Shown here: in pieces, positions 1 to 64,000 of the stretch | How positions within the stretch are numbered: the first letter of the stretch is position 1 | Layout of the letters: each line of letters begins with the position of its first letter | From: Chryseobacterium sp. CY350 | Lineage (GTDB): Bacteria > Bacteroidota > Bacteroidia > Flavobacteriales > Weeksellaceae | DNA length: 64,000 bases | Assembly: GCF_027945075.1 (NCBI RefSeq) | Contig: NZ_CP116034.1 | Span: 2,604,001-2,668,000, forward strand | Reading direction: 5' to 3' | Made by a program: the position numbers and the translations under genes | The notes under the pieces: generated by a model | Databases searched by the model: none | The model's input: only the letters and a program-made list of their open reading frames with translations | What the model was told of the DNA's origin: nothing

Positions 1-1383
1 TGAACTCGTAAGCTTTACATTTCTTATTAAAATAGGAAACTGAATCCCATTATAGTTTGATTTTTTATCAGATTTTATCGTTCCGGAAGTTATTTTGCCG
101 TTAAACTGATCTATTAAAACATCTCTTACATCTAGATTTAGCTTTTTATCGATAATCTCCCATTTATTGATATTAAAAGCAATCTGATTAGCCTTCAAAT
201 CCATTGTAGTTTTGCCTGATCCCGATAGATTTGGAACAATCGACACTTCTCTGATGTCTCCTTTTTTTGGAGTAATGGCAATACTTTTAACTTTTATATC
301 CTGATGATTAAAATACTCAATTTCCCTTCCCGAAAGACTGAAATCTTTGTATCGTAAAGGAATCATTTCTTTCGCAGTTTCTTTACTGAACTCAAGATTT
401 TTAATATTTAAATTAACCTCTTTTGCAAACGCAAGTCTCTTCCCATCAGGCTTATTGACCTGTATTTTAGCTTTGCTTAATTTAATATTATCTAAATCAA
501 TTTCAAAATTAAATGGCTTTTTTACTTTATCCGGAACTGCATTTGTTGTATAAACCAGTAGATCCGGATTTTGAATGGTTGCATTTGCAAGTGAAACTTT
601 ATTCTTCGTCAGAACTATATCTTGAAAGTCCATCCGCTGAATATTAAACTGATAAAGCTGAGGTTTTTTAGGATATAATTTTTTAAACTGCTCAAAACCA
701 ACGATCGGCATGAGCTGAAAATTCTCCACAGACATCTGTCCGTTTTTCGTTGTTATCTTATTGATTTTTAACTGATAAACCTTATCGGGCTGAAAGAAAA
801 AATCTTTTCCTTTGATGCTGTACTTATCAAAAACTACGGGAAGCTGATCTTCGACAGACTCTTCTGTCATCTGCAGATTTTCAACAAAAAGATCAAGACT
901 TTTTACAGATAAAAATTTTTGCTTGGTATGCTTGAAAATATTGATTGTTCCATCATTAATTCTGATGTCATCAAATTTAACGGGATTCGGCTTCTTACCA
1001 GTTTTTTTATCCACTGGTTCTGCGAGAATGATATTGAGATTCGGTCTTGCCAGAAGCAAATCGTCTGAACTTATTATTTTATTAAAAACAGCATCGTAAA
1101 TCCCGAATCGACTTATTTTCAGAGTATCAATCGTGCCTTGTAAACCAATAACTTTTATGTTTTGAGGATTTTTATTGTTGACGCTGATTCCGGTAGCAAA
1201 AATATTTCCTGTTCCAAGATCTACACTCAAAGACTTGTAAGAAACTTTATAGTCTGTGTTTTTTTTAATATAATCCGGAAGCTGGGTTTTGAGCCAGATA
1301 TTGATTGCCAGATTTGCAATCAGAATAAGTCCGAAAAAGATTCCAAGACCTATTAAAAGCTTTTTAACCCAAGGTTTTTTCAT
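1..1383 (-). CDS. AsmA/DUF748-like membrane-anchored protein, C-terminus beyond window
   Basis: The minus frame is open from an ATG at 1383 to the left edge (461 codons, no stop), so the gene is partial. It starts MKKPWVKKLL and continues with one hydrophobic segment (about residues 9-30), as in an inner-membrane anchor with the bulk outside the cytoplasm. The rest is beta-rich, with repeated short strands and many Asn/Lys/Asp residues, and resembles the DUF748/AsmA-like proteins of Bacteroidota, which are linked to the cell envelope and possibly lipid transport. No catalytic motif is visible. It could be any AsmA-superfamily member; the family call rests on overall pattern only. Confidence 0.7.
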   Translation of the reverse strand, partial: MKKPWVKKLLIGLGIFFGLILIANLAINIWLKTQLPDYIKKNTDYKVSYKSLSVDLGTGNIFATGISVNNKNPQNIKVIGLQGTIDTLKISRFGIYDAVFNKIISSDDLLLARPNLNIILAEPVDKKTGKKPNPVKFDDIRINDGTINIFKHTKQKFLSVKSLDLFVENLQMTEESVEDQLPVVFDKYSIKGKDFFFQPDKVYQLKINKITTKNGQMSVENFQLMPIVGFEQFKKLYPKKPQLYQFNIQRMDFQDIVLTKNKVSLANATIQNPDLLVYTTNAVPDKVKKPFNFEIDLDNIKLSKAKIQVNKPDGKRLAFAKEVNLNIKNLEFSKETAKEMIPLRYKDFSLSGREIEYFNHQDIKVKSIAITPKKGDIREVSIVPNLSGSGKTTMDLKANQIAFNINKWEIIDKKLNLDVRDVLIDQFNGKITSGTIKSDKKSNYNGIQFPILIRNVKLTSS

Positions 1384-1398
1384 GATTATATTTGAAAT

Positions 1399-2196
1399 TT
1401 AATTTTTCACGTTCAACTCTATAACATATCCTTCATGTCCTCTCACATTCATGAAATTTCCGCCTTCGAAACTTAGATACTGACCTTTAATTCCTACAAG
1501 TCGGCCTGTAAATTCCGGTTTTTTATCTAATGTGAAAGAAGCAATTTTTCCAGGTTTTGAAAAAGGATAATCAAACTTCCACATATTTTCACCTTCAGAA
1601 TAAAATTTCTGGAAATCTTCAGGAAAATATTCCTTTATTTTCTGTTGGAAATCTGCTAAATCCACATCATCTTCAAAATCATCCTGAAGCATTTTCCGCC
1701 AGTTTGTTTTATCGGCAAGATGTTCTTTAAGAGCAACTTCTATCATTCCGGCTTCGTAGCGATTTTCTGTTCGCGCAATCGGTAAAGCAAATGTTGCGCC
1801 CTGATCGATCCATCGGGTAGGAATTTGTGTATTTCTCGTTACGCCTACTTTCACATCGCCGGTATAAGCTAAATATACGGTATGTGGCTGCAATTGGATT
1901 TGCATTTCAACATCAAGGTCACGTTCGCCGATACCCAAATGAGCGGTAGAAAGCTCCGGACGAATAATCGTATCGCTGGCATACGGACTTTCAAAAAAAC
2001 AGCTTTTACAAAAGCCCATACGATAAATCGTTTTATCTAAACCACAATTTACACATTGAAATCCTGTGTGTTTAATGCTCAGTTCTTTGCCTAAAAGCTC
2101 GTTCATATGAATTAAATCTCCTGAAAGATTCAGATAATATTGAATCGGCTGATCGTTGAAACTGGTCATTTTTAAAATTTGTCCTTGAAACTGCAT
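1399..2196 (-). CDS. DUF2797 family protein with zinc-ribbon-like cysteines
   Basis: A 265-residue protein of the DUF2797 type, function unknown. Four cysteines (C48, C51, C63, C66) form two CxxC pairs, as in a small zinc ribbon. The region after residue 100 (VYLAYTGDVKVGVTR, then RWIDQGA) resembles the GIY-YIG-like core suggested for this family, but I cannot confirm active-site residues. There is no signal peptide or membrane segment, so it is probably cytoplasmic. It lies 15 bp downstream of the AsmA-like gene's start, on the same strand, so the two may be co-transcribed. Confidence 0.8.
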   Translation of the reverse strand: MQFQGQILKMTSFNDQPIQYYLNLSGDLIHMNELLGKELSIKHTGFQCVNCGLDKTIYRMGFCKSCFFESPYASDTIIRPELSTAHLGIGERDLDVEMQIQLQPHTVYLAYTGDVKVGVTRNTQIPTRWIDQGATFALPIARTENRYEAGMIEVALKEHLADKTNWRKMLQDDFEDDVDLADFQQKIKEYFPEDFQKFYSEGENMWKFDYPFSKPGKIASFTLDKKPEFTGRLVGIKGQYLSFEGGNFMNVRGHEGYVIELNVKN

Positions 2197-2232
2197 GGGT
2201 GGTAACTTTTTAGTAAATATAAAATTTTAGAA

Positions 2233-3291
2233 TCACTTATTATTATTTTTAGTCTTCATTCGCTGTATTTCCAGTTTTAATTCTGAAATCTGCGTTTGCA
2301 TATCTTTCATTTTCGGAGATTCGGCATTTTGTTGGCTTGGAGAATACTGCCAAATAAGATGAATATCTTTTACAATGCTGTTATGTTGATCTAATCGACC
2401 TTTACTGATCGTTGCGCTGTCATTTAACAATGTGATCTTCAAATATTTTTCTCCGTTTTCTTCAAAAATTTCGTGGCTTATAATTGCCAGTTCCGGATGA
2501 TTTTTCTTGATGGTTTTAATATAACTTTCAGATCTTTCATTAAACTTTTCTTTTTCCCACTTCTTTTTTGTCAGCAGAATGCTCGGAATAAGAATTAATG
2601 CAGAAATTAAACTGATAAAAAGAGACATTTTTTGGTTTTTGATCTTGTTTTTCTGAAGATAATATTTTTGATAGCCCAAAATGATGCTGAGAATCCAGGT
2701 GCCAACTGCGATAAAAAAACAGTTGATTAAATAAAAATAAAAACCTCCCCAGAAATACTCCCAATTGCCATTGGCAATCCCAAACCCTGCCGTACAAAGT
2801 GGCGGAATACAGGCGGTAGAAACGGCAACTCCCGCAATCACTTTAATTGCTTCTTTTCTTACAATGCCCAAAAACCAAGCAAAACCTCCTAATAGCGCAA
2901 GAAAGCAGTCGAAAATAGTAGCTGTTTTAAAACTTTCTAACTGCGCAGTTTCTGAGTGAAAAGGTGTGATTAAAAAATATAGTGCTGACGATGAAAGCGC
3001 AACTACAATCATTAAAGCCCAATTAACAATGCCCAAGCGCATCAAATGCCTGTTACCAATTGAAAAGCCGAATGCTGCACCCACGATTGGCCCCATCAAA
3101 GGAGAGATCAGCATTGCACCTATAACCGCGGCAGAGCTGTTAATATTAAGACCTACACATGCAATGCCCATTGAGATAACCAGCAGCCAAAGATTGTGCC
3201 CACGAAAGTAAATTCCTTCTTCAATTTCATTGAAAGTAAAATCTTCTTCCTCTTCTTTAGGCAACTCAAAAAGTTTCTGAAAACTAATCAT
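2233..3291 (-). CDS. DUF389 domain membrane protein
   Basis: A 352-residue integral membrane protein. After about 30 soluble residues it has roughly six hydrophobic segments (between about residues 33 and 245), with the DUF389 signature region GAMLISPLMGPIVGAAFG near residues 55-75. The last 100 residues are soluble and charged. The family (TIGR00341-like) occurs in many bacteria and has no established substrate; transport has been proposed. It is transcribed toward the DUF2797 gene with a 36-bp gap, which suits an operon. Confidence 0.85.
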   Translation of the reverse strand: MISFQKLFELPKEEEEDFTFNEIEEGIYFRGHNLWLLVISMGIACVGLNINSSAAVIGAMLISPLMGPIVGAAFGFSIGNRHLMRLGIVNWALMIVVALSSSALYFLITPFHSETAQLESFKTATIFDCFLALLGGFAWFLGIVRKEAIKVIAGVAVSTACIPPLCTAGFGIANGNWEYFWGGFYFYLINCFFIAVGTWILSIILGYQKYYLQKNKIKNQKMSLFISLISALILIPSILLTKKKWEKEKFNERSESYIKTIKKNHPELAIISHEIFEENGEKYLKITLLNDSATISKGRLDQHNSIVKDIHLIWQYSPSQQNAESPKMKDMQTQISELKLEIQRMKTKNNNK

Positions 3292-3343
3292 CTATCTTAT
3301 TTAAAAAAACAAAAGTATGAAAACAGCTTTCAACTATTATTAA

Positions 3344-3351
3344 TAAATTTG
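3344..3351 (+). promoter_or_regulatory. -7 promoter element of the epimerase gene
   Basis: TAAATTTG matches the Bacteroidota -7 consensus TAnnTTTG and lies 17 bp before the ATG at 3369, so the leader would be very short. The -33 element is not distinct. Confidence 0.45.
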
Positions 3352-3368
3352 TGGTCTAAAAAATACAC

Positions 3369-4391
3369 ATGATATATCTTGTTACAGGAGGAAGCGGATT
3401 TATAGGTTCTCATTTGGTAGAAAAATTATTGAAAGAAGGACATTCTGTCATAAACATTGACAATTTTGATGATTTCTACGATTATCAGGTTAAAATTCAA
3501 AATACTCTGGAATCGATTCAAAATAATATAGATTTTAAGTTTTCTAACAAGCAAAATGACATTGAAAATTTAGTTACCAATTCAAAATCAGAACATTATA
3601 CATTACACTATCAGGATATTAGAGATAAAAAAGGTTTAGAAAAAATATTTGAAAATCATCAGATAGATTTGGTTATTCATTTAGCCGCACTTGCCGGAGT
3701 GAGACCATCTATTGAAAGACCTTTAGAATATGAAGAAGTCAACATTCGCGGAACGATGAATCTTTGGGAATTGTGTAATCAGTTTGGAATTAAAAAATTT
3801 ATCTGCGCCTCATCATCAAGCGTTTACGGTAATAACGACAAAATTCCGTTTTCAGAAACCGATAATGTAGATCAGCCAATTTCACCTTATGCAGCAACTA
3901 AAAAGTGTGGAGAGATTCTTGGCCATGTCTATCACAGTTTGTACAATATCGATATGATTCAGTTGAGATTCTTTACTGTTTACGGCCCAAGACAAAGACC
4001 TGATTTAGCGATACATAAATTCACGAAACTCATATCAGAAAACAAAGAAATTCCTTTTTACGGCGACGGAAGTACTGCTAGAGATTATACATATATCGAC
4101 GATATTGTGGATGGAATTTTAAAATCTATCAAGTATTTGGAAAATAACTCGAAGGTTTACGAAATTATAAATCTTGGCGAAAACGAAGTCATCACGCTAT
4201 CTGAAATGTTGTCAGTTATTGAACACAATCTTGACAAAATTGCCATAAAAAAAATACTGCCATTACAACAGGGAGATGTACAGAAAACCAATGCTGACAT
4301 TACCAAAGCCCGAAATTTAATTGGTTACAAACCAACCACAAACTTCCAAAATGGCACAAAAAAATTTGTGGAATGGTTTTTGAGAAAATGA
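3369..4391 (+). CDS. NAD-dependent sugar-nucleotide epimerase (UDP-glucuronate 4-epimerase-like)
   Basis: A 340-residue extended short-chain dehydrogenase. The N-terminal TGGSGFIGSH (residues 6-15) is the Rossmann glycine motif for NAD(P). SSSVYG supplies the catalytic Ser region, and YAATK (near residue 178) the Tyr and Lys of the YxxxK pair. FFTVYGPRQRPD and FYGDGSTARDYTYIDD are typical of UDP-glucuronate/UDP-glucose 4-epimerases that feed capsule or O-antigen synthesis. It stands alone, with no glycosyltransferase genes beside it, so the exact substrate is open. UDP-glucuronate 4-epimerase is the best guess. Confidence 0.85.
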   Translation: MIYLVTGGSGFIGSHLVEKLLKEGHSVINIDNFDDFYDYQVKIQNTLESIQNNIDFKFSNKQNDIENLVTNSKSEHYTLHYQDIRDKKGLEKIFENHQIDLVIHLAALAGVRPSIERPLEYEEVNIRGTMNLWELCNQFGIKKFICASSSSVYGNNDKIPFSETDNVDQPISPYAATKKCGEILGHVYHSLYNIDMIQLRFFTVYGPRQRPDLAIHKFTKLISENKEIPFYGDGSTARDYTYIDDIVDGILKSIKYLENNSKVYEIINLGENEVITLSEMLSVIEHNLDKIAIKKILPLQQGDVQKTNADITKARNLIGYKPTTNFQNGTKKFVEWFLRK

Positions 4392-4505
4392 CATCAATCT
4401 ACCGCAATGCCGATGATAAAAGCATTTGCAGTAAGTATAGACGAAATTTAATAAAAGAATTGAAAATCAAGTTATAAAAAAAGTTTATAATATAACCTAT
4501 TTTTA

Positions 4506-4513
4506 TACTTTTG
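4506..4513 (+). promoter_or_regulatory. -7 promoter element of the DUF2795 gene
   Basis: TACTTTTG fits TAnnTTTG and sits 16 bp before the ATG at 4530. The upstream AT-rich tract has no clear -33 TTTG. Confidence 0.5.
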
Positions 4514-4529
4514 CAAAAAAAAATAAATT

Positions 4530-4751
4530 ATGTACTGGACATTAGAATTAGCTTCATATCTAAGCGACGCACCTTGGCCGATGACGAAAGCAGAACTTAT
4601 CGACTACGCAATCAGAACTGGTGCACCCATGGAAGTTGTAGAAAACCTTCAGGCAATTGAAGACGAAGGTGAAGTTTACGACGCAATTGATGAGATCTGG
4701 AGCGACTATCCTACAGACGAAGATTATCTTTGGAACGAGGACGAATATTAA
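4530..4751 (+). CDS. DUF2795 domain protein, small acidic
   Basis: A 73-residue strongly acidic protein beginning MYWTLELASYLSDAPWP. It belongs to the DUF2795 proteins conserved in Bacteroidota; the shared core is the helix pair around TKAELIDYAIRTGAP and VVENLQ. Function is unknown. It has its own TAnnTTTG promoter just upstream and is followed by the secA gene on the same strand after 113 bp. The minus-strand frame across the same bases is a shadow. Confidence 0.85.
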   Translation: MYWTLELASYLSDAPWPMTKAELIDYAIRTGAPMEVVENLQAIEDEGEVYDAIDEIWSDYPTDEDYLWNEDEY

Positions 4752-4864
4752 TAAAAGCATTAGGCTTTAGGCAATACGCTTAAAGCTTTTTCAATAATAA
4801 CATACACCATCGAGTGTAATTTAATATGCTTGAAGCCTGAGGTTTTGAGCTTAAAACAAATTCT

Positions 4865-7800
4865 ATGAGTTTTTTAAATAAAGTTCTTAAAGGGTTTTTG
4901 GGAGACAAAAAAGCGCAGGACCTGAAGGAAGTAAAAAAAGTTGTAACAAAAATCAAAGCTATTGAGCCAGCAATCGGAGAATTATCTGATGATGGTTTGA
5001 GACAAAAAACTGCTGAATTTAAATCTAAGATTAAAGAAGCAACCAATACCATTACAACTCAGGTAGAACAAATCAAAGAGCAGATCAAAAACTCAAAGAA
5101 TGTTGATGAAAAAGAATCTCTTTTCGCAAAAATTGAAGCTTTGAAAAAAGATTCTTACGAGATTGAAGAGAAAGTTCTTTTACAGGTTCTTCCCGAAGCT
5201 TTTGCATTGATCAAAGAAACATCAAAAAGGTGGGCTCAGAACGGAGAAATTCGTGTTACAGCTACTGATTGGGATAGAGAACTTGCTGCAACTAAAGATT
5301 TCGTTGAAATTCAAGGTAATGAAGCAGTTTGGAAAAACTCATGGAATGCAGCCGGAACTCCTATTTTGTGGGATATGGTGCATTATGACACTCAGTTTAT
5401 TGGTGGGGTAATTCTTCACAGCGGTAAAATTGCCGAAATGGCAACTGGTGAAGGTAAAACATTGGTAGGAACACTTCCAATATACTTAAATGCTCTTCCC
5501 GAAAGAGGTGTGCACGTCGTAACGGTGAATGATTATCTGGCGAAACGTGACTCGGCGTGGATGGGACCTTTGTATCAATTCCACGGTATGTCTATCGACT
5601 GTATCGATAATCACCAACCAAATTCAGACGGAAGAAGAAAAGCATATAACTCAGATATTACTTACGGAACCAACAACGAATTTGGTTTCGATTACCTGAG
5701 AGACAACATGGTAACTTCACCTACAGAATTAGTACAAAGAGAATTAAACTTTGCGATTGTAGATGAGGTTGATTCTGTATTGGTAGATGATGCGAGAACG
5801 CCTTTGATTATTTCCGGACCGGTTCCTCAGGGAGACAGACAGGAATTTGATGTTCTAAAACCATCAATCGACAGAATTGTTGAAGTTCAGAAAAAAACGG
5901 TTTCAGGAATTTTTAATGAAGCTAAAAAATTAATCGCTGCAGGAAATACTAAAGAAGGCGGATTCAAATTACTTCAGGCTTACAGAGGTTTACCAAAAAA
6001 CAGACAGCTGATCAAGTTCTTATCTGAAAGCGGAAACAGAGCGCTACTTCAAAAAGTAGAGGCTCAGTATATGCAGGATAACAACCGCGATATGCCGATT
6101 GTTGATAAAGATCTTTATTTCGTTATCGAAGAAAAAAACAATCAGGTTGATTTGACGGATAAAGGTGTTGAATATATGTCTCAAGGAAATTCGGACAACA
6201 ACTTCTTCGTTCTTCCCGACATCGGAACTGAAATTGCTGAAGTAGAGGCTAAAAATTTATCTAAAGAAGAAGAATTTGAAGCTAAAGAAAAACTTTTTGC
6301 AGAGTTTGCCGAAAAATCTGAGCGTGTTCACACGATGAGCCAATTATTAAAAGCATATACATTGTTCGAAAAAGATGATGAGTATGTAGTAATTGATGGC
6401 GAAGTAAAAATCGTTGATGAGCAAACAGGCCGTATCATGGAAGGAAGACGTTATTCTGACGGTCTTCACCAGGCTATTGAGGCTAAAGAAAGTGTAAAAA
6501 TTGAAGCGGCTACTCAGACATTTGCAACAGTTACTCTTCAAAACTACTTCCGTATGTACAACAAACTTGCGGGGATGACGGGTACAGCAGAGACTGAAGC
6601 TGGCGAACTTTGGCAGATTTATAAATTAGACGTTGTGGTAATTCCTACCAACCGTCCGATTCAAAGAGATGACAAACAGGATTTAGTTTTCAAAACCAAC
6701 AGAGAAAAATACAACGCAGTAATTGAAGAGATCGAAAACTTAACGGCAGCCGGAAGACCTGTATTGGTGGGTACCACATCTGTTGAGATTTCACAGCTGC
6801 TTTCAAAAGCACTTCAGTTAAGAAAAATTCAGCACCAGGTATTGAATGCGAAACTTCACAAAAAAGAAGCAGAAATCGTTGCCGGAGCAGGTCAGCCAGG
6901 AGTTGTAACCATTGCAACTAACATGGCAGGTCGTGGTACCGATATTAAGCTTTCAAAAGAAGTAAAAGAAGCGGGTGGTTTAGCGATCATTGGTACAGAA
7001 AGACATGACTCAAGACGTGTTGACAGACAGTTGAGAGGTAGAGCGGGTCGTCAGGGAGATCCTGGAAGTTCTCAGTTCTACGTTTCTTTGGAAGACAACT
7101 TGATGCGTCTATTCGGATCTGAAAGAATTGCTAAGATGATGGACAGAATGGGTCATAAGGAAGGTGAAGTAATTCAGCATTCTATGATTTCTAAATCTAT
7201 CGAAAGAGCTCAGAAAAAGGTGGAAGAAAATAACTTCGGAACAAGAAAGAGACTTCTTGAGTACGATGATGTAATGAATAAGCAGCGTGATGTAATCTAC
7301 AAGAGAAGAAAGAACGCGTTGTTCGGAGATCACCTGAAATACGATATTACCAATATGATTTTTGATGTTTCGAACTCGATCGTAGCCAAAGGTAAAGCAA
7401 CCGGAAACTACAAAGATTTTGAGTTTGAAGTGATTAAAAACTTCACAATGGAATCTCCGGTTTCTGAAAATGATTTTAAATCTAAACAAATTCCTGAATT
7501 GACAGATATTCTTTTCAAAGCAGCTCAGGCTGACTATGATATGAAGCTGAATCTTCTGAAAGAAAAATCATTCCCGATAATTGAGAATGTTTATCAGAAC
7601 CAGGGGTCAATGTTTAAAATGATTCAGGTTCCTTTCACAGACGGTGTGAAGACATTAACAATTGTTACAGATTTGAAGGAGGCTCACGATACCAATTGTG
7701 ACAGTTTAATCAACGATTTCGAAAAGAACATCACTTTATCAATCATCGATGAAAACTGGAAACTTCACCTTCGTGAAATGGATGATTTGAGAAAATCTTC

Positions 7801-7936
7801 TCAGGGAGCTGTGTACGAGCAGAAAGATCCTTTAGTGATTTACAAACAAGAATCTTTCCACTTGTTCAGCGAAATGGTTGACAAAATGAACAAAGAAATT
7901 ATTTCATTTTTATACAGAGGAGAAATTCCTGCATAA
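4865..7936 (+). CDS. secA: Preprotein translocase ATPase SecA
   Basis: A 1023-residue SecA, the motor that drives unfolded proteins through SecYEG. Walker A is MATGEGKT (residues 192-199); the DEAD-like box is [14 protein letters not shown]; the helicase-type motifs GTTSVEIS and [12 protein letters not shown], and [18 protein letters not shown], are intact. It is longer than E. coli SecA (about 900) because of an N-terminal coiled-coil insertion (about residues 55-105) and an extra stretch after the first nucleotide-binding fold, as is usual in Bacteroidota. The C-terminus lacks the zinc-binding CxC tail. It is probably monocistronic, with a strong terminator right after it. Confidence 0.98.
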
Positions 7937-7957
7937 GAAAATAATTATAAATATGAC

Positions 7958-7988
7958 AAAAACCGCTTCACTTGAAGCGGTTTTTTTG
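7958..7988 (+). terminator. Rho-independent terminator of secA
   Basis: AACCGCTTCA and TGAAGCGGTT form a 10-bp stem with a two-base loop, followed by a T run. It lies 22 bp after the secA stop. Confidence 0.85.
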
Positions 7989-8065
7989 TTATTCATTGAA
8001 TAGTATTTCGAAAAACAATATGACAAAAATCAATCACATTATTTATTTAGAATAATTAAAAACAA

Positions 8066-8073
8066 TATATTTG
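8066..8073 (+). promoter_or_regulatory. -7 promoter element of the siderophore receptor gene
   Basis: TATATTTG fits TAnnTTTG, 17 bp before the ATG. The upstream TTTAGAATAATTAAA is AT-rich and resembles the sequence before the PepSY gene, which also ends in TATATTTGCA, so the two may share iron control. Confidence 0.45.
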
Positions 8074-8089
8074 CAAAAAAATAAGCTTC

Positions 8090-10249
8090 ATGAAAAAATT
8101 ATTGGTTTGCGCATCGCTTTTAGGTTCTATGATATCGTTTGCACAGGAAAAAGATTCTGCACTAACAAAAAATATTGAAGAAGTGATCATCAGTACAATA
8201 TCAAAGAAAGACAGTGATTATTCCAACAAAATGCCTTTAAGAGCCATTGAAGATCCACAGGTATTATCTTCAGTTAATAGAGTCGTTCTCGAAAATCAGG
8301 CAATTTTTACGGTAGATGATGCTTACCGAAATGTAACAGGTCTACAGAAAATGTGGTCGGCAACAAGCAGAGCCGGCGACGGAGGTGCTTTTGTTGTTTT
8401 AAGAGGTTTTGTCTCCAGTAGCTCCATGAGAAACGGTTTGGTATCTCCGGTTACAACAACGATTGATGCAGTAAATCTAGAGAAACTTGAAGTTTTGAAA
8501 GGACCTTCAGGAACTTTGTACGGAAGTAACGTTGCATCTTATGGAGGACTCATCAACAGAGTTACTAAAAAACCGTATGAAACTTTTGGAGGAAACGTTT
8601 CTCTCATGGGAGGAAGTTACAATACATTCAGAGCGCAGGCTGACCTGAATGCTCCACTTACAAAAGATAACAAACTTTTATTAAGATTAAATACTGCTTA
8701 TACCAACGAAGGAACATTCCAAAAGATGGATGCGAAAAATTCTTATTTTGCATTTACACCAACCATTACATATAATGCATCAGACAGATTACAGTTTAAT
8801 GTAGAATACGAAATGTTCAATACAAGAGCTCTTGGTGAACAATTATTCTTTTATCTTTCTCCTGATACATTAGGTGGTATTAATAATATGAAAGACCTTG
8901 AAACCAAAGGTTTAGACTACAGACAGTCTTATGTAGGTGATGACTTATACACAACAGCAAGAGTCAACAATATTTTTGGTCAGATCAATTATAAAATTAA
9001 TGATCATATAAAATCGTCCACCAATATTAATAATTCTCATAGTTATTCCGATGGTTTTGGGCCATACTTTTCTGTAGGTTTAAATGCCAACAATGCTTTA
9101 ACAGTTTCTAGATTTGATCAGGGAACAAGAGACAGTAAGAAAAACTGGTTCCAGATTCAGCAGAATTTCAACTTAGATTATACTTTTGGAAACGGAATGA
9201 GAAACAGAACGGTAGCTGGTTTTGATTTCTTGAAAACGAAAGACAGATCAAGATTTATCTATCTAGCAGTCACAGGAGAAGAATCGTTCAATAATCCTGT
9301 ACCGGCAAATGGTGGAAATTATTCAGACTTCAATGGTTCGACGCTAGGTAATCTTTATGCAGATCCTGCGAACATAGGAAATTATGATATTGATGCGGAT
9401 CTTAATACTTACAGTGGTTACATTTCCAACGTTTTCACGCCGGTTACAGGTTTAAATTTAGTGTTAGGAGTTCGCTACGAAAGTAATGATTTTCAAGGTG
9501 GAGAAATCTTCAAGGTACCTACTGCTAGTTACAACCAGTCGGCTTGGTCACCAAAAGCAGGATTAGTATATGAAATTTTGAAAGATAAATTCTCTGTTTT
9601 CGGAAATTATCAGAACAGCTTCAAAAGTAATGGATATTTCGTTTATAACACTGCCGGTGACATCGCTTTATCTGATCCTGAAAGAGCAAATCAATTCGAA
9701 GGTGGTTTTAAGACAAATATCATTAACGGAAAAATAAACGCAACGGTAAGCTATTACGATATTAAAGCTAAAAATTATCTTGTAACAACAGGATATACAA
9801 ACAACAATAGAGCAATACAAAATCAAACAGGTGAAATTCACAGTAAAGGAGTGGAACTCGAAGTAAACGCTTACTTGGTAAAAGGTTTCTCTCTTATCGG
9901 AGGTATTGCTTACAATGATACAACTGATTTGTCAACAGGTCTCAGACCCACAACGGCAGGTTCTTACTGGTTAGGCAACTTTAATGCAAGTTATCAGTTT
10001 TTAGACGGCGGGCTTAGAGGTTTAGGCTTTGGCGTTGGAGGAAACTATGCGAGTGACAATAATGTAACAGGAAACTTTATTCTTCCTAAATATTTTGTGA
10101 TGAATGCTAATGCATTTTATGATGCAAAAAAATTCAGAATAGGGGTAAAAGTGGATAATTTCACTAACGAACATTACTGGACAGGTTATTCTACAGCGAA
10201 TCCGCAGAAGCTGATTAACGCTTTGGGAACCGTAACTTACAAGTTCTAA
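8090..10249 (+). CDS. TonB-dependent siderophore receptor
   Basis: A 719-residue outer-membrane receptor. It has a signal peptide (MKKLLVCASLLGSMISFAQ, cleavage after about residue 19), a plug domain (about 50-170, with LEKLEVLKGPSGTLYGS typical of ferric-siderophore receptors) and a long 22-strand-type barrel ending in an aromatic residue (GTVTYKF). There is no carboxypeptidase-like extension, which argues against a SusC-type glycan importer. It should import ferric siderophore using TonB energy. The PepSY gene downstream on the same strand supports an iron role. The siderophore cannot be deduced; FhuE- or FoxA-like receptors are the nearest idea. Confidence 0.9.
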   Translation: MKKLLVCASLLGSMISFAQEKDSALTKNIEEVIISTISKKDSDYSNKMPLRAIEDPQVLSSVNRVVLENQAIFTVDDAYRNVTGLQKMWSATSRAGDGGAFVVLRGFVSSSSMRNGLVSPVTTTIDAVNLEKLEVLKGPSGTLYGSNVASYGGLINRVTKKPYETFGGNVSLMGGSYNTFRAQADLNAPLTKDNKLLLRLNTAYTNEGTFQKMDAKNSYFAFTPTITYNASDRLQFNVEYEMFNTRALGEQLFFYLSPDTLGGINNMKDLETKGLDYRQSYVGDDLYTTARVNNIFGQINYKINDHIKSSTNINNSHSYSDGFGPYFSVGLNANNALTVSRFDQGTRDSKKNWFQIQQNFNLDYTFGNGMRNRTVAGFDFLKTKDRSRFIYLAVTGEESFNNPVPANGGNYSDFNGSTLGNLYADPANIGNYDIDADLNTYSGYISNVFTPVTGLNLVLGVRYESNDFQGGEIFKVPTASYNQSAWSPKAGLVYEILKDKFSVFGNYQNSFKSNGYFVYNTAGDIALSDPERANQFEGGFKTNIINGKINATVSYYDIKAKNYLVTTGYTNNNRAIQNQTGEIHSKGVELEVNAYLVKGFSLIGGIAYNDTTDLSTGLRPTTAGSYWLGNFNASYQFLDGGLRGLGFGVGGNYASDNNVTGNFILPKYFVMNANAFYDAKKFRIGVKVDNFTNEHYWTGYSTANPQKLINALGTVTYKF

Positions 10250-10271
10250 TCACAAAAGAATCAAAATTATG

Positions 10272-10307
10272 CTGCCAAACTTCGCGAGTCGTTTGGCAGA
10301 TTTTTTT
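10272..10307 (+). terminator. Rho-independent terminator after the siderophore receptor
   Basis: CTGCCAAAC (10272-10280) pairs with GTTTGGCAG (10291-10299), and T7 follows. The PepSY gene therefore probably uses its own promoter. Confidence 0.85.
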
Positions 10308-10362
10308 ACTCCAAATTTTCGCATTCCTTAATTGTATTTAATCTAAATAAAAACGGAAAGCA

Positions 10363-10370
10363 TATATTTG
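10363..10370 (+). promoter_or_regulatory. -7 promoter element of the PepSY gene
   Basis: TATATTTG followed by CA, 18 bp before the ATG, is the same octamer as at the receptor gene. TTTAATCTAAATAAA lies upstream and is a possible iron-repressor site; that part is inference. Confidence 0.45.
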
Positions 10371-10387
10371 CACAACTTTAAGAATTC

Positions 10388-11596
10388 ATGAGGAAAAAAC
10401 ATCACCACAAAAAGAAACCGAGTTTTTTTAAAAAATGGACTGGCAAACTGCATTTATGGTTTGGTTTGGGAATCGGATTTTTGATTTTCATTATTTCCAT
10501 TACCGGAGCTTTATATGTATTTAAAGATGAGGTGGAGAATTTCACCAGAAAAGATGTAATTTATCATAACGAAAAAAATATTGATCAAAAACAGATTCTT
10601 CCTATCAGAATTCTGGAAAAAAAAGTGGTAGATCAGGTACATGAAGAATATCCGATTCATTGGGTCAATATTCCTATTGATAAAAAAATGTCTTACCAGT
10701 TTTATTGGTATGAGCACAATCCTAAAGCCTGGCATTATTTTGAAGAATTTCCTATTTATAAACTTGCTTACGTAAATCCCTACACCGGAAAAGTTCTGAG
10801 AACCTACGACGAGAAAAATGGTTTTTTCCAGATCGTAAAAATGATCCACTGGAGCTATTTATTGAAGCAGGAATGGGGAACTTATGTGGTCGGAATTCCC
10901 GTCATTATCTTCGTAATCATGTTGATTTCCGGAATTATATTATGGTGGCCAAAAAATAAAGCAGCCAGAAAACAGCGTTTCTCTTTCAAATGGCAAAACG
11001 TAAAAAACTGGAAGAGGAAAAATTATGATCTCCACAATATATTAGGATTTTATGCATCCATATTTGCTTTAGTTTTCTCATTAACAGGATTATTTTATGC
11101 ATTCTTTGTCGTTCAGGCGGCATTCTACTTTGTTTTTTCCGGCGGAAGCACTACGTATCCCGACTTTTCAGCAATTAAGACAAAAGCTCCCACAGAGTTG
11201 CGAACTGAAGATACTTTAGATAAAATCAGCAATACGGTAAAAGAAAAATATCCAACTTCTTACGGTTTTGCGATCGATCTGGGTCATCCTCACATCGACG
11301 ATCACGAACATCCGAATTTTGAGGTTTTTGTAAAACATCTCTCTTATTCTTACCACAAAAGCAGCAGTTTAATTTTTGATGAAAACTCAGGAGAACTGCT
11401 TCACACGCACGATATGAAAGATAAAAATTTTGGTGAAAAAGCCGTTGGAGCCAATTACGATATTCATGTAGGTTCCATTTTAGGCTTGCCAACGAAGATT
11501 ATTGCATTCATTGTTAGTTTAATCTGCGCTTCGCTACCCGTGACAGGATTTTTGGTTTGGTGGGGAAGAAGAAAGAAAACCAAAAAGGCCGTTTAA
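10388..11596 (+). CDS. PepSY-associated transmembrane protein, iron-uptake type
   Basis: A 402-residue membrane protein. The N-terminus is basic and His-rich (MRKKHHHKKK). It is followed by a hydrophobic helix (about 23-44), a long periplasmic PepSY-like part, a helix near 175-195 ending in ILWWPKN, further helices near 225-255 and a last one near 370-395 with FLVWWGRRKK. This layout is that of PepSY_TM proteins, often encoded beside ferric-siderophore receptors and thought to act as ferric reductases in siderophore iron release. The receptor directly upstream supports this. The reductase activity is inferred from the family. Confidence 0.85.
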   Translation: MRKKHHHKKKPSFFKKWTGKLHLWFGLGIGFLIFIISITGALYVFKDEVENFTRKDVIYHNEKNIDQKQILPIRILEKKVVDQVHEEYPIHWVNIPIDKKMSYQFYWYEHNPKAWHYFEEFPIYKLAYVNPYTGKVLRTYDEKNGFFQIVKMIHWSYLLKQEWGTYVVGIPVIIFVIMLISGIILWWPKNKAARKQRFSFKWQNVKNWKRKNYDLHNILGFYASIFALVFSLTGLFYAFFVVQAAFYFVFSGGSTTYPDFSAIKTKAPTELRTEDTLDKISNTVKEKYPTSYGFAIDLGHPHIDDHEHPNFEVFVKHLSYSYHKSSSLIFDENSGELLHTHDMKDKNFGEKAVGANYDIHVGSILGLPTKIIAFIVSLICASLPVTGFLVWWGRRKKTKKAV

Positions 11597-11685
11597 TATT
11601 TATTTTTTAAATTATTATTGGCCGAAATCATTATTAATACAATCTTTTTTATAAATTTATTGCCTCGAAATTATACAATAAGAAA

Positions 11686-12654
11686 ATGTCAGTAGTAGAT
11701 TTGTCAAAACAGGTTGCATTAGGTATCGATATCGGTGGAACCAATACTAAATTTGGTTTAGTAAATCACAGAGGCCAAATTTTAGCAAAAGGTTCAATTC
11801 CAACAGACCAATATGCGACTCCGGAAGAATTTATTGATGCCTTGCACAAAGAAATTCAGCCGCTGATCGATGAGCATGGTGTAGAAAAAATGATTGAAGG
11901 AATCGGTGTAGGTGCGCCCAATGCAAACTACTACAGAGGAACAATCGAGCAGGCTCCTAATCTTCCGTGGAAAGGCGTAATATATTTTGCAGATTTAATG
12001 ACCGAGAAATTCGGGCAGCCCTGCAAAATGACCAACGATGCCAACGCTGCTGCTCTTGGTGAAATGATGTACGGCGCTGCAAGAGGAATGAAAGATTTTA
12101 TCATGATTACTTTGGGAACAGGCGTAGGAAGCGGAATCGTTTCCGGTGGTCATTTGATCTACGGACACGACGGTTTTGCCGGAGAACTTGGTCATACGAT
12201 CGTAAAACCGGGAGGAAGAAAACATTGGAGCACCGGCTCTGAAGGAAGCCTAGAATCTTATGCATCAGCAACAGGAATTGCCATAACCGCAAAAAAAATG
12301 AGAGCAGAATTTCCGGATTCTATGCTTAACAGATACCCTGAAGATACCATCAATTCTAAAACCGTTCACGAATGCGCCTTGAAAGGAGACCCTGTAGCCA
12401 TTGAAGTTTTCAGGTATACTGGTCAGAAATTGGGCGAGGCTTTAGCGAATTTTGTGATGTTTTCATCTCCGGAAGCAATTTTATTGTTCGGCGGAGTGAT
12501 CAAAGCAGGAGATTTTATTTTAAATCCTGCGAAACTGCACATGGAACGAAATCTTTTACCGATTTTCAGAAATAAAGTGAAACTGGTTTTCAGCGAACTT
12601 GATGAAGCTGATGCTGCTATCTTGGGCGCAAGTGCTTTAGTTTGGGAAAAATAA
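11686..12654 (+). CDS. ROK family sugar kinase (glucokinase-like)
   Basis: A 322-residue ROK protein. GIDIGGTNTKFG (about residues 13-24) is the phosphate-binding loop and ITLGTGVGSGIV the second ATP motif; ELGHT provides the conserved Glu/His near the sugar site. There is no N-terminal helix-turn-helix, so it is an enzyme rather than a repressor. The full ROK cysteine zinc motif is absent: the segment after GELGHT is IVKPGGRKHWSTGSEGSLE, with no CxCGxxGC. Members without this motif exist in Bacteroidota. The likely reaction is ATP-dependent phosphorylation of glucose or a related hexose. Confidence 0.85.
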   Translation: MSVVDLSKQVALGIDIGGTNTKFGLVNHRGQILAKGSIPTDQYATPEEFIDALHKEIQPLIDEHGVEKMIEGIGVGAPNANYYRGTIEQAPNLPWKGVIYFADLMTEKFGQPCKMTNDANAAALGEMMYGAARGMKDFIMITLGTGVGSGIVSGGHLIYGHDGFAGELGHTIVKPGGRKHWSTGSEGSLESYASATGIAITAKKMRAEFPDSMLNRYPEDTINSKTVHECALKGDPVAIEVFRYTGQKLGEALANFVMFSSPEAILLFGGVIKAGDFILNPAKLHMERNLLPIFRNKVKLVFSELDEADAAILGASALVWEK

Positions 12655-12676
12655 ATTCAGACAGATAAAATATATT

Positions 12677-12705
12677 GAGCATTCTCTTTTGGGAATGCTT
12701 TTTTA
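12677..12705 (+). terminator. Rho-independent terminator of the ROK kinase gene
   Basis: AGCATTC and GAATGCT flank a short loop and are followed by T6, starting 23 bp after the stop codon. Confidence 0.75.
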
Positions 12706-12807
12706 TTTAAAAAATTCAATTGAGTTGCTTACATATTATTTGCTAAATCTATCATCGCTATTTGCGTTTAAACCTTTCCTAAGATTAGTTTTGGCTCAAT
12801 TTTTTCT

Positions 12808-12815
12808 TACTTTTG
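12808..12815 (+). promoter_or_regulatory. Candidate promoter of msrA
   Basis: TACTTTTG fits TAnnTTTG, with TTTTGG about 14 bp upstream. The leader to the ATG at 12881 would be about 60 nt. Confidence 0.4.
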
Positions 12816-12880
12816 AAGAGTTTTTTAGCAAGCTTCAATCAGTTTGCAGAGAAACTATTCGAACATAAAATCAATTTAAA

Positions 12881-13438
12881 ATGGATAATAATAATTTACA
12901 GCAAATTACTTTCGGAGGCGGATGTTTCTGGTGTCTAGAAAGCTGTTTCACTATGTTGAAAGGCGTAAAATCTGCAATTTCAGGATATTCCGGAGGTCAT
13001 AAAGACAATCCTACCTATGAAGAAATCTGCACCGGAACGACAGGGCACGCAGAAGTGGTTCAGATAACTTACGATCCTTCAATTATTTCTTACGATCAAC
13101 TGATGGATGTCTTTTTTTTCCTCCACGATCCTACGCAGCTCAACAGACAGGGAAATGACATTGGAACTCAATATCGTTCTGTAATTTTCTATAAAGATGA
13201 TGCAGAAAAGCAGAGAGCAGAAAATGCCATCAAAGAATCAGAAACTTCAGGAAAATGGTCAGGAAAATATGTAACAGAATTGGCACCCTTTGAAAAATTC
13301 TGGGTGGCAGAACAATATCACCAGGGATATTATCATGTAAACCCGAATCAGCCTTACTGCAGCGCAGTAGTTGGCCCTAAGATTCAAAAATTCAAAAAAC
13401 ATTTCGGAGAATTGGGAATGTTGACAGATTCAGAATAA
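12881..13438 (+). CDS. msrA: Peptide-methionine (S)-S-oxide reductase MsrA
   Basis: A 185-residue MsrA, which repairs methionine-S-sulfoxide in proteins. The signature GGGCFWCLE gives the catalytic Cys15, with Cys18 three residues later. GYSGG, GHAEVVQ and the C-terminal EQYHQGYY are also conserved. Another Cys in the C-terminal part (QPYCSAVV) could resolve the disulfide. It has no signal peptide and no fused MsrB domain, so it should act in the cytoplasm with thioredoxin. Confidence 0.96.
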   Translation: MDNNNLQQITFGGGCFWCLESCFTMLKGVKSAISGYSGGHKDNPTYEEICTGTTGHAEVVQITYDPSIISYDQLMDVFFFLHDPTQLNRQGNDIGTQYRSVIFYKDDAEKQRAENAIKESETSGKWSGKYVTELAPFEKFWVAEQYHQGYYHVNPNQPYCSAVVGPKIQKFKKHFGELGMLTDSE

Positions 13439-13441
13439 AGA

Positions 13442-13470
13442 AAAGCGAAGAGAAATCTTCGCTTTATTTG
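13442..13470. terminator. Bidirectional terminator between convergent genes
   Basis: AAAGCGAAG (13442-13450) and CTTCGCTTT (13457-13465) form a 9-bp stem with a 6-nt loop. It separates msrA from the convergent minus-strand gene ending at 13474, and the A/T flanks let it serve both strands. Confidence 0.75.
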
Positions 13471-13473
13471 TTT

Positions 13474-14304
13474 TTACTCGTCCTGAATTCCTGCGTATTT
13501 TTCAATAATATGAGCGGTCGAACTCCGCAATTCTCTTCCGTTATCGGGATCTTCACCATCCAAAGTGAAAAACTCTACTACTCCATTATATTTTGAATAC
13601 CATGTTTTTCCTGCTGCATTTTCAACTGTTAATGTATCTTTTCTTGTAATTTTTTTAAAATATTTCAGCCGATAAGGATCTACCCGTTTCATCTCTAGAT
13701 TGGGTCTGTCGTCTTCACAGTCAATAAGTCTGTATTTAATTTTATCCCAATACATACATTTTTTTTCTTTCGCAGGTTCTGTACCTCCAAATAAGCCTAA
13801 AGTTTTTTCAATTCCTATTTTCTTGTAATTCCCTGAAACAAAGCTTCCGGTAAGCAAAACTGCAACGAAAGCGAGTTCTACTATTCCGAAACCATTTTGT
13901 TTCATAAATTCCGGCATCTTAAAATTTTGTTCGTTGGTAATATTAACAATGATATTTGTAAGCTTTTCAGTTAAGGATTCTTCATCCTGATCCACACTTA
14001 TTTTTACCGTTGTTTTGTTTGCATCATCATCTGCTTTTACAAAAGTTCTGGTAAAATCAGAGAAATCATTGTAACCCAAGTATTGACTCAACTTATTCAA
14101 AGTATCAGAATCGATATTTATTTCTTTATTATCTCTAATAAACGCGTCGTAATATCTTATAAAAGTCTTATCTGAGATACTTGGCGAAAAATGGTCATCA
14201 AAATAAGACCATAGATAAGCTGCTATTCCACTCTTTGCATCTTTCCCCGATTCTCTTTTTCCTTGCTTAAATACCTCATCGATTAGTAGTTTTCTTTTGG
14301 ACAT
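13474..14304 (-). CDS. Unrecognised protein with one internal membrane segment
   Basis: A 276-residue protein I do not recognise. Residues 1-115 look like a soluble helical domain (SDKTFIRYYDAFIRDN, LNKLSQYLGYNDFSDFTRTF). One hydrophobic segment follows at about residues 143-160 (GIVELAFVAVLLTGSFVSG), then a roughly 115-residue C-terminal domain with a Cys pair (KKCMYWDKIKYRLIDCED). The layout suggests a cytoplasmic N-terminal domain and an external C-terminal domain. Its promoter carries the TTACGG-N4-CCGTAA palindrome also found at 17317, so it may be controlled by the regulator at 16597-17259. Confidence 0.8.
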   Translation of the reverse strand: MSKRKLLIDEVFKQGKRESGKDAKSGIAAYLWSYFDDHFSPSISDKTFIRYYDAFIRDNKEINIDSDTLNKLSQYLGYNDFSDFTRTFVKADDDANKTTVKISVDQDEESLTEKLTNIIVNITNEQNFKMPEFMKQNGFGIVELAFVAVLLTGSFVSGNYKKIGIEKTLGLFGGTEPAKEKKCMYWDKIKYRLIDCEDDRPNLEMKRVDPYRLKYFKKITRKDTLTVENAAGKTWYSKYNGVVEFFTLDGEDPDNGRELRSSTAHIIEKYAGIQDE

Positions 14305-14325
14305 AATTAGTTTTTAAGAGTATTA

Positions 14326-14370
14326 CAAAATAGGTGATTTCCAACCATTCTTCATTACGGTTTTCCGTAA
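14326..14370 (-). promoter_or_regulatory. Promoter with palindromic operator TTACGG-N4-CCGTAA (copy 1)
   Basis: The palindrome at 14355-14370 (16 bp, extendable to ATTACGG/CCGTAAT at 14354-14371) lies upstream of a minus-strand -7-like TATTTTG (bases 14332 to 14326). The distance from palindrome edge to the -7 G is 29 nt, identical to copy 2 at 17317. This placement suits an activator site for the gene starting at 14304. Confidence 0.5.
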
Positions 14371-14696
14371 TCCAATCCCACCCATTTATTGTCCATCGAT
14401 GTCTCTGTTTTGTCTAACACCTGCGTCACCATTTGTCGCAAATTTGCTAAAGAAATCAGTGACAAACAAACAATTACAAAAAACAAAGTTACAAAACTGA
14501 TTTCAAAATCACCAGATAAAACGGAAGAAAACTCCGGGTTGGGAAGCAGATGTTTCTCTTCCGTTTTTGAAGGTTTACTTCCCAAAAAATTTAGAAGCGC
14601 TTCAATTTTTTTTAAACGTGTAACACTGTCTGCGATCTGTTTCGCAGGGAAGAACACGAATGCTTTAACAATAAATTTTTTGACAAAATGATTCAA
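14355..14696 (-). CDS. Possible small membrane protein, start uncertain
   Basis: An open frame of up to 113 codons whose only early starts are TTG (14696) or a GTG about 13 codons in; there is no ATG before residue 88. It holds a convincing hydrophobic helix (about residues 69-88, SFVTLFFVIVCLSLISLA) followed by an amphipathic tail ending DYGKP. It lies 50 bp upstream of the 276-residue gene on the same strand. Against it: no ATG start, overlap with the plus-strand Gly-rich gene at 14688, and the operator palindrome at its 3' end. The plus frame across the same bases lacks any feature. Confidence 0.4.
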   Translation of the reverse strand: MNHFVKKFIVKAFVFFPAKQIADSVTRLKKIEALLNFLGSKPSKTEEKHLLPNPEFSSVLSGDFEISFVTLFFVIVCLSLISLANLRQMVTQVLDKTETSMDNKWVGLDYGKP

Positions 14697-14888
14697 ATAC
14701 TTTTAATGCTACTAGGTTTAGCATTCGGAAACAATAACGGAAATGCAAATTGCGATAATAACAACGGAGGAACGGTAACAACTCAAGATTCCGGAGGAGG
14801 AACAGGAACGGGGATTGATCCGGGCGATACTGGTGGGCCAGTCGGTGGTAACTCAGGGCAATTGCCTCCACCTACTCCTCGACCTTAA
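14688..14888 (+). CDS. Small glycine/asparagine-rich peptide with hydrophobic N-terminus
   Basis: A 66-residue frame: a hydrophobic start (MIQILLMLLGLAFG), then a low-complexity stretch rich in Gly, Asn and Asp, and a proline-rich end (PPPTPRP). An in-frame ATG at 14706 is an alternative start. It may be secreted or cell-surface, like other short Gly/Asp/Pro-rich exported peptides of Chryseobacterium. The best support that it is transcribed is a clean terminator 10 bp after its stop. No promoter is clear, and it overlaps the start of the opposite-strand frame. No function can be given. Confidence 0.5.
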   Translation: MIQILLMLLGLAFGNNNGNANCDNNNGGTVTTQDSGGGTGTGIDPGDTGGPVGGNSGQLPPPTPRP

Positions 14889-14897
14889 TTTATATTG

Positions 14898-14928
14898 AAG
14901 GACAGATTGTGTAAATCTGTCCTTTTTG
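14898..14928 (+). terminator. Rho-independent terminator after the Gly-rich peptide
   Basis: AAGGACAGATT (14898-14908) pairs with AATCTGTCCTT (14913-14923), ending in a T run. Confidence 0.8.
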
Positions 14929-14951
14929 TTACTTTGCACTAAACTATTACT

Positions 14952-16604
14952 ATGAAAAGATTTTTAATTTTAATTTTATGTCTTTCATTATTTTCTTGTA
15001 AAAAAGAAAATAACCTGACACACGACAATTCATATTATAAAATAGCAAAGAGATATCGAGATTCTAGTGCAACTGACTCTGCGTTTTATTACTACAACTT
15101 AGCAAAAAATGATTTTTTAAACACTTCAGATTCTTTAGGTGTAGGTAACTGTTTGGTGAATATGGGAATTATTCAAACTAAAAAAGGAGATTTTTTTGGA
15201 GGTATAGAATCCTCATTAGAAGCAAATAAATTTCTTAAAAAACAAAATGATAGTGCATACAGGAGAGCATTGTCTACAAACTACAATAATATTGGTTTAT
15301 CATTTCATTTTCTAAAAGACTTTGAAAAATCGTCATCCTATTATATTAAAACCTTGAAATATATTGATAGTGAAGAAGACAGATATTTATGCTACAACAA
15401 TATTGGAGATCTATTAATAAGTCAAGGAAACTTTAATTCTGCAAAGTATTACTTAAAAAAAGCAGCAGCCACAAAAGACAGCAATACTCTTTCCAAGGTT
15501 ATTAACAATCTTGCAAAAGCTAAATACCTTAGTAACAAGAATTATAATCCATTACCTGAATTTTATCAAGCTTTAAATATAAGAGAGCGCAGAAAAGATG
15601 CGTTAGGTCTAAATTCTAGTTTTGAAACTCTGTCAACATACTACCTTTATAAAAATGAAAATCTTTCTTTATCTTTTGCTGAAAAAATGTTAGAATATGC
15701 ATCTGAAAATCAAAGCCTTGATGATAAAATAACAGCACTAAAGAGAATTATAACTTTAGATTCAAAAAACTATTTACAAAACTTTCAAAGGCTTGATTCA
15801 TTAAATGAAAATCTACAAACAGAAAGAAATAAACATAAAAATCAATTTGCTGTTGTACGATATGATGTGGAGCAGAAAAATGCACAAAATCAAATTCTCA
15901 AGACACAAAGTTTTAAACAAATTGTTGGTATTGCTGCATTAGCTATTGCTTTAATCTCTGTTTTTTTCTGGAACGAAAAAAGAAAAAAACATATAAGACA
16001 GGAAAAAGAAAAAGAAAAAGAACTCGAAGTAAAAAACACAGAACTTCGATATTCTAAAAAAGTACATGACGTTGTCGCCAACGGACTTTATCATCTGATG
16101 ATTGACATCGAAAACAAACCTGAAATCAATAAAGTAAAAATCTTAAACGACATGGAAAAAATGTACGAAGAATCACGAGATATTTCGCATGACAGAATAA
16201 CCGAGATTGATTTCCATGAGCGATTCGGTAAGATGATGAATTCATATTATACAGAAGAACAGAAAGTTATTCCTATAAAGTATGTAGAAAAAATATGGGA
16301 AAAGATTCCTCAAAACACACAGTCAGAAATGTTTTATGTGGTAAGAGAAATTTTGGTAAATATGAAAAAACACAGCGATGCAAAGATGGTAGTGTTAAAA
16401 TTTGAAAGAGAAGGAGATGCACTACATATCACTTATACAGACAACGGAAAAGGAATTAAAAATTTAGATTCTCAAAGAGGTGCTGGAATAAAGAATACGG
16501 AAAACCGTATTGATACAATCGGAGGAGATATTATTTTTGAAGAAAATCCTAACGGAGGTTTAATTATTAAAATAACCATTCCAACACATTCAAAATATGT
16601 TTAA
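14952..16604 (+). CDS. TPR-containing lipoprotein-type sensor histidine kinase
   Basis: A 550-residue sensor. The N-terminus is a lipoprotein-type signal (LSLFSC, Cys16), followed by tetratricopeptide-like helical repeats (about 25-280, e.g. YNNIGLSFHFLKDFEKSSSYY), a coiled coil, one membrane helix (323-340), a charged linker and a NarX/DesK-type kinase core. His372 in KKVHDVVANGLYHL is the likely phospho-acceptor; the ATPase motifs are DNGKGIKN and GAGIKNTENRI. The sensing part should face the periplasm. The gene overlaps the response regulator by 8 bp, so the two are translationally coupled. It is a common Bacteroidota sensor type with unknown ligand. Confidence 0.88.
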   Translation: MKRFLILILCLSLFSCKKENNLTHDNSYYKIAKRYRDSSATDSAFYYYNLAKNDFLNTSDSLGVGNCLVNMGIIQTKKGDFFGGIESSLEANKFLKKQNDSAYRRALSTNYNNIGLSFHFLKDFEKSSSYYIKTLKYIDSEEDRYLCYNNIGDLLISQGNFNSAKYYLKKAAATKDSNTLSKVINNLAKAKYLSNKNYNPLPEFYQALNIRERRKDALGLNSSFETLSTYYLYKNENLSLSFAEKMLEYASENQSLDDKITALKRIITLDSKNYLQNFQRLDSLNENLQTERNKHKNQFAVVRYDVEQKNAQNQILKTQSFKQIVGIAALAIALISVFFWNEKRKKHIRQEKEKEKELEVKNTELRYSKKVHDVVANGLYHLMIDIENKPEINKVKILNDMEKMYEESRDISHDRITEIDFHERFGKMMNSYYTEEQKVIPIKYVEKIWEKIPQNTQSEMFYVVREILVNMKKHSDAKMVVLKFEREGDALHITYTDNGKGIKNLDSQRGAGIKNTENRIDTIGGDIIFEENPNGGLIIKITIPTHSKYV

Positions 16605-17259
16605 AAAAATCCTTATTGTAGAAGATCACGAAGTGAGAAATCTAGGTGTTATAAATGCGCTAACAGAATTACACATTGATCATTATGATTTTGTGAGTTA
16701 TTGTGACGAAGCTTTGCAAAAAATAAAAACTGCAGATGCAGAAAAGAAATCTTACGATTTGCTCATTACAGATTTGTCATTTGACAAGGATCAATTTCAA
16801 CAAAATATAAAATCAGGTCAGGAATTGATCAGAGAGATAAGAAACATTCATCCGAAACTCAAAATTATAGCTTTTTCGATCGAAAACAAACCTAAAATCA
16901 TCGATGATCTTTTCAAAATTTTATCTATTGACGGTTTTGTAAGCAAAGGAAGAAACGATGCAAAAGAACTTAGAAATACTATTAAAAAAGTTTTTAATGG
17001 CGAAAAGGTAATTCCGCAAGAAATTTTGAATTCTATCAGAAATACTCCATCAAATATTTCTGAAAATGACGAATCTCTACTGAATCTACTTGCAAAAGGC
17101 TTTACACAAAGTGAAATTGAACAACATTTCAAACAAAACAAAATCGCTCCTAATAGCAAAAGTGCTATCGAAAAAAGACTGAATGAAATTCGTGAAATTT
17201 TTAGTGCCAAAAATAACATCGAATTGATCGTCATTTGCAAGGATCTCGGAATTATATAA
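16597..17259 (+). CDS. Response regulator paired with the TPR kinase
   Basis: A 220-residue regulator. The receiver has the acidic pair ED (residues 9-10), phospho-acceptor Asp59 (LLITDLSFD), Ser in AFSIENK and Lys in FVSKGRND. The C-terminal part (about 150-220) is a LuxR-like helix-turn-helix (LLNLLAKGFTQSEIEQHF, then SAIEKRLNEIREIF), somewhat divergent from the NarL consensus. It starts inside the end of the kinase gene. The matching palindromes at 14355 and 17317 flank this kinase-regulator pair and are the best candidates for its binding sites; that link is inference. Confidence 0.85.
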   Translation: MFKKILIVEDHEVRNLGVINALTELHIDHYDFVSYCDEALQKIKTADAEKKSYDLLITDLSFDKDQFQQNIKSGQELIREIRNIHPKLKIIAFSIENKPKIIDDLFKILSIDGFVSKGRNDAKELRNTIKKVFNGEKVIPQEILNSIRNTPSNISENDESLLNLLAKGFTQSEIEQHFKQNKIAPNSKSAIEKRLNEIREIFSAKNNIELIVICKDLGII

Positions 17260-17283
17260 ATTTCATAAAGCATTACTCATACA

Positions 17284-17313
17284 AACCTTTCAATTTTTTT
17301 TGAAAGGTTTTTT
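17284..17313 (+). terminator. Terminator of the kinase-regulator operon
   Basis: AACCTTTCA and TGAAAGGTT pair around a T-rich loop, then T4. It ends just before the palindrome at 17317, separating this operon from the next. Confidence 0.7.
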
Positions 17314-17316
17314 ATT

Positions 17317-17361
17317 TTACGGTTTTCCGTAATGTTTGCATTTCAAAGGGTTATACTTTTG
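17317..17361 (+). promoter_or_regulatory. Promoter with palindromic operator TTACGG-N4-CCGTAA (copy 2)
   Basis: The palindrome at 17317-17332 is identical to the one at 14355-14370. It is followed by TTTG (17335-17338) and TACTTTTG (17354-17361). The -33/-7 spacing is short (15 bp), as expected when an activator is needed. Palindrome edge to -7 G is again 29 nt. Confidence 0.55.
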
Positions 17362-17373
17362 GAGTATTAAACA

Positions 17374-17616
17374 ATTAAAAAATTTTATTATGGAAAGTAT
17401 GGAAACAATAACGGAGATTCTGGAATATCAGGATTTGAAATTGGACACAATTTTATTCAGGTTGAATTTTCAACAGGCAGTATTTATGAATATACATATT
17501 CAAGTGCAGGAGAAAATAATATTGAAACGATGAAAAGTCTTGCAAGATCCGGTAGTGGATTAAATTCTTTTATAAATACTTACGTCAAGTTTAAATATTC
17601 AAGAAAAATCAATTAA
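17374..17616 (+). pseudogene. KTSC domain small protein with no ATG in frame (frameshift or ATT start)
   Basis: The frame from 17371 to the stop at 17614-17616 encodes a clear KTSC-type sequence: GISGFEIGHNFIQVEFSTGS, IYEYTYSSAG, LARSGSGLNSFINTYVK. The only nearby ATG (17390) is in another frame; one extra A in GGAAAG (17392-17397) would join that ATG to the KTSC frame. Alternatively translation could begin at ATT 17374. The frame from the ATG reads as nonsense for this family, so the KTSC frame is the ancestral one. KTSC proteins have no firm function. Whether this is a frameshift, a sequencing error or a rare start cannot be told from sequence alone. Confidence 0.6.
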
Positions 17617-17621
17617 TAGTT

Positions 17622-17957
17622 ATGGGAAAATTTATTATCACAAAAAGAAAAAATGGTGAATACCAATTTAACCTTAAAGCAGGAAACGGACAAACTATTC
17701 TTTCCAGCGAAGGTTATGCAACAAAAGCAGGATGCAAAATTGGAATTACATCTGTAAAAACAAATGCGCCTATTGATAGTTGTTATGACAAACGAATTTC
17801 TTCAAACAGTCAATATTATTTTAATCTTAAAGCAGGAAATGGTGAAATTATCGGAACAAGCGAAATGTACACTACTTCCACCGCAAGAGATAACGGAATT
17901 GAATCTGTAAAAAGTAATGCTCCCGACGCAGCAATAGTTGATGAAACTGGCGAATAA
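17622..17957 (+). CDS. DUF1508 (YegP-like) tandem-repeat protein
   Basis: A 111-residue protein made of two DUF1508 units: FIITKRKNGEYQFNLKAGNG (from about residue 4) and ISSNSQYYFNLKAGNGEI (from about residue 60), each followed by an SxxY..A..G I.SVK.NAP helix. This is the YegP layout, a small dimer-like fold of unknown role in many bacteria. It begins 5 bp after the KTSC frame ends, so both are probably in one transcript. Confidence 0.88.
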   Translation: MGKFIITKRKNGEYQFNLKAGNGQTILSSEGYATKAGCKIGITSVKTNAPIDSCYDKRISSNSQYYFNLKAGNGEIIGTSEMYTTSTARDNGIESVKSNAPDAAIVDETGE

Positions 17958-17976
17958 TCTCTAAAAAACTATAAGC

Positions 17977-18357
17977 ATTGAAACTCAAATTCAAAATGAA
18001 ACAACATTTTATCAAGATAGTTTAGTAACAGTGACACAATCACGATATATAACTCAGTCAAAAACCTACGCAATGAGAAACATCTCTTCTGTTCATGTTT
18101 TTGAAATTGAGAAAAGCAAAGTTACTCCTATTCTTATGATACTTTTTGGAATCCCTTTTCTCTTTTCTGGAAGTTTTTTTTGAATTGGACTAATACTTAT
18201 TGGCTTAGGAATATTAATCGTTTTTAATATTAAAAATGAATATACAGTAAGAATAAGCACTAATTCAGGAGAAGCAGACAGCACAATACCAAAAGACAAA
18301 GAATACATTCAAAAAATAGTAAATGCGTTGAATGACGCAATGATCCATCGAGGATAA
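17977..18357 (+). pseudogene. Broken DUF6232-like membrane protein gene
   Basis: One frame of 126 codons reads TTFYQDSLVTVTQSRYIT, KTYAMRNISSVHVFEIEKSK, two hydrophobic segments (PILMILFGIPFLFSGSFF, then [16 protein letters not shown]) and NEYTVRISTNSGEADSTIP, which is the DUF6232 pattern. A TGA at 18181-18183 interrupts it between the two hydrophobic segments, and the frame has ATT (17977) where ATG would be expected. So the start is lost or non-standard and the middle is stopped. I read it as a pseudogene with recent decay, since both halves are otherwise intact. Confidence 0.7.
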
Positions 18358-18383
18358 ACTTTATAACTTAAATAATAATCACC

Positions 18384-18668
18384 ATGAAAAAACTACTATT
18401 TACAAGCCTTTTAGCTTTAGGCTTATTATTACCTGCAACTTTCTCAGCATCAACAAATTACCCAACTTCAAAAACTGAAATTTTGACTCAAAAACAAAAG
18501 AAGAAGAAAACGAAGAAAAGAAAAGCAAGAAAATCAAAATCAACAGCGAATAGAGGTTGTACTTATAATGGACATACTCTGTATGTTGGTGAAAGAGGTG
18601 GCTGCTATTATATGGCTGGAAGCAGCAAAGAATATGTAGACCGATCATACTGTTCTGGATGTAACTAA
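18384..18668 (+). CDS. Small secreted basic protein with cysteine-rich tail
   Basis: A 94-residue protein. It has a signal peptide (MKKLLFTSLLALGLLLPATFSA), then a strongly basic linker (many Lys/Arg, about residues 37-55) and a C-terminal part with four Cys (RGCTYNG, GERGGCYYMAG, DRSYCSGC). The tail TLYVGERGGCYYMAGSSKEYVDRSYC resembles short GxRGGxYY repeats seen in PBCV-type basic adaptor domains. Probably exported to the periplasm or beyond. Role unknown. Confidence 0.7.
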   Translation: MKKLLFTSLLALGLLLPATFSASTNYPTSKTEILTQKQKKKKTKKRKARKSKSTANRGCTYNGHTLYVGERGGCYYMAGSSKEYVDRSYCSGCN

Positions 18669-18706
18669 TTCACAATAAAAGTCCGACAAAAATTAAAACT
18701 AATAAT

Positions 18707-19069
18707 ATGAAATACCTCATCATTATAGCTGCATTATGCTGTTTCATCGGCATTGTCGATTTACCGATTGGTTATTATACTTTTCTTCGGATCATTGTTT
18801 CATTCATGTCATTCGTGATTATTGTGAATGAATTTAAAACCAGAAGATTTTGGTTTATCACTTTTGTTTTGATATTCATTCTTTTCAATCCTATTTTCCC
18901 GATTTACCTTTATCTAAAGCCAATTTGGATTTTTATTGATTGCATTGTCGGGCTTTTATTACTCTATTATTTTTACAGTTTAGTTCCGAAGAAAAAAATA
19001 AAAGAGCATGAAAATATGAATGTTCAGAGCCAAGAAATTCCACGCACAAGAGACCGAATAATTAAATAA
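18707..19069 (+). CDS. Small four-helix membrane protein (possibly DUF6804)
   Basis: A 120-residue protein with about four hydrophobic segments up to residue 93 and a charged tail (PKKKIKEHENMN). The pattern resembles DUF6804 proteins, but that label is tentative. It is followed after 5 bp by the TerB-like gene, so it is probably the first gene of the run 18707-21731. Confidence 0.65.
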   Translation: MKYLIIIAALCCFIGIVDLPIGYYTFLRIIVSFMSFVIIVNEFKTRRFWFITFVLIFILFNPIFPIYLYLKPIWIFIDCIVGLLLLYYFYSLVPKKKIKEHENMNVQSQEIPRTRDRIIK

Positions 19070-19074
19070 AAACT

Positions 19075-19482
19075 ATGGAAACCACACCAATATCAGAAAA
19101 TCTTAAAGCTCATTTTTTAAGATTGTATCAAATGGCAATTTGCGATGACGATTTTAGTCCGCTTGAGTTGAAAATGCTTTATAAATCTGCCGAGGAAAGA
19201 GGTATTTCGTCGAAAAATTTAGATGAAATTCTTCTCAACCCTATCAATTCTAAATCATTAATTCCTGAAACAATCGAAGACAAAGTAGAATATCTCTACG
19301 ATCTTACGGTAATGATTTGGGCTGACGGAATTGTCTCTGAAAACGAATATTCTGCCCTGAAAAAATATGTCGGAATGTTTGGTTTCATGGATGAAAATGT
19401 AAAAGATATTGCCGATTATTTCATAGAGGCAGTAAAGAACGGAAAATCCCAGACTGATATTCTTAATGACTTAAAAAACTGA
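19075..19482 (+). CDS. TerB-like helical acidic protein
   Basis: A 135-residue acidic, all-helical protein with two similar parts carrying TerB-fold features: LYQMAICDDDFSPLELKMLYKSAEERG (about 17-43) and LTVMIWADGIVSENEYSALKKYVGMFGF (about 78-105). The D-D-x-x-x-E and ADGxxSxxE motifs are the metal-binding acidic pattern of the TerB/DjlA family. The gene after it encodes a coiled-coil membrane protein and the next a vWA-like lipoprotein; TerB folds recur beside vWA domains in Ter-type stress systems. The link to stress is inference. Confidence 0.65.
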   Translation: METTPISENLKAHFLRLYQMAICDDDFSPLELKMLYKSAEERGISSKNLDEILLNPINSKSLIPETIEDKVEYLYDLTVMIWADGIVSENEYSALKKYVGMFGFMDENVKDIADYFIEAVKNGKSQTDILNDLKN

Positions 19483-19487
19483 TCACC

Positions 19488-20831
19488 ATGAATGCCATGA
19501 CCACCAATATTAAAAATCTTTTCAGATTAAAAACCGTTCCGGCTGATGAAAATCAAAATCATTTTCCGAACATTGAACCTGCGGAGAACGAAGTAACAGA
19601 AGAAAGCCGAAAAAGAACCTATCACGAATCCGGCTACAGAGACGGAACAAGAAACAGCGGAAATCACACCGCTCTGTCAATCTGTCTCGACGCGATTTAT
19701 TCTAAATTTCAAAATGAAGAAAAACAACTCGTTGAAAAACAGAGTAAACTAAAAGAACCTTATCTCAACGAACAGAAAAACAAGGAAACCGAAATCAAAG
19801 GACTCACGGTTTCCTTAGACAACAAAGAAGAAAAGCTCAACAATATCTCAGAAGACATCAAAAATGTTCAGGATAAAATTGAAGTACTGAAGTTTGAAAT
19901 CAACGATTTGCCAAGAAATCCCGAAGCCTACAGTGTAAATGCAAAAAAGGGCGCTTCTACAAAATTCTGGATTGGTTTGATTCTCTTGATTCCGATCAGT
20001 TTGTATTTATTTACGTTCTATATTTCAACTTCATATTCAGCATTTTTCAAAAGTTTTGATGCCAATGGAAATATTATTCAAAGTGTCCTCGATGCACAGG
20101 CTTTCAACAAAGCTTGGGCTGAAGGTCCGCTGGAAGGTGCTTTTGTTACTTTAATTCCGTTTGTATTTTTAGGTTTGGGATATCTTATTCACATGTTTGG
20201 TGAAAATAAAAGCTTTGGAAATTATGCCAAAATTGCATTGTTATTCATTATCACATTTGTATTTGATGCCATTTTAGCCTACGAAATTGAATCTAAATTA
20301 TATGAACTGAACAAAACTTTTGAGTCTCTTCCGTTCGATCTAAAAATTGCCTTTACCAAAAATCAGTTTTGGGGAATTATCTTCGCCGGGTTCATCGTTT
20401 ATATTATTTGGGGATTGGTTTTCGACTTTGTGATGAAAGAACATAAAGAAAAGGACAAGATCAAAAACGAACAAATCAGAAGACAAAAAGATATTTTGAT
20501 TCATCAGGAACGAATTCTTGATTTCGAAAAACAAAAAGAAGAAGTAAGAAACAGCATCGGAAGCATCAAAGAACTGATTGCCAAAGCAAAAGGCAGAATA
20601 GAAGAACTTCAGAATATTATTGACGGAGTGATTATTCCTACAAAAGATTATAAACTTTACGCATCAGAATATATGCAGGGCTGGATTACATTTATGAGTG
20701 AAAAATTAGCCGTTTCTCAATCCGTAAAACAGGAAATGATCGAAGAATGTAAGAAGCAATATAATTACAATCTCAATAAAGTCGGGGCAAATTCCGATAG
20801 TCAGAATTCTGTTTATATGTCCGTTTTATAA
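19488..20831 (+). CDS. Coiled-coil membrane protein
   Basis: A 447-residue protein I do not recognise by family. Residues 1-60 are polar, about 75-145 form a long coiled coil (KQLVEKQSKLKEPYLNEQ and after), then four hydrophobic segments follow at about 160-180, 210-230, 245-265 and 290-310. A second coiled coil (about 318-380) and a soluble tail complete it. The predicted layout puts both coiled coils on the cytoplasmic side. It is the middle gene of a tight run (5 bp after the TerB-like gene, 9 bp before the lipoprotein), so the three probably work together at the inner membrane. Confidence 0.75.
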   Translation: MNAMTTNIKNLFRLKTVPADENQNHFPNIEPAENEVTEESRKRTYHESGYRDGTRNSGNHTALSICLDAIYSKFQNEEKQLVEKQSKLKEPYLNEQKNKETEIKGLTVSLDNKEEKLNNISEDIKNVQDKIEVLKFEINDLPRNPEAYSVNAKKGASTKFWIGLILLIPISLYLFTFYISTSYSAFFKSFDANGNIIQSVLDAQAFNKAWAEGPLEGAFVTLIPFVFLGLGYLIHMFGENKSFGNYAKIALLFIITFVFDAILAYEIESKLYELNKTFESLPFDLKIAFTKNQFWGIIFAGFIVYIIWGLVFDFVMKEHKEKDKIKNEQIRRQKDILIHQERILDFEKQKEEVRNSIGSIKELIAKAKGRIEELQNIIDGVIIPTKDYKLYASEYMQGWITFMSEKLAVSQSVKQEMIEECKKQYNYNLNKVGANSDSQNSVYMSVL

Positions 20832-20840
20832 AAATTAATT

Positions 20841-21731
20841 ATGAAAAAAATATTTTATCTCATCATTGCATCTTCGCTTTTTATTCAATGCGAAAAGCAG
20901 GAAAAAAAAGATTCCGACAATTCGATTCAGCTTAAAGACACTTCAAATTCAAAAAATTTAAATGTAAGTGTTTTGATTGATCTTTCAGACAGAATAGATC
21001 CCGAGAAAAATCCAAATCCAACGATGGAATATTTCCAGAGAGACACAGAATACATCAAGGCCATTGAAAAAGGATTTTTAGATCATATTAAAAGTAAAAA
21101 GGTAATTCAGCTCAACGATCAGATGCAGGTTTTCTTCAATCCTGAACCGTTGGATCCAAAGATGAACGAGCTTACAAAAGAATTAAAAGTTTCTTTTGAT
21201 AAAAACACGACAAAAGAAAACATCAGCCTTGTCGAAAATAAATATTCTTCGCTGCCATTGCAGATTTACGAATCGGCCATTAAAGATAAAAAATATGTCG
21301 GTTCAGATATCTGGGAATTTTTTAAGAATAAAGCGAAAGATTACTGCATAAAAGATGATCACCGAAATGTACTTTTCATTTTAACAGATGGTTATATTTA
21401 TCACAAAGATTCCAAATTCTCTGAAGGTCAAAAAACCTCATATCTCACTCCGGAACTCGTAAAATCTTTAAAACTAAATTCTTCGGATTTCAAAAATAAA
21501 ATTCAGGAGAAAGGTTTAGGTTTTGTAAAAGCCAACGACGATCTCGACAATCTTGAAGTAATCGTTTTGGGAATCAATCCCGCAAAAGGAAATCCTTTCG
21601 AAGCCGATGTCATCAAAGAATACTGGGAAAACTGGTTCAAAGAGATGAAAATCAAAAACTATCAGATAAAATCTGCAGACTTGCCTTCTAACTTAGAACC
21701 CATTATTATAAAAGCAATTTCGGGTAAATAA
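20841..21731 (+). CDS. Lipoprotein with vWA-like fold
   Basis: A 296-residue lipoprotein: signal MKKIFYLIIASSLFIQC with Cys17 as lipid site. The core begins NVSVLIDLSDRID, resembling the DxSxS metal site of vWA domains (here D-L-S-D-R), and later NVLFILTDGYIYHKD matches the second vWA aspartate strand. The metal site is degenerate, so binding may be altered. It is the last gene before a terminator. With the TerB-like and coiled-coil genes upstream it forms a vWA/TerB/membrane triad. Substrate or partner is unknown. Confidence 0.7.
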   Translation: MKKIFYLIIASSLFIQCEKQEKKDSDNSIQLKDTSNSKNLNVSVLIDLSDRIDPEKNPNPTMEYFQRDTEYIKAIEKGFLDHIKSKKVIQLNDQMQVFFNPEPLDPKMNELTKELKVSFDKNTTKENISLVENKYSSLPLQIYESAIKDKKYVGSDIWEFFKNKAKDYCIKDDHRNVLFILTDGYIYHKDSKFSEGQKTSYLTPELVKSLKLNSSDFKNKIQEKGLGFVKANDDLDNLEVIVLGINPAKGNPFEADVIKEYWENWFKEMKIKNYQIKSADLPSNLEPIIIKAISGK

Positions 21732-21760
21732 AACACTCTTCAACATATCATTCATTCTAA

Positions 21761-21786
21761 AGGCGAAGTTTTCTTCGTCTTTTTTA
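21761..21786 (+). terminator. Terminator of the TerB-like/vWA run
   Basis: AGGCGAAG and CTTCGTCT pair (one G-T pair) around a TTTT loop, then T5. It starts 30 bp after the lipoprotein stop. Confidence 0.7.
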
Positions 21787-21787
21787 G

Positions 21788-21820
21788 TTGAAGACATTTA
21801 TTATCTTTTCCCTATTTTTG
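21788..21820 (+). promoter_or_regulatory. Promoter of the OmpR-type two-component operon
   Basis: TTG (21788-21790), 22 bp, then TATTTTTG (21813-21820), close to the Bacteroidota consensus. The ATG follows 17 bp later. Confidence 0.55.
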
Positions 21821-21836
21821 TGAAATTCGTTGCATT

Positions 21837-22541
21837 ATGAAAAAAATTGTTCTGATCGAAGATGAAACCAGCGTTGTTTCTTTTATTAAAAAAGGACTTC
21901 AGGAAAAAGGATATGAAGTTTCGGTAGCTTTTGACGGTCGCACCGGCGTTAGTCTTGTGCAGGAAAATGATTTTGATCTGGTCATTTTAGACATCATGCT
22001 TCCAGAAATGAACGGATTAGATGTCTGCAAAGAGATTAGAAAAACCAACAAACATGTTCCTATTCTCTTTTTAACAGCTTTGGGAAGTTCAGAAAATATT
22101 GTTCTCGGTTTGGAAAGTGGCGGCGATGATTATCTGGTAAAACCTTTTAAATTTATTGAGTTGGTTGCCAGAGTAAAATCATTGCTGCGAAGAAGCGTTT
22201 CTACAGTACCAGAAGTAGAAGAAGAGGAAGAATACCATCAATATATATTTAAATTCTCTGATCTCACGGTGAATGACTACACCAAAAAAGTGACGCGCGG
22301 CAGTGAGGAAATTTCTCTTACAAGTACCGAATACAAATTACTGATGTATTTCCTTAATAATCCCGAAAAAGTAATCTCAAGAGCCGAAATTCTTGACGCT
22401 GTCTGGGGAGTCAACTACGAACTGGGAACCAATGTTGTAGACGTTTACGTTAACTATTTAAGAAAGAAAATCGATAATCACGATGATAAAAAACTCATTC
22501 ATACGGTGATAGGAATGGGTTATGTCATGAAAAAACCATAG
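21837..22541 (+). CDS. OmpR-family response regulator
   Basis: A 234-residue regulator. The receiver has ED (residues 8-9), phospho-acceptor Asp52 (LVILDIMLPEMNG), Thr in FLTALGS and Lys in YLVKPFKF. The C-terminal winged helix contains SLTSTEYKLLMYFLNNPEKVISR and NVVDVYVNYLRKKID, as in PhoB/OmpR. The kinase follows after 3 bp. Its targets cannot be read from the window. Confidence 0.95.
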   Translation: MKKIVLIEDETSVVSFIKKGLQEKGYEVSVAFDGRTGVSLVQENDFDLVILDIMLPEMNGLDVCKEIRKTNKHVPILFLTALGSSENIVLGLESGGDDYLVKPFKFIELVARVKSLLRRSVSTVPEVEEEEEYHQYIFKFSDLTVNDYTKKVTRGSEEISLTSTEYKLLMYFLNNPEKVISRAEILDAVWGVNYELGTNVVDVYVNYLRKKIDNHDDKKLIHTVIGMGYVMKKP

Positions 22542-22544
22542 AAA

Positions 22545-23954
22545 ATGGCTAGCAAAGTGATGACAAATCAAACCAAAACGATGGTGCTTTTAATGGTTGT
22601 TTTTATAACCGTCATCTCGCTGTTCGGTGGTTTGGTTTATTTCTCTATTGTTAATTTTTCGCATCAGAGGTTTTATGAATTATTAAAAATCCGGACTACT
22701 ACGATTGTTCAGATTGAGAAAAGCAAACAGCGTCTCTACTTGCCGGAAAATCATATCCTCAACAGTCTCAACGACGAAGAACTTCCTATGGAGCGAGATT
22801 ATGTTTTTGCAGTTCCGGCAGATTCTAATTTTAAGAGCATCTCGAAAGAAGTACATATTCCGGATACATTTTTTAAAAACATCATCCGAAAAGGTGAAGC
22901 CAACTATAACGACAACGAGTTTTATTATATCGGACAGTCTTTTAAATTTAATCAAAAAGAATACATCGCCATAGCATCTGCGAAGAATCACTATGTCGTT
23001 TATTACCTCGGGTTTCTGAAGAGAACAATCATTACCTGTATGGTTTTGGCTATCTTCTTCAGTACTATTTTTTCTTTTTATTTATCTAAAACTTTATTTA
23101 AACCGATTCTTAAGATCACCAAAAAAGTAAAGCAGATCAGCTCTGAAAACTTGCACTTAAGACTTGAACCTCAGCCTGATAATAAAGAACTCAACGAATT
23201 AGTTGATACTTTCAACACTATGCTGACGAGAATAGAAACGTCATTTGAAACTCAGAATCACCTTATTGGTAATGTTTCACATGAGCTCAGAACTCCTCTT
23301 ACTTCGATCATGGGAGAAGCCGATGTTGCCCTTTCTATCAACCGTACCGCAGAAGAATACAAAGAAACGCTGGAGATCATTCTTGATGAAGCTGAAAAAC
23401 TCGACAAAAAAATAAAAGCTCTTCTTATTATCGCTCAAACAGGTTTTGACGGGAAGATTCAGAAAATAGATAAGGTAAGAATTGATCAGTTGCTTTGGGA
23501 TGTTATTGAAACCATCAGAAAAATCGATTCCCGAAATAATATTTTTCTGGACATCAGCATGCTTCCCGATAATCCCAAAAAGCTAAAAGTTCAGGGTAAT
23601 GAGCAGCTTCTTCATCTTGCGGTTGCCAATATTGTGAATAATGGTTGTAAATATTCTAATTTCCAGCAGGTAAAAGTTTCGCTAGGCGCTACAGATACAG
23701 ATGTTTATATCATTATTAAAGACACAGGCATCGGCATCCCGGAGTCTGAGATGGATAAGATCTATGATCCTTTTTTCAGAGCTTCGAACACCCGAAATTA
23801 CGAAGGCTACGGTATCGGTCTTCCACTCGCACGAAATATTGTGAGAATGCATAATGGAGAACTGATTGTAAGTTCATACGAAAATCAGGGTACAACAGTT
23901 CAGCTCCGTTTTCCCACAATATTCGGAACCCAGCAGGAGGAAAAAAACTCTTAG
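22545..23954 (+). CDS. Membrane sensor histidine kinase (HAMP, HisKA, HATPase)
   Basis: A 469-residue kinase. Membrane helices lie at about 13-37 and 162-184, enclosing a roughly 125-residue periplasmic sensor. A HAMP-like linker (KPILKITKKVKQIS) follows, then the H box NVSHELRTPLTS with His246, N box (VANIVNNGCKYSN), and G boxes (DTGIGIPESEMDKIYDPFFRA and GYGIGLPLARNIV). It is coupled to the OmpR-type regulator upstream. The periplasmic ligand is unknown. An intergenic 131 bp follows before the next gene. Confidence 0.95.
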   Translation: MASKVMTNQTKTMVLLMVVFITVISLFGGLVYFSIVNFSHQRFYELLKIRTTTIVQIEKSKQRLYLPENHILNSLNDEELPMERDYVFAVPADSNFKSISKEVHIPDTFFKNIIRKGEANYNDNEFYYIGQSFKFNQKEYIAIASAKNHYVVYYLGFLKRTIITCMVLAIFFSTIFSFYLSKTLFKPILKITKKVKQISSENLHLRLEPQPDNKELNELVDTFNTMLTRIETSFETQNHLIGNVSHELRTPLTSIMGEADVALSINRTAEEYKETLEIILDEAEKLDKKIKALLIIAQTGFDGKIQKIDKVRIDQLLWDVIETIRKIDSRNNIFLDISMLPDNPKKLKVQGNEQLLHLAVANIVNNGCKYSNFQQVKVSLGATDTDVYIIIKDTGIGIPESEMDKIYDPFFRASNTRNYEGYGIGLPLARNIVRMHNGELIVSSYENQGTTVQLRFPTIFGTQQEEKNS

Positions 23955-24052
23955 CTTCGTAGTGAAGCAAAATTCTAATCTCATTTTAATCTCTCTAATT
24001 ACATTTTAATTCTGTTCCAAAGATCTTCTAATCTTACAGATATAGTTTTGTA

Positions 24053-24060
24053 TTATCAAA
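24053..24060 (+). promoter_or_regulatory. -7 promoter element before the Usp-like gene
   Basis: TAGTTTTG fits TAnnTTTG, 25 bp upstream of the ATG at 24086. Confidence 0.45.
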
Positions 24061-24085
24061 ATAGGTAATCACTAAATCTAAAGAT

Positions 24086-24583
24086 ATGATCAAGACCATT
24101 TTAATTGCAACAGACTATTCTCTGGAATCTTTAAACATATTAAAGAAAGTATTAAAGGAGAAAAATGCGAAAGAAGAAAACACGCAATACAATATTTTAC
24201 TGGTATCGGGTTATGATATGGGAGATTCTATCAGAGACCTTTTATTTAATACGAAAGGAACCGTTTTCAGTAAAATCAGATCAAAAGAATTCTGCGATGC
24301 ATTCAGTATTATCAAAAACAAATATCCTCACCTTGTCAATAAAGTAATCTGCGATATTTTCACAGGAAGTTTCCAGAGAGCTTTCAATAATTATCTGAAG
24401 GCAGAAAATATTGAGGAAGCCTACTACGCAAACAATCTGAAAGATAAGAACAGCAATGGGAAATTTGATCTTGCACCCTTCATCAAAAAAGCAAAAGATA
24501 TTCATGTAAGAGAGATTACTCTCGGCGCACCGGAATTTATGCCCGAAAGAGGCAGACTGGCAGAGGTTTTTGTTGAAGTTTAA
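24086..24583 (+). CDS. Universal-stress-protein-like protein
   Basis: A 165-residue soluble protein. The start MIKTILIATDYSLESLNILKKVL is the first strand and helix of a UspA-type alpha/beta fold, with the Asp (residue 10) used by nucleotide-binding Usps. The usual C-terminal GxxGxxxxxxxGS ATP loop is not seen, so it may not bind ATP. It lies 31 bp upstream of a DUF1275 gene on the same strand. Function in stress or regulation is inferred from the fold only. Confidence 0.6.
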   Translation: MIKTILIATDYSLESLNILKKVLKEKNAKEENTQYNILLVSGYDMGDSIRDLLFNTKGTVFSKIRSKEFCDAFSIIKNKYPHLVNKVICDIFTGSFQRAFNNYLKAENIEEAYYANNLKDKNSNGKFDLAPFIKKAKDIHVREITLGAPEFMPERGRLAEVFVEV

Positions 24584-24614
24584 TCTTTACTATTAATTAT
24601 TTAAATCTAAAAAC

Positions 24615-25463
24615 ATGTTAAGAAATTATAGTAACAGCAGGACATTGGGAGACAATATAAGACTGGGGACGCTGACTGCCTTTACGGCAGGAACTATAAA
24701 TATAGCATCTCTATTAATATTTTTATCCTTTACCTCAAACGTGACAGGCCATTATGCCGTTTTTGCTGCAGAAATCAGTAAAGGAAACTGGTCGCAGGTG
24801 GCAGTCGTAGGCGCATGGATCTTTCTTTTCTTTTTCGGAAGCTTTACGGCCAATTTTTTCGTCATCAATTTCAATAAAAAAAGTAAATACTTTGCGCATG
24901 CAATGCCGCTGATCCTGGAAATCCTGTGTCTGGTCTCCGTAGGTTTTTATGGTCAGTTTTACTATCAGAAGACTTTAGAAGAAGCAGAATTTCTTGTAGC
25001 ACTAATGCTTTTTGCGACAGGGCTTCAAAATGGTTTGACGGCAAGTATCTCCAACTTTTTGGTAAAAACAACTCACCTTACAGGTACTACTACCGATTTA
25101 GGAATACTGGCCTCTATGTTTACCCATAAAAAATACAGGAAAAACCCTGAGCTGATCGCCAGAGCAAAGCTTCTAACAAGTATTATGTGTTCTTACGTTT
25201 TAGGAGCAGTTTTCTCAGGACTGGTTTATTATTCACTAGAATTCAGTGTGTTTTATGTGATCAGCCTTTGTTTACTTGTAGTAATAGGATATGATTTTTA
25301 TAAAATCAACATCAGACACTTCAGAACCAATTACAGATATGCAAAAATCTATAATAAACCGAATGTAATGGCATTCATGTATGATAAAATACATGGCAAT
25401 GGTGAGGTGATGATCAAAGAAACCAGAAAAGAAAAGTCTAAACTTGTTTTGGAGGAAACTTAA
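24615..25463 (+). CDS. DUF1275 (YoaK) family membrane protein
   Basis: A 282-residue protein with about six to seven membrane segments. The family signature is present: TAFTAGTINIASLLIFLSFTSNVTGH near residues 21-46 and LATGLQNGLTASIS-type sequence near 138-152, with LVKTTHLTGTTTDLG after it. YoaK-like proteins have no settled function; a transporter role has been suggested. A charged C-terminal tail of about 40 residues extends past the last helix. Confidence 0.85.
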   Translation: MLRNYSNSRTLGDNIRLGTLTAFTAGTINIASLLIFLSFTSNVTGHYAVFAAEISKGNWSQVAVVGAWIFLFFFGSFTANFFVINFNKKSKYFAHAMPLILEILCLVSVGFYGQFYYQKTLEEAEFLVALMLFATGLQNGLTASISNFLVKTTHLTGTTTDLGILASMFTHKKYRKNPELIARAKLLTSIMCSYVLGAVFSGLVYYSLEFSVFYVISLCLLVVIGYDFYKINIRHFRTNYRYAKIYNKPNVMAFMYDKIHGNGEVMIKETRKEKSKLVLEET

Positions 25464-25513
25464 AAAGCTATTAATCAATTTGACAGCACAAATCATATAT
25501 ACTTAGTTTTTGT

Positions 25514-25546
25514 AGCCTCTGTTTGTTTTGCAAATGGAGGCTTTTT
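25514..25546 (+). terminator. Terminator after the DUF1275 gene
   Basis: AGCCTC (25514-25519) and GAGGCT (25537-25542) pair across a 17-nt loop, then T4. Confidence 0.6.
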
Positions 25547-25573
25547 GCATCTGACTTTCGTTTTTGAAAAGCC

Positions 25574-25752
25574 GTCGGGATTCCCGACGAGCAGAAATGG
25601 TTTCGGTTCTTGCTGTCGGACTTTCCGACGGAGCAAATCCAAAAAAGGAAAGGCCGTCGGAAAGTCCGACGAGGCAAACCAAAATGGTTTCATGCCGTCG
25701 GGAACTCCGACAGCATGAACTGGAAAAAAGAAAGCCCGTCGGATGTTCCGAC
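25574..25752. repeat. Array of five palindromes at exact 41-bp period
   Basis: Five 15-bp units GTCGG-N5-CCGAC start at 25574, 25615, 25656, 25697 and 25738, each exactly 41 bp after the last, so repeat is 15 and spacer 26. The five central bases vary (GATTC, ACTTT, AAAGT, GAACT, ATGTT); units 2 and 3 are exact reverse complements. Spacers are related but not identical, share AGCA/GGCA...TGCC or TGCT borders and often AAATGGTTT, so they are quasi-palindromic too. The block is GC-rich against its surroundings and lies between the DUF1275 terminator and the mutL promoter. A 41-bp period is not a multiple of 3, so it is not protein-coding. No cas genes are near. Confidence 0.85.
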
Positions 25753-25858
25753 AGCCTGATCCCTTTTTTTTCAAATATTTTCTTCCGACAGACAACATAG
25801 ATTTAATCCTTAATCTTTAATTCATGACCTAATTATTTTAATTCTTATTTGCTTTGAC

Positions 25859-25866
25859 TATTTTTG
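25859..25866 (+). promoter_or_regulatory. -7 promoter element of mutL
   Basis: TATTTTTG fits TAnnTTTG, 19 bp before the mutL ATG. It lies about 107 bp after the palindrome array. Confidence 0.5.
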
Positions 25867-25885
25867 TAAGTTCATTTACCTTTTT

Positions 25886-27664
25886 ATGTCAGATATTATT
25901 CAGCTTTTACCGGATCATGTAGCCAACCAAATTGCAGCAGGTGAAGTGGTGCAGCGGCCTGCATCCATCGTAAAAGAACTTTTGGAAAACGCAATTGATG
26001 CCGGAGCTTCAAAAATAGAGCTGATTATAAGAGATGCGGGTAAAAACCTCATTCAGGTGGTTGATGATGGCAAAGGAATGTCTGAAACCGATGCTAGAAT
26101 GGCCTTCGAAAGACACGCCACTTCAAAAATACGGGCAACGGATGATATTTTTAAAATTGCTACAAAAGGTTTCAGAGGCGAGGCTTTGGCATCCATCGCT
26201 GCAGTTTCTCAGGTCGAATTGAAAACTAAGCAGGAAGATTCTGCACTCGGAACCAATATTTATATCGAAGGTGGAATTTTCCAGTTTCAGGATCCTGTGC
26301 AGACTGCTGAAGGATCTAATTTTTTGGTTAAAAATCTTTTCTACAACGTTCCGGCAAGAAGAAAATTCCTCAAAAACAATAATATAGAATTCAGACACGT
26401 CATAGATGAATTTCAACGTGTGGCTTTGGCTCATGAGAATATAGAATTTTCTATGTTTCATGACGATGAGCCCGTTTTCAGACTGAGAAAAGGGACACAG
26501 ATGCAGAGAATTGTAGATGTTTTCGGAAGAAAATTGCATCCGCAACTCATTCCTATAAAAGAAGATATTCTCTGGTGCAAACTTCACGGTTTTGTTGCCA
26601 AACCTGAAGGCGCAAAAAAAACCCGTGGTGAGCAGTTTCTTTTCGTGAACGGAAGATTTTTTAAAAGTCCATATTTCAACAAAGCAGTTCAGGAAGCTTT
26701 TGACGGACTTCTTTTACCAGGATATATTCCTACATTTTTTCTTTTTCTGGAATTAGATCCCGAGAAAATTGATGTGAATATTCATCCACAGAAAACGGAG
26801 GTTAAATTTGAAGACGAGCATTTAATTTTTGCTTTGATCCGCTCTACCATCAAAAGGTCATTAGGAATTTACAACATCGCGCCAAGTCTCGACTTTGAGA
26901 AAGATCCGCATTTGGATGAGATGATGCAGAAAAGTTTCCCAAGCAGAAGCAACAATACCGGAAATTTAAAAATGCCGGAAATTATTGTAGATCGCGATTA
27001 TAATCCTTTTCTGGAAGAAAGAGAAGTAGGGAAAACGGAAATTCATAATCTTACAGAAATGTACCATCAGAATATTTCTGCTGAGCCTTCGAAGATCAAT
27101 CTTTTTGAAGACGAAGATTTTGATGAAGATCTGATGCGACTGCCGAACGGATATTGGCTGTTCAACAAAGGTGACAGAACGCTGATGCTGGATCTTGGCA
27201 GAATGCACCGATTGCTGGTTGCCGAAAATAATAAGAACGTAAAAAAAGGAAACGCCAGCCATGCCTTACTTTTCTCACTAGAGTATCATATGAATGAAAT
27301 TGAGAAGAATAAATATCGTTCTATCAAAAAATTTCTTCCCGAACTGGGATTTGACATGAAAATTGCACATGAGAACGTGCTGAGAATAGACACCGTTCCT
27401 GAAGGATTAAAAGAAACGCAGGTCATGAAATTCCTCGAAAACCTTTTTGATATTCTGGAATATAAAACTGAAGACGAATTTATGCAGTTCTACCACAATC
27501 AATGGGCGAAAATGCAGTCGAAATCGAGGTTTGATTTTATTTATAAAGCTGATGCGGAACAAGTGATTAAAGACTTTACGGCATTGGGTTTCCCGGAATT
27601 TTTACCCAACGGAAAAAGATGTTTTTATGAAGTTCCGTTTAATGATTTAAAAAATAAATTTTAA
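25886..27664 (+). CDS. mutL: DNA mismatch repair protein MutL
   Basis: A 592-residue MutL, which links MutS mismatch recognition to strand removal. The GHKL ATPase motifs are intact: ELLENAIDAGASKIEL, DDGKGM, TSKIRATDDIFKIATKGFRGEALASI, then NLFYNVPARRKFL. HPQKTEVKFED closes the N-terminal half (about residue 330). The C-terminal half (about 400-592) is the dimer domain. I do not see the DQHAxxERxxYE endonuclease motif there, so the protein may lack intrinsic nicking activity. The rhomboid gene follows after 4 bp. Confidence 0.97.
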   Translation: MSDIIQLLPDHVANQIAAGEVVQRPASIVKELLENAIDAGASKIELIIRDAGKNLIQVVDDGKGMSETDARMAFERHATSKIRATDDIFKIATKGFRGEALASIAAVSQVELKTKQEDSALGTNIYIEGGIFQFQDPVQTAEGSNFLVKNLFYNVPARRKFLKNNNIEFRHVIDEFQRVALAHENIEFSMFHDDEPVFRLRKGTQMQRIVDVFGRKLHPQLIPIKEDILWCKLHGFVAKPEGAKKTRGEQFLFVNGRFFKSPYFNKAVQEAFDGLLLPGYIPTFFLFLELDPEKIDVNIHPQKTEVKFEDEHLIFALIRSTIKRSLGIYNIAPSLDFEKDPHLDEMMQKSFPSRSNNTGNLKMPEIIVDRDYNPFLEEREVGKTEIHNLTEMYHQNISAEPSKINLFEDEDFDEDLMRLPNGYWLFNKGDRTLMLDLGRMHRLLVAENNKNVKKGNASHALLFSLEYHMNEIEKNKYRSIKKFLPELGFDMKIAHENVLRIDTVPEGLKETQVMKFLENLFDILEYKTEDEFMQFYHNQWAKMQSKSRFDFIYKADAEQVIKDFTALGFPEFLPNGKRCFYEVPFNDLKNKF

Positions 27665-27668
27665 AAAG

Positions 27669-28394
27669 ATGTTTAATAATATACCGCCGATTACACGAAA
27701 TTTAATTATACTGAATGTTGTAGTATATTTGGCTTCTTTCATAATTCCTGAGATCAACTTTTATCTTGCCGGATATTTCCCTTATTCTCCATATTTTGAA
27801 TCATGGCAGATTGTTACTCACATGTTTATGCACGCAAGTCCAATGCATATCTTATTTAATATGTTTACTTTATTTAGCTTTGGACCTATTTTAGAACAAA
27901 GTCTGGGAGATAAAAAATACCTGATTCTTTATTTTCTAAGTGGCTTAGGCGCTTTCTTTCTGTTTAATTTGTGGAATCTTATAGAATATCAAAGCATCTA
28001 TAATCAACTTGACGCTATCGGATTTAATGTAAAAGACTATGTCAGTGATCCTACAGGTTATTTAGCTTCTACAAAAGCTGCGATTGGAAACAATAATGAC
28101 TTATTGAATAAACTAAATTCAATTATATTTGGTCGTATGGTTGGTGCATCGGGAGCAATCTTTGGTGTCATTGCTGCATTTGCAACTTTATATCCTGATG
28201 CTAAAATCGGAATTCTTTTTATTCCGATTCCGGTAAAGGTAAAATATGTGCTGCCCATTATTGTGATCGGATCAATTTATCTGGGAGTTACAGGAAATGG
28301 AGGCGGAATTGCTCATTTGGCTCACGTTGGTGGTGCTATTGTAGGTTTTATCCTTGCCAGAATCTGGAGGAAACATTTATACAGATTTAATTAA
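27669..28394 (+). CDS. Rhomboid family intramembrane serine protease
   Basis: A 241-residue protease with six or so membrane helices. The catalytic serine is Ser161 in VGASGAIFG and the partner is His219 in HLAHVGG. THMFMHASPMHILFNM (about 50-65) is the conserved helix with HxxxN-type residues. It cuts membrane proteins within or near the bilayer; substrates are unknown. A loop of about 45 residues (106-150) between helices is longer than in GlpG. It is flanked tightly by mutL and the EEP genes, which suggests one transcript. Confidence 0.92.
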   Translation: MFNNIPPITRNLIILNVVVYLASFIIPEINFYLAGYFPYSPYFESWQIVTHMFMHASPMHILFNMFTLFSFGPILEQSLGDKKYLILYFLSGLGAFFLFNLWNLIEYQSIYNQLDAIGFNVKDYVSDPTGYLASTKAAIGNNNDLLNKLNSIIFGRMVGASGAIFGVIAAFATLYPDAKIGILFIPIPVKVKYVLPIIVIGSIYLGVTGNGGGIAHLAHVGGAIVGFILARIWRKHLYRFN

Positions 28395-28400
28395 AATATT

Positions 28401-29393
28401 GTGAAAATCATTCGGCTCGTCCTTCTTATCCTGCATTTTGGAATATTATTTTTGTTAATCGGTGTTTTGCTGAATGCTTATATCCCGCCAAAAGTATTTC
28501 CATGGTTTAATCTACTGTCTTTAGTATTTCCTCTTTTAATAACAGGATATATTCTACTCACATTTTTCTGGATTTTCTCATGGAAAAAAAGAGCCTTTGT
28601 GTTTATGTTTGTGGGATTGTTTTTCTTAAATCCCGTGAAACGGTGGGTTAATTATTCGACAGATAAAAAGGAGGTTGCTAATCTAAAAATCGTTACTTTT
28701 AACATAAAGGGCGGAAAATTTGGTCTCGAAAACATCAACAGGTTTGTGAATGATCAAAACGCTGACATTGTTCTTATTCAGGAAGATGCAGACTTCGAAT
28801 ATCATTTTAATGGTCTTAAAAAAGATTTTAAAAATCCCATCGTCGGCACATATTCAAAATATAAAACGGTAGCACACAAAGAACTGTTTCAAGGAATGTA
28901 CAGCGAAGAGTTTAACGCGTTTGCAGAGTATACCGATATTGAGATCAAAGGAAAAACATACCGTATCATCAACACCTATTTGCAGCCATTTAAATTTGAA
29001 AAAAGCATGGTAAAGCTTAATGGAAACAGTCAGCAGGACGAGCAAAAGGTAAAAGGTATTATTAGAAGGCTTATTCCGGCCTTTAAAATGCATCAGGAGC
29101 AGATAGCAATCATCAGAAGAAGTATTGACGAATCGCCTTATCCCGTAATTTTAACCGGAGATCTAAATTCTGTTCCCAATTCCTACGAATACTATCATTT
29201 GGGTAAAGGTTTAAATGACGCTTTCTTTGAAGCCGGAAAAGGAAGCGGTACCAGTTTCCATGATTACAAATATCCTTTGCGAATTGATTTTGTTTTCGTC
29301 TCACCATCAATAAAACCCGTCAGTTATCATGTAGACCGATCAGTAAAGCTTTCTGATCATTTTCCTGTGATTGCTACCTTCAGGCTAGAGTAA
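28401..29393 (+). CDS. Membrane-anchored endonuclease/exonuclease/phosphatase family protein (copy 1)
   Basis: A 330-residue EEP-superfamily protein. It starts with GTG at 28401. About three hydrophobic segments fill residues 1-85, then the EEP domain: VTFNIKGG, IVLIQEDA (metal-binding Glu), GDLNSVPNS (Asp/Asn) and KLSDHFPVIATF (terminal Asp-His pair). The enzyme domain should lie outside the cytoplasm. It could be a phosphodiesterase or a nuclease; the substrate is not evident. The next gene is a paralog. Confidence 0.88.
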   Translation: MKIIRLVLLILHFGILFLLIGVLLNAYIPPKVFPWFNLLSLVFPLLITGYILLTFFWIFSWKKRAFVFMFVGLFFLNPVKRWVNYSTDKKEVANLKIVTFNIKGGKFGLENINRFVNDQNADIVLIQEDADFEYHFNGLKKDFKNPIVGTYSKYKTVAHKELFQGMYSEEFNAFAEYTDIEIKGKTYRIINTYLQPFKFEKSMVKLNGNSQQDEQKVKGIIRRLIPAFKMHQEQIAIIRRSIDESPYPVILTGDLNSVPNSYEYYHLGKGLNDAFFEAGKGSGTSFHDYKYPLRIDFVFVSPSIKPVSYHVDRSVKLSDHFPVIATFRLE

Positions 29394-29452
29394 AAGCATT
29401 TAAAACGAAGCTTGGCAGAATTTTTGATACGCACCTCTCATATTAGAGATTT

Positions 29453-30436
29453 ATGAAGCGTGCATATGTGTTTTTGTCTGTCCACATTTTTGTGATATTA
29501 CTTTTGATGTGTACATTTGCTAATGCATGGATTGCTCCGCAATATTTCAGCAAACTCAATTTACTGTCTTTAGGCTTTCCTTATCTCATTCTCCTTCACC
29601 TTATTTTCACAATAGTCTGGGTTTTGAAAAAGAACAGAATTGCCATTGTATTTGCACTTTCTACATGTATGTTCTACAATCCTATACGCCGCTGGGTGAA
29701 TTTCACGCCACAACAGACTTCACAGGTAAACAAAAATGACATAAAAGTTTTAACTTATAATGTAAAATACGGCAGTTCAGGATGGCCGACTATGAGAAAA
29801 TACATTACAGACCAGAATGCAGACATCATTCTCGTGCAGGAAAAAGATACAGCCAGAGCTTTAAGAAAAGATTTGGTAAAATATCCTTTGGTCATCTTAA
29901 AGACCAAACATAAAATTCTGAGACAACAAGATCTATTTAACGACAAATCTAAAGGCAATTCTTTTTATGCTGATATCAACATCAACGGCAAAATTGTACG
30001 CGTCATCAATGTTTACCTGGAACCTTTCCGTTTAAACAAAAATATGCTCGGCATGAAAGATGAAGAGAATAAAAGGAAGGAAAAAAATAAAATCGCTTTA
30101 CTCTTTTCAAGATTGATTCCGACTTTCAAAACCCATGAAGATCAGGTAAAAAAAATAAGACGAGCCGTCGACAGATCACCTTATCCTGTAATTTTAGCGG
30201 GAGATTTTAATTCGGTTCCCAATTCGTGGGAATATTATAATTTAGGAAAAGATCTTGATGACGCTTTTGTGGAAGCAGGAAACGGAAGCTCAACAAGTTT
30301 CCACGATTATAAATTTCCGTTGAGGATAGATTATATTTTTACTTCAAAAAGCATTAAATCATTAAGCTACAAAGTTGACTATTCTGTAAAATTATCAGAT
30401 CATTATCCTGTAATTGCAGAATTTCTATTAAATTAG
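29453..30436 (+). CDS. Membrane-anchored endonuclease/exonuclease/phosphatase family protein (copy 2)
   Basis: A 327-residue paralog of the preceding gene with the same layout: three N-terminal hydrophobic segments, then VLTYNVKYG, DIILVQEKD, RSPYPVILAGDFNSVPNSWEYY and YSVKLSDHYPVIAEF. Both copies have PIRRWVNF or PVKRWVNY just before the catalytic domain. The 59-bp gap and matching architecture point to tandem duplication. Metal ligands are conserved in both, so both should be active. Confidence 0.88.
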   Translation: MKRAYVFLSVHIFVILLLMCTFANAWIAPQYFSKLNLLSLGFPYLILLHLIFTIVWVLKKNRIAIVFALSTCMFYNPIRRWVNFTPQQTSQVNKNDIKVLTYNVKYGSSGWPTMRKYITDQNADIILVQEKDTARALRKDLVKYPLVILKTKHKILRQQDLFNDKSKGNSFYADININGKIVRVINVYLEPFRLNKNMLGMKDEENKRKEKNKIALLFSRLIPTFKTHEDQVKKIRRAVDRSPYPVILAGDFNSVPNSWEYYNLGKDLDDAFVEAGNGSSTSFHDYKFPLRIDYIFTSKSIKSLSYKVDYSVKLSDHYPVIAEFLLN

Positions 30437-30440
30437 TTCC

Positions 30441-30782
30441 ATGAAAAAATTTTTGGCCGCGGGATGTGTGAGTTTTGTTTTTTTGATTGCATGTTCAAAG
30501 AAGGAGCCTGCTAATCTTGAACAGACTCAAGCTGTGCAACCTCATTATGACACAACGGCTATTGATTCATTTTCTTCCGGAGCGACAACAGTAGATATCG
30601 TCCGGCAGATAAGAATGTCATCTCAAAAATATCAGGATTCGTTGAAGGAAGCCATAAAAGTTGAGCAGGAAGAGAAAAGAATGGAAGCAGAATTAGAAAA
30701 AGAAAATAAGAAAAAACAGGAGGACGAAAAGAAACAGAAAATAAAAGATAACAAAGACGTTTCTTCTCCTGTTACTCAATAA
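30441..30782 (+). CDS. Small charged lipoprotein
   Basis: A 113-residue lipoprotein: MKKFLAAGCVSFVFLIAC with Cys18 as lipid site. The mature part is mostly helical, and the end is a Lys/Glu-rich stretch (about 70-105). It starts 4 bp after the EEP gene, so it is probably co-transcribed. No function recognised. Confidence 0.75.
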   Translation: MKKFLAAGCVSFVFLIACSKKEPANLEQTQAVQPHYDTTAIDSFSSGATTVDIVRQIRMSSQKYQDSLKEAIKVEQEEKRMEAELEKENKKKQEDEKKQKIKDNKDVSSPVTQ

Positions 30783-30802
30783 TTATATTTAAAATATACA
30801 CA

Positions 30803-31177
30803 ATGAAAAAACAAATTATCGCAGCTTTTGCTGTATCAGCATTGATCGTAAGTTGCACGCAGTCGACTTCAAAAACGGAAAAGATTGAAAACCCGGACGG
30901 ATCTGTAACCACAACAACCACTACCGAAAGCCATACAGGTTTTGTAGACACAGCAAAAGTAGATAAGGCTAAATCTGATGTAAAAACGACCGTTAACAAA
31001 ACCGGAGAAAAGATCAACGAAGCCGGAAAAGACATTAAAGAAGAGGCCAACAAAGTTGGAAAAGACATCAAATCCGGTGCTAAAGAAGTGGGCGAGGATG
31101 TGAAAAGTACCGCCGCAAAAGGTGCCCAGAAAGTAGAAGAAGCTGCAAAAAAGCTGAAGGAAGATCTTAATAAATAA
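30803..31177 (+). CDS. Lipoprotein with LEA-like amphipathic repeats
   Basis: A 124-residue lipoprotein: MKKQIIAAFAVSALIVSC, Cys18. After a Thr-rich linker, residues 50-124 consist of Lys/Ala/Glu/Asp-rich amphipathic repeats with a KxxGKDIK or KEVGEDVK pattern, like late-embryogenesis-abundant or YtxH-like helices. Such proteins are often stress-protective in the envelope; that is a family-level guess. It ends in a strong terminator. Confidence 0.75.
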   Translation: MKKQIIAAFAVSALIVSCTQSTSKTEKIENPDGSVTTTTTTESHTGFVDTAKVDKAKSDVKTTVNKTGEKINEAGKDIKEEANKVGKDIKSGAKEVGEDVKSTAAKGAQKVEEAAKKLKEDLNK

Positions 31178-31180
31178 ACA

Positions 31181-31210
31181 AAAACCGCAGATATCTCTGC
31201 GGTTTTTTTT
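31181..31210. terminator. Bidirectional terminator between convergent genes
   Basis: AACCGCAGA (31183-31191) and TCTGCGGTT (31196-31204) with T8 on the plus strand and an A-rich flank on the other. It overlaps the last bases of the GH3 gene. Confidence 0.85.
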
Positions 31211-32726
31211 ATGACTGATTCATCTCCAATAGAGGATCAATGTATTCTCTGTCATTGCTGAGGCGCGGCACTTTGTTTTGACCGCCCAATTTTCCTTTAG
31301 ACTCCAGCCAGCAATAGAATAAATTAGGTTTAGCGATGTGGATCACAGGTTTTTTCAGCGTAATGTTATTGTATCTTTTGGCTTCATAATCAGAATTGAT
31401 TGCTTTCAGGTGCTGATCAAAAACATCTGTAAATTCATCAAGATTTTGTGGCTTTTCGCTAAATTCAAAAATCCATTCGTGTGCGCCGCTTTCATTTTCT
31501 TTCATAAAGATAGGAGCTCCCGTAAAATCTGTCACAGCTGATTTTGTTGCTTCACAAGCTTTAGTCAATGCAGATTCTACATTGGTAATCATTAGTTCTT
31601 CACCAAAAGCATTGATGTAATGTTTCGTTCTTCCTGTTATTTTTATTCTGAAGGGGTTGGTGGAAGTGAAAATAATGGTATCACCAATTAAATATCTCCA
31701 TAAACCGCCATTGGTTGTGATCACCATTGCGTAATTTTTTCCGATTTCAACATCTTCAAGACTTACTACTTTGGGATTTGAACAGTAAAACTGATCCATC
31801 GGAATAAATTCGTAGAAAATACCGTAATCCAGCATCAGAAGCATTTCGTCGCTATTCGGTCTGTCCTGAATTCCGAAAAAACCTTCAGAAGCGTTGTAAA
31901 TTTCGTAGTAATTGATATTCTTACCAATGATCTTTTTGTATTGATCTTTGTAAGGTTTAAAACTGATTCCACCATGAAAAAAAACTTCCAGGTTTGGCCA
32001 AAGTTCAGAAATACTTTCGACATCAGTTTCATTCAAAACTCTTTGTAAAAGTACCATCATCCAGCTTGGAACTCCCAAAATACTTCCAACATCTTCATTC
32101 TTGACTTCAGAAGTAATCGCTTTCAACTTGCTTTCCCACTCTCCCATCAGGGAAACTTTCTTACTCGGTGTTGTGGTAATTTCAACCCAAAAAGGCAGAT
32201 TATCAATTAAAATTGCTGAAAGATCTCCGAATTTGGTGTTAAAATCTGCATACAGTTCTGAACTTCCGCCTAAGCGTAAATTTTTATTAGTAAATAGCTG
32301 ATTTTCAGGATGATTATTAGCATAAATAGAAACCATGTCTTTGCCAGCTTTCATGTGGCAATATTCAAGACTTTCTGCGGAAATCGGGATGAATTTGCTT
32401 TTGGCATTCGTAGTTCCGGAAGATTTAGCAAAATGTTTGATGTAGCCAGGCCAGCTTACATCTTTATGCCCTTGTCTGGCTCTTTCAATATAAGGTTCAA
32501 AATCTTCGTAGGTCACTACAGGAACTTTATTTTTGAAATCCTGATAACTAGAAATGGTATTGAAACCGTATCTTTTACCATATTCCGTATCTTCTGCATG
32601 AAACAACTGTGAAAACAGAATTCCGTTTTGCGTTTCGATAGGATGATCCATAAAATTCTGTATCTGATCTATCCTTTGCCTGATAAACCAATTGACTACC
32701 GTATTGAAAAGTGCTTTCGTTGCCAT
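31209..32726 (-). CDS. GH3 auxin-responsive-promoter family adenylating enzyme
   Basis: A GH3-family protein of 505 residues from the ATG at 32726. The frame is open 16 codons further up (to 32774), but MATKALFNTVVNW is the usual beginning in Bacteroidota and the longer start overlaps the terminator of the neighbour gene. Motifs include KSSGTTNAKSKFIPIS (ATP/adenylate), YNASEGFFG, VITTNGGLWRYLIGDT and KITGRTKHYINAFGEE. Plant GH3 enzymes join amino acids to acyl acids; the bacterial substrate is unknown. Confidence 0.9.
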   Translation of the reverse strand: MATKALFNTVVNWFIRQRIDQIQNFMDHPIETQNGILFSQLFHAEDTEYGKRYGFNTISSYQDFKNKVPVVTYEDFEPYIERARQGHKDVSWPGYIKHFAKSSGTTNAKSKFIPISAESLEYCHMKAGKDMVSIYANNHPENQLFTNKNLRLGGSSELYADFNTKFGDLSAILIDNLPFWVEITTTPSKKVSLMGEWESKLKAITSEVKNEDVGSILGVPSWMMVLLQRVLNETDVESISELWPNLEVFFHGGISFKPYKDQYKKIIGKNINYYEIYNASEGFFGIQDRPNSDEMLLMLDYGIFYEFIPMDQFYCSNPKVVSLEDVEIGKNYAMVITTNGGLWRYLIGDTIIFTSTNPFRIKITGRTKHYINAFGEELMITNVESALTKACEATKSAVTDFTGAPIFMKENESGAHEWIFEFSEKPQNLDEFTDVFDQHLKAINSDYEAKRYNNITLKKPVIHIAKPNLFYCWLESKGKLGGQNKVPRLSNDREYIDPLLEMNQS

Positions 32727-32773
32727 TTCAACAAATATAATCATATTTGAATTTCCTGCGAATGATTTAAACA

Positions 32774-32804
32774 AAAAACCGTCACAAAATTTGTAACGGT
32801 TTCT
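32774..32804 (-). terminator. Terminator of the bacilliredoxin gene
   Basis: On the minus strand AAACCGTTACAAA pairs imperfectly with TTTGTGACGGTTT, then T runs. It sits between the bacilliredoxin stop and the GH3 start. Confidence 0.7.
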
Positions 32805-32829
32805 GTATAAAGTTTTTAATTACTTGCGA

Positions 32830-33240
32830 TTAGCAATATTCGTCATAAGCAGCCTGAAGGTTTGCAGCAATTGCTCCTGCAGGATTTCCTTCAATGTGAT
32901 GTCTTTCTAACATATGAACCAATTCTCCGTCTTTGAAAAGAGCCACACACGGTGAGCTTGGAGGAAACGGTGCTAAATGTTTTCTTGCTGCATCAACTGC
33001 GTCTTTATCGAAGCCTGCGAAAACAGTTGTTAAATGATCTGGCTTTTTTTCGCCAGTCAAAGAATAAACAACTCCCGGTCTTGCTGCTCCTGCCGCACAT
33101 CCGCATACAGAATTGATTACTAATAGAGTGGTTCCAGACTGCTTCAAGGCATCTTCTACCTGTGATGGAGTTGCTAAATCCTGAAAACCTTTATCTGTAA
33201 GTTCAGCCTTCATAGGCATTACTAAATCTGATGGATACAT
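32830..33240 (-). CDS. BrxA/BrxB family bacilliredoxin
   Basis: A 136-residue thioredoxin-fold protein of the YphP/YqiW type. The active site is CGC (Cys46, Cys48) in NSVCGCAAGAARPG. The family motif FKDGELVHMLERHHIEG is near residues 106-122. In Firmicutes these remove bacillithiol from oxidised proteins; Chryseobacterium-type genomes carry the same enzymes, consistent with bacillithiol use. A -7 element is just upstream (33265-33272). Confidence 0.93.
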   Translation of the reverse strand: MYPSDLVMPMKAELTDKGFQDLATPSQVEDALKQSGTTLLVINSVCGCAAGAARPGVVYSLTGEKKPDHLTTVFAGFDKDAVDAARKHLAPFPPSSPCVALFKDGELVHMLERHHIEGNPAGAIAANLQAAYDEYC

Positions 33241-33264
33241 TTCTTGTAATTTTTAAATTATTTA

Positions 33265-33272
33265 CAAATTTA
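33265..33272 (-). promoter_or_regulatory. -7 promoter element of the bacilliredoxin gene
   Basis: The minus strand reads TAAATTTG (plus CAAATTTA), 24 bp before the ATG at 33240. Confidence 0.45.
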
Positions 33273-33389
33273 CAACATTTATAAATTTATCTCAATTAAT
33301 AAAAACTATTGCGCAATTCGGCTGATCATATGAAAACAACGGCAGTTATGTAAATATTTCAGTGCATTATAATTATTATTAAAAAAAAA

Positions 33390-33620
33390 TTGTTAATATT
33401 TAATAAATTTTTATTAATTTTGAAATAATTCTAAAAGCTAATACTCGTGAGAAAAACTTTATTCATGAAGATTTTTCTAATGCATACCACTACAATGACG
33501 TGAAGTGCATTACAGTTCCCGTCTTATAAAATTACCGAATGAACAGTTTTTTTGAACTAATCACTTTAATTTTAGAAAGTCAGCCAAATTGTGAAGCCCG
33601 AAACATAAGTTCCGGGCTTC
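33390..33620 (+). ncRNA. Candidate small transcript or tiny-peptide gene in a 475-bp gap
   Basis: The 33241-33715 gap holds no ordinary gene. It contains a good promoter (TTG 33390-33392, 22 bp, TAATTTTG 33415-33422) and about 170 bp later a GC-rich hairpin (GAAGCCCG 33593-33600, CGGGCTTC 33613-33620). A 28-codon frame starting ATG 33539 (MNSFFELITL...) ends in the hairpin. The hairpin has no T run, so termination is doubtful. Either a small RNA or a micro-protein is possible. Confidence 0.3.
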
Positions 33621-33715
33621 GTTAATCAAATCGATATGCAAAGGTTGAATATCCAAAAATATGACTGATAATTTATAATAGATGAATAATGAATTCATCT
33701 ATTATTGTTCAATCT

Positions 33716-34162
33716 TTATGAAAGTAACTTCTTAGCCATCTCGGAAATACTTTTTCCGTCAGATTTTCCAGCTAAATTTTTTGAAGCTAATCCCATAACT
33801 TTACCTAAATCTTTTACAGATTCGGCTCCTGTATCTGCAATAATCTGCTTGATCTCAGCTTCCAGTTCTTCGGAAGATAACTGTGCAGGTAAGAATTTCT
33901 CAATTACTTTCATCTGAGCCTCTTCCACTTCTGCCAGATCATTTCTTCCCTGAGCGGTAAATTGCTCGTAAGAATCTTTACGCTGTTTGATCATTCTCTG
34001 CAAAATTGCAATTTCCTGCTCAGGAGAAACTTCTGCTCCCAGAGCTTCAGTTTTCAGCAATAATATCTGTGACTTTACAGCTCTTAGAGAATCTAAAGCC
34101 ACTCTGTCTTTTGCTCTCATTGCTGTTTTTATTGCTTCGCTTATGGTTAATTCTAAACTCAT
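33716..34162 (-). CDS. GatB/YqeY domain protein
   Basis: A 148-residue YqeY-type protein. It shares the helical tail domain of the GatB amidotransferase subunit: KSQILLLKTE, ILQRMIKQRKDSYEQF, EEAQMKVIEKFLPAQLS and the C-terminal GKVMGLASKNLAGKSDGK. Such stand-alone domains may bind tRNA. It is the last gene of the minus-strand dcw run, 96 bp after ftsZ. Confidence 0.92.
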   Translation of the reverse strand: MSLELTISEAIKTAMRAKDRVALDSLRAVKSQILLLKTEALGAEVSPEQEIAILQRMIKQRKDSYEQFTAQGRNDLAEVEEAQMKVIEKFLPAQLSSEELEAEIKQIIADTGAESVKDLGKVMGLASKNLAGKSDGKSISEMAKKLLS

Positions 34163-34164
34163 AT

Positions 34165-34258
34165 TATTCGGCTTTAAGCTTTTGGCAATGAAGCCCTAAG
34201 CTCAATCAACTTTCGATTAAGAAAGCCTATAGCTTAGTGCTTATCGCTTATAGCAATT
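34165..34258. repeat. Intergenic GCTTTAAGC-type repeat
   Basis: The gap between ftsZ and yqeY is filled with overlapping short motifs (GGCTTTAAGCTTTTGG, AAGCCCTAAGC, AAGCCTATAGC, GCTTATCGCTTATAGC). Related sequence occurs at 4755-4795, 43104-43134 and 44465-44515, always between genes. Confidence 0.5.
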
Positions 34259-36168
34259 TAATCTACATCTTTATTTAAAAATCTGTTTTCTCTGATCTGC
34301 ATGTTTCCGTTGTTATCAGACAAATAAGTATTTATATTTTGGTCTGAGGCATTAGAACCGTCAATTGAAATATTTTTTCTCTTGAACGCAGGTACAGATT
34401 CAAACTCATTCACATGATCAAAATTCTGATAACGTGAATTGAATTCTTTTAGTTTATTTCTTCTTTCACTCGCTCTCTCCTGTTCTGCAGGTTTGTTGAC
34501 GAACGTAAATTCAGATTCGGTATGTCTTGTAGTTTCTACTTCTATTCTTCTTTCAGGAATTGGCTTTTCGTCTGCTTTTGGCTTTTCTGGAGTCTTATAG
34601 AATGTTTCTACTTTATGCGTTGTTTCTTCTATTTTTGTTTCGATTACCGTAGAAGATTCGATCTCATTTTTTGGCTGTTCAAAATCATATTTAGGCTCAG
34701 CAATCGGCTCATTAACAGTAAAGTTAAATTCAACCGCTTTTTCGTTAGCGTAATTATTGCTAAAACTATTGTCGTTTTGCTCCTGTTTTTTATTTTCAAA
34801 ATCAAATGAAAAAGATTGAATTTCAAGATCATTAGGATCGTCATCAAAAGAAAACAAACTAGCAGTGTCATCATTGTGAGATTCTTCATTTCTCCAGCTG
34901 TTAATAGGGCTTTCTAATGTATCATCCTCTCTGTCAGAGAATTTCACCTGAGTTTTCACATCCTCATCTTCGATAATCATTTTTTTTTCAGAAGCCGACA
35001 TCTTAAATTGAGGCGAGTCTTGCTCTTCATCATCCAGTCTGAAGAGATTTTTTCCTCCGAAGTCATATCCTTGTTCAGGAGAAACCTCTCTTTCGTCTCT
35101 TGTTTTAAACGGTGAAGCTTTAGGAGTTTCCAAAGCATCATTCAAACCAATTCTGATTTTCTCAGTAGGACCTGCAAATTTTTGATTATCATTAGAAAAA
35201 CCGGTAGCAATCACCAAAACGCTCACTGCATCTCCTAATTCTTCATCAGCACCAACTCCAAAAATAATATCTGCAGTATGACCTGCTTCTTTCTGGATAT
35301 AATCCATGATGATACCGATCTCATCCATTGTAGCTTCCTCTACACCACTTCTGATCAATAACAATACATTTCTTGCGCCTGTAATTTTGTTATCGTTCAA
35401 TAATGGCGAATCAAGAGCTTTTCTCACTGCTTCTTCAGCCTTGTTTTCGCCTGAAGCCATTCCTGTAGACATCAAAGCCGTACCTGAATTCTGAAGTACA
35501 GATTTAGCATCTCTAAAGTCAATATTCACATCAAAGTAACCCGTAATAACTTCTGCCATTCCTTTCGCAGCGTTTGTTAAAACTTCATCGGCTTTTGAGA
35601 AACCTTGTTTGAAACCTAAATTTCCAAACTGCTGTCTCAATTTATCGTTATTGATTACAATTAATGAATCAACATTATTTCTTAATTTTTCAAGACCCAG
35701 TTCTGCCTGTTCCAATCTTCTTTTCCCTTCAAAACTGAAAGGAACGGTAACAATACCTACCGTAAGAATTCCCATATCTTTGGCAACTTTTGCAATAACA
35801 GGAGCTGCACCAGTTCCGGTTCCACCACCCATTCCTGCAGTGATGAAAACCATTTTGGTGTTTTGCCCCATAGAAGCTTTAATATCTTCTATGCTTTCAA
35901 TAGCTGCTTTTTCGCCAACTTCAGGATCTGCACCAGCTCCAAGTCCTTCAGTAATGGTAACTCCCAACTGAACCTTATTCGAGACCGGATTGTTATCTAA
36001 AGTCTGTGCATCAGTATTGCAGATCACGAAATCTACCCCGTGAATTCCCTTTTCGTACATGTGCTTCAAGGCGTTGTTTCCACCGCCACCAACACCGATA
36101 ACTTTAATAATCGAAGAATTTCCCTTTGGCAGATCAAATGAAAACCCTTGTGTGCCTATATTTTCCAT
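34258..36168 (-). CDS. ftsZ: Cell division GTPase FtsZ
   Basis: FtsZ of 636 residues, which forms the division ring. I start at the ATG at 36168 (MENIGTQGFSFDLPKG); the 27 codons upstream are in frame but poorly conserved. The GTP-binding tubulin signature GGGTGTGAAPV, the catalytic loop NVDINFRDAKSVL-type (here VNIDFRDAKSV) and NNALKHM are intact. The core ends near residue 330. The C-terminal part is a 300-residue acidic, disordered linker, much longer than in E. coli but usual in Flavobacteriia, ending in a basic-aromatic tail (RENRFLNKDVD). Confidence 0.97.
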   Translation of the reverse strand: MENIGTQGFSFDLPKGNSSIIKVIGVGGGGNNALKHMYEKGIHGVDFVICNTDAQTLDNNPVSNKVQLGVTITEGLGAGADPEVGEKAAIESIEDIKASMGQNTKMVFITAGMGGGTGTGAAPVIAKVAKDMGILTVGIVTVPFSFEGKRRLEQAELGLEKLRNNVDSLIVINNDKLRQQFGNLGFKQGFSKADEVLTNAAKGMAEVITGYFDVNIDFRDAKSVLQNSGTALMSTGMASGENKAEEAVRKALDSPLLNDNKITGARNVLLLIRSGVEEATMDEIGIIMDYIQKEAGHTADIIFGVGADEELGDAVSVLVIATGFSNDNQKFAGPTEKIRIGLNDALETPKASPFKTRDEREVSPEQGYDFGGKNLFRLDDEEQDSPQFKMSASEKKMIIEDEDVKTQVKFSDREDDTLESPINSWRNEESHNDDTASLFSFDDDPNDLEIQSFSFDFENKKQEQNDNSFSNNYANEKAVEFNFTVNEPIAEPKYDFEQPKNEIESSTVIETKIEETTHKVETFYKTPEKPKADEKPIPERRIEVETTRHTESEFTFVNKPAEQERASERRNKLKEFNSRYQNFDHVNEFESVPAFKRKNISIDGSNASDQNINTYLSDNNGNMQIRENRFLNKDVD

Positions 36169-36271
36169 ACTTATATTTTTAATAATTGATAATTGATGAA
36201 TGATAACTGATGAATGACGAGTAATCTGTGTGCGATTATCTATTATCATTAATCTTTTATCGTTTATGTTT

Positions 36272-37660
36272 CTATTCTACTTCTTCAAAGAATTTTTTTA
36301 CTTTTTCCATCAGAGACTGCCCGAAAGTCAATCTTACCTTTCTCTGTTGCTGCTGAGCAGGTGTTTCATATTCCTGCGCAGATTGTTGAGATATTTGCGT
36401 ATGAGATTCTGTTGTAGAAACTATTTGCTGCTCAGTTTGTTCAGCTTTGGTTTCAATCTCGATTTCAGCTTCTTCCTCAACGGCAACTGTTTTCTTATCT
36501 CTGATTTTCAAACTTTCCATCAGCAAACCGATAGAAGTTGCAAATTCCGGTCCTTTAAGATACTGGTTTTTATCGTTTGCAATATATTCATTTGCGAAAC
36601 CAATTCTACTATCGAATCCTGTAGTATAATTTGCCAATTGACGAAGATGTTTCAAGTTTGAACCACCACCCGTCAAAACAATTCCTGCAATCAGCTTTTT
36701 CTTTTGTTCAAATGCTCCGTAAGCTTTTAATTCTGTATTGACCATTTCCAAAATTTCCTCCACTCTCGCATTGATAATCTGTGCTAAAGTTTTAAGAGAA
36801 ATCTCTTTATCCGGTCTTCCGTGAAGTCCCGGAATCGTTACAAATGTGCTGTCTTTTTCCAATTCAGGAACTGCAGAACCGAACTTAACCTTTAATTGCT
36901 CGGCGTGCTTTTCAATAATTGAACAGCCTTCTTTGATGTCTTCCGTGATAATTCCGCCTCCATAAGGGATGACGCAAGTGTGACGAATGATATTATCTTT
37001 AAAAATAGCAATATCCGTCGTTCCACCACCGATGTCTACGATTGCTACTCCTGCTTCTTTTTCTTCTTTAGTTAAAACAGCTTCAGAAGATGCTAAAGGC
37101 TCCAAAGTAAGCGCTTCCATCTCCAAACCTGCTTCTCTTACGCATCTTGCGATGTTTCTGATGCTTCCCATCTGTCCAACAACAACATGAAAATTGGCTT
37201 CCAGACGTTTTCCGTGCATTCCGACAGGCTCCTGAATTTCTCCTTCAGAATCAACCTTATATTCCTGCGGCAAAACATGAATAATTTCTTCACCCGGTAA
37301 CATCACCAGTTTTTTCACTTGGTCTTTCAACGCTTCGATGTCATCATCCGTGATGAATCTGTCGGGATTCTCACGCATAATGTAATCTGAATGTTGCAGC
37401 GAACGAATGTGTTTCCCCGCAATTCCCACGGTGACCTTATGAATAGGTACACCTGCGCTTGACTGTGCTTCTGCCACAGCCGCTTTGATGGAGTTGATGG
37501 TTTGTGAAATATTATTCACAATACCTTTATGAACTCCAAGACTTTTGGCCTTACCAACACCGAGAATTTCTATTTTCCCGTGTGCATTCCTCCTTCCGAC
37601 AATGGCGACAATCTTGGTTGTCCCGATGTCAAGACCTACTGAATACTCTTGATTTTCCAT
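36272..37660 (-). CDS. ftsA: Cell division protein FtsA
   Basis: A 462-residue actin-like FtsA, which tethers FtsZ to the membrane. The actin-fold motifs are GLDIGTTKIVAIVG (residues 9-22), VAIVDIGGGTTDIAIF and VLTGGGSNLKH. Residues 390-445 are Glu/Gln-rich and disordered. The C-terminus (FGQSLMEKVKKFFEEVE) is the amphipathic membrane-targeting helix. It lies between ftsQ and ftsZ, the usual dcw order. Confidence 0.97.
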   Translation of the reverse strand: MENQEYSVGLDIGTTKIVAIVGRRNAHGKIEILGVGKAKSLGVHKGIVNNISQTINSIKAAVAEAQSSAGVPIHKVTVGIAGKHIRSLQHSDYIMRENPDRFITDDDIEALKDQVKKLVMLPGEEIIHVLPQEYKVDSEGEIQEPVGMHGKRLEANFHVVVGQMGSIRNIARCVREAGLEMEALTLEPLASSEAVLTKEEKEAGVAIVDIGGGTTDIAIFKDNIIRHTCVIPYGGGIITEDIKEGCSIIEKHAEQLKVKFGSAVPELEKDSTFVTIPGLHGRPDKEISLKTLAQIINARVEEILEMVNTELKAYGAFEQKKKLIAGIVLTGGGSNLKHLRQLANYTTGFDSRIGFANEYIANDKNQYLKGPEFATSIGLLMESLKIRDKKTVAVEEEAEIEIETKAEQTEQQIVSTTESHTQISQQSAQEYETPAQQQQRKVRLTFGQSLMEKVKKFFEEVE

Positions 37661-37720
37661 TGTTTTTATATCGATTTGATTTATTTACTTGTTTAAATTA
37701 ATAGGTTTTCCCACCTATTT

Positions 37721-38692
37721 CTACTCTATTTTCACCTTTGCTTTTGTCTTAGGCTTTGCTGCCGGTTTCTTTTCAGGAGTTTTCTTTTTCTCCTTTGGTT
37801 TGACGACAACTTTTGGATTAGCCGATTCTTTTGGTTTTAAAGAAGTTGAGCTCGCCTTTTTCACAGTTGGCTTCAAATTGACTTCTGCTTTTTTAACATT
37901 AGCCGCTGCAATCGGAGTTTTTGCTAAATCTTTATGTCCGGCTTTTAAAATACTGTCGTTTTCCTTAAAATTAGGATTCAATGTTGTAACAATCTGATTC
38001 TGATATTTCACAGAAACCATACTGTACTTTTGAGGATCCTGAAACACGAGATATTTCTCTACAAAAGTTTTAAAACCTTTTACTTTTAGTTCAATATTAT
38101 CTAAATCTCCAATCTCCACTTTGTAGTTGCCTTCGCTCGTGAGAAGATTGTAACTGTCTTTATATTTTGAAATTCCGATGAAATATTTTTTGCTGAAATC
38201 GTCTTTGTCAATTTTGTCAACCAGTTCAGCCAGCTTTTCGTATTCATCTTTTTTTACGTTACCCGTTACCAGCATACACGGATGAGAATATGTTCTCGAA
38301 ATCGGAAACTCGGTTCCTTTTTCATCTACATAAAAATCTTTATCGTTATAATTTAACCTGAAAACCGGAACTCTCTGTTTGATCTCTAAATTCAGTTTTC
38401 CATTTAAATTTAAATACACATTGGCACTGTCAATAGCCGGAAGTGCATTGATTTTCTTTTCCAATTCCGGAATATTCAAATCTCCCACTTTACCTGATGG
38501 ATTTTCTTTAATGACAATTTGTTTAATATCTTTTTCGTCAATAAAGTACACCGGAGTTTTCTCATTCATTTTTACAGAAATCTTCTCATCCGTAATCTTC
38601 TGACCACTAAATTTCTTCAAAGAGAAACTCAGCAGTAAACCAAGAATGATTACTGTGATTGCAATTTTTAAAATTCTGTATTTGTTTTTCAT
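37721..38692 (-). CDS. ftsQ: Cell division protein FtsQ
   Basis: A 323-residue bitopic protein. It has a short cytoplasmic start, a membrane helix (about 8-27), then POTRA-like and beta domains typical of FtsQ/DivIB (KINALPAIDSANVYLNLNGKLNLEI). The tail from about residue 265 is Lys/Pro/Ala-rich and probably disordered, an extension frequent in this family. Gene position between murC and ftsA strongly supports the call. Confidence 0.92.
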   Translation of the reverse strand: MKNKYRILKIAITVIILGLLLSFSLKKFSGQKITDEKISVKMNEKTPVYFIDEKDIKQIVIKENPSGKVGDLNIPELEKKINALPAIDSANVYLNLNGKLNLEIKQRVPVFRLNYNDKDFYVDEKGTEFPISRTYSHPCMLVTGNVKKDEYEKLAELVDKIDKDDFSKKYFIGISKYKDSYNLLTSEGNYKVEIGDLDNIELKVKGFKTFVEKYLVFQDPQKYSMVSVKYQNQIVTTLNPNFKENDSILKAGHKDLAKTPIAAANVKKAEVNLKPTVKKASSTSLKPKESANPKVVVKPKEKKKTPEKKPAAKPKTKAKVKIE

Positions 38693-38732
38693 TTATCTTT
38701 TTTTTGAACACAGAGTGCACAAAGGTTTTTTA

Positions 38733-39044
38733 CTAATCTTTTTTTAAAATTGTTTTTACATGAGTAAAATCCTCAGTTAAAAAAATTTCATAAAGAGATA
38801 TTATTTCATTTATATTTTTAAAATTCCTTTTGTACTGCAAATTTTCATTATCCTCAAAAACCCCAATTACATCAAAATTTTTGTGCATTTCCAAAACGTT
38901 TTCACCTTTAATCATAATACTTACCCAGAACGCTCCATGCTCATCGCCCATTTTGAGGGTTTCTTTAATAGCTTCTTTAATATCATTAATGTTGACATTA
39001 TCAAGATTATCTCCCCAAACTTTTTGTAAATAATTTTCTGACAT
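38733..39044 (-). CDS. Unrecognised small protein inside the dcw cluster (103 aa)
   Basis: A 103-residue soluble acidic protein, not recognised. It has no signal or membrane segment. It lies between murC (2 bp gap) and ftsQ, so it is transcribed with the cell-wall genes. The pattern (HGAFWVSIMIKGENVLEMHKN near 36-56) may be an immunity- or SMI1-like small fold, but this is a guess. The tight spacing suggests co-expression rather than a separate unit. Confidence 0.7.
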   Translation of the reverse strand: MSENYLQKVWGDNLDNVNINDIKEAIKETLKMGDEHGAFWVSIMIKGENVLEMHKNFDVIGVFEDNENLQYKRNFKNINEIISLYEIFLTEDFTHVKTILKKD

Positions 39045-39046
39045 GA

Positions 39047-40423
39047 TTATTTATTTCCAATCAACCACTCACAAATCGGATCGTACAGCGTATCAATATT
39101 TCCTGCACCTACCGTCAATAAAATATCAAAATCCTTTTCTTTTATCTTATTAAAAGCTTCAGACAAACCTGAAATTTCCTTTTTATCTAAAGTCACTTTT
39201 TCTAAAAGCCAATCCGAAGTAATTCCTTCAAAATTTTCCTGAAGTTCTCTCGCCGGATAAATGTCGAGCAAAATCAACTCTTCAGAATTGCTTAAACTTT
39301 CAGCAAATCCATCCACAAAATCTCTCGTTCTGCTGAATAAATGCGGCTGAAAAACAACCAATAGTTTTTTATCCGGATAAAATGTTTTAATCGAACCCAC
39401 CACCGCATTTATTTCTGTCGGATGATGTGCATAATCGTCAATATAAATTTTACCGCTCGAATAAATATGTTTTGTATATCTTCTTTTTATACCTTTAAAA
39501 TTGGCAATGGCTTTCTTCAAGGTTTCAAAATCAACTCCCAGATTATGCAGAATTGCTAATGCAACCGTCGCATTTTCTACATTGTGAATTCCCGGAACAT
39601 CCCACACAAACTCTTCGACGAGCTCAGAGTGACGATCATTAGCTGGCGTATGAAAATCGAAGTAGATTTTATCATAATCCATGCGAAGATTGTCTGAATA
39701 ATAATCAGCAACTTCGTTAACGGCGTAAGTTTTATGAGCTCTTCCTATTTCAATTCCTTTTCTTACAAAAAGCTGTTTGTCTTCAGGAACTAAAGCCGCA
39801 AACTGTCTGAAACCTTCTTCAATCGTATTTTTATCTCCGTAAATATCCAAATGATCTGCATCTGTTGAAGTAATCACTGCCCAGTCTGGAGAAAGGTTGA
39901 GAAAACTTCTGTCATATTCATCTGCTTCTACCACAGAAAATTCTTTTCCGTTAAACAGGAAGTTTGATTTAAAATTCTCAGAAATTCCACCTAAAAAACA
40001 TGAAAATGGCAAATCTGCTTCTTTGCACAGATGAGCGACCAAAGTAGACGTTGTGGTCTTCCCGTGAGTTCCTGCAACTGCTATGCAGTCTGTGCTTTCG
40101 GTGATTAAGCCTAAAACTTTTGCTCTTTTTTTTACTTTAAAATCATTTTCATTAAAATAATCTAAAATCCCAAGCTTTTTGATTGCCGGAGTATAAATGA
40201 CCAATGTCTTCTCTTTCTGAAGAGAAGTAATTTTATCATCGATCACATCTTCAAAAACAATATCAATTCCTTCGCTCATCAGCAATTGAGTCAGTTTTGT
40301 ATTGGTTTTATCGTAGCCCAAAACTTTCTTTCCCGAAGCATGGAAGTAGCGCGCCAAAGCGCTCATCCCGATACCTCCAATTCCGACGAAGTAAAAATTT
40401 TGATATGTTTCTAAATTGTTCAT
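39047..40423 (-). CDS. murC: UDP-N-acetylmuramate--L-alanine ligase MurC
   Basis: A 458-residue Mur ligase that adds L-Ala to UDP-MurNAc, using ATP. The N-terminal GIGGIGMSALARY binds the nucleotide sugar; AVAGTHGKTTTSTLVAHL is the ATP loop (about 117-134). The middle DEYDRSFL and the C-terminal DDYAHHPTEI and HLFSRTRDF are typical of MurC. It follows murG in the dcw run. Confidence 0.97.
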   Translation of the reverse strand: MNNLETYQNFYFVGIGGIGMSALARYFHASGKKVLGYDKTNTKLTQLLMSEGIDIVFEDVIDDKITSLQKEKTLVIYTPAIKKLGILDYFNENDFKVKKRAKVLGLITESTDCIAVAGTHGKTTTSTLVAHLCKEADLPFSCFLGGISENFKSNFLFNGKEFSVVEADEYDRSFLNLSPDWAVITSTDADHLDIYGDKNTIEEGFRQFAALVPEDKQLFVRKGIEIGRAHKTYAVNEVADYYSDNLRMDYDKIYFDFHTPANDRHSELVEEFVWDVPGIHNVENATVALAILHNLGVDFETLKKAIANFKGIKRRYTKHIYSSGKIYIDDYAHHPTEINAVVGSIKTFYPDKKLLVVFQPHLFSRTRDFVDGFAESLSNSEELILLDIYPARELQENFEGITSDWLLEKVTLDKKEISGLSEAFNKIKEKDFDILLTVGAGNIDTLYDPICEWLIGNK

Positions 40424-40497
40424 TCTTTTCTCTTGTATTGGTGTAGTATGTACAAAGTATTTACAATTTTCTTTAATACATTTTACAATTATACTTT

Positions 40498-41598
40498 TTA
40501 CAGTTGATTAAATATCTCATCCACAATCTCTTTCGCCGCATTAGGTTTGGCAAAGTATTTCAGATTGTCTGACATTTCTTTTCTCACATTTTCATTTTCG
40601 CAGATTTCTGATAATGTATTCCAGAATTTCTCCTGCATTTCAGAATCTTTTACCATTTTGGCCGCGTTTTTTTCAACTAAATTCATCGCATTTTTCGTTT
40701 GATGATCTTCCGCTGCAAATGGAAACGGAACCAAGACAACAGGCTTTTTTGCCACCGCCAATTCTGAAATCGCAATTGCGCCTGCTCTGGAAACAATGAC
40801 ATCTGCAGCAGAATACGCGGTTTCCATATCTTTAATAAACTCCTTCAATTGGATTTGAGTTCCCAAATTTGCAATTCGGGATTCTTTACTCAACTCATTA
40901 TAATCGAGTTTTCCGGTTTGCCAGATTAGCTGATAGCCTTTTTCTTTTAATTTATCTAAATTGTCTTTCCAGCCGTTGTTTAATGTTCTCGAACCTAAAG
41001 AACCGCCAACTGACAGAATCGTGAGTTTATTTTGATCTAAACCCATTTTTTCTTTTGCCTGAGAAGTTTCCTGCATTCCTGAAATGATATTCTCACGAAT
41101 CGGATTTCCCAAAAATTTTATTTTTTCAGCCGGAAAACCTTCCACTTTCGGATAGGCTGTAAAAACGGCTTTTGCTTTTTTACTTAAAATTTTATTCGTA
41201 ACACCTGCGTGTGCATTCTGTTCCTGAATAAAAATCGGAATTCCCATTTTACTTGCCTCGTACAAAGCAGGTCCGCTTGCAAAACCGCCTGTTCCGACCG
41301 CAAAATCCGGAGCGAAATCTTTAATTATTTTTTTTGATTTAGACAAACTTTTAAAAATCTTAAATGGCAGACCTAAATTCGATAAAATATTTCCTCTGTT
41401 TATTCCCGCAATGTCAATCCCTTCAATCTTATAACCAGCCTGCGGAACTTTCTCCATTTCCATTTTTCCGTTGGCACCAATGAACAAAAATTCTGCATCA
41501 GGAAATCTTTTTTTGATTTCGTCTGCAATCGCGATCGCAGGAAAGATGTGGCCACCTGTTCCTCCTCCGCTTAATAATATTTTCAGTTTTTTGTTCAT
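40498..41598 (-). CDS. murG: Undecaprenyl-diphospho-muramoylpentapeptide GlcNAc transferase MurG
   Basis: A 366-residue GT-B glycosyltransferase that makes lipid II from lipid I at the inner membrane. SGGGTGGHIFPAIAIA (residues 10-25) is the first glycine loop, VGGSLGSRTLN the second; SRAGAIAISELAVAKKPVVLVPFPFAAEDHQ-type donor-binding region is intact (starting SRAGA). The gene is 74 bp upstream of murC in transcription order. Confidence 0.97.
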   Translation of the reverse strand: MNKKLKILLSGGGTGGHIFPAIAIADEIKKRFPDAEFLFIGANGKMEMEKVPQAGYKIEGIDIAGINRGNILSNLGLPFKIFKSLSKSKKIIKDFAPDFAVGTGGFASGPALYEASKMGIPIFIQEQNAHAGVTNKILSKKAKAVFTAYPKVEGFPAEKIKFLGNPIRENIISGMQETSQAKEKMGLDQNKLTILSVGGSLGSRTLNNGWKDNLDKLKEKGYQLIWQTGKLDYNELSKESRIANLGTQIQLKEFIKDMETAYSAADVIVSRAGAIAISELAVAKKPVVLVPFPFAAEDHQTKNAMNLVEKNAAKMVKDSEMQEKFWNTLSEICENENVRKEMSDNLKYFAKPNAAKEIVDEIFNQL

Positions 41599-41607
41599 TA
41601 CGCTGAT

Positions 41608-41850
41608 TTATGCTGTAGGTTGATTTTCAATTAAATCGATAAATTCTACCTCTACCGAAATTTCATTTTTACCTTCAACCTCTTTTTCCGATATATTTTT
41701 CACCTTATACATCGCATCTTTGAGTTCTATAACTTCACCAACTTCCAATCGAAAAGTTTCAAGAAAATTGCTGATATTTTCTTTGCTGTCAAAAACCACT
41801 TGTTTTTCTGAATTTCCGTTATCGGTGAATGTAATTTGTTTGATCTCCAT
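41608..41850 (-). CDS. Unrecognised small protein between ftsW and murG (80 aa)
   Basis: An 80-residue acidic soluble protein (MEIKQITFTDNGNSEKQVVF) with no recognisable domain. It is 9 bp before murG and 12 bp after ftsW, so it is surely in the same transcript. It could be a small beta-rich partner protein. No function is proposed. Confidence 0.7.
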   Translation of the reverse strand: MEIKQITFTDNGNSEKQVVFDSKENISNFLETFRLEVGEVIELKDAMYKVKNISEKEVEGKNEISVEVEFIDLIENQPTA

Positions 41851-41862
41851 TATATTTTGTTT

Positions 41863-43101
41863 TTATGCGATGTCGTTTATTTCAACAATACTTTGTTTTC
41901 TGCCCATTCCTTCTTCATCATATATCTGAATTCTTGAGCTTATATTTAAAATAATTCCTAACTGTAAATAGGTAACCAACATTGAGGTTCCACCATAACT
42001 TATCAAAGGCAATGGCTGTCCCGTAACCGGAATCAGATTGACTGCAACCGCGATGTTTACCGCCAACTGAATAAAGATCATCACCCCGAGACTTAGCACA
42101 AGCAGCGATCCGAAAAAAGCAGGCATTTTACTGGCAATCATCACAATTCTGATAATCATAATGAGATACATACTTATAAGGAATACGGCACCGATTGCTC
42201 CATATTCTTCAACGATTACAGCAAAAATAAAATCTGACGCAGATTGGGGAAGCATTTGCTTTAAAGCACTTTTCCCAGGTCCCATTCCGGTAATCCCACC
42301 ATGCACGATAGCTGCTTTTGCCTGCATCACCTGGTAGTTTTTTGCCTTTACACTTTCATCATCTACGTCTGCAGTTTTTGCTTTGCTAGAAGTAAATGTC
42401 TCGATACGGCTCATCCATGTATGAACACGGTTTCCACCTATCAGATTGGTATTTAATGCTATAATTAAAAACAAAGCAATCGCTACAAAGGATGAAGAAA
42501 TAAATCCTGCGATGTACTTCCAATGAAGTTGTCCGATAATTAAAACTACTACAGAAACCATTAAAATCATCAAGGCTGTAGAACCATTATCCTTTGCTAC
42601 CAGCACGAAAACAAGCAAGATTGGCCCGAAAATATACATGATATTCTCAATCGGCAGTCTTTCTCTTGTAATTTTCTTGGTTAAATATCTGCACAGATAA
42701 ATAATCAGCATTAAAAATGCAAACGAAGACGGCTGAAATGAAATCGGCGTACCCGGGATTTTCAACCATCGGGACGCACTCGCTCCATCGATAGTCTGCC
42801 CCGTAAACATGGTAATCACCAGCAAAACAATCATTAAACCAAGCAAGATGCTGCTGAGTTTTCCGATATATTCGTATTTCACCGTCCCTACCAGTCTCAT
42901 GATACCTAAACCTAAGACAACAAAGAACATGTGCTTGATCACGTGACCTGTTGTAGTACCGTTATTAACAATATACTCTAAGTTTGAACTTGCAGAATAT
43001 ACCGGGAAAATAGAGAAAATGGAGATCACAATAATGACCATCCAAAGCACTTTATCGCCCTTTAGAAATTCAAATCTGCTTTCTGTATCTTGTTCGTTCA
43101 T
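41863..43101 (-). CDS. ftsW: FtsW/RodA/SpoVE family peptidoglycan polymerase
   Basis: A 412-residue SEDS protein with about ten membrane helices. SEDS motifs present: SSRWLKIPG-type (ASRWLKIPGTPISFQPSSF), AKDNGSTALM, ITGMGPGKSALKQMLPQSASDFIFAVIVEEYG and the C-terminal PVTGQPLPLISYGGTSM. The large extracellular loop contains the conserved Glu region. Position in dcw supports FtsW (septal) rather than RodA. Confidence 0.95.
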   Translation of the reverse strand: MNEQDTESRFEFLKGDKVLWMVIIVISIFSIFPVYSASSNLEYIVNNGTTTGHVIKHMFFVVLGLGIMRLVGTVKYEYIGKLSSILLGLMIVLLVITMFTGQTIDGASASRWLKIPGTPISFQPSSFAFLMLIIYLCRYLTKKITRERLPIENIMYIFGPILLVFVLVAKDNGSTALMILMVSVVVLIIGQLHWKYIAGFISSSFVAIALFLIIALNTNLIGGNRVHTWMSRIETFTSSKAKTADVDDESVKAKNYQVMQAKAAIVHGGITGMGPGKSALKQMLPQSASDFIFAVIVEEYGAIGAVFLISMYLIMIIRIVMIASKMPAFFGSLLVLSLGVMIFIQLAVNIAVAVNLIPVTGQPLPLISYGGTSMLVTYLQLGIILNISSRIQIYDEEGMGRKQSIVEINDIA

Positions 43102-43126
43102 ATTTTTTGCTCTTAGCTTTTGGCTA

Positions 43127-44461
43127 TTAGCTATTTACTTTTAAAATCTGTTCTTTAAACTGTCTGCCTCTGTCTTCATAACTTTTAAATAAATCGAAGC
43201 TTGCACAGCACGGAGAAAGTAAAACCGTATCTCCTTTTTTTGCTAAAGACTGTGAAATCTCTACAGCATCTGCCATATTCGAAGTATCGTAAATAAACTC
43301 TTTTTTATCTTTAAAAAAATCTATAATCTTTTGATTATCAACCCCCAGACAAACTATAGCTTTTACTTTTCTTTTAACTAAATCTTCAATTTCTGAATAA
43401 TCATTTCCTTTATCTTGCCCACCAACAATCCAGATTGTTGGGGTTTTCATACTTTCTAAAGCGTAATAGGTTGCATTCACATTGGTAGCTTTACTGTCGT
43501 TGATGTATTTTACACCATCGATTTCTGAAACAAACTCCAGCCTGTGTTCAACAGCCTGAAAAGTCATTAGAGAATTTCTGATACTTTCATTGTTGATTTC
43601 CAATATTTTACCTGCAATCGAGGCTGCTAAACTGTTGGCAACATTATGGTTTCCCATCAAAGACAATTCGTCTAATTTCATAGAAAATTTATCTTTTAGC
43701 TTTACAATTAATTGATCATCACCAATATAACCTCCTTCACTCAATCTCTCTTTCGTAGAAAAAGGGATCATCTTCGCTTTAACTTCAAATTTTTCTAAAA
43801 TATTTTTACTCATTTCATCATCTTTATTGTAGATGAAAAAATTGTCATTTTCCTGATTTTCAGTTATCCTGAATTTTGCCAAAGCATATTCTTCGTAGTT
43901 GTAATTATATTGATCGAGGTGATCTTTAGATAAATTCAACAATAACGAAATATACGGCCTAAAGTTCTGAATATCATCCAATTGAAAAGAGCTTACTTCC
44001 AGAACATAATATTCATGATTTTCGTCGGCAACCTGCTTGGCAAAACTGTACCCGATATTTCCTCCTAAACCTACATTCATTCCGTCACTTTTCAGAATAT
44101 AGTAAATCAAAGAAGTCGTTGTTGTTTTTCCGTTACTTCCCGTGATCGCAATAATTTTGGCATTTGTAAATTCCGAAGCAAATTCTATTTCCGAAGAAAT
44201 TCTGATTCCCTTCATATGAATTTTATAAATAATATCTGCCTTTTTGGGAATTCCCGGGCTTTTCACGATCCAGTCTGCGCTTAAGATTCTTTCTTCATCG
44301 TGGTTTCCTTCTTCAAAATCGATTTCATTTTCTGTCAGAAACTTTTTGTAGTTATCCTTAATGGCTCCTTTGTCTGAAAGAAACACTTCCAAACCTTTCT
44401 TTTTAGCCAAATAAGCAGCACCACAACCGCTTTCTCCACCTCCTAAAACAACTATTTTCAT
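43127..44461 (-). CDS. murD: UDP-N-acetylmuramoylalanine--D-glutamate ligase MurD
   Basis: A Mur ligase of 444 residues that adds D-Glu. I choose the ATG at 44461 (MKIVVLGGGESGCGAA); the six codons upstream (from 44479) are extra. AITGSNGKTTTTSLIYYIL is the ATP loop. INDSKATNVNATYYALE is the MurD family motif, and HRLEFV and LLSPCCASFDLFKSYEDRG complete the typical set. It follows mraY in order. Confidence 0.96.
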   Translation of the reverse strand: MKIVVLGGGESGCGAAYLAKKKGLEVFLSDKGAIKDNYKKFLTENEIDFEEGNHDEERILSADWIVKSPGIPKKADIIYKIHMKGIRISSEIEFASEFTNAKIIAITGSNGKTTTTSLIYYILKSDGMNVGLGGNIGYSFAKQVADENHEYYVLEVSSFQLDDIQNFRPYISLLLNLSKDHLDQYNYNYEEYALAKFRITENQENDNFFIYNKDDEMSKNILEKFEVKAKMIPFSTKERLSEGGYIGDDQLIVKLKDKFSMKLDELSLMGNHNVANSLAASIAGKILEINNESIRNSLMTFQAVEHRLEFVSEIDGVKYINDSKATNVNATYYALESMKTPTIWIVGGQDKGNDYSEIEDLVKRKVKAIVCLGVDNQKIIDFFKDKKEFIYDTSNMADAVEISQSLAKKGDTVLLSPCCASFDLFKSYEDRGRQFKEQILKVNS

Positions 44462-44464
44462 ATA

Positions 44465-44515
44465 ATTTGCTTTATGCATTAGGCTTTAAGCTTAAAGCTT
44501 ATCGCTTACTGCTAT
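44465..44515. repeat. Intergenic GCTTTAAGC-type repeat between murD and mraY
   Basis: GCATTAGGCTTTAAGC and TTAAAGCTTATCGC resemble the repeats at 34165-34258 and 4755-4795. No gene is present in the 55-bp gap. Confidence 0.45.
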
Positions 44516-44516
44516 T

Positions 44517-45758
44517 CTATCTCATTTTCAATGTAATAAGACATACAATTGCCAACATAACACCAATGATAATCATTCTGTTAACGATTTTACTTTCGTG
44601 AAAACCATCTTTCTGATAATGATGATGTAATGGGGACATTTTAAACAATCTATTATTCTGGGCGTATTCTAACCCAAATTTTCTTTTTCTGTATTTAAAA
44701 ACAACTACCTGCAACATCACCGAAACATTTTCTATCAGAAAAATTCCGCAAAGCACAGGAATCATTAATTCTTTTCTTAAAATAACCGCTAAAACTGCAA
44801 TGACGCCGCCCAACATCAAACTTCCCGTGTCACCCATGAAAACCTGAGCCGGATAAGTATTGTACCAGAAAAATCCGATAACAGCTCCCACCATTGCGAC
44901 GACAAAAATTGTAGTTTCACCCATGTTTGGGAGGAACATAATATTCAGATAATCAGCAAAAATTATGTTCCCGGAAACGTATGTAAAAAAGGCCAAAGTC
45001 AGTAATATAACCGTACTGGTTCCTGCAGCTAGTCCATCAATTCCGTCTGTAATATTGGCTCCGTTTGAAACCGCTGTTACGATAAAAATTACAATAGGGA
45101 TGAAAACAATCCAAGCCCACTCATGAGCATCTTCGTCACTCATCCAAAATAAAACTCCGCTGTAATCAAACTCATTATTTTTAGCAAAAGGAACAGTAGA
45201 AACCGTAATTTTCTCGGCAGGCATGAAGTTTTGCTCTACGTTGTTTCTGTTGACCACTTTTGTATCTGCATATTTTCTTTTAACTGTAATATCGGGATGA
45301 AAATACATTGTTACTCCGATGATTAACCCTAAACCAACTTGTCCGACAATTTTAAATTTTCCGCTTAAACCGTCTTTATTTTTCTTTATTTTCTTTAAAT
45401 AATCATCTAAAAAACCAATAGCTCCCATCCAGACCACCGTCACAATCAAAAGAACGATGTAAATATTGGTAATTCTTGTAAATAATAAGACCGGAATCAA
45501 TGTTGCAATAATGATGATGAAACCTCCCATTGTAGGTGTTCCTTCTTTTTGTTTTTGTCCGTCTAATCCTAAATCACGAACCAACTCGCCCATCTGTTTT
45601 CCTCTCAAATAATTGATGATGCTTTTTCCGTAGATAAGCGCTATCGTCAAAGACAACAAAACCGCCATCCCAGCTCGGAAAGAGATGTACCTCAACATTC
45701 CTAATCCCGGAATGTGGATGCCTTGGCTCGTTAGATATTCGTATAAGTAGTATAACAT
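44517..45758 (-). CDS. mraY: Phospho-N-acetylmuramoyl-pentapeptide-transferase MraY
   Basis: A 413-residue membrane transferase that makes lipid I. Conserved parts: [30 protein letters not shown] (catalytic Asp pair region), [22 protein letters not shown] and [18 protein letters not shown]. Between the helices near residues 165-220 there is an extra soluble insertion of about 50 residues, usual in Bacteroidota MraY. About ten membrane helices. Confidence 0.97.
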
Positions 45759-45778
45759 TTTTATTTTAATTTTAATCC

Positions 45779-46144
45779 TTAGAGATTAAACATTTTGGTA
45801 AAAACTGCATTTCTATGTTTGCACAAAGAATCAATATTTTCCTCAGGATTTTCAATAACTAATCTCATCCCGCCAAAAGGTTCATAATATAATTTTATAA
45901 TTTCTTTTTTATACTTTTCATCTTTATTTTGAAGATACTTTTCGCAAAGGCAAGTTGCAACATCAACTTTTGCATTTGATTCAGAAACTTCTAAAAACCC
46001 CGGCTTTGGCTCATTCAACTTATAAAGTTGTTCACAATCTAAAATCTTAATTTTCTTTTTCGAGGCATCTTTTAAAAGAAAAACTATCAATATTCCCAAT
46101 CCAACAATTAGAGAAATTATTAATATGATTTTTAAAGTTTTCAT
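45779..46144 (-). CDS. Unrecognised small membrane-anchored protein between murE and mraY (121 aa)
   Basis: A 121-residue protein with one N-terminal hydrophobic helix (about 5-25, [19 protein letters not shown]) and a soluble rest containing four Cys ([20 protein letters not shown]). The Cys may form disulfides outside the cytoplasm. It is in the dcw transcript (20-21 bp gaps either side). No family recognised. Confidence 0.7.
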
Positions 46145-46165
46145 TTAAATTAACTTTTCAAACAA

Positions 46166-47626
46166 TTACTTCGACATTAGCTTCCAGAGCTCATTTATTA
46201 CTTCTTTATCATCAAAATGATGTTTCACACCATTTATTTCCTGATAGTTTTCGTGGCCTTTTCCGGCAACCAAAACGATATCTTTCGGTTCAGAGAACTT
46301 AATGGCCATTTTTATTGCTTCTCTCCTGTCAGGAATTGAAGTGTATTTGCTGAAGTTTTGAGGCTCAACACCTGCTTCAATTTCTTTTATAATCTGGTTA
46401 GGATCTTCCGTTCTCGGATTGTCTGATGTGATGATTGCCAAAGTTGATTTCTTCGAAGCAATGTTTCCCATTTCAGGTCTTTTCGAATGATCTCTGTCTC
46501 CACCGCAGCCGAAAACTGTAATCAATCTTTCATTTTTTGTTCGGATGTCATTAATGCTGTCCAACACATTTTCCAGTGCATCCGGAGTGTGTGCGTAATC
46601 TACGATGAAGAAAATTCCGCCATCGGATTTAAAAGTTTCAAATCTTCCGTTGACTCTTTTCAAAATGCTGATTGCCTGAAGAATTTCATCCTGCTCGAAA
46701 CCTAATTCAGTAGCAATTCCGAAAACAAGTAACAAATTGTAGACATTAAATTTACCTGTCAAAGTCGTCCAGAATTCTTTTCCGTTGAAGTTTAACAGCA
46801 TTCCGTTGAAATCTACTTCCAACGTTCTACCGTGATAATCAGCCATCGCCTTCAAAGCATAAGACCTTTTTGCAGCCTTCGTGTTCTGAAGCATCACGTT
46901 TCCGTTTTTATCGTCAACATTGGTGATGGCAATTGCATTTTCATTTAATTCATCAAAAAATCTTTTTTTAGTTTTAAGATATTCGTCGAATGTTTTATGA
47001 TAATCTAAATGGTCGTGGGTAAGATTGGTAAAGCCGCCAATTTTGAAAGTGAGACCTTCAATTCTGTTTTGGGCAATTCCGTGTGAACTTACTTCCATAA
47101 AGGCAAATTCGCAACCTTTATCGACAGCTTTTGCTAAAATTTTATTAATTGTAACGATATCCGGAGTGGTGTGCGTTGCCGGAATGATTTCGTCGCCAAT
47201 TCTGATTTCAACCGTTGAAAGTAAAGCAGAATCGTAACCTAAATTTTTAAACACATCAAAAAGCAAAGTAGAAACTGACGTTTTTCCGTTGGTTCCGGTA
47301 ACGCCAATCAGTTTTAATTTTTCTGAAGGATTTCCATAGAAATTGGAAGCCAGATGTCCTAAAGTTTTAGAAGAATCTTTAACTTTAATGTAGGTAATGC
47401 TTTCATCTAAATTTCCCGGAAGATCTTCGCAAACAATTGTTTTCGCGCCTTTTTCGATTGAAGATGCAATGAATGAATGTCCGTCTGCAACCGTTCCTCT
47501 CAAAGCGATGTACAAAGAGTTTTCGGATATCTTTCTGCTGTCGAAAACCAGTTCTGAAACCTCACGGGTATTTTCACCGTGAATTTCTATTACTGGAATT
47601 CTGTTTAATAATTCAACTAATTGCAT
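46166..47626 (-). CDS. murE: UDP-N-acetylmuramoyl-L-alanyl-D-glutamate--2,6-diaminopimelate ligase MurE
   Basis: A 486-residue Mur ligase adding the third stem residue. GVTGTNGKTSVSTLLFDVF is the ATP loop; YAHTPDALENVLDSI and TSDNPRTEDPNQIIKEIEAG follow. The DNPR motif marks meso-diaminopimelate specificity, matching Gram-negative cell wall. C-terminal VAGKGHENYQ is intact. It follows ftsI in order. Confidence 0.97.
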   Translation of the reverse strand: MQLVELLNRIPVIEIHGENTREVSELVFDSRKISENSLYIALRGTVADGHSFIASSIEKGAKTIVCEDLPGNLDESITYIKVKDSSKTLGHLASNFYGNPSEKLKLIGVTGTNGKTSVSTLLFDVFKNLGYDSALLSTVEIRIGDEIIPATHTTPDIVTINKILAKAVDKGCEFAFMEVSSHGIAQNRIEGLTFKIGGFTNLTHDHLDYHKTFDEYLKTKKRFFDELNENAIAITNVDDKNGNVMLQNTKAAKRSYALKAMADYHGRTLEVDFNGMLLNFNGKEFWTTLTGKFNVYNLLLVFGIATELGFEQDEILQAISILKRVNGRFETFKSDGGIFFIVDYAHTPDALENVLDSINDIRTKNERLITVFGCGGDRDHSKRPEMGNIASKKSTLAIITSDNPRTEDPNQIIKEIEAGVEPQNFSKYTSIPDRREAIKMAIKFSEPKDIVLVAGKGHENYQEINGVKHHFDDKEVINELWKLMSK

Positions 47627-47644
47627 TGCTTTGATGCTTACTTT

Positions 47645-49636
47645 TTAATTTTGCAGAGTCAAATAAATTCTCTGATTTTTACTGATTTTTGTGCCTTCTA
47701 AAGGAAACTGTTCCTTAATTCTCCCGACTCCTTTAAAGTCTACACGATAACCCAAATTCTCCAATTGAGGGATTGCGTTTTTACCGATCAATCCTACTAC
47801 GCTTGGCATTTGTTTATTATTAACTGCTATTTTGACGTTGCGCTCAACCATTTTATTGAGGTTAACTTTTCTATCGACAAGCATTTCTTTTTCAACATTC
47901 TGAGGTGTTTTCAGAAAAGTCTTCCCCGCGATTTCTTTAAAAACCGGAGCTGAAACCGTTCCTCCATAAAATCCTTTCGATACATTTGGCTCACTAATCA
48001 TTACGTAGCAAGTATATTTAGGATTATCTGCAGGATAAAACCCTGCAAATGATGCTCTGTATTTCATCGGACCAGGCAACCAATATTCAAATCTTGCTGT
48101 TCCTGTTTTTCCGGCCATTTTTAGATTGGGTGTAAAAATACTTCTACCAGTTCCCTTTTCAACGGCTTTTGTTAAAGCACTTGTCATCATCTGAATCGCT
48201 TTATCAGAAGCCATTTTTTTCACCATCACTTCTTCTTTGGCTTCGAAAATAGTTTTGCCGTCTTTCATGATTTTGTCTATGAAAATCGGTTTTAGCATTT
48301 TTCCTTTATTGGCTACACCATTGTAAAAAGTCGTCAGTTGTAGAAGGTTGATGTTCGTTGCGTAACCGTAGCCAATAGATGCTAATGTCGCAGCATTCCA
48401 TGATTTGCTTTTTGGTGTCAAAATTCTCGGTTTTGTAATTCCGGGAAGTTCAATATCCATTTTATCAAATAATTTCCATCTTCTTAAGTGATCAAGAAAA
48501 ATTTCAGGTTTGTCTGCGTAATATTTTGTGATCAATTTTGCCGTTCCTACGTTGCTAGATTTTGCCAAAACATCACTAATATCATAGGTTCCGCCACCGT
48601 GACCGTCAGAAATTCGCTGCTTTGCATAAACCCAGATTCCATTCCCAACATTTACCGTTGTATTTTCATCGATAAAACCGTCATCCATTGCAGCCAGAAG
48701 CGAAATTGTTTTAAAAGTAGATCCAGGTTCAATATTATCTTTTAGACCGTAATTATATGCGTCTTCATAAATTCCCGGCTCTATTTCTCTCAAATTAACC
48801 ATAGCACGCACTTTTCCTGTTGCAACTTCCATCACGATTACCGTACCGTGTTTTGCTTCAAAATTGATCAGTTGCTTTTCTAATGCTGAATGCGCAATAT
48901 CCTGAATTCTAAGATCTAAGGTCGTGTAAACATCTTGCCCATCAACAGGTTCATTCACTTTCCAGAAATCAATCGGTTTCCATTGGGAAGAGTTGACTCT
49001 TTGTTCATATCTGCTTCCGTCGATTCCTGTTAAATATTTTGAGAAAGCACCTTCCAGACCTGCTTTTGCAACTCCATTATCAATTCCTATCGTACCAGAA
49101 CCAATTTCTGTTGTCGCCAATTCTCTCTTGTAATTTCTATCGATAATAAAACCGCCTTTATTTTTACCTCTTCTAAAGATTGGGAACTGTCGTATTCTGT
49201 CGTATTGATCAAAATCTAAACCTCTTACTAAAGAATAATATTGGTTTTTTTTCTTCCGCTGCTCGTCAAATCTTTTTCTGAATTCTGCTCTTGGCTTTCC
49301 GAACATTTTACTTAAAGAATCTGTAAGAGCACCAATATTGTTGGTATATACCGTATCTTTTATCGTTTTAAAATCAAGAAATACGTCGTATCTCATTACG
49401 GTTGTTGCCAAAATAGATCCGTCTGAAGCATACAAATTTCCTCTGGCCGCTTTTAAGGTTGCATTTCTATAATTATTATTAATATAATCATCTTTTATCT
49501 CCTGAACATTGGTGTTCTGAAGAACAATTATCCTTCCTATGAAAAGCACAAAAACGCACAAAGCACCTACTGCGAAGAGATAACCCCATCGCAATGTCTT
49601 TTTTCGTTTGTTGTCATATTCACTTGGCTTTTGCAT
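47645..49636 (-). CDS. ftsI: Penicillin-binding protein FtsI with C-terminal PASTA domain
   Basis: A 663-residue class B transpeptidase. Membrane helix about 15-37, dimer domain to about 250, then the transpeptidase: PGSTFKTISL (SxxK serine), KSSNVGT (SxN) and KTGTARF (KTG). The last 60 residues (MPSVVGLIGKNAIPQLENLG and after) form one PASTA domain, unusual for Proteobacteria but common in this phylum. It overlaps ftsL by 17 bp. Confidence 0.96.
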   Translation of the reverse strand: MQKPSEYDNKRKKTLRWGYLFAVGALCVFVLFIGRIIVLQNTNVQEIKDDYINNNYRNATLKAARGNLYASDGSILATTVMRYDVFLDFKTIKDTVYTNNIGALTDSLSKMFGKPRAEFRKRFDEQRKKKNQYYSLVRGLDFDQYDRIRQFPIFRRGKNKGGFIIDRNYKRELATTEIGSGTIGIDNGVAKAGLEGAFSKYLTGIDGSRYEQRVNSSQWKPIDFWKVNEPVDGQDVYTTLDLRIQDIAHSALEKQLINFEAKHGTVIVMEVATGKVRAMVNLREIEPGIYEDAYNYGLKDNIEPGSTFKTISLLAAMDDGFIDENTTVNVGNGIWVYAKQRISDGHGGGTYDISDVLAKSSNVGTAKLITKYYADKPEIFLDHLRRWKLFDKMDIELPGITKPRILTPKSKSWNAATLASIGYGYATNINLLQLTTFYNGVANKGKMLKPIFIDKIMKDGKTIFEAKEEVMVKKMASDKAIQMMTSALTKAVEKGTGRSIFTPNLKMAGKTGTARFEYWLPGPMKYRASFAGFYPADNPKYTCYVMISEPNVSKGFYGGTVSAPVFKEIAGKTFLKTPQNVEKEMLVDRKVNLNKMVERNVKIAVNNKQMPSVVGLIGKNAIPQLENLGYRVDFKGVGRIKEQFPLEGTKISKNQRIYLTLQN

Positions 49637-49985
49637 CTGTACTATCTAGTTTTATTAAGAGTTTATGAGGGTGACTTTCTAAGGTCATCAACGAGTCTGC
49701 TGCGACTTGTTTCCCCAGTTCAGATTCCATTTTTACTTTAATGAGTTTACTTTGTGCGTACGCATTTCTGGATTTATATTCTTCCGTTTCTTCTTTTAAA
49801 GCGTTTACAATTTTTATTTTTTTGTTCACCAAATGGTTAGAATATATCATTCCCATCATCAGAACAAAAATCAGTAAGAAAAACTTATAATGATCTTTCA
49901 ACTCGTCACGATTCAAGAAATTCCCTTTTATAATATCTATAAAAGTGAGTCTTTTTTGGGGACGATATGTTGGTTTTTTTGCCAC
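49620..49985 (-). CDS. ftsL: FtsL-like division protein
   Basis: A 121-residue bitopic protein: basic cytoplasmic start (KKPTYRPQKRLTF), one membrane helix (about 36-50, FFLLIFVLMMGMIYS) and a helical coiled-coil-like part after it. This and its place between rsmH and ftsI are those of FtsL, which links FtsQ/FtsB to FtsWI. Sequence identity across the family is low, so the call relies on position and layout. Confidence 0.8.
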   Translation of the reverse strand: MAKKPTYRPQKRLTFIDIIKGNFLNRDELKDHYKFFLLIFVLMMGMIYSNHLVNKKIKIVNALKEETEEYKSRNAYAQSKLIKVKMESELGKQVAADSLMTLESHPHKLLIKLDSTDAKAK

Positions 49986-50010
49986 AGACTTTGTCTGATT
50001 TTATTTTGAT

Positions 50011-50910
50011 TTATAATTTTATTCCTGTTCTCATTTTAGCACTTCTGGCTCTTGAGTTTTCCTCAATTTCTTTGTCATCCGGAATAATTGCTTTGCTTTT
50101 AACCAATTCAAAGGCTTTTGCATAATTTCCGTAAATATCGCGCTGCGGTTCTCCTTCGAACATTCCGTTTTTCAGGAACCTTTTCACCAATCGGTCTTCC
50201 AAAGAATGATAAGAAATCACAACCAATCTTCCACCGGGTTTCAAAACATTGTAAGCCTGAACCAACATTTCTTTTAAAACTTCCAATTCCTGATTCACTT
50301 CAATTCTTATTGCCTGAAAAAGCTGCGCGTAAAATTTATTTACTTTATGCGGTGGAAGAAAGCTGAATAGTTTTTTCAAATCTTCCGTTGTATTGATAGC
50401 TTTTATTTTTCTGTGATGTACGATATCTCTTGCCAGCTTTCTCGCTTCTCTTAATTCGCCATAGTAGTAGAAAATATCAGCTAAAGCATCTTCTTCATAA
50501 TCATTGATCACTTTCTTAGCATCAAGACTTTGCATTACATTCATTCTCATGTCAAGCGGAGCATTGTTTCTGGTCGAAAAACCTCTTTCTGCTTCATCAA
50601 ACTGATGAGAAGACACTCCGAGATCAGCCAAAACACCGTCAACTTTTGCAACTCCGTACATCAAAAGAGAATTCTCTAAAAACCTGAAATTCTGATTAAT
50701 TAATGTAAACTTCGGGTCATCCAAAGTGTTTTTAAGTGCATCTAAATCCTGATCAAACGCGTACAGCTTTCCGTTTTCAGAAAGTCTTTCTAAAATTTCC
50801 TGCGAATGACCTCCACCTCCAAATGTGCAGTCCACATATATTCCGTCCGGATTCGTCACCAGATCATCCACACTTTGCTTCAATAAAACGGGGTTATGAT
50901 ATATGCTCAT
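50011..50910 (-). CDS. rsmH: 16S rRNA (cytosine1402-N4)-methyltransferase RsmH
   Basis: A 299-residue SAM-dependent methyltransferase (MraW). Motifs: YHNPVLLKQSVDDL, YVDCTFGGGGHSQEIL (SAM loop), GVLADLGVSSHQFDEAERGFS and KPGGRLVVISYHSLEDRLVKRF. It modifies C1402 in the ribosomal P site. It lies 13 bp after mraZ, as in most dcw clusters. Confidence 0.97.
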   Translation of the reverse strand: MSIYHNPVLLKQSVDDLVTNPDGIYVDCTFGGGGHSQEILERLSENGKLYAFDQDLDALKNTLDDPKFTLINQNFRFLENSLLMYGVAKVDGVLADLGVSSHQFDEAERGFSTRNNAPLDMRMNVMQSLDAKKVINDYEEDALADIFYYYGELREARKLARDIVHHRKIKAINTTEDLKKLFSFLPPHKVNKFYAQLFQAIRIEVNQELEVLKEMLVQAYNVLKPGGRLVVISYHSLEDRLVKRFLKNGMFEGEPQRDIYGNYAKAFELVKSKAIIPDDKEIEENSRARSAKMRTGIKL

Positions 50911-50923
50911 TTGTGTACTTTAT

Positions 50924-51382
50924 TTATTCTTCACCAAAAGCGCCCATTACATCTTCTGCCAGACTTGCAAAATCTTCCTCATTGGTTGCAATTACCTTTT
51001 CATAGGCATCTTTATCCCAAATTTCGAAGAGTTCACCTGCGCTTGTGATTACGATATCTTTCGTAAAATCAGCAAAATGCGTAAGATCTTTTGAAATCTG
51101 CAATCTTCCGACACTGTCTAGTTCTACGGTTTTCACACCTGCAGTAAACATTCTGATGAAATCAGCATTCTTTTTAATGAATCTGTTTAGTTTATTAATC
51201 TTTTCCATAAGCTTATCCCATGCTTTCATAGGATAAACTTCGAGACAAGGTTGAAACACAGAACGCTTTACCACAAAGGTTTTATCCTCAAAATCCTCCA
51301 TCTGCCTAATCAGCGATGAAGGTACTTTCAGGCGACCCTTGTCGTCTATTTTGCACTCATATGTTCCAATGAAATTTCTCAT
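50924..51382 (-). CDS. mraZ: Transcriptional regulator MraZ
   Basis: MraZ of 152 residues from the ATG at 51382 (MRNFIGTYECKIDDKGR). The frame is open 13 codons further (51421), but those would overlap the MraZ boxes and the promoter, so the shorter start is preferred. Two AbrB-like swapped-hairpin units: DDKGRLKVPSSLIRQM and LDSVGRLQISKDLTHFA. In other bacteria MraZ represses its own dcw operon. The predicted transcript start is within a few bases of the ATG, so the mRNA may be leaderless. Confidence 0.95.
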   Translation of the reverse strand: MRNFIGTYECKIDDKGRLKVPSSLIRQMEDFEDKTFVVKRSVFQPCLEVYPMKAWDKLMEKINKLNRFIKKNADFIRMFTAGVKTVELDSVGRLQISKDLTHFADFTKDIVITSAGELFEIWDKDAYEKVIATNEEDFASLAEDVMGAFGEE

Positions 51383-51388
51383 TTGGGA

Positions 51389-51396
51389 CAAAATTA
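51389..51396 (-). promoter_or_regulatory. -7 promoter element of the dcw operon
   Basis: The minus strand reads TAATTTTG (plus CAAAATTA), 6 bp before the mraZ ATG. A clear -33 TTTG at normal spacing is missing; the MraZ boxes occupy that place. Confidence 0.5.
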
Positions 51397-51405
51397 TACA
51401 AATTT

Positions 51406-51430
51406 TTCCAAAAGCTCCCACTTTTTCCCA
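51406..51430 (-). promoter_or_regulatory. Three MraZ boxes (TGGGA-N5 repeats)
   Basis: On the minus strand TGGGA, TGGGA and TGGAA follow each other with exactly five bases between, period 10 (plus-strand TCCCA 51426-51430, TCCCA 51416-51420, TTCCA 51406-51410). MraZ of E. coli and Mycoplasma binds TGGGN direct repeats spaced by five bases upstream of mraZ. The boxes cover the -33 region, consistent with repression. Confidence 0.75.
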
Positions 51431-51624
51431 CTTTTTGACTCAATGTTAATAAGTTTTACAACAACCGTAGGATTTAATATTTAATTATTTGATATAAAAA
51501 CAGTTACAGCACTTGTTATTTGGTGAATAATAAAAAGAATTTTAAAAAAATTGGGCGGTTATCAGTTATTATATTATTTTTATTTTAAATTAGAGATATC
51601 AAAAATTTTTTGGTGTATAATTTG

Positions 51625-51632
51625 TATTTTTG
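51625..51632 (+). promoter_or_regulatory. -7 promoter element of the alpha/beta hydrolase gene
   Basis: TATTTTTG fits TAnnTTTG, 23 bp before the ATG at 51656, and is divergent from mraZ. Confidence 0.5.
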
Positions 51633-51655
51633 CAATGCTTTATTAAAGCGACTTT

Positions 51656-52417
51656 ATGATATTTAGTACAAAAAAAGATAAGAAATATACCTTCATTGAA
51701 GCTGGAGAAGGACATCCATTGGTGCTTTTGCACGGTTTGATGGGTGGGTTGAGCAATTTTGATAAGATGGTGAATTTTTTTTCAGAGAAACGATTTAAGG
51801 TTTACGTACCTCAACTTCCGATCTATGATTTGCCGGTACTTAATACCAATCTTACCACAATCGCCAAATATGTCATTAAATTTATTGAGAGCGAAATCGG
51901 TAAGCCAGTAACTATTGTAGGTAATTCTATGGGTGGTCATGTGGGACTTATCTTAACATTAGCCAGACCAGACCTTGTGCAAAACCTTGTTCTTACCGGA
52001 AGTTCAGGATTGTATGAAAGAGCTTTTGGTGACAGTTTTCCCAGAAAAAACGACCGTTCTTATATCAGAAAGAAGGCGGAAGAAGTTTTCTACGATCCTG
52101 CTGTAGCTACAGAAGATCTGGTGAACGAAGTTTTCAGCGTGGTGAATGACAGAATGAAAGGTATTAAAACCGTAATGCTCGCCAGAAGTGCCATCAAACA
52201 CAATATGCTGAATGATCTTCCAAAAATTTTGCGCCCGACGTGCCTGATTTGGGGGAAACAGGACAATGTTACACCTCCGGAAGTTGCTATTGATATGCAT
52301 AAATTTATACCGAATTCAGATCTTTTCTGGATCGATAAATGTGGACATGCTGCAATGATGGAAAAACCCGATGAATTCAACGAGATTCTTTACAATTGGG
52401 TAAAAGACAAAATATAA
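51656..52417 (+). CDS. Alpha/beta hydrolase
   Basis: A 253-residue single-domain alpha/beta hydrolase. LLHGLMGGLSNF is the oxyanion strand, GNSMGGHVGL the nucleophile elbow (Ser), WGKQDNVTPPEVA the acid strand (Asp) and DKCGHAAMMEKPDEF the catalytic His. No signal peptide is seen. The substrate is unknown; esterase, C-C hydrolase (MhpC-like) or an acyl hydrolase are all possible. It is divergent from mraZ and upstream of engB. Confidence 0.9.
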   Translation: MIFSTKKDKKYTFIEAGEGHPLVLLHGLMGGLSNFDKMVNFFSEKRFKVYVPQLPIYDLPVLNTNLTTIAKYVIKFIESEIGKPVTIVGNSMGGHVGLILTLARPDLVQNLVLTGSSGLYERAFGDSFPRKNDRSYIRKKAEEVFYDPAVATEDLVNEVFSVVNDRMKGIKTVMLARSAIKHNMLNDLPKILRPTCLIWGKQDNVTPPEVAIDMHKFIPNSDLFWIDKCGHAAMMEKPDEFNEILYNWVKDKI

Positions 52418-52481
52418 AAATTAAGACTAAACCATTAAGACTTTCTTAATGGTTTATTTTTCTAAATAAAATCAAGACAAA

Positions 52482-53105
52482 ATGGTTATAAAAACAGCAG
52501 AGTTTGTAAAAAGCAGCGGAAAATGGCAGGAATGCCCTGAAGGAACAATGCCCGAATATGCTTTTATCGGACGCTCAAACGTAGGAAAATCATCTTTGAT
52601 TAACGGGATGCTGAACAGGAAAGATTTGGCAAAAACTTCAGGAACTCCGGGGAAAACTCAGTTGATCAATCATTTTATTATTAATGAAAACTGGTATCTC
52701 ACTGATTTACCGGGATATGGATATGCAAAGGTTTCGAAAGTGATGAGAAGAGATTTTGAGAAACTCATCAATAATTATATTTTAAACAGAAATAATCTGG
52801 TGAATCTTTTTGTTTTAATTGATTCTCGTCATACACCTCAGAAAATTGATCTGGAATTTATTCAATGGTGTGGCGAAAGCGGCGTTCCGTTCTCTATTGT
52901 TTTTACAAAAGCCGATAAACTGAAACCCAATATTGTCATTAAAAATGTTGAGGATTATAAAGCTGAACTTCACAAAACGTGGGAAGATCTGCCGGAAATC
53001 TACGTGACCTCTGCTGAAAAGAAAACAGGAACAGATGAAATTTTAAGTTTCATTCAAAAAACAAATGAGTTTTTAGCAAACAATAGTGTGACTTTTAATG
53101 AGTAA
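52482..53105 (+). CDS. engB: Ribosome biogenesis GTPase YsxC/EngB
   Basis: A 207-residue TRAFAC GTPase of the EngB type, involved in large-subunit assembly. GTP motifs: GRSNVGKSSLI (G1), TSGTPGKTQLINHF (G2), DLPGYGYAKV (G3), FTKADKLKP (G4) and TSAEKKTG (G5). It overlaps the acetyltransferase gene by 8 bp. Confidence 0.96.
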   Translation: MVIKTAEFVKSSGKWQECPEGTMPEYAFIGRSNVGKSSLINGMLNRKDLAKTSGTPGKTQLINHFIINENWYLTDLPGYGYAKVSKVMRRDFEKLINNYILNRNNLVNLFVLIDSRHTPQKIDLEFIQWCGESGVPFSIVFTKADKLKPNIVIKNVEDYKAELHKTWEDLPEIYVTSAEKKTGTDEILSFIQKTNEFLANNSVTFNE

Positions 53106-53547
53106 TTTGATTTGGAAAATAAAAAGTTTCGAAGAAATCACTACTTCTGAACTTTACGAAATTATAAAAGCGAGAGTAGATGTTTTTGTTGTAGAACAAG
53201 ACTGCCCATATCCTGATTTGGATGGATACGATCAACAAGCAATTCATCTTTGGGCAGAGCAAGACAAAAGCGTTCTAGCTTATTGCAGACTTTTCAACAA
53301 AGGAATAAAATACCCTGAAACTTCCATCGGAAGAGTTTTAACAACTGAAAAAGCAAGGGGAAAAAGTTTAGGCAAACAACTAATACAATACGCTGTTGAA
53401 ACAATTGAAAATCGTTTTCATACCACTGAAGTGAGAATTTCTGCTCAGGATTATTTGTTGAGATTTTACTCTGGATTTGGTTTTGAAGATACCGGAAAGA
53501 AATATTTGGAAGACAACATTCCACATACGGAAATGTTTAGAAAATAA
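53098..53547 (+). CDS. GNAT family N-acetyltransferase (ElaA-like)
   Basis: A 149-residue acetyltransferase. YCRLFNKG, IGRVLTTEKARGKSLGKQLIQYAV is the acetyl-CoA pyrophosphate loop region (R/Q-x-x-G-x-G/A), and LRFYSGFGFEDTGKKYLEDNIPHTEM ends the domain. VRVDVFVVEQDCPYPDLDGYD near the N-terminus (here ARVDVFVVEQ) is typical of ElaA. The substrate amine is unknown. It is translationally coupled to engB. Confidence 0.9.
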   Translation: MSNLIWKIKSFEEITTSELYEIIKARVDVFVVEQDCPYPDLDGYDQQAIHLWAEQDKSVLAYCRLFNKGIKYPETSIGRVLTTEKARGKSLGKQLIQYAVETIENRFHTTEVRISAQDYLLRFYSGFGFEDTGKKYLEDNIPHTEMFRK

Positions 53548-53562
53548 TTTATTTAAATACCG

Positions 53563-53595
53563 AACAGCACTTTTTTTAAAGTGCTGTTTTTTTTA
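53563..53595 (+). terminator. Terminator of the engB-GNAT operon
   Basis: ACAGCACTTT and AAAGTGCTGT flank a T-rich loop and T8 follows. Located about 16 bp after the GNAT stop. Confidence 0.8.
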
Positions 53596-53655
53596 ATTAT
53601 AATCAAAAAAGTTGCTGTAATAAAAACTTTGTATTTCGAAAATAAGTGAAACGCC

Positions 53656-53790
53656 TTTGTTTACCATAGTATAAACATCCTTTTTGTGAAAAAATCTTTG
53701 TTTTTCTTTGCATTAAAATAAACGCAAGGGTAAACAAAAATATTAGAAAACTGTTTTAGATTAAAGATAAACGATGCCACTTCGTTTATC
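53656..53790. repeat. Inverted repeat and hairpin in the gap before the protease genes
   Basis: In the 365-bp gap 53548-53912, TTTGTTTACC (53656-53665) and GGTAAACAAA (53729-53738) form a 10-bp inverted repeat 63 bp apart. Then GATAAACG and CGTTTATC (53766-53790) form a hairpin. No gene or strong promoter is seen. Role unknown. Confidence 0.4.
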
Positions 53791-53867
53791 AAAGAAATAC
53801 AATTATTCAAATTCAATTTATTTAAAGACTTTCATAAGTGGATAACAGACTATAAAAACAAAAAAGA

Positions 53868-53893
53868 GCCTGGCTTCAAAAACCAGACTCTCC
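53868..53893 (-). terminator. Terminator of the caspase/protease operon
   Basis: On the minus strand AGAGTCTGG pairs with CCAGGCTCT across a short loop, followed by T6. Confidence 0.75.
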
Positions 53894-53912
53894 ATTTATA
53901 AAACAAAAATGT

Positions 53913-54920
53913 TTAAGGATATTCATTTCTTGCTCGTGTTACCAGACCAACCAAATCTGATCCTCCGCTGGCAAAATTAATACTCGGATTGTGCGCACTT
54001 TGAGTCGCAACTGCATAAGGAGAACCATTCCAGTATCCCCAAAACGGACCGCCACTTTGTCCGGGCCAAATATCTGCTTGGTGATTGATGCTTTCGTTAT
54101 CATCCGGGCTCCAGAAATCTCCATCAAGAGCAATTCCTGTTTGAAAGGTAGGTCTTTGAGTTCCCGTAAGATCTGCAGGATAACCAGCATGAGTAAACGA
54201 CGCCTGTCCGTCCCAAGAATCTGAATATGATTTTGAACCCAGCCAGCCTGTACTACTGCCGATTGGCCGGTCTAAAACTACTACGACATAATCAAACTGC
54301 ACTTCAGTTCCGTCAATAGTAGGACCTGCAACTTTATGCTTGTAATACGTTTGAATTCCCCACGCAGTTCCGTAAGGAGCGCTTCCGTTGTAATACATTG
54401 GGGTAAATTTCAACCAACCTGTTTGGTTATTGGGTTTCCAATCTATAATATGTGAGCAAGTCAAAAGATGTCGTGGCCCGATCATTACGCCACTTGCGAT
54501 TCCTAAAGGACTTTCAACTCTTCCTACACAACGCCACGGATAAGCCGTTGAATTGAATACTTTTCTCTGATCCGGTCCGAAAATAGTTCTTGCTCCATTT
54601 ACTGTAAGAAAATTTTCTCGTTCAATAAATTTCGGTTTTCTATCTTTTTTAGGTTCTAATTTTGGCTGATATTCAAAATCTGCATGAGTTGGGTAGAAAT
54701 GATCGGTTTCTGTAACCTTATCATCCACAGATTTTTCATTCATTGTTATGGCGACAGATTTCATTCCTTTCGGATAAGCTCTACCATCGATGATTTCCAT
54801 TTCAGGTTCTTTGTCGGATAATTTTAAATTTGCTGATTTTTCGGCCGATTTTGCTTTGATTGTTTTAAGTCTTAAAACTTCTTCAGCCGTCATTGGGTTG
54901 TTGTTTTCGATATTAGACAT
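53913..54920 (-). CDS. V8/Mpr-like serine protease with pro-region, no signal peptide
   Basis: A 335-residue trypsin-fold protease (S1B/V8 type). Catalytic residues: His157 (TCSHII), Asp210 (FDYVVVVLD), Ser289 (GQSGGP). Residues 112-135 (TIFGPDQRKVF, TAYPWRCVGRV) match the mature N-terminus of Bacillus glutamyl endopeptidase/Mpr (VIGxDDR...TAYPYRAIGR). So residues 1-111 are a pro-region, ending NGAR, and cleavage after Arg111 would release the enzyme. Unlike V8 or Mpr it has no signal peptide, so it should stay in the cytoplasm. The caspase gene lies 66 bp upstream on the same strand; metacaspases cut after Arg or Lys, so it is a natural activator (inference). Confidence 0.85.
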   Translation of the reverse strand: MSNIENNNPMTAEEVLRLKTIKAKSAEKSANLKLSDKEPEMEIIDGRAYPKGMKSVAITMNEKSVDDKVTETDHFYPTHADFEYQPKLEPKKDRKPKFIERENFLTVNGARTIFGPDQRKVFNSTAYPWRCVGRVESPLGIASGVMIGPRHLLTCSHIIDWKPNNQTGWLKFTPMYYNGSAPYGTAWGIQTYYKHKVAGPTIDGTEVQFDYVVVVLDRPIGSSTGWLGSKSYSDSWDGQASFTHAGYPADLTGTQRPTFQTGIALDGDFWSPDDNESINHQADIWPGQSGGPFWGYWNGSPYAVATQSAHNPSINFASGGSDLVGLVTRARNEYP

Positions 54921-54986
54921 GATTATATGGTGTTTTAATCAGTTTTTTCCTACTCTTTGGATGGCTTTTCGGATTCCGCCAATGGT

Positions 54987-55832
54987 TTATAAAAATATTT
55001 TTTGTGAGAATTCTGCGGTCACGCTTTCTGTCTGGTTGATTTGTGCTGCATTCATTGCTGCTAAGGCTATAGCAATCTGTTTATCAAGTGTTTTTCTGAC
55101 AATATTTCCATTCGTAGCACGAAGTATTTTACAGAAATGATAGGTGAAATAACCTCGGATCTGTCCGCTCATGTTTCCTTCCATAGAAACTTGATTATCT
55201 TTGGAAGCCGCCCACAATGTATGGTTAAGACCTTCTACCGCAACCAGAGCTTTGGTAGTGAATGTCTGTTTTTTAGAATTTTTAGATAACAGAATTTCGC
55301 TTGCATAGGTTGTATAGAATTCATCTTCTAGCATCGGCGGAATGAAACGGGCAGCTTCGTAGGAAAAATCTATATCCAGAGCTAAATTCATCTTTCTTGT
55401 TCCGCTTCCGGAATGACAACAATCAAAAATAACTTCCAGATTTACACCAGATTTCAATTTGCTTAAAATTGCTTTAAAATCATCATCACGAATAACTCCT
55501 GCACTTGAATAATCGTGCGGACAAATAGCCTCATCTAAACCGTCAATTTCAAGATCTGCGCCTATGTTGGCAACTCTTGTTCCGTGACCGGAATAATAAA
55601 ACACAAGAGAATCTCCTTTTATACTGTTGGAAACCAAAGACTTTAAATATTTTAAAATATTGGCTCTCGTAGCATTTTGATTGGTCAAAATTTTAATCTG
55701 TGCAGGAGCAAACCCGCAAATTACCAGCGTATTGGCCATATCCCGCGCATCGTTGATACATCCGTTCAGATCCGGGCCGCCCGAACCAACTGGCGCATAA
55801 TCATTGATCCCTACAATTAATGCTTTTTTCAT
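54987..55832 (-). CDS. Caspase-like cysteine protease (C14, metacaspase type)
   Basis: A 281-residue C14 peptidase. The p20 core is KALIVGINDYAPVG..DLNGCINDA, with catalytic His83 (YYSGHGTR) and Cys139 (VIFDCCHSGSG); SGHGT and DCCHSG are the metacaspase signatures. The acidic EAICPHDY (about residues 101-108) is typical for basic P1 specificity. Residues 180-281 form a p10-like part. No signal peptide or sensor domain is fused, so it is probably controlled by a small ligand, oligomer or partner. Its neighbour is a protease zymogen with an Arg at the pro-site. Possible roles: regulated cell death, phage defence or stress. Confidence 0.9.
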   Translation of the reverse strand: MKKALIVGINDYAPVGSGGPDLNGCINDARDMANTLVICGFAPAQIKILTNQNATRANILKYLKSLVSNSIKGDSLVFYYSGHGTRVANIGADLEIDGLDEAICPHDYSSAGVIRDDDFKAILSKLKSGVNLEVIFDCCHSGSGTRKMNLALDIDFSYEAARFIPPMLEDEFYTTYASEILLSKNSKKQTFTTKALVAVEGLNHTLWAASKDNQVSMEGNMSGQIRGYFTYHFCKILRATNGNIVRKTLDKQIAIALAAMNAAQINQTESVTAEFSQKIFL

Positions 55833-56003
55833 TTTATTAGTTTTTAAATTTCCCTTACTCTGTTTTGGCTTTTCAGGTTCTGCCTTTAACTTTAATTACA
55901 TGACAAAATTCTGATTTTCAAACACATGAGAATAGAGGAGAAAACCTAATTTATTACAGGAAAATCACCTTTAATGAAAATTGAGAAAAATTTAGACACA
56001 AAA

Positions 56004-56030
56004 AAACCTCATCTTTTTTTGACGAGGATT
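56004..56030 (-). terminator. Terminator of the NarL-type two-component operon
   Basis: CCTCATC (+) and GACGAGG pair around a T/A loop with an A run on the 5' side (T run on the minus strand). The 310-bp gap 55833-56142 holds nothing else I can name apart from the caspase gene's unlocated promoter. Confidence 0.6.
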
Positions 56031-56142
56031 ATTGTTTTTAAAGAACTGACGAGTAATTAGAATGAAAATTACATTGGTAGATTTATCTTTTAATTAATAA
56101 AAAAGTTTTAATTATTAAAGATTCGGATTCTCAGAATAATAA

Positions 56143-56787
56143 TTAAGATAAATTATGTTTTAAAGCGAAAAGTACAAGACCCACTCTGTTTTTTATTTCT
56201 AATTTCACAAAAACAGAATCTCTGTAACCGTCGATGGTTTTTGGGCTCAGACACATTTTATCAGCAATTTCTTTGTAGGTCAATTCGCTACACGCCAATT
56301 TGATGAACTCCTTTTCTCTTTCCTTTAAATCTGATAAAAGTGAGGCATTTTTTGCGTCTTCAGTCTGCACTTTCAGGAGTTTCTGCGCTACAAAATCTGT
56401 GTAGAAACTTCCTTTCTCGAAAACCGTATCAATCGCCTGAAAAAGTATCGAAGGCTGCATATCTTTCAGCAAATATCCTTTGGCTCCGGCTTTCAACATT
56501 CTGATTAGCACTTTCTCGTCATCTTCCATCGTGAGGGCGATTACTTTGATGTCGGGATGATGCTCTGTAAGCCATTCTGTGGTTTCAATTCCGTTTTTGT
56601 ATGGCATATTAATATCCATCAAAACAACGGCAGGTAGTTGAGAGACTTTTTCTAAAGCCGTAATAAAATCTTCACCATTTGGCTGATTCATCACCACTTC
56701 GTATTTTGGGTTTTCCGCAATCATATTTTCTAATGCTTTCGACATTAAAGTATGATCGTCTACAATAGCAATCGGAATTGTTTTCAT
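56143..56787 (-). CDS. NarL/LuxR-family response regulator
   Basis: A 214-residue regulator: acidic pair DD (residues 10-11), phospho-acceptor Asp58 (VVLMDINMPYKNG), Lys in GYLLKDMQ. The C-terminal helix-turn-helix has LKEREKEFIKLACSELTYKEIADKM and SPKTIDGYRDSVFVKLEIKN, the classic LuxR set. Its start overlaps the kinase stop by 4 bp (ATGA type). It lies beside the caspase operon, so it may control it, but no operator is visible. Confidence 0.93.
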   Translation of the reverse strand: MKTIPIAIVDDHTLMSKALENMIAENPKYEVVMNQPNGEDFITALEKVSQLPAVVLMDINMPYKNGIETTEWLTEHHPDIKVIALTMEDDEKVLIRMLKAGAKGYLLKDMQPSILFQAIDTVFEKGSFYTDFVAQKLLKVQTEDAKNASLLSDLKEREKEFIKLACSELTYKEIADKMCLSPKTIDGYRDSVFVKLEIKNRVGLVLFALKHNLS

Positions 56788-57554
56788 GATAAATTTTTAT
56801 GGTATATGATGGATGTTTTTGTTCCTTCTTCCAGTATTGAACGAATTGAAAATTCTGCGTGAATCAGCTTTGCTCTCAGTTCCATATTTTTCAGTCCGGA
56901 ACCGTCATTCATTTCTTTTGTATTGAATCCTTTTCCATTATCCGCGATGGTAATTTCCAATATTTCATGATCGTCCTTCAATTGAATGGATACATTTTTG
57001 GCTCGCGAATGTTTTAAAATATTATTAATGCTTTCCTGAATAATTCTGAAAAGAATCAAACCATGTTTTGGGGTAATATCAACGTCATGCTTTTCCGTAA
57101 TGAACTCAATTTTTAGGAGTTTTAATTTTTTTATTCGCTGAATTTCTCTTTCGATAGATTCTACCAATCCAAAATGAATGATCTGCTCGGTAATCAAAGT
57201 TTTAGATAAATTTCTGACATCCTGAATGCATTCTCCCAACAACTCGTTTAACTCATTTAATTCTTCTTTTTCACCATTGTTAAGCTTAGTAAGTAGCTGA
57301 TTTTGTCTCAAACGAACAACGGAAAGTTTTTGTCCCAAATCGTCGTGAAGTTCCTGCCCGATATAATTCAGCGTTTGTTCTTTCATCTCGACTTGAGAAG
57401 TTGCCAATTCTTTTTCAAAATGTAAGTCTTTTTCTTTTTGCTCGATTAGTAGCGTTGTTTTTTTTCTAATGAAAATTACATAAACGAAAATCATCGTTAA
57501 GACAATGATCAACAGTGTGACCGTAAAAATTATTACCAGTTTGTTTTCTTCCAT
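56784..57554 (-). CDS. NarX/DesK-type sensor histidine kinase
   Basis: A 256-residue kinase: one membrane helix at the N-terminus (about 6-28), a coiled coil, H box with His70 (GQELHDDLGQKLSVVRLRQ), and HATPase motifs ESINNILKHSRAKNVSIQL and ADNGKGFNTKEMNDGSGLKNMELRA. It has no sensor domain of its own, so the multi-pass protein or the lipoprotein upstream may supply the signal. It pairs with the NarL-type regulator. Confidence 0.92.
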   Translation of the reverse strand: MEENKLVIIFTVTLLIIVLTMIFVYVIFIRKKTTLLIEQKEKDLHFEKELATSQVEMKEQTLNYIGQELHDDLGQKLSVVRLRQNQLLTKLNNGEKEELNELNELLGECIQDVRNLSKTLITEQIIHFGLVESIEREIQRIKKLKLLKIEFITEKHDVDITPKHGLILFRIIQESINNILKHSRAKNVSIQLKDDHEILEITIADNGKGFNTKEMNDGSGLKNMELRAKLIHAEFSIRSILEEGTKTSIIYHKNLS

Positions 57555-57563
57555 GTTTAACTG

Positions 57564-58214
57564 TCAGGTTTGTTTTTCCTTATCTGGTTTATTCCATAAT
57601 AAGCCGAGAACAATGACTCCGTTGTTGATCAGGTTTAATGAAAATAAAAAAAAGAAATAAATATCGTAAGAAATCGTCGCCCTGAAATATAGGATGGGAA
57701 TAATCCCGATATAAAAAAGCAATGAACCTGCCGAAATCCAAAATGGCAAATAATTTTTAATCTCAAATATTCTATCTGAATTGAAGGTTTGATAGAGAAA
57801 TAAAATAATCGAAAATGTCAGCAGAAGTATATTAACATAAAAACTGTTGAATGAAAACTTTTGCAAAAAATCACTTTCTACACAGAACATTATCAACACG
57901 TTAACAATAAAAAGCGCTAAAATAATTAACTGAATCTTTTTTAGTAATGAAATGTAGAGTAATTTGTAATAGTAGACTAAGTAGAGAAAAAACATCACAA
58001 ATATTCCTAGCACATAAAATTGATCTGTCGGTATTTTGGTTATTTCAAAGTAGAAATAGCAAAAAAAGTCAATCGTTGATATCATGATGAATCCTGCGAA
58101 AAAAATCATATTAACTTTTTCGATTTTTTTGTATTGAAAACACATCAGGAGCAACACCGCCAACAAAATAGCCATCGATATTTGTTTGCTCAATTCCACA
58201 TCCCAAACCATCAT
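57564..58214 (-). CDS. Multi-pass membrane protein, possible signal partner of the kinase
   Basis: A membrane protein of 216 residues from the ATG at 58214 (MMVWDVELSKQISMAIL). The open frame reaches 58262, but only by a TTG inside the lipoprotein gene, so the ATG 7 bp after that gene's stop is preferred. Six or seven hydrophobic segments cover it. No conserved residues I recognise. It sits between the lipoprotein and kinase genes, 9 bp before the kinase start, like a membrane sensor module for a kinase that lacks one. Confidence 0.7.
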   Translation of the reverse strand: MMVWDVELSKQISMAILLAVLLLMCFQYKKIEKVNMIFFAGFIMISTIDFFCYFYFEITKIPTDQFYVLGIFVMFFLYLVYYYKLLYISLLKKIQLIILALFIVNVLIMFCVESDFLQKFSFNSFYVNILLLTFSIILFLYQTFNSDRIFEIKNYLPFWISAGSLLFYIGIIPILYFRATISYDIYFFFLFSLNLINNGVIVLGLLWNKPDKEKQT

Positions 58215-58221
58215 TCCTATT

Positions 58222-58788
58222 TTAATTAATTCTCTCGACAATGGCTTTAGGCGGAGGTGCAAGATTCGTCATATTCATTGGTTGAATTGACTCAATTTTT
58301 TCGTTATCATCAGTTGATTCTGTTCCCCGACTTTTCATATTTGCATTCGAAGATCTTTCTTTTTTTGCGGTCGGCATGAGGAAGATCGTTTGATATCCCG
58401 CATATTCCGGTTTTGCCATTTTATTTACCGGATGGTCAACAGGATATTTTCCCATGTAAATTTTTATTCCAACGTTTTTAAGATTTTGCTTTATGGCACT
58501 TTCTTTTACATATTTGATGTATCCTTCCATCTCTTCAATTGTAAAAGAATACCATCTTGAATCTGGCTGTCCGTTTCTGGATGCTGCAAGGATTCTATTA
58601 TTAGTTTTTGTGTATTCATCAAAAAGAACCTGCGCTTCTTTGTGCGTAATCAGTTTTTTTCTATAGCTGTTATCAACAGGAGTTTCCGGCGTCGGCGGCG
58701 TACAACGTACAAATGTGATTGCAATTAAACTTAAAATAAGTACGCAATAAAACGAACTTACATTCTTAAATAAAAAAGGAGTTTTCAT
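58222..58788 (-). CDS. Lipoprotein of unknown function
   Basis: A 188-residue lipoprotein: signal of about 28 residues ending ITFVRC, with Cys29 as lipid site. The mature part has a Pro-rich start, then a globular segment (LITHKEAQVLFDEYTKTN; WYSFTIEEMEGYIKYVKESA; VGIKIYMGKYP) and a Pro-rich end (NLAPPPKAIVE). It heads the operon with a very good promoter. It may be an external sensor for the kinase, by position only. Confidence 0.75.
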   Translation of the reverse strand: MKTPFLFKNVSSFYCVLILSLIAITFVRCTPPTPETPVDNSYRKKLITHKEAQVLFDEYTKTNNRILAASRNGQPDSRWYSFTIEEMEGYIKYVKESAIKQNLKNVGIKIYMGKYPVDHPVNKMAKPEYAGYQTIFLMPTAKKERSSNANMKSRGTESTDDNEKIESIQPMNMTNLAPPPKAIVERIN

Positions 58789-58814
58789 GTATAAAAATTT
58801 ATAAGGTTATGTAA

Positions 58815-58844
58815 CAAAAGTAGTTAACTCTTGATAGATACAAA
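58815..58844 (-). promoter_or_regulatory. Strong promoter of the lipoprotein-kinase-regulator operon
   Basis: On the minus strand TTTG (58844-58841), 18 bp, then TACTTTTG (58822-58815): the best Bacteroidota promoter match in the window. ATG is at 58788. Confidence 0.7.
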
Positions 58845-59035
58845 AGGGGAAAAACACTGTTTTTGGAATTTGCGGTGAAAATAGATTTGTGAATGACAGA
58901 AAAGTTAGAAAAGAAGGATTCTACAAGATCCAAAAGAAATGAATGGTTGGAAACTTTTTGTATAATGTAAAACCTAATATTATTAAAAAATTTGAATTTT
59001 CTTTATATTTAAAAATTAAAAGAAGCGTTTCTATA

Positions 59036-59070
59036 CAAAAAGGCTCAGATTATAAAATCCAAGCCTTATG
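59036..59070 (-). terminator. Terminator of the remnant gene
   Basis: Minus strand AAGGCT and AGCCTT pair, with an inner GGATT/AATCT extension, then T4. It lies 32 bp past the remnant's stop. Confidence 0.6.
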
Positions 59071-59101
59071 TTTTACTTTACACACTTCGTGGGATATTGG
59101 C

Positions 59102-59326
59102 TTATCTCTCTTTTTCTATGCAATTTTCCATTTTCTTATCGAAAATATCAATAGTATCTTGATGTTGATTTACTTTTAATTGACAAATTTCATCTACACC
59201 AATATGTTGATATCCAATTCTAAATGATTGATCTACTATCGGAAAATCTGCACTTGCAACATTTTTAAAAATTAGAGAATCATTACAAATAGTATTAAAT
59301 TGTTGAATTATATTATATTTAGATAT
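59102..59326 (-). pseudogene. 3' remnant of an unknown gene, cut by the IS element
   Basis: A minus-strand frame of 74 codons (ISKYNIIQQFNTICNDSLIF; VDQSFRIGYQHIGVDEICQL; MENCIEKER) that ends in a proper stop and terminator but has no start: a TGA lies at 59327-59329 and the IS left end at 59332. It is in the same orientation as the truncated subtilisin gene on the other side. It may be the tail of a gene that stood downstream of it. Not recognised. Confidence 0.55.
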
Positions 59327-59389
59327 TCATTTGTAATCTTCCCAAAAAACAGTATCATTTAAAAATATAGTTTTTAAATTTGGAAGACA

Positions 59390-59656
59390 ATGAAAAACAG
59401 TAAATTTTCAGAAGTTCAGATTATTAAGATTTTAGCTGAACAAAATCAAGGTAAAACAGTGAATGAGATCTGCCGAGAGCACGGCATCAGCCAGCCGACA
59501 TTTTACAAATGGAAGAGTAAATATGGAGGTTTGGATGTGCAGCAACTCTCCAAAATGAAGGAACTTGAAAAGGAACTTTCGCAGTACAAAAAAATCGTAG
59601 CGGAACTTACGCTGGAAAATGTGGTGATGAAAGATGTGATCGCAAAAAAGCTTTAA
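59390..59656 (+). CDS. IS3-family transposase OrfA
   Basis: An 88-residue helix-turn-helix plus leucine-zipper protein: SEVQIIKILAEQNQGKTVNEI, then HGISQPTFYKWKSKYGG (recognition helix) and a heptad coil (LSKMKELEKELSQYKKIVAEL). It binds the IS ends. Near its stop is A-AAA-AAG (59644-59650), the classic -1 slip site of IS3 elements. Confidence 0.92.
   Translation: MKNSKFSEVQIIKILAEQNQGKTVNEICREHGISQPTFYKWKSKYGGLDVQQLSKMKELEKELSQYKKIVAELTLENVVMKDVIAKKL
59644..59650 (+). promoter_or_regulatory. Programmed -1 frameshift heptamer of the IS
   Basis: A AAA AAG in the orfA frame, two codons before its TAA. Slipping back by one base reads GCT TTA ACA CCT and continues in the orfB frame without a stop to 60591. 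Confidence 0.75.
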
Positions 59657-60591
59657 CACCTTCCGAGAAGCGGGAACTGGTTGTTTATTCCGGATCAGAA
59701 TACGGAATAAGCACTCGGAATGCGTGTAGACTTTTTATCATAAACAGTTCGGTATTTTATTACAAGAAGAAGAAGAAGAAGAAGAAGAAAAACAATGAAG
59801 ACGACAAGATTCGGGAGGAACTATTCTTGCTTGCAAACCAGCACCAGAGCTGGGGATTTTGGACAATGCACCACCGCTTGAGGAATTTGGGTTTTGGATG
59901 GAATCACAAGCGGGTTTACAGGATCTACAAATCGATGAAACTGAATCTGAGAAGCAAGCGGAAAAAACGACTTCCGGCAAGGATAAAAGAGCCTTTGCTT
60001 CGTCCTATTTATCCCAATGTGACGTGGAGTATGGATTTTATGCACGACACTTTGGAGAATGGTAAAAGCGTGAGAAGCCTTAATATCATTGATGATTTTA
60101 ACAGAGAAATTTTGAATATTACCATCGATACCAGTTTGCCGTCAGCAAGAGTAGTTTCACAACTGCAACAACTGATCGACTGGCGTGGGAAACCGGAAAA
60201 AATAAGAGTTGACAACGGTCCGGAGTTTATTGCTGAAAAACTAAAAGATTGGTGCAGTAAAAATAATATTGTCCTTCATTATATTCAGCCTGGAAAACCA
60301 ACGCAAAACTCTTTGGTGGAGAGATTCAACAGGACTTTTCGGACAGAATTTTTAGATGTTTATCTTTTTGAAAATATCAAGCAGATGAGAAACTATTCAG
60401 AAATCTGGATGTGGATGTACAATAATGAACGTCCTCACAAATCATTGCAATACCTCACGCCAAGGGATTTTTTGTTGAAATATGGAAAACTCAATCAGGG
60501 TAATGTAGAAGAGTTTCCCACATTCCAACAAAATTTCAACAACGACAATAATAAATTATTAACAAAAAACTCTACTTTTGAGTGTACCTAA
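59650..60591 (+). CDS. IS3-family transposase OrfB (DDE integrase domain), expressed by frameshift
   Basis: The frame is open from the slip site (59650) to 60591, about 313 codons, with a first in-frame ATG only at 59863 or so. DDE residues: Asp in TWSMDFMHDTL, Asp in IRVDNGPEF and Glu in NSLVERFNRTFR, spaced as in rve domains. A HTH_21-like part (WGFWTMHHRLRNLGFGWNHK) precedes it. An odd run of nine Lys codons (AAG x8, AAA; 59764-59790) lies near the start; it may be a replication-slippage tract. Catalytic residues intact, so the element may still be active. Confidence 0.85.
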   Translation, partial: ALTPSEKRELVVYSGSEYGISTRNACRLFIINSSVFYYKKKKKKKKKNNEDDKIREELFLLANQHQSWGFWTMHHRLRNLGFGWNHKRVYRIYKSMKLNLRSKRKKRLPARIKEPLLRPIYPNVTWSMDFMHDTLENGKSVRSLNIIDDFNREILNITIDTSLPSARVVSQLQQLIDWRGKPEKIRVDNGPEFIAEKLKDWCSKNNIVLHYIQPGKPTQNSLVERFNRTFRTEFLDVYLFENIKQMRNYSEIWMWMYNNERPHKSLQYLTPRDFLLKYGKLNQGNVEEFPTFQQNFNNDNNKLLTKNSTFECT

Positions 60592-60602
60592 ATTGGGTGA
60601 GA

Positions 60603-62165
60603 TTACAGTTTTATCATTCCCCAAATACCTGTCCCAATTCTTGAAAAAGGCGATATAGTATTCTCATCTCCTAACGATTTAAAATCGTCATCATCAAACG
60701 AGATCTGATTTATTGAGCCTACAGTAATAGCAAAACTACTTTGAGCAGGATTCGCAATTCTACAATATGCTTCATTCAAATAATCAGGATAATTTTTCCC
60801 ATTTTCTATAAAATGATTAATCCCAAAACCTCTTTCATCACTAATTGAAATATTTCCAGCAGATATTAAAAATAATATATTTTTTTCATTAATAAGTGTA
60901 TCAATCGTAGCAGCCCAAGATGACATATGCTTAATTCTTGATGGTAAACAAGAATTAACAGAAAGGTTGAATACTCTACAATCTTCATTGTCAGCAATTA
61001 TTTCCTGCATTAGTTGAGCAGGAAGTTTATCTGTAAGCCTATTGTCTTTATTTAAAATTCTTAGATTTCTAACATAGCAAGGGAGTTGATAAGGATTGGA
61101 AACATTACTAATACCGTTTGGGTACAAAATTGCGCCTGCTACACGAGTTCCGTGTCCCCCACCTTTTACATAATCTGCTGTAGAAGTGTCACCAATAATA
61201 TAAGACTTTGAATTTTCAGAAATTATTGCTGAAGAAATATATTTATTTCCTTCCATAATACCGCTATCGATCACTCCTATTTCAGGAGCGTCTTCCTCTG
61301 GCTTAATAATTTCAATTTCGAATATTTCGGATTCTTCGGATTCTGAGTTTACACCCACAATTTCATCAACCTCTGAAACTTCAAAAACAAAAGGGTAATT
61401 TAACACTAAGTCCTTTAAGCCCTTTCCATTAATTTCAACTTCACAACAAAAACTATCTTCTAAATCGATAAGATTGCTGGTAACAGTACCGTAGTAATTT
61501 ATAAACTCTTCAAATTCATCTTGTCTCTCAAGGAATCTATTATCCCGTTCGATTAGTTCTAGCCTATGTTTTTCTAATCTACCTGCATAATGTTGCTTAT
61601 TTGGATCCGGGGCTTTTGCCATCGGCTTATCGAATGCAACTCCAACCTCTAATTTATAATTAGCATTTTCATCAACACTTTGCCATATAGATTTCAAATA
61701 ATCAGAAAGTATATGGGCTGGCTTCCATTGATTTCCATCTATAATTTCCCAAAATTCTGCAATTTGACCACCTCCGTGCTCACCATTAAAAAATTTATTT
61801 ATTTTCTCATCTAAAGATGCAAAACCATCTAAAGATGCTCCGATAATATATCCATCATCTTCTTCAGAAATTATTTCAATTCCAAACTGTTTTAAATCAA
61901 AATCATAAAGTATCTTATCGGGATTTATTTTTAGGAAAATTGGTATAATATCTGCATCGATAGGGGCTAAACCGTTGTTTTCTCTGTTGCCAAATTCAGT
62001 ATACCATCTGTCTTTTAATTGAGAAGTTTTACTGCTCAAATATCTTGAATGTCCAGATTTATTCTGTTTATTTTGCTCTGAATGAGGATTGGGTGTTCCT
62101 CCTCCGTGCAAACGAGGCTTCCCGGAAACCTTTTGTAGGAATTGTAGATGGGGAAATTTTTCCAT
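60603..62165 (-). CDS. Subtilisin-like (S8) protease, IetS-type, truncated by the IS
   Basis: A 520-codon frame. Asp300 (EIGVIDSGI) and His338 (GGGHGTRVAGA) and the oxyanion Asn438 (LISAGN) of a subtilisin are present, but the protein ends at SPFSRIGTGIWGMIKL. The catalytic Ser motif (GTSxxxP) normally comes after the IKP region and is absent. The last two codons are CTG TAA: the C is genomic and TGTAA is the IS right end, so the IS creates the stop. A 290-residue N-terminal domain precedes the protease fold. The ATPase gene starts just upstream (4 bp gap). The pair matches IetAS; as it stands the protease should be dead. Confidence 0.85.
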   Translation of the reverse strand: MEKFPHLQFLQKVSGKPRLHGGGTPNPHSEQNKQNKSGHSRYLSSKTSQLKDRWYTEFGNRENNGLAPIDADIIPIFLKINPDKILYDFDLKQFGIEIISEEDDGYIIGASLDGFASLDEKINKFFNGEHGGGQIAEFWEIIDGNQWKPAHILSDYLKSIWQSVDENANYKLEVGVAFDKPMAKAPDPNKQHYAGRLEKHRLELIERDNRFLERQDEFEEFINYYGTVTSNLIDLEDSFCCEVEINGKGLKDLVLNYPFVFEVSEVDEIVGVNSESEESEIFEIEIIKPEEDAPEIGVIDSGIMEGNKYISSAIISENSKSYIIGDTSTADYVKGGGHGTRVAGAILYPNGISNVSNPYQLPCYVRNLRILNKDNRLTDKLPAQLMQEIIADNEDCRVFNLSVNSCLPSRIKHMSSWAATIDTLINEKNILFLISAGNISISDERGFGINHFIENGKNYPDYLNEAYCRIANPAQSSFAITVGSINQISFDDDDFKSLGDENTISPFSRIGTGIWGMIKL

Positions 62166-62169
62166 TAAA

Positions 62170-63180
62170 TTATTTGTTAAAAGCTAAGTTTTCTTCCAGT
62201 GCTTTGTCCAAATCATTTACAGAAATTTCTTTGCTAGAATTTATAATAGATTTTTTTGCTGCATCATTTGCTATTTTAACAACAAGAGCATATGATAATC
62301 CTTGCATCTTAGATGCACATTTACTGAGATCAATCTCTTTATTAAGTCTTAATGCTGAAAATGTTATTTTAAGTAGATCTATGATTTCATTTTCGTTTGG
62401 TCTAGGCAATTCAATGATTTCATCAAATCTTCTAAACAAAGCTTTATCTAAACTAGCTTCTAAATTTGTTGTAGCAATTAAAATCCCTTGACCCTTGTAC
62501 TCTTCTAAAAGTCCTAAAACTATATTAACAATACGATGAATTTCACCAATATCATTAGATTTGGAATCTCTTTGTTGTCCTATAATATCAAACTCATCTA
62601 ATAATAAAACGCAAGGGTAGTTTTCAATACTTTCAAACAGTTTATTTAGATTTGATGCTGATTCCCCAAGGTATGAAGATATTATTGTATCGAAACGAAC
62701 TTTATAGAAAGGTAATCCCAAATCCCAAGCAATCCTTTCAGCTGTCATACTTTTTCCACATCCTGAACTACCGTACAAAAGTATTTTTTGACGGGGTCTA
62801 AGACCGTGGTGAGCTAATCTTTCTCTTGCTATATATTCCTTTTCAATTCTCAACACTTTTTCTTCCACCGATGGAGCAAGAACCATATCGTGTCTTAAAA
62901 AATCATTTTCTATATGAGTCGCTAAAGGTAATTTATACCTTCTATCGGCAGGAATCGAAAAAATATCATCTTTACTTTTTGTGAGTTTTAGTACTGGCGA
63001 TCTCTGAGGTTCAATAACTTTTGCAAGATTTCCTTCAAGAATCATATCAAGCCTCTCTGCCAATTTCGTATGCCCCTTTTTTCTCTCATCCTCAATAATG
63101 GAATAAGCTATCCTTACCAAAGGCTCTTCTTTATTGCCTTCGATAGATTTGAACAATCTTGTAAGTAGTGTTTGGTTCAT
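62170..63180 (-). CDS. AAA+ ATPase, IetA-type partner of the S8 protease
   Basis: A 336-residue AAA+ protein. Walker A is GSSGCGKS (137-144), Walker B VLLLDEFD (191-198); ATTNLE (sensor 1) and LFRRFDEIIELPRP (arginine fingers and second region of homology) follow. Residues 1-100 are helical with little similarity. It resembles the FtsH/spastin-like ATPases fused operonically to subtilisins, as in the IetAS defence pair of Gao and colleagues. It appears intact. Confidence 0.85.
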   Translation of the reverse strand: MNQTLLTRLFKSIEGNKEEPLVRIAYSIIEDERKKGHTKLAERLDMILEGNLAKVIEPQRSPVLKLTKSKDDIFSIPADRRYKLPLATHIENDFLRHDMVLAPSVEEKVLRIEKEYIARERLAHHGLRPRQKILLYGSSGCGKSMTAERIAWDLGLPFYKVRFDTIISSYLGESASNLNKLFESIENYPCVLLLDEFDIIGQQRDSKSNDIGEIHRIVNIVLGLLEEYKGQGILIATTNLEASLDKALFRRFDEIIELPRPNENEIIDLLKITFSALRLNKEIDLSKCASKMQGLSYALVVKIANDAAKKSIINSSKEISVNDLDKALEENLAFNK

Positions 63181-63203
63181 CTAGATGATATAACTTTCAG
63201 ATG

Positions 63204-63211
63204 CAAATTTA
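63204..63211 (-). promoter_or_regulatory. -7 promoter element of the ATPase-protease operon
   Basis: Minus strand TAAATTTG, 23 bp before the ATG at 63180. A second TAAATTTG lies 14 bp upstream (63218-63225). Confidence 0.5.
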
Positions 63212-63390
63212 AACATTCAAATTTACACTCTAAATATATAAATAATTTTAAGTTTATATTAGAATAAGTTCAGTTATCTATATAAGTAAAGCTTTTAGTG
63301 ATGTAAGTTCAAAATTAAAACATACATAATATTGAATAAGTAGTAAAAGAATAGATAACATAGTCCCCCTTTTATTCCCCCTTGAAAACA

Positions 63391-63425
63391 AAAAAGACTG
63401 TTAATCAATGATTAACAGTCTTTTT
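63391..63425 (-). terminator. Terminator of the tRNA cluster
   Basis: GACTGTTAATC (63396-63406) and GATTAACAGTC (63410-63420) form an 11-bp stem with a 3-nt loop, bordered by A5 and T5, so it is symmetric. It is right after the tRNA-Leu(UAA) 3' end in transcription order. The rest of the gap 63181-63428 holds only the ATPase promoter. Confidence 0.85.
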
Positions 63426-63428
63426 GTG

Positions 63429-63510
63429 TACCCCAGACGGGACTTGAACCCGTACATCCGAAGATACAGGATTTTAAGTCCTGCGTGTCTACCAATTCCA
63501 CCACCAGGGC
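63429..63510 (-). tRNA. tRNA-Leu (anticodon UAA)
   Basis: 82 nt. The minus strand starts GCCCTGGTGGTGG. The anticodon stem-loop CAGGA-CTTAAAA-TCCTG gives anticodon TAA. The long variable arm typical of class II tRNAs is present, the T loop reads GGGTTCAAGTCCC, and the discriminator is A. CCA is not encoded. Confidence 0.95.
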
Positions 63511-63519
63511 ATGGAGTGG

Positions 63520-63592
63520 AGCGAAAAACGGGACTCGAACCCGCGACCCCAACCTTGGCAAGGTTGTGCTCTACCAGCTGAGCTATTTTCGC
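63520..63592 (-). tRNA. tRNA-Gly (anticodon GCC)
   Basis: 73 nt. Acceptor GCGAAAA pairs with TTTTCGC, discriminator U. D arm TAGCTCAGCTGGTAGAGCA; anticodon loop TTGCCAA gives GCC; T arm GGGTTCGAGTCCC. Confidence 0.95.
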
Positions 63593-63600
63593 ATAATTTG

Positions 63601-63682
63601 TGCGGATGAAGGGACTCGAACCCCCACGCCTCACGGCACCAGATCCTAAGTCTGGCGTGGCTACCAATTACACCACATCCGC
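63601..63682 (-). tRNA. tRNA-Leu (anticodon UAG)
   Basis: 82 nt. Acceptor GCGGATG/CATCCGC, discriminator A; anticodon stem-loop CCAGA-CTTAGGA-TCTGG gives TAG. Class II variable arm; T arm GGGGTTCGAGTCCC. Confidence 0.95.
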
Positions 63683-63856
63683 ATTATTATTGAGTTATTT
63701 TAAAGAACTTCTTTCGTTTTTGTGAGTGCAAATATAGGGCAATAATTTGTATTTGCAAGAGTTTTCACAAAAAAAATTATTTTTTTTCAAAATTTATTGG
63801 GGAGGCGTTTTTATTACATTTCAATTTACTACTTTTACAAAGTTAATATTTACGAT

Positions 63857-64000
63857 ATGGAATTACAAGGAACGGTAAAGAAAATCACTGATGTTCAAAC
63901 ATTTGCGAGTGGTTTTCAAAAAAGAGAAATGGTTATTCTTACGCAGGAGCAATACCCACAGCCAATAAACATTGAATTTTTACAGGATAAAATAAATTTA
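63857..64000 (+). CDS. DUF3127 protein, C-terminus beyond window
   Basis: The frame from ATG 63857 runs open to the right edge (48 codons): MELQGTVKKITDVQTFASGF, then KREMVILTQEQYPQPINIEF. This is the start of DUF3127, a small Bacteroidota family resembling single-stranded-DNA-binding OB folds. Only the first half is seen, so length and ending cannot be judged. Confidence 0.8.
   Translation, partial: MELQGTVKKITDVQTFASGFQKREMVILTQEQYPQPINIEFLQDKINL

Follow-up and report, generated by a model that had tools for sequence, protein, structure and literature searches.

A caspase gene and a V8-type protease gene behind a two-component block

The window, a 64,000-nucleotide stretch of a 4.09-Mb Chryseobacterium genome (G000), carries two neighbouring protease genes on the minus strand: a caspase gene comes first and, after a gap of 66 bp, a serine protease gene follows. 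On their 5' side lie, in this order, a lipoprotein-like gene and genes for a seven-segment membrane protein, a HisKA_3 kinase and a LuxR-type regulator, and each of the two protease genes is preceded by a DUF805b RNA element. Neither this four-gene block nor the RNA elements had been recognised in the initial annotation. A GNAT gene was also read among the flanking genes.

53913..54920 (-), V8/glutamyl-endopeptidase-like serine protease, 335 aa; catalytic residues His157, Asp210 and Ser289
54588..54920 (-), pro-region of the protease, codons 1-111, ending at Arg111, the predicted activation site
54588-54590 (-), Arg111 codon; 54585-54587 (-), Thr112 codon
54947..54982 (-), DUF805b cis-regulatory RNA element (RF02914) in the gap 5' of the protease gene, 43.3 bits
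54987..55832 (-), metacaspase-like caspase, 281 aa; His83 and Cys139, with S1-pocket residues Cys25, Asp28, Ser81 and Asp137
55833..55990 (-), leader region of the caspase gene (bounds approximate), strongly conserved across Chryseobacterium
55852..55886 (-), DUF805b element (RF02914) immediately 5' of the caspase gene, 35.9 bits
56143..56787 (-), LuxR/GerE-type response regulator, linked in 42 Chryseobacterium loci
56784..57554 (-), HisKA_3 histidine kinase
57564..58262 (-), membrane protein, seven hydrophobic segments, no Pfam match
58222..58788 (-), small lipoprotein-like protein, lipobox judged by eye, no Pfam match

We confirmed that both protease genes are present with intact active sites, as initially annotated. 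The serine protease matches Trypsin_2 in Pfam above the cut-off and no model in PADLOC. Structure comparison returned a trypsin fold with the catalytic triad and V8-type structures as the closest. In the structure model, residue 112 aligns with the first residue of both mature glutamyl endopeptidase and mature V8, in agreement with the V8-type mature N-terminus proposed at Thr112, and the junction (residues 108-113) is modelled with a pLDDT below 50 between better modelled parts. Enzymes of the V8 family require a free mature N-terminus for full activity. Hydropathy revealed no hydrophobic N-terminal segment; a signal peptide, which the initial annotation had also stated to be absent, is not visible, and the protease is apparently non-secreted.

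The caspase matches Peptidase_C14 (PF00656, 102.4 bits, above the Pfam cut-off) and the general caspase model of PADLOC, and NCBIfam returned only a caspase match, below threshold. His83 is kept in 121 of 121 sequences and Cys139 in 120, with a gap in the other; Cys25, Asp28, Ser81 and Asp137 are each kept in all 121. The solved structures nearest to it by sequence are metacaspases, and in a motif alignment to metacaspase chains the last four residues correspond to Cys92, Asp95, Ser156 and Asp211 of TbMCA2, which PMC4357240 names as S1-pocket residues. A table in that paper gives metacaspases as Arg/Lys-specific and as activated by calcium and/or proteolysis. With a p20 domain bearing the His-Cys dyad and with this S1 pocket, the protein resembles the metacaspases/orthocaspases (C14B), and judging from the pocket it is expected to cut after Arg or Lys. 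A second caspase domain of the host genome lies outside the window (C1 170439-171125), inside an open frame of 1033 aa.

The order of activation could in principle be the reverse, with the serine protease processing and activating the caspase, much as processing at a basic residue occurs in some type II metacaspases (PMC4357240). However, type I metacaspases need no processing according to the same paper, and the zymogen architecture resides, in our model, in the serine protease, making this order highly improbable.

Linkage of the pair and the residue before the predicted cut

The initial annotation had regarded the two genes as a pair, and their co-occurrence in relatives bears this out. The caspase gene lies directly upstream on the same strand in 42 of 42 fetched Chryseobacterium loci; in the genus read as Flavobacterium, where six of 249 genomes carry the protease, it is directly upstream in all six, with one caspase split into three frames. 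It is adjacent in none of the 10 non-Chryseobacterium loci of the same 52-locus set. Twelve exact contig-length matches between the protease and caspase homologue lists (the best 120 of 539 and the best 120 of 667), against 0.24-0.28 per other offset, suggest a dozen further pairs. The trees of the two proteins correlate (r 0.82, 30 pairs; r 0.52 within Chryseobacterium; r 0.85 outside it, 17 pairs, 0/5000 permutations), an agreement that, compared without a control gene, could be mere co-inheritance. The protease itself is uncommon, being found in 8 of 196 genomes of the order, 9 of 148 of the family and 7 of 395 Bacteroidota genomes, three of these seven as distant matches. Counting the starting genomes, it occurred in 3 of 194 genomes of the order to which the Dyadobacter genome belongs, and in 1 of 200 and 2 of 98 genomes of the families of a Burkholderiales genome and the Nitrospira genome, respectively.

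Residue 111 was compared across 66 loci, made up of our own locus and two fetched sets of 52 and 13, with L055-L063, L066 and L084-L095 left out as duplicates. The caspase gene is adjacent in 49 of them; one (L041) is frameshifted and was counted apart, and the other 48 all have a basic residue at 111 (28 Arg and 20 Lys). Within the caspase-linked set, P2, P3 and P5 are variable and Phe at P8 is as invariant as the basic residue. The 17 loci lacking an adjacent caspase gene comprise 10 with Lys and seven with Glu, Asp, Ser, Thr or Tyr at 111, six of the seven being distant relatives (163-317 bits) in which the position of residue 111 is less certain. The close relatives among the unlinked loci (>500 bits, n = 11) have Lys in 10 cases and Glu in one (L096, 532 bits). 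Conservation at position 111, on which the initial annotation had made its proposal depend, holds as a basic residue in the intact caspase-linked loci, but it extends to close relatives that lack the linkage. Ten relatives with no caspase gene beside the protease also have Lys111; the residue alone is thus not enough to single out this caspase, and the site may serve a different enzyme. Among 119 listed protease homologues, Lys or Arg precedes the motif in 98 and Thr, Glu or Gln in 17 (the motif was not found in 4), so the basic residue is common to the wider family and not to caspase-linked members alone; all 12 contig-matched homologues have Lys or Arg. Nine of the 10 genomes with an unlinked Lys111 protease encode a caspase domain elsewhere, and in G672 no caspase domain was found in the genome, though its lone protease keeps Lys111.

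The Lys111 proteins without an adjacent caspase, from Burkholderiales, Nitrospira, Dyadobacter and Sphingobacteriaceae, would suit an arrangement in which the pair is merely co-expressed: the protease would activate itself or be activated by some other enzyme that cuts after Lys or Arg, and both proteases would work side by side, on the same targets or on different ones. So would the other proteases found beside some relatives. In Dyadobacter (L049, 4766-7008), the protease adjoins a papain-like C1 peptidase and a chagasin-type I42 inhibitor; in a Nitrospira metagenome-assembled genome (L054, 5962-8364), it is followed by a subtilase on which we saw no obvious signal peptide by eye. Set against parallel action are the position of the caspase gene, directly upstream at every Flavobacterium and Chryseobacterium locus found, and the unlinked caspase of Burkholderiales genome G679, which matches the present caspase at 259 bits. 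We consider parallel action possible, with the odds leaning against it.

Further same-strand genes follow the pair in five of the six Flavobacterium loci. They include a 516-aa-type gene (L098, in pieces; L100, L101 and L108) or an unrelated 674-aa gene (L099), and a muramidase (L099, L100, L101 and L108; Pfam PF11860 and PF01471 in L108). The L108 operon (8956-14715) combines the N-acetylmuramidase with the orphan 516-aa family, for which 60 homologues were listed. Such varied neighbours suggest that the protease is able to work with different partners.

RNA elements, the regulatory block and nearby defence genes

Both DUF805b matches at the pair exceed the gathering cut-off of the covariance model (35.6 bits). 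In the 42 Chryseobacterium loci (542 kb), a strict pattern of the element matched 76 times and lay 21-29 nt before the start of the caspase gene in 34 loci and of the protease gene in 40. At the ten misses, the element or a near-match was seen on inspection, in L008 with a compensated stem; covariation counts are raised by overlapping matches and were used qualitatively only. The strict pattern had no match in the 52 fetched loci away from the stretch around the protease and caspase starts. The element also lies 5' of the protease gene in Flavobacterium (L099, L100 and L108) and Sphingobacteriaceae (L040), and 5' of the 516-aa-type gene in L098, L100, L101 and L108. It was not found before the protease gene in L097, L098 and L101, before the caspase gene in L097, L099, L100, L101 and L108, or before the lone proteases of L042-L049, L054 and L096.

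Copy numbers were determined in 20 genomes from 150 scored candidates per genome. The host genome has five copies, two of them at this pair; G672 has exactly one, at its lone protease; G1457 has none among its 150 scored candidates; and G1413, which lacks the caspase, has 14. The presence of the element in genomes without the caspase indicates that it marks a wider programme. We read the surroundings of 20 other copies, out of 122 matches listed. Some precede a TIGR04149 RiPP precursor (L142), a Chryseobacterium bacteriocin-like leader peptide (L150), a class I lanthipeptide precursor (L147), a DUF6520 peptide (L141) or a PixA protein (L157), and some adjoin exporter genes, read as C39-type; the proteins downstream of the remainder had no clear theme. 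The three further copies of the host genome are outside the window (C1 2598829-2598864, 1495992-1496027 and 327512-327547), one behind a VKOR/thioredoxin protein and two between MauE-like and small peptide genes.

Peptide genes and exporters near some copies, together with the sole copy found in G672, would be compatible with a programme of secreted peptides or antagonism, in which the role of the protease would be to trim peptide precursors or proteins co-produced under the same element. Yet the copies in caspase-free genomes imply that peptide production does not need the pair, and other copies precede proteins unrelated by theme; we regard this function as quite unlikely.

The six-gene block, from the lipoprotein-like gene to the protease gene, is collinear in 42 Chryseobacterium loci (in pieces in L041), and the genes downstream of the pair in the window are shared by only 7 of the 42. 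Among 118 Chryseobacterium genomes, the lipoprotein occurs in 48 and the caspase in 44, all 44 within the 48; the four genomes with the lipoprotein alone are G1413, G1457, G1460 and G1475. In Flavobacterium, the lipoprotein, kinase and regulator genes are divergent beside the pair in L101, as are the kinase and regulator genes in L097, and none of the three was detected in the other four loci. Within Chryseobacterium, the linkage of block and pair might reflect vertical inheritance.

The initial annotation had suggested phage attack or stress as the setting in which the pair might act; for phage attack the genomic context gave no support. A PADLOC search of the 59 window ORFs (E 1e-10) matched only the caspase and one IetAS-like pair about 5 kb away:

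60606-62165 (-), IetS-like subtilase match, covering positions 73-483 of a 795-position profile
62173-63180 (-), IetA-like gene, PADLOC E 6.5e-73

The IetS-like match ends beside transposase-like ORFs (59390-60591, read as IS3-type), and its C-terminal part appears to be missing. Three tandem tRNA genes (63429-63682, minus strand) lie beside the IetAS-like genes.

The proximity of these genes, and the known use of bacterial caspases with activated partners in defence (PMC12799240), would accord with an abortive-infection module against phage, similar in style to canu or to the type III-B protease cascade. However, a pattern search of viral contigs for close relatives of the protease gave no match; the IetAS-like genes were not found in the relatives' loci searched, including 20 stretches beyond the lipoprotein gene in other Chryseobacterium genomes; and the genes adjoining the pair form a two-component block, not a known defence sensor. 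Phage defence is one option among several, not favoured by the genomic context, and we think an abortive-infection module very unlikely.

A candidate proteolytic cascade and its relation to known systems

We propose a two-component-controlled intracellular cascade from caspase to V8-type zymogen, a switch of two proteolytic steps, to which we assign a probability of about one half. The metacaspase-type, Arg/Lys-cutting caspase would cut the pro-protease after residue 111 and free an N-terminus at Thr112, and the protease would then cut target proteins. The adjoining block of lipoprotein, membrane protein, kinase and regulator would control expression of the pair, with the DUF805b element of each gene providing fine adjustment. 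Because metacaspases are commonly activated by calcium, one may further speculate that the caspase is triggered by calcium that leaks in when the envelope is damaged. The two-step intracellular cascade that the initial annotation had put forward is thus retained in part: co-occurrence, the basic residue 111 and the lack of a visible export signal favour it, but Lys111 is not confined to caspase-linked loci and the defence reading found no backing. In a more tentative extension, which we consider unlikely, Bacteroidota would possess an intracellular cascade dedicated to execution: the block would sense the envelope and induce the metacaspase and the V8-type zymogen, the caspase would fire the zymogen, and DUF805b would tie both genes to a post-transcriptional programme shared with bacteriocin-like and RiPP genes, joining regulated self-proteolysis to antagonism.

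To our knowledge, few substrates are known for free-standing bacterial caspases, and for one such enzyme the locus points to a candidate substrate and to a candidate site of cleavage in it. If the proposed cascade is true, caspase-activated proenzymes would extend from nucleases to a V8-type protease. The locus also hints at a function for an orphan RNA family, with DUF805b as a possible marker of genes for peptide antagonism and proteolysis.

Combinations of peptidases have been described before. Kaur et al. 2020 (PMC7159879) present multi-peptidase conflict systems that combine trypsin-like, subtilisin and papain-like peptidases, and propose proteolytic cascades; of the partners that the paper describes, we found no NucA nuclease, EAD or MoxR among the flanking genes scanned. 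A 2012 survey (PMC3501461) found 23 of 217 metacaspase operons to include proteolysis domains; its main text uses neither the word trypsin nor the term serine protease.

The secreted zymogens of the V8/glutamyl endopeptidase/Esp family share with the present protease the fold and the triad, and their mature N-terminus is equivalent to residue 112, up to which a putative propeptide would be removed here. They differ in being secreted, whereas no signal peptide is visible here by hydropathy, and the protease at this locus has a 111-residue pro-region with well-modelled parts, a basic P1 residue and a putative intracellular activator. In canu and the Hachiman/AVAST protease-nuclease pairs (PMC12799240), the gene for a caspase-family protease adjoins that of a proenzyme which the caspase cleaves and thereby activates, as is proposed here. 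The partner at our locus is a V8-like protease (Trypsin_2) instead of an MBL-type pro-nuclease, the caspase consists of a bare domain of 281 residues, a two-component block lies alongside and the context does not favour a role in defence. The type III-B CRISPR SAVED-CHAT/PCaspase cascade, described in Science in 2024, reportedly also proceeds by serial protease activation that includes a caspase-type protease. By contrast, the 59 window ORFs contained no CRISPR or SAVED match in PADLOC (E 1e-10), and the caspase would here act upstream and the serine protease downstream. The present pair would share its logic with canu and the type III-B cascade while belonging, on this comparison, to neither.
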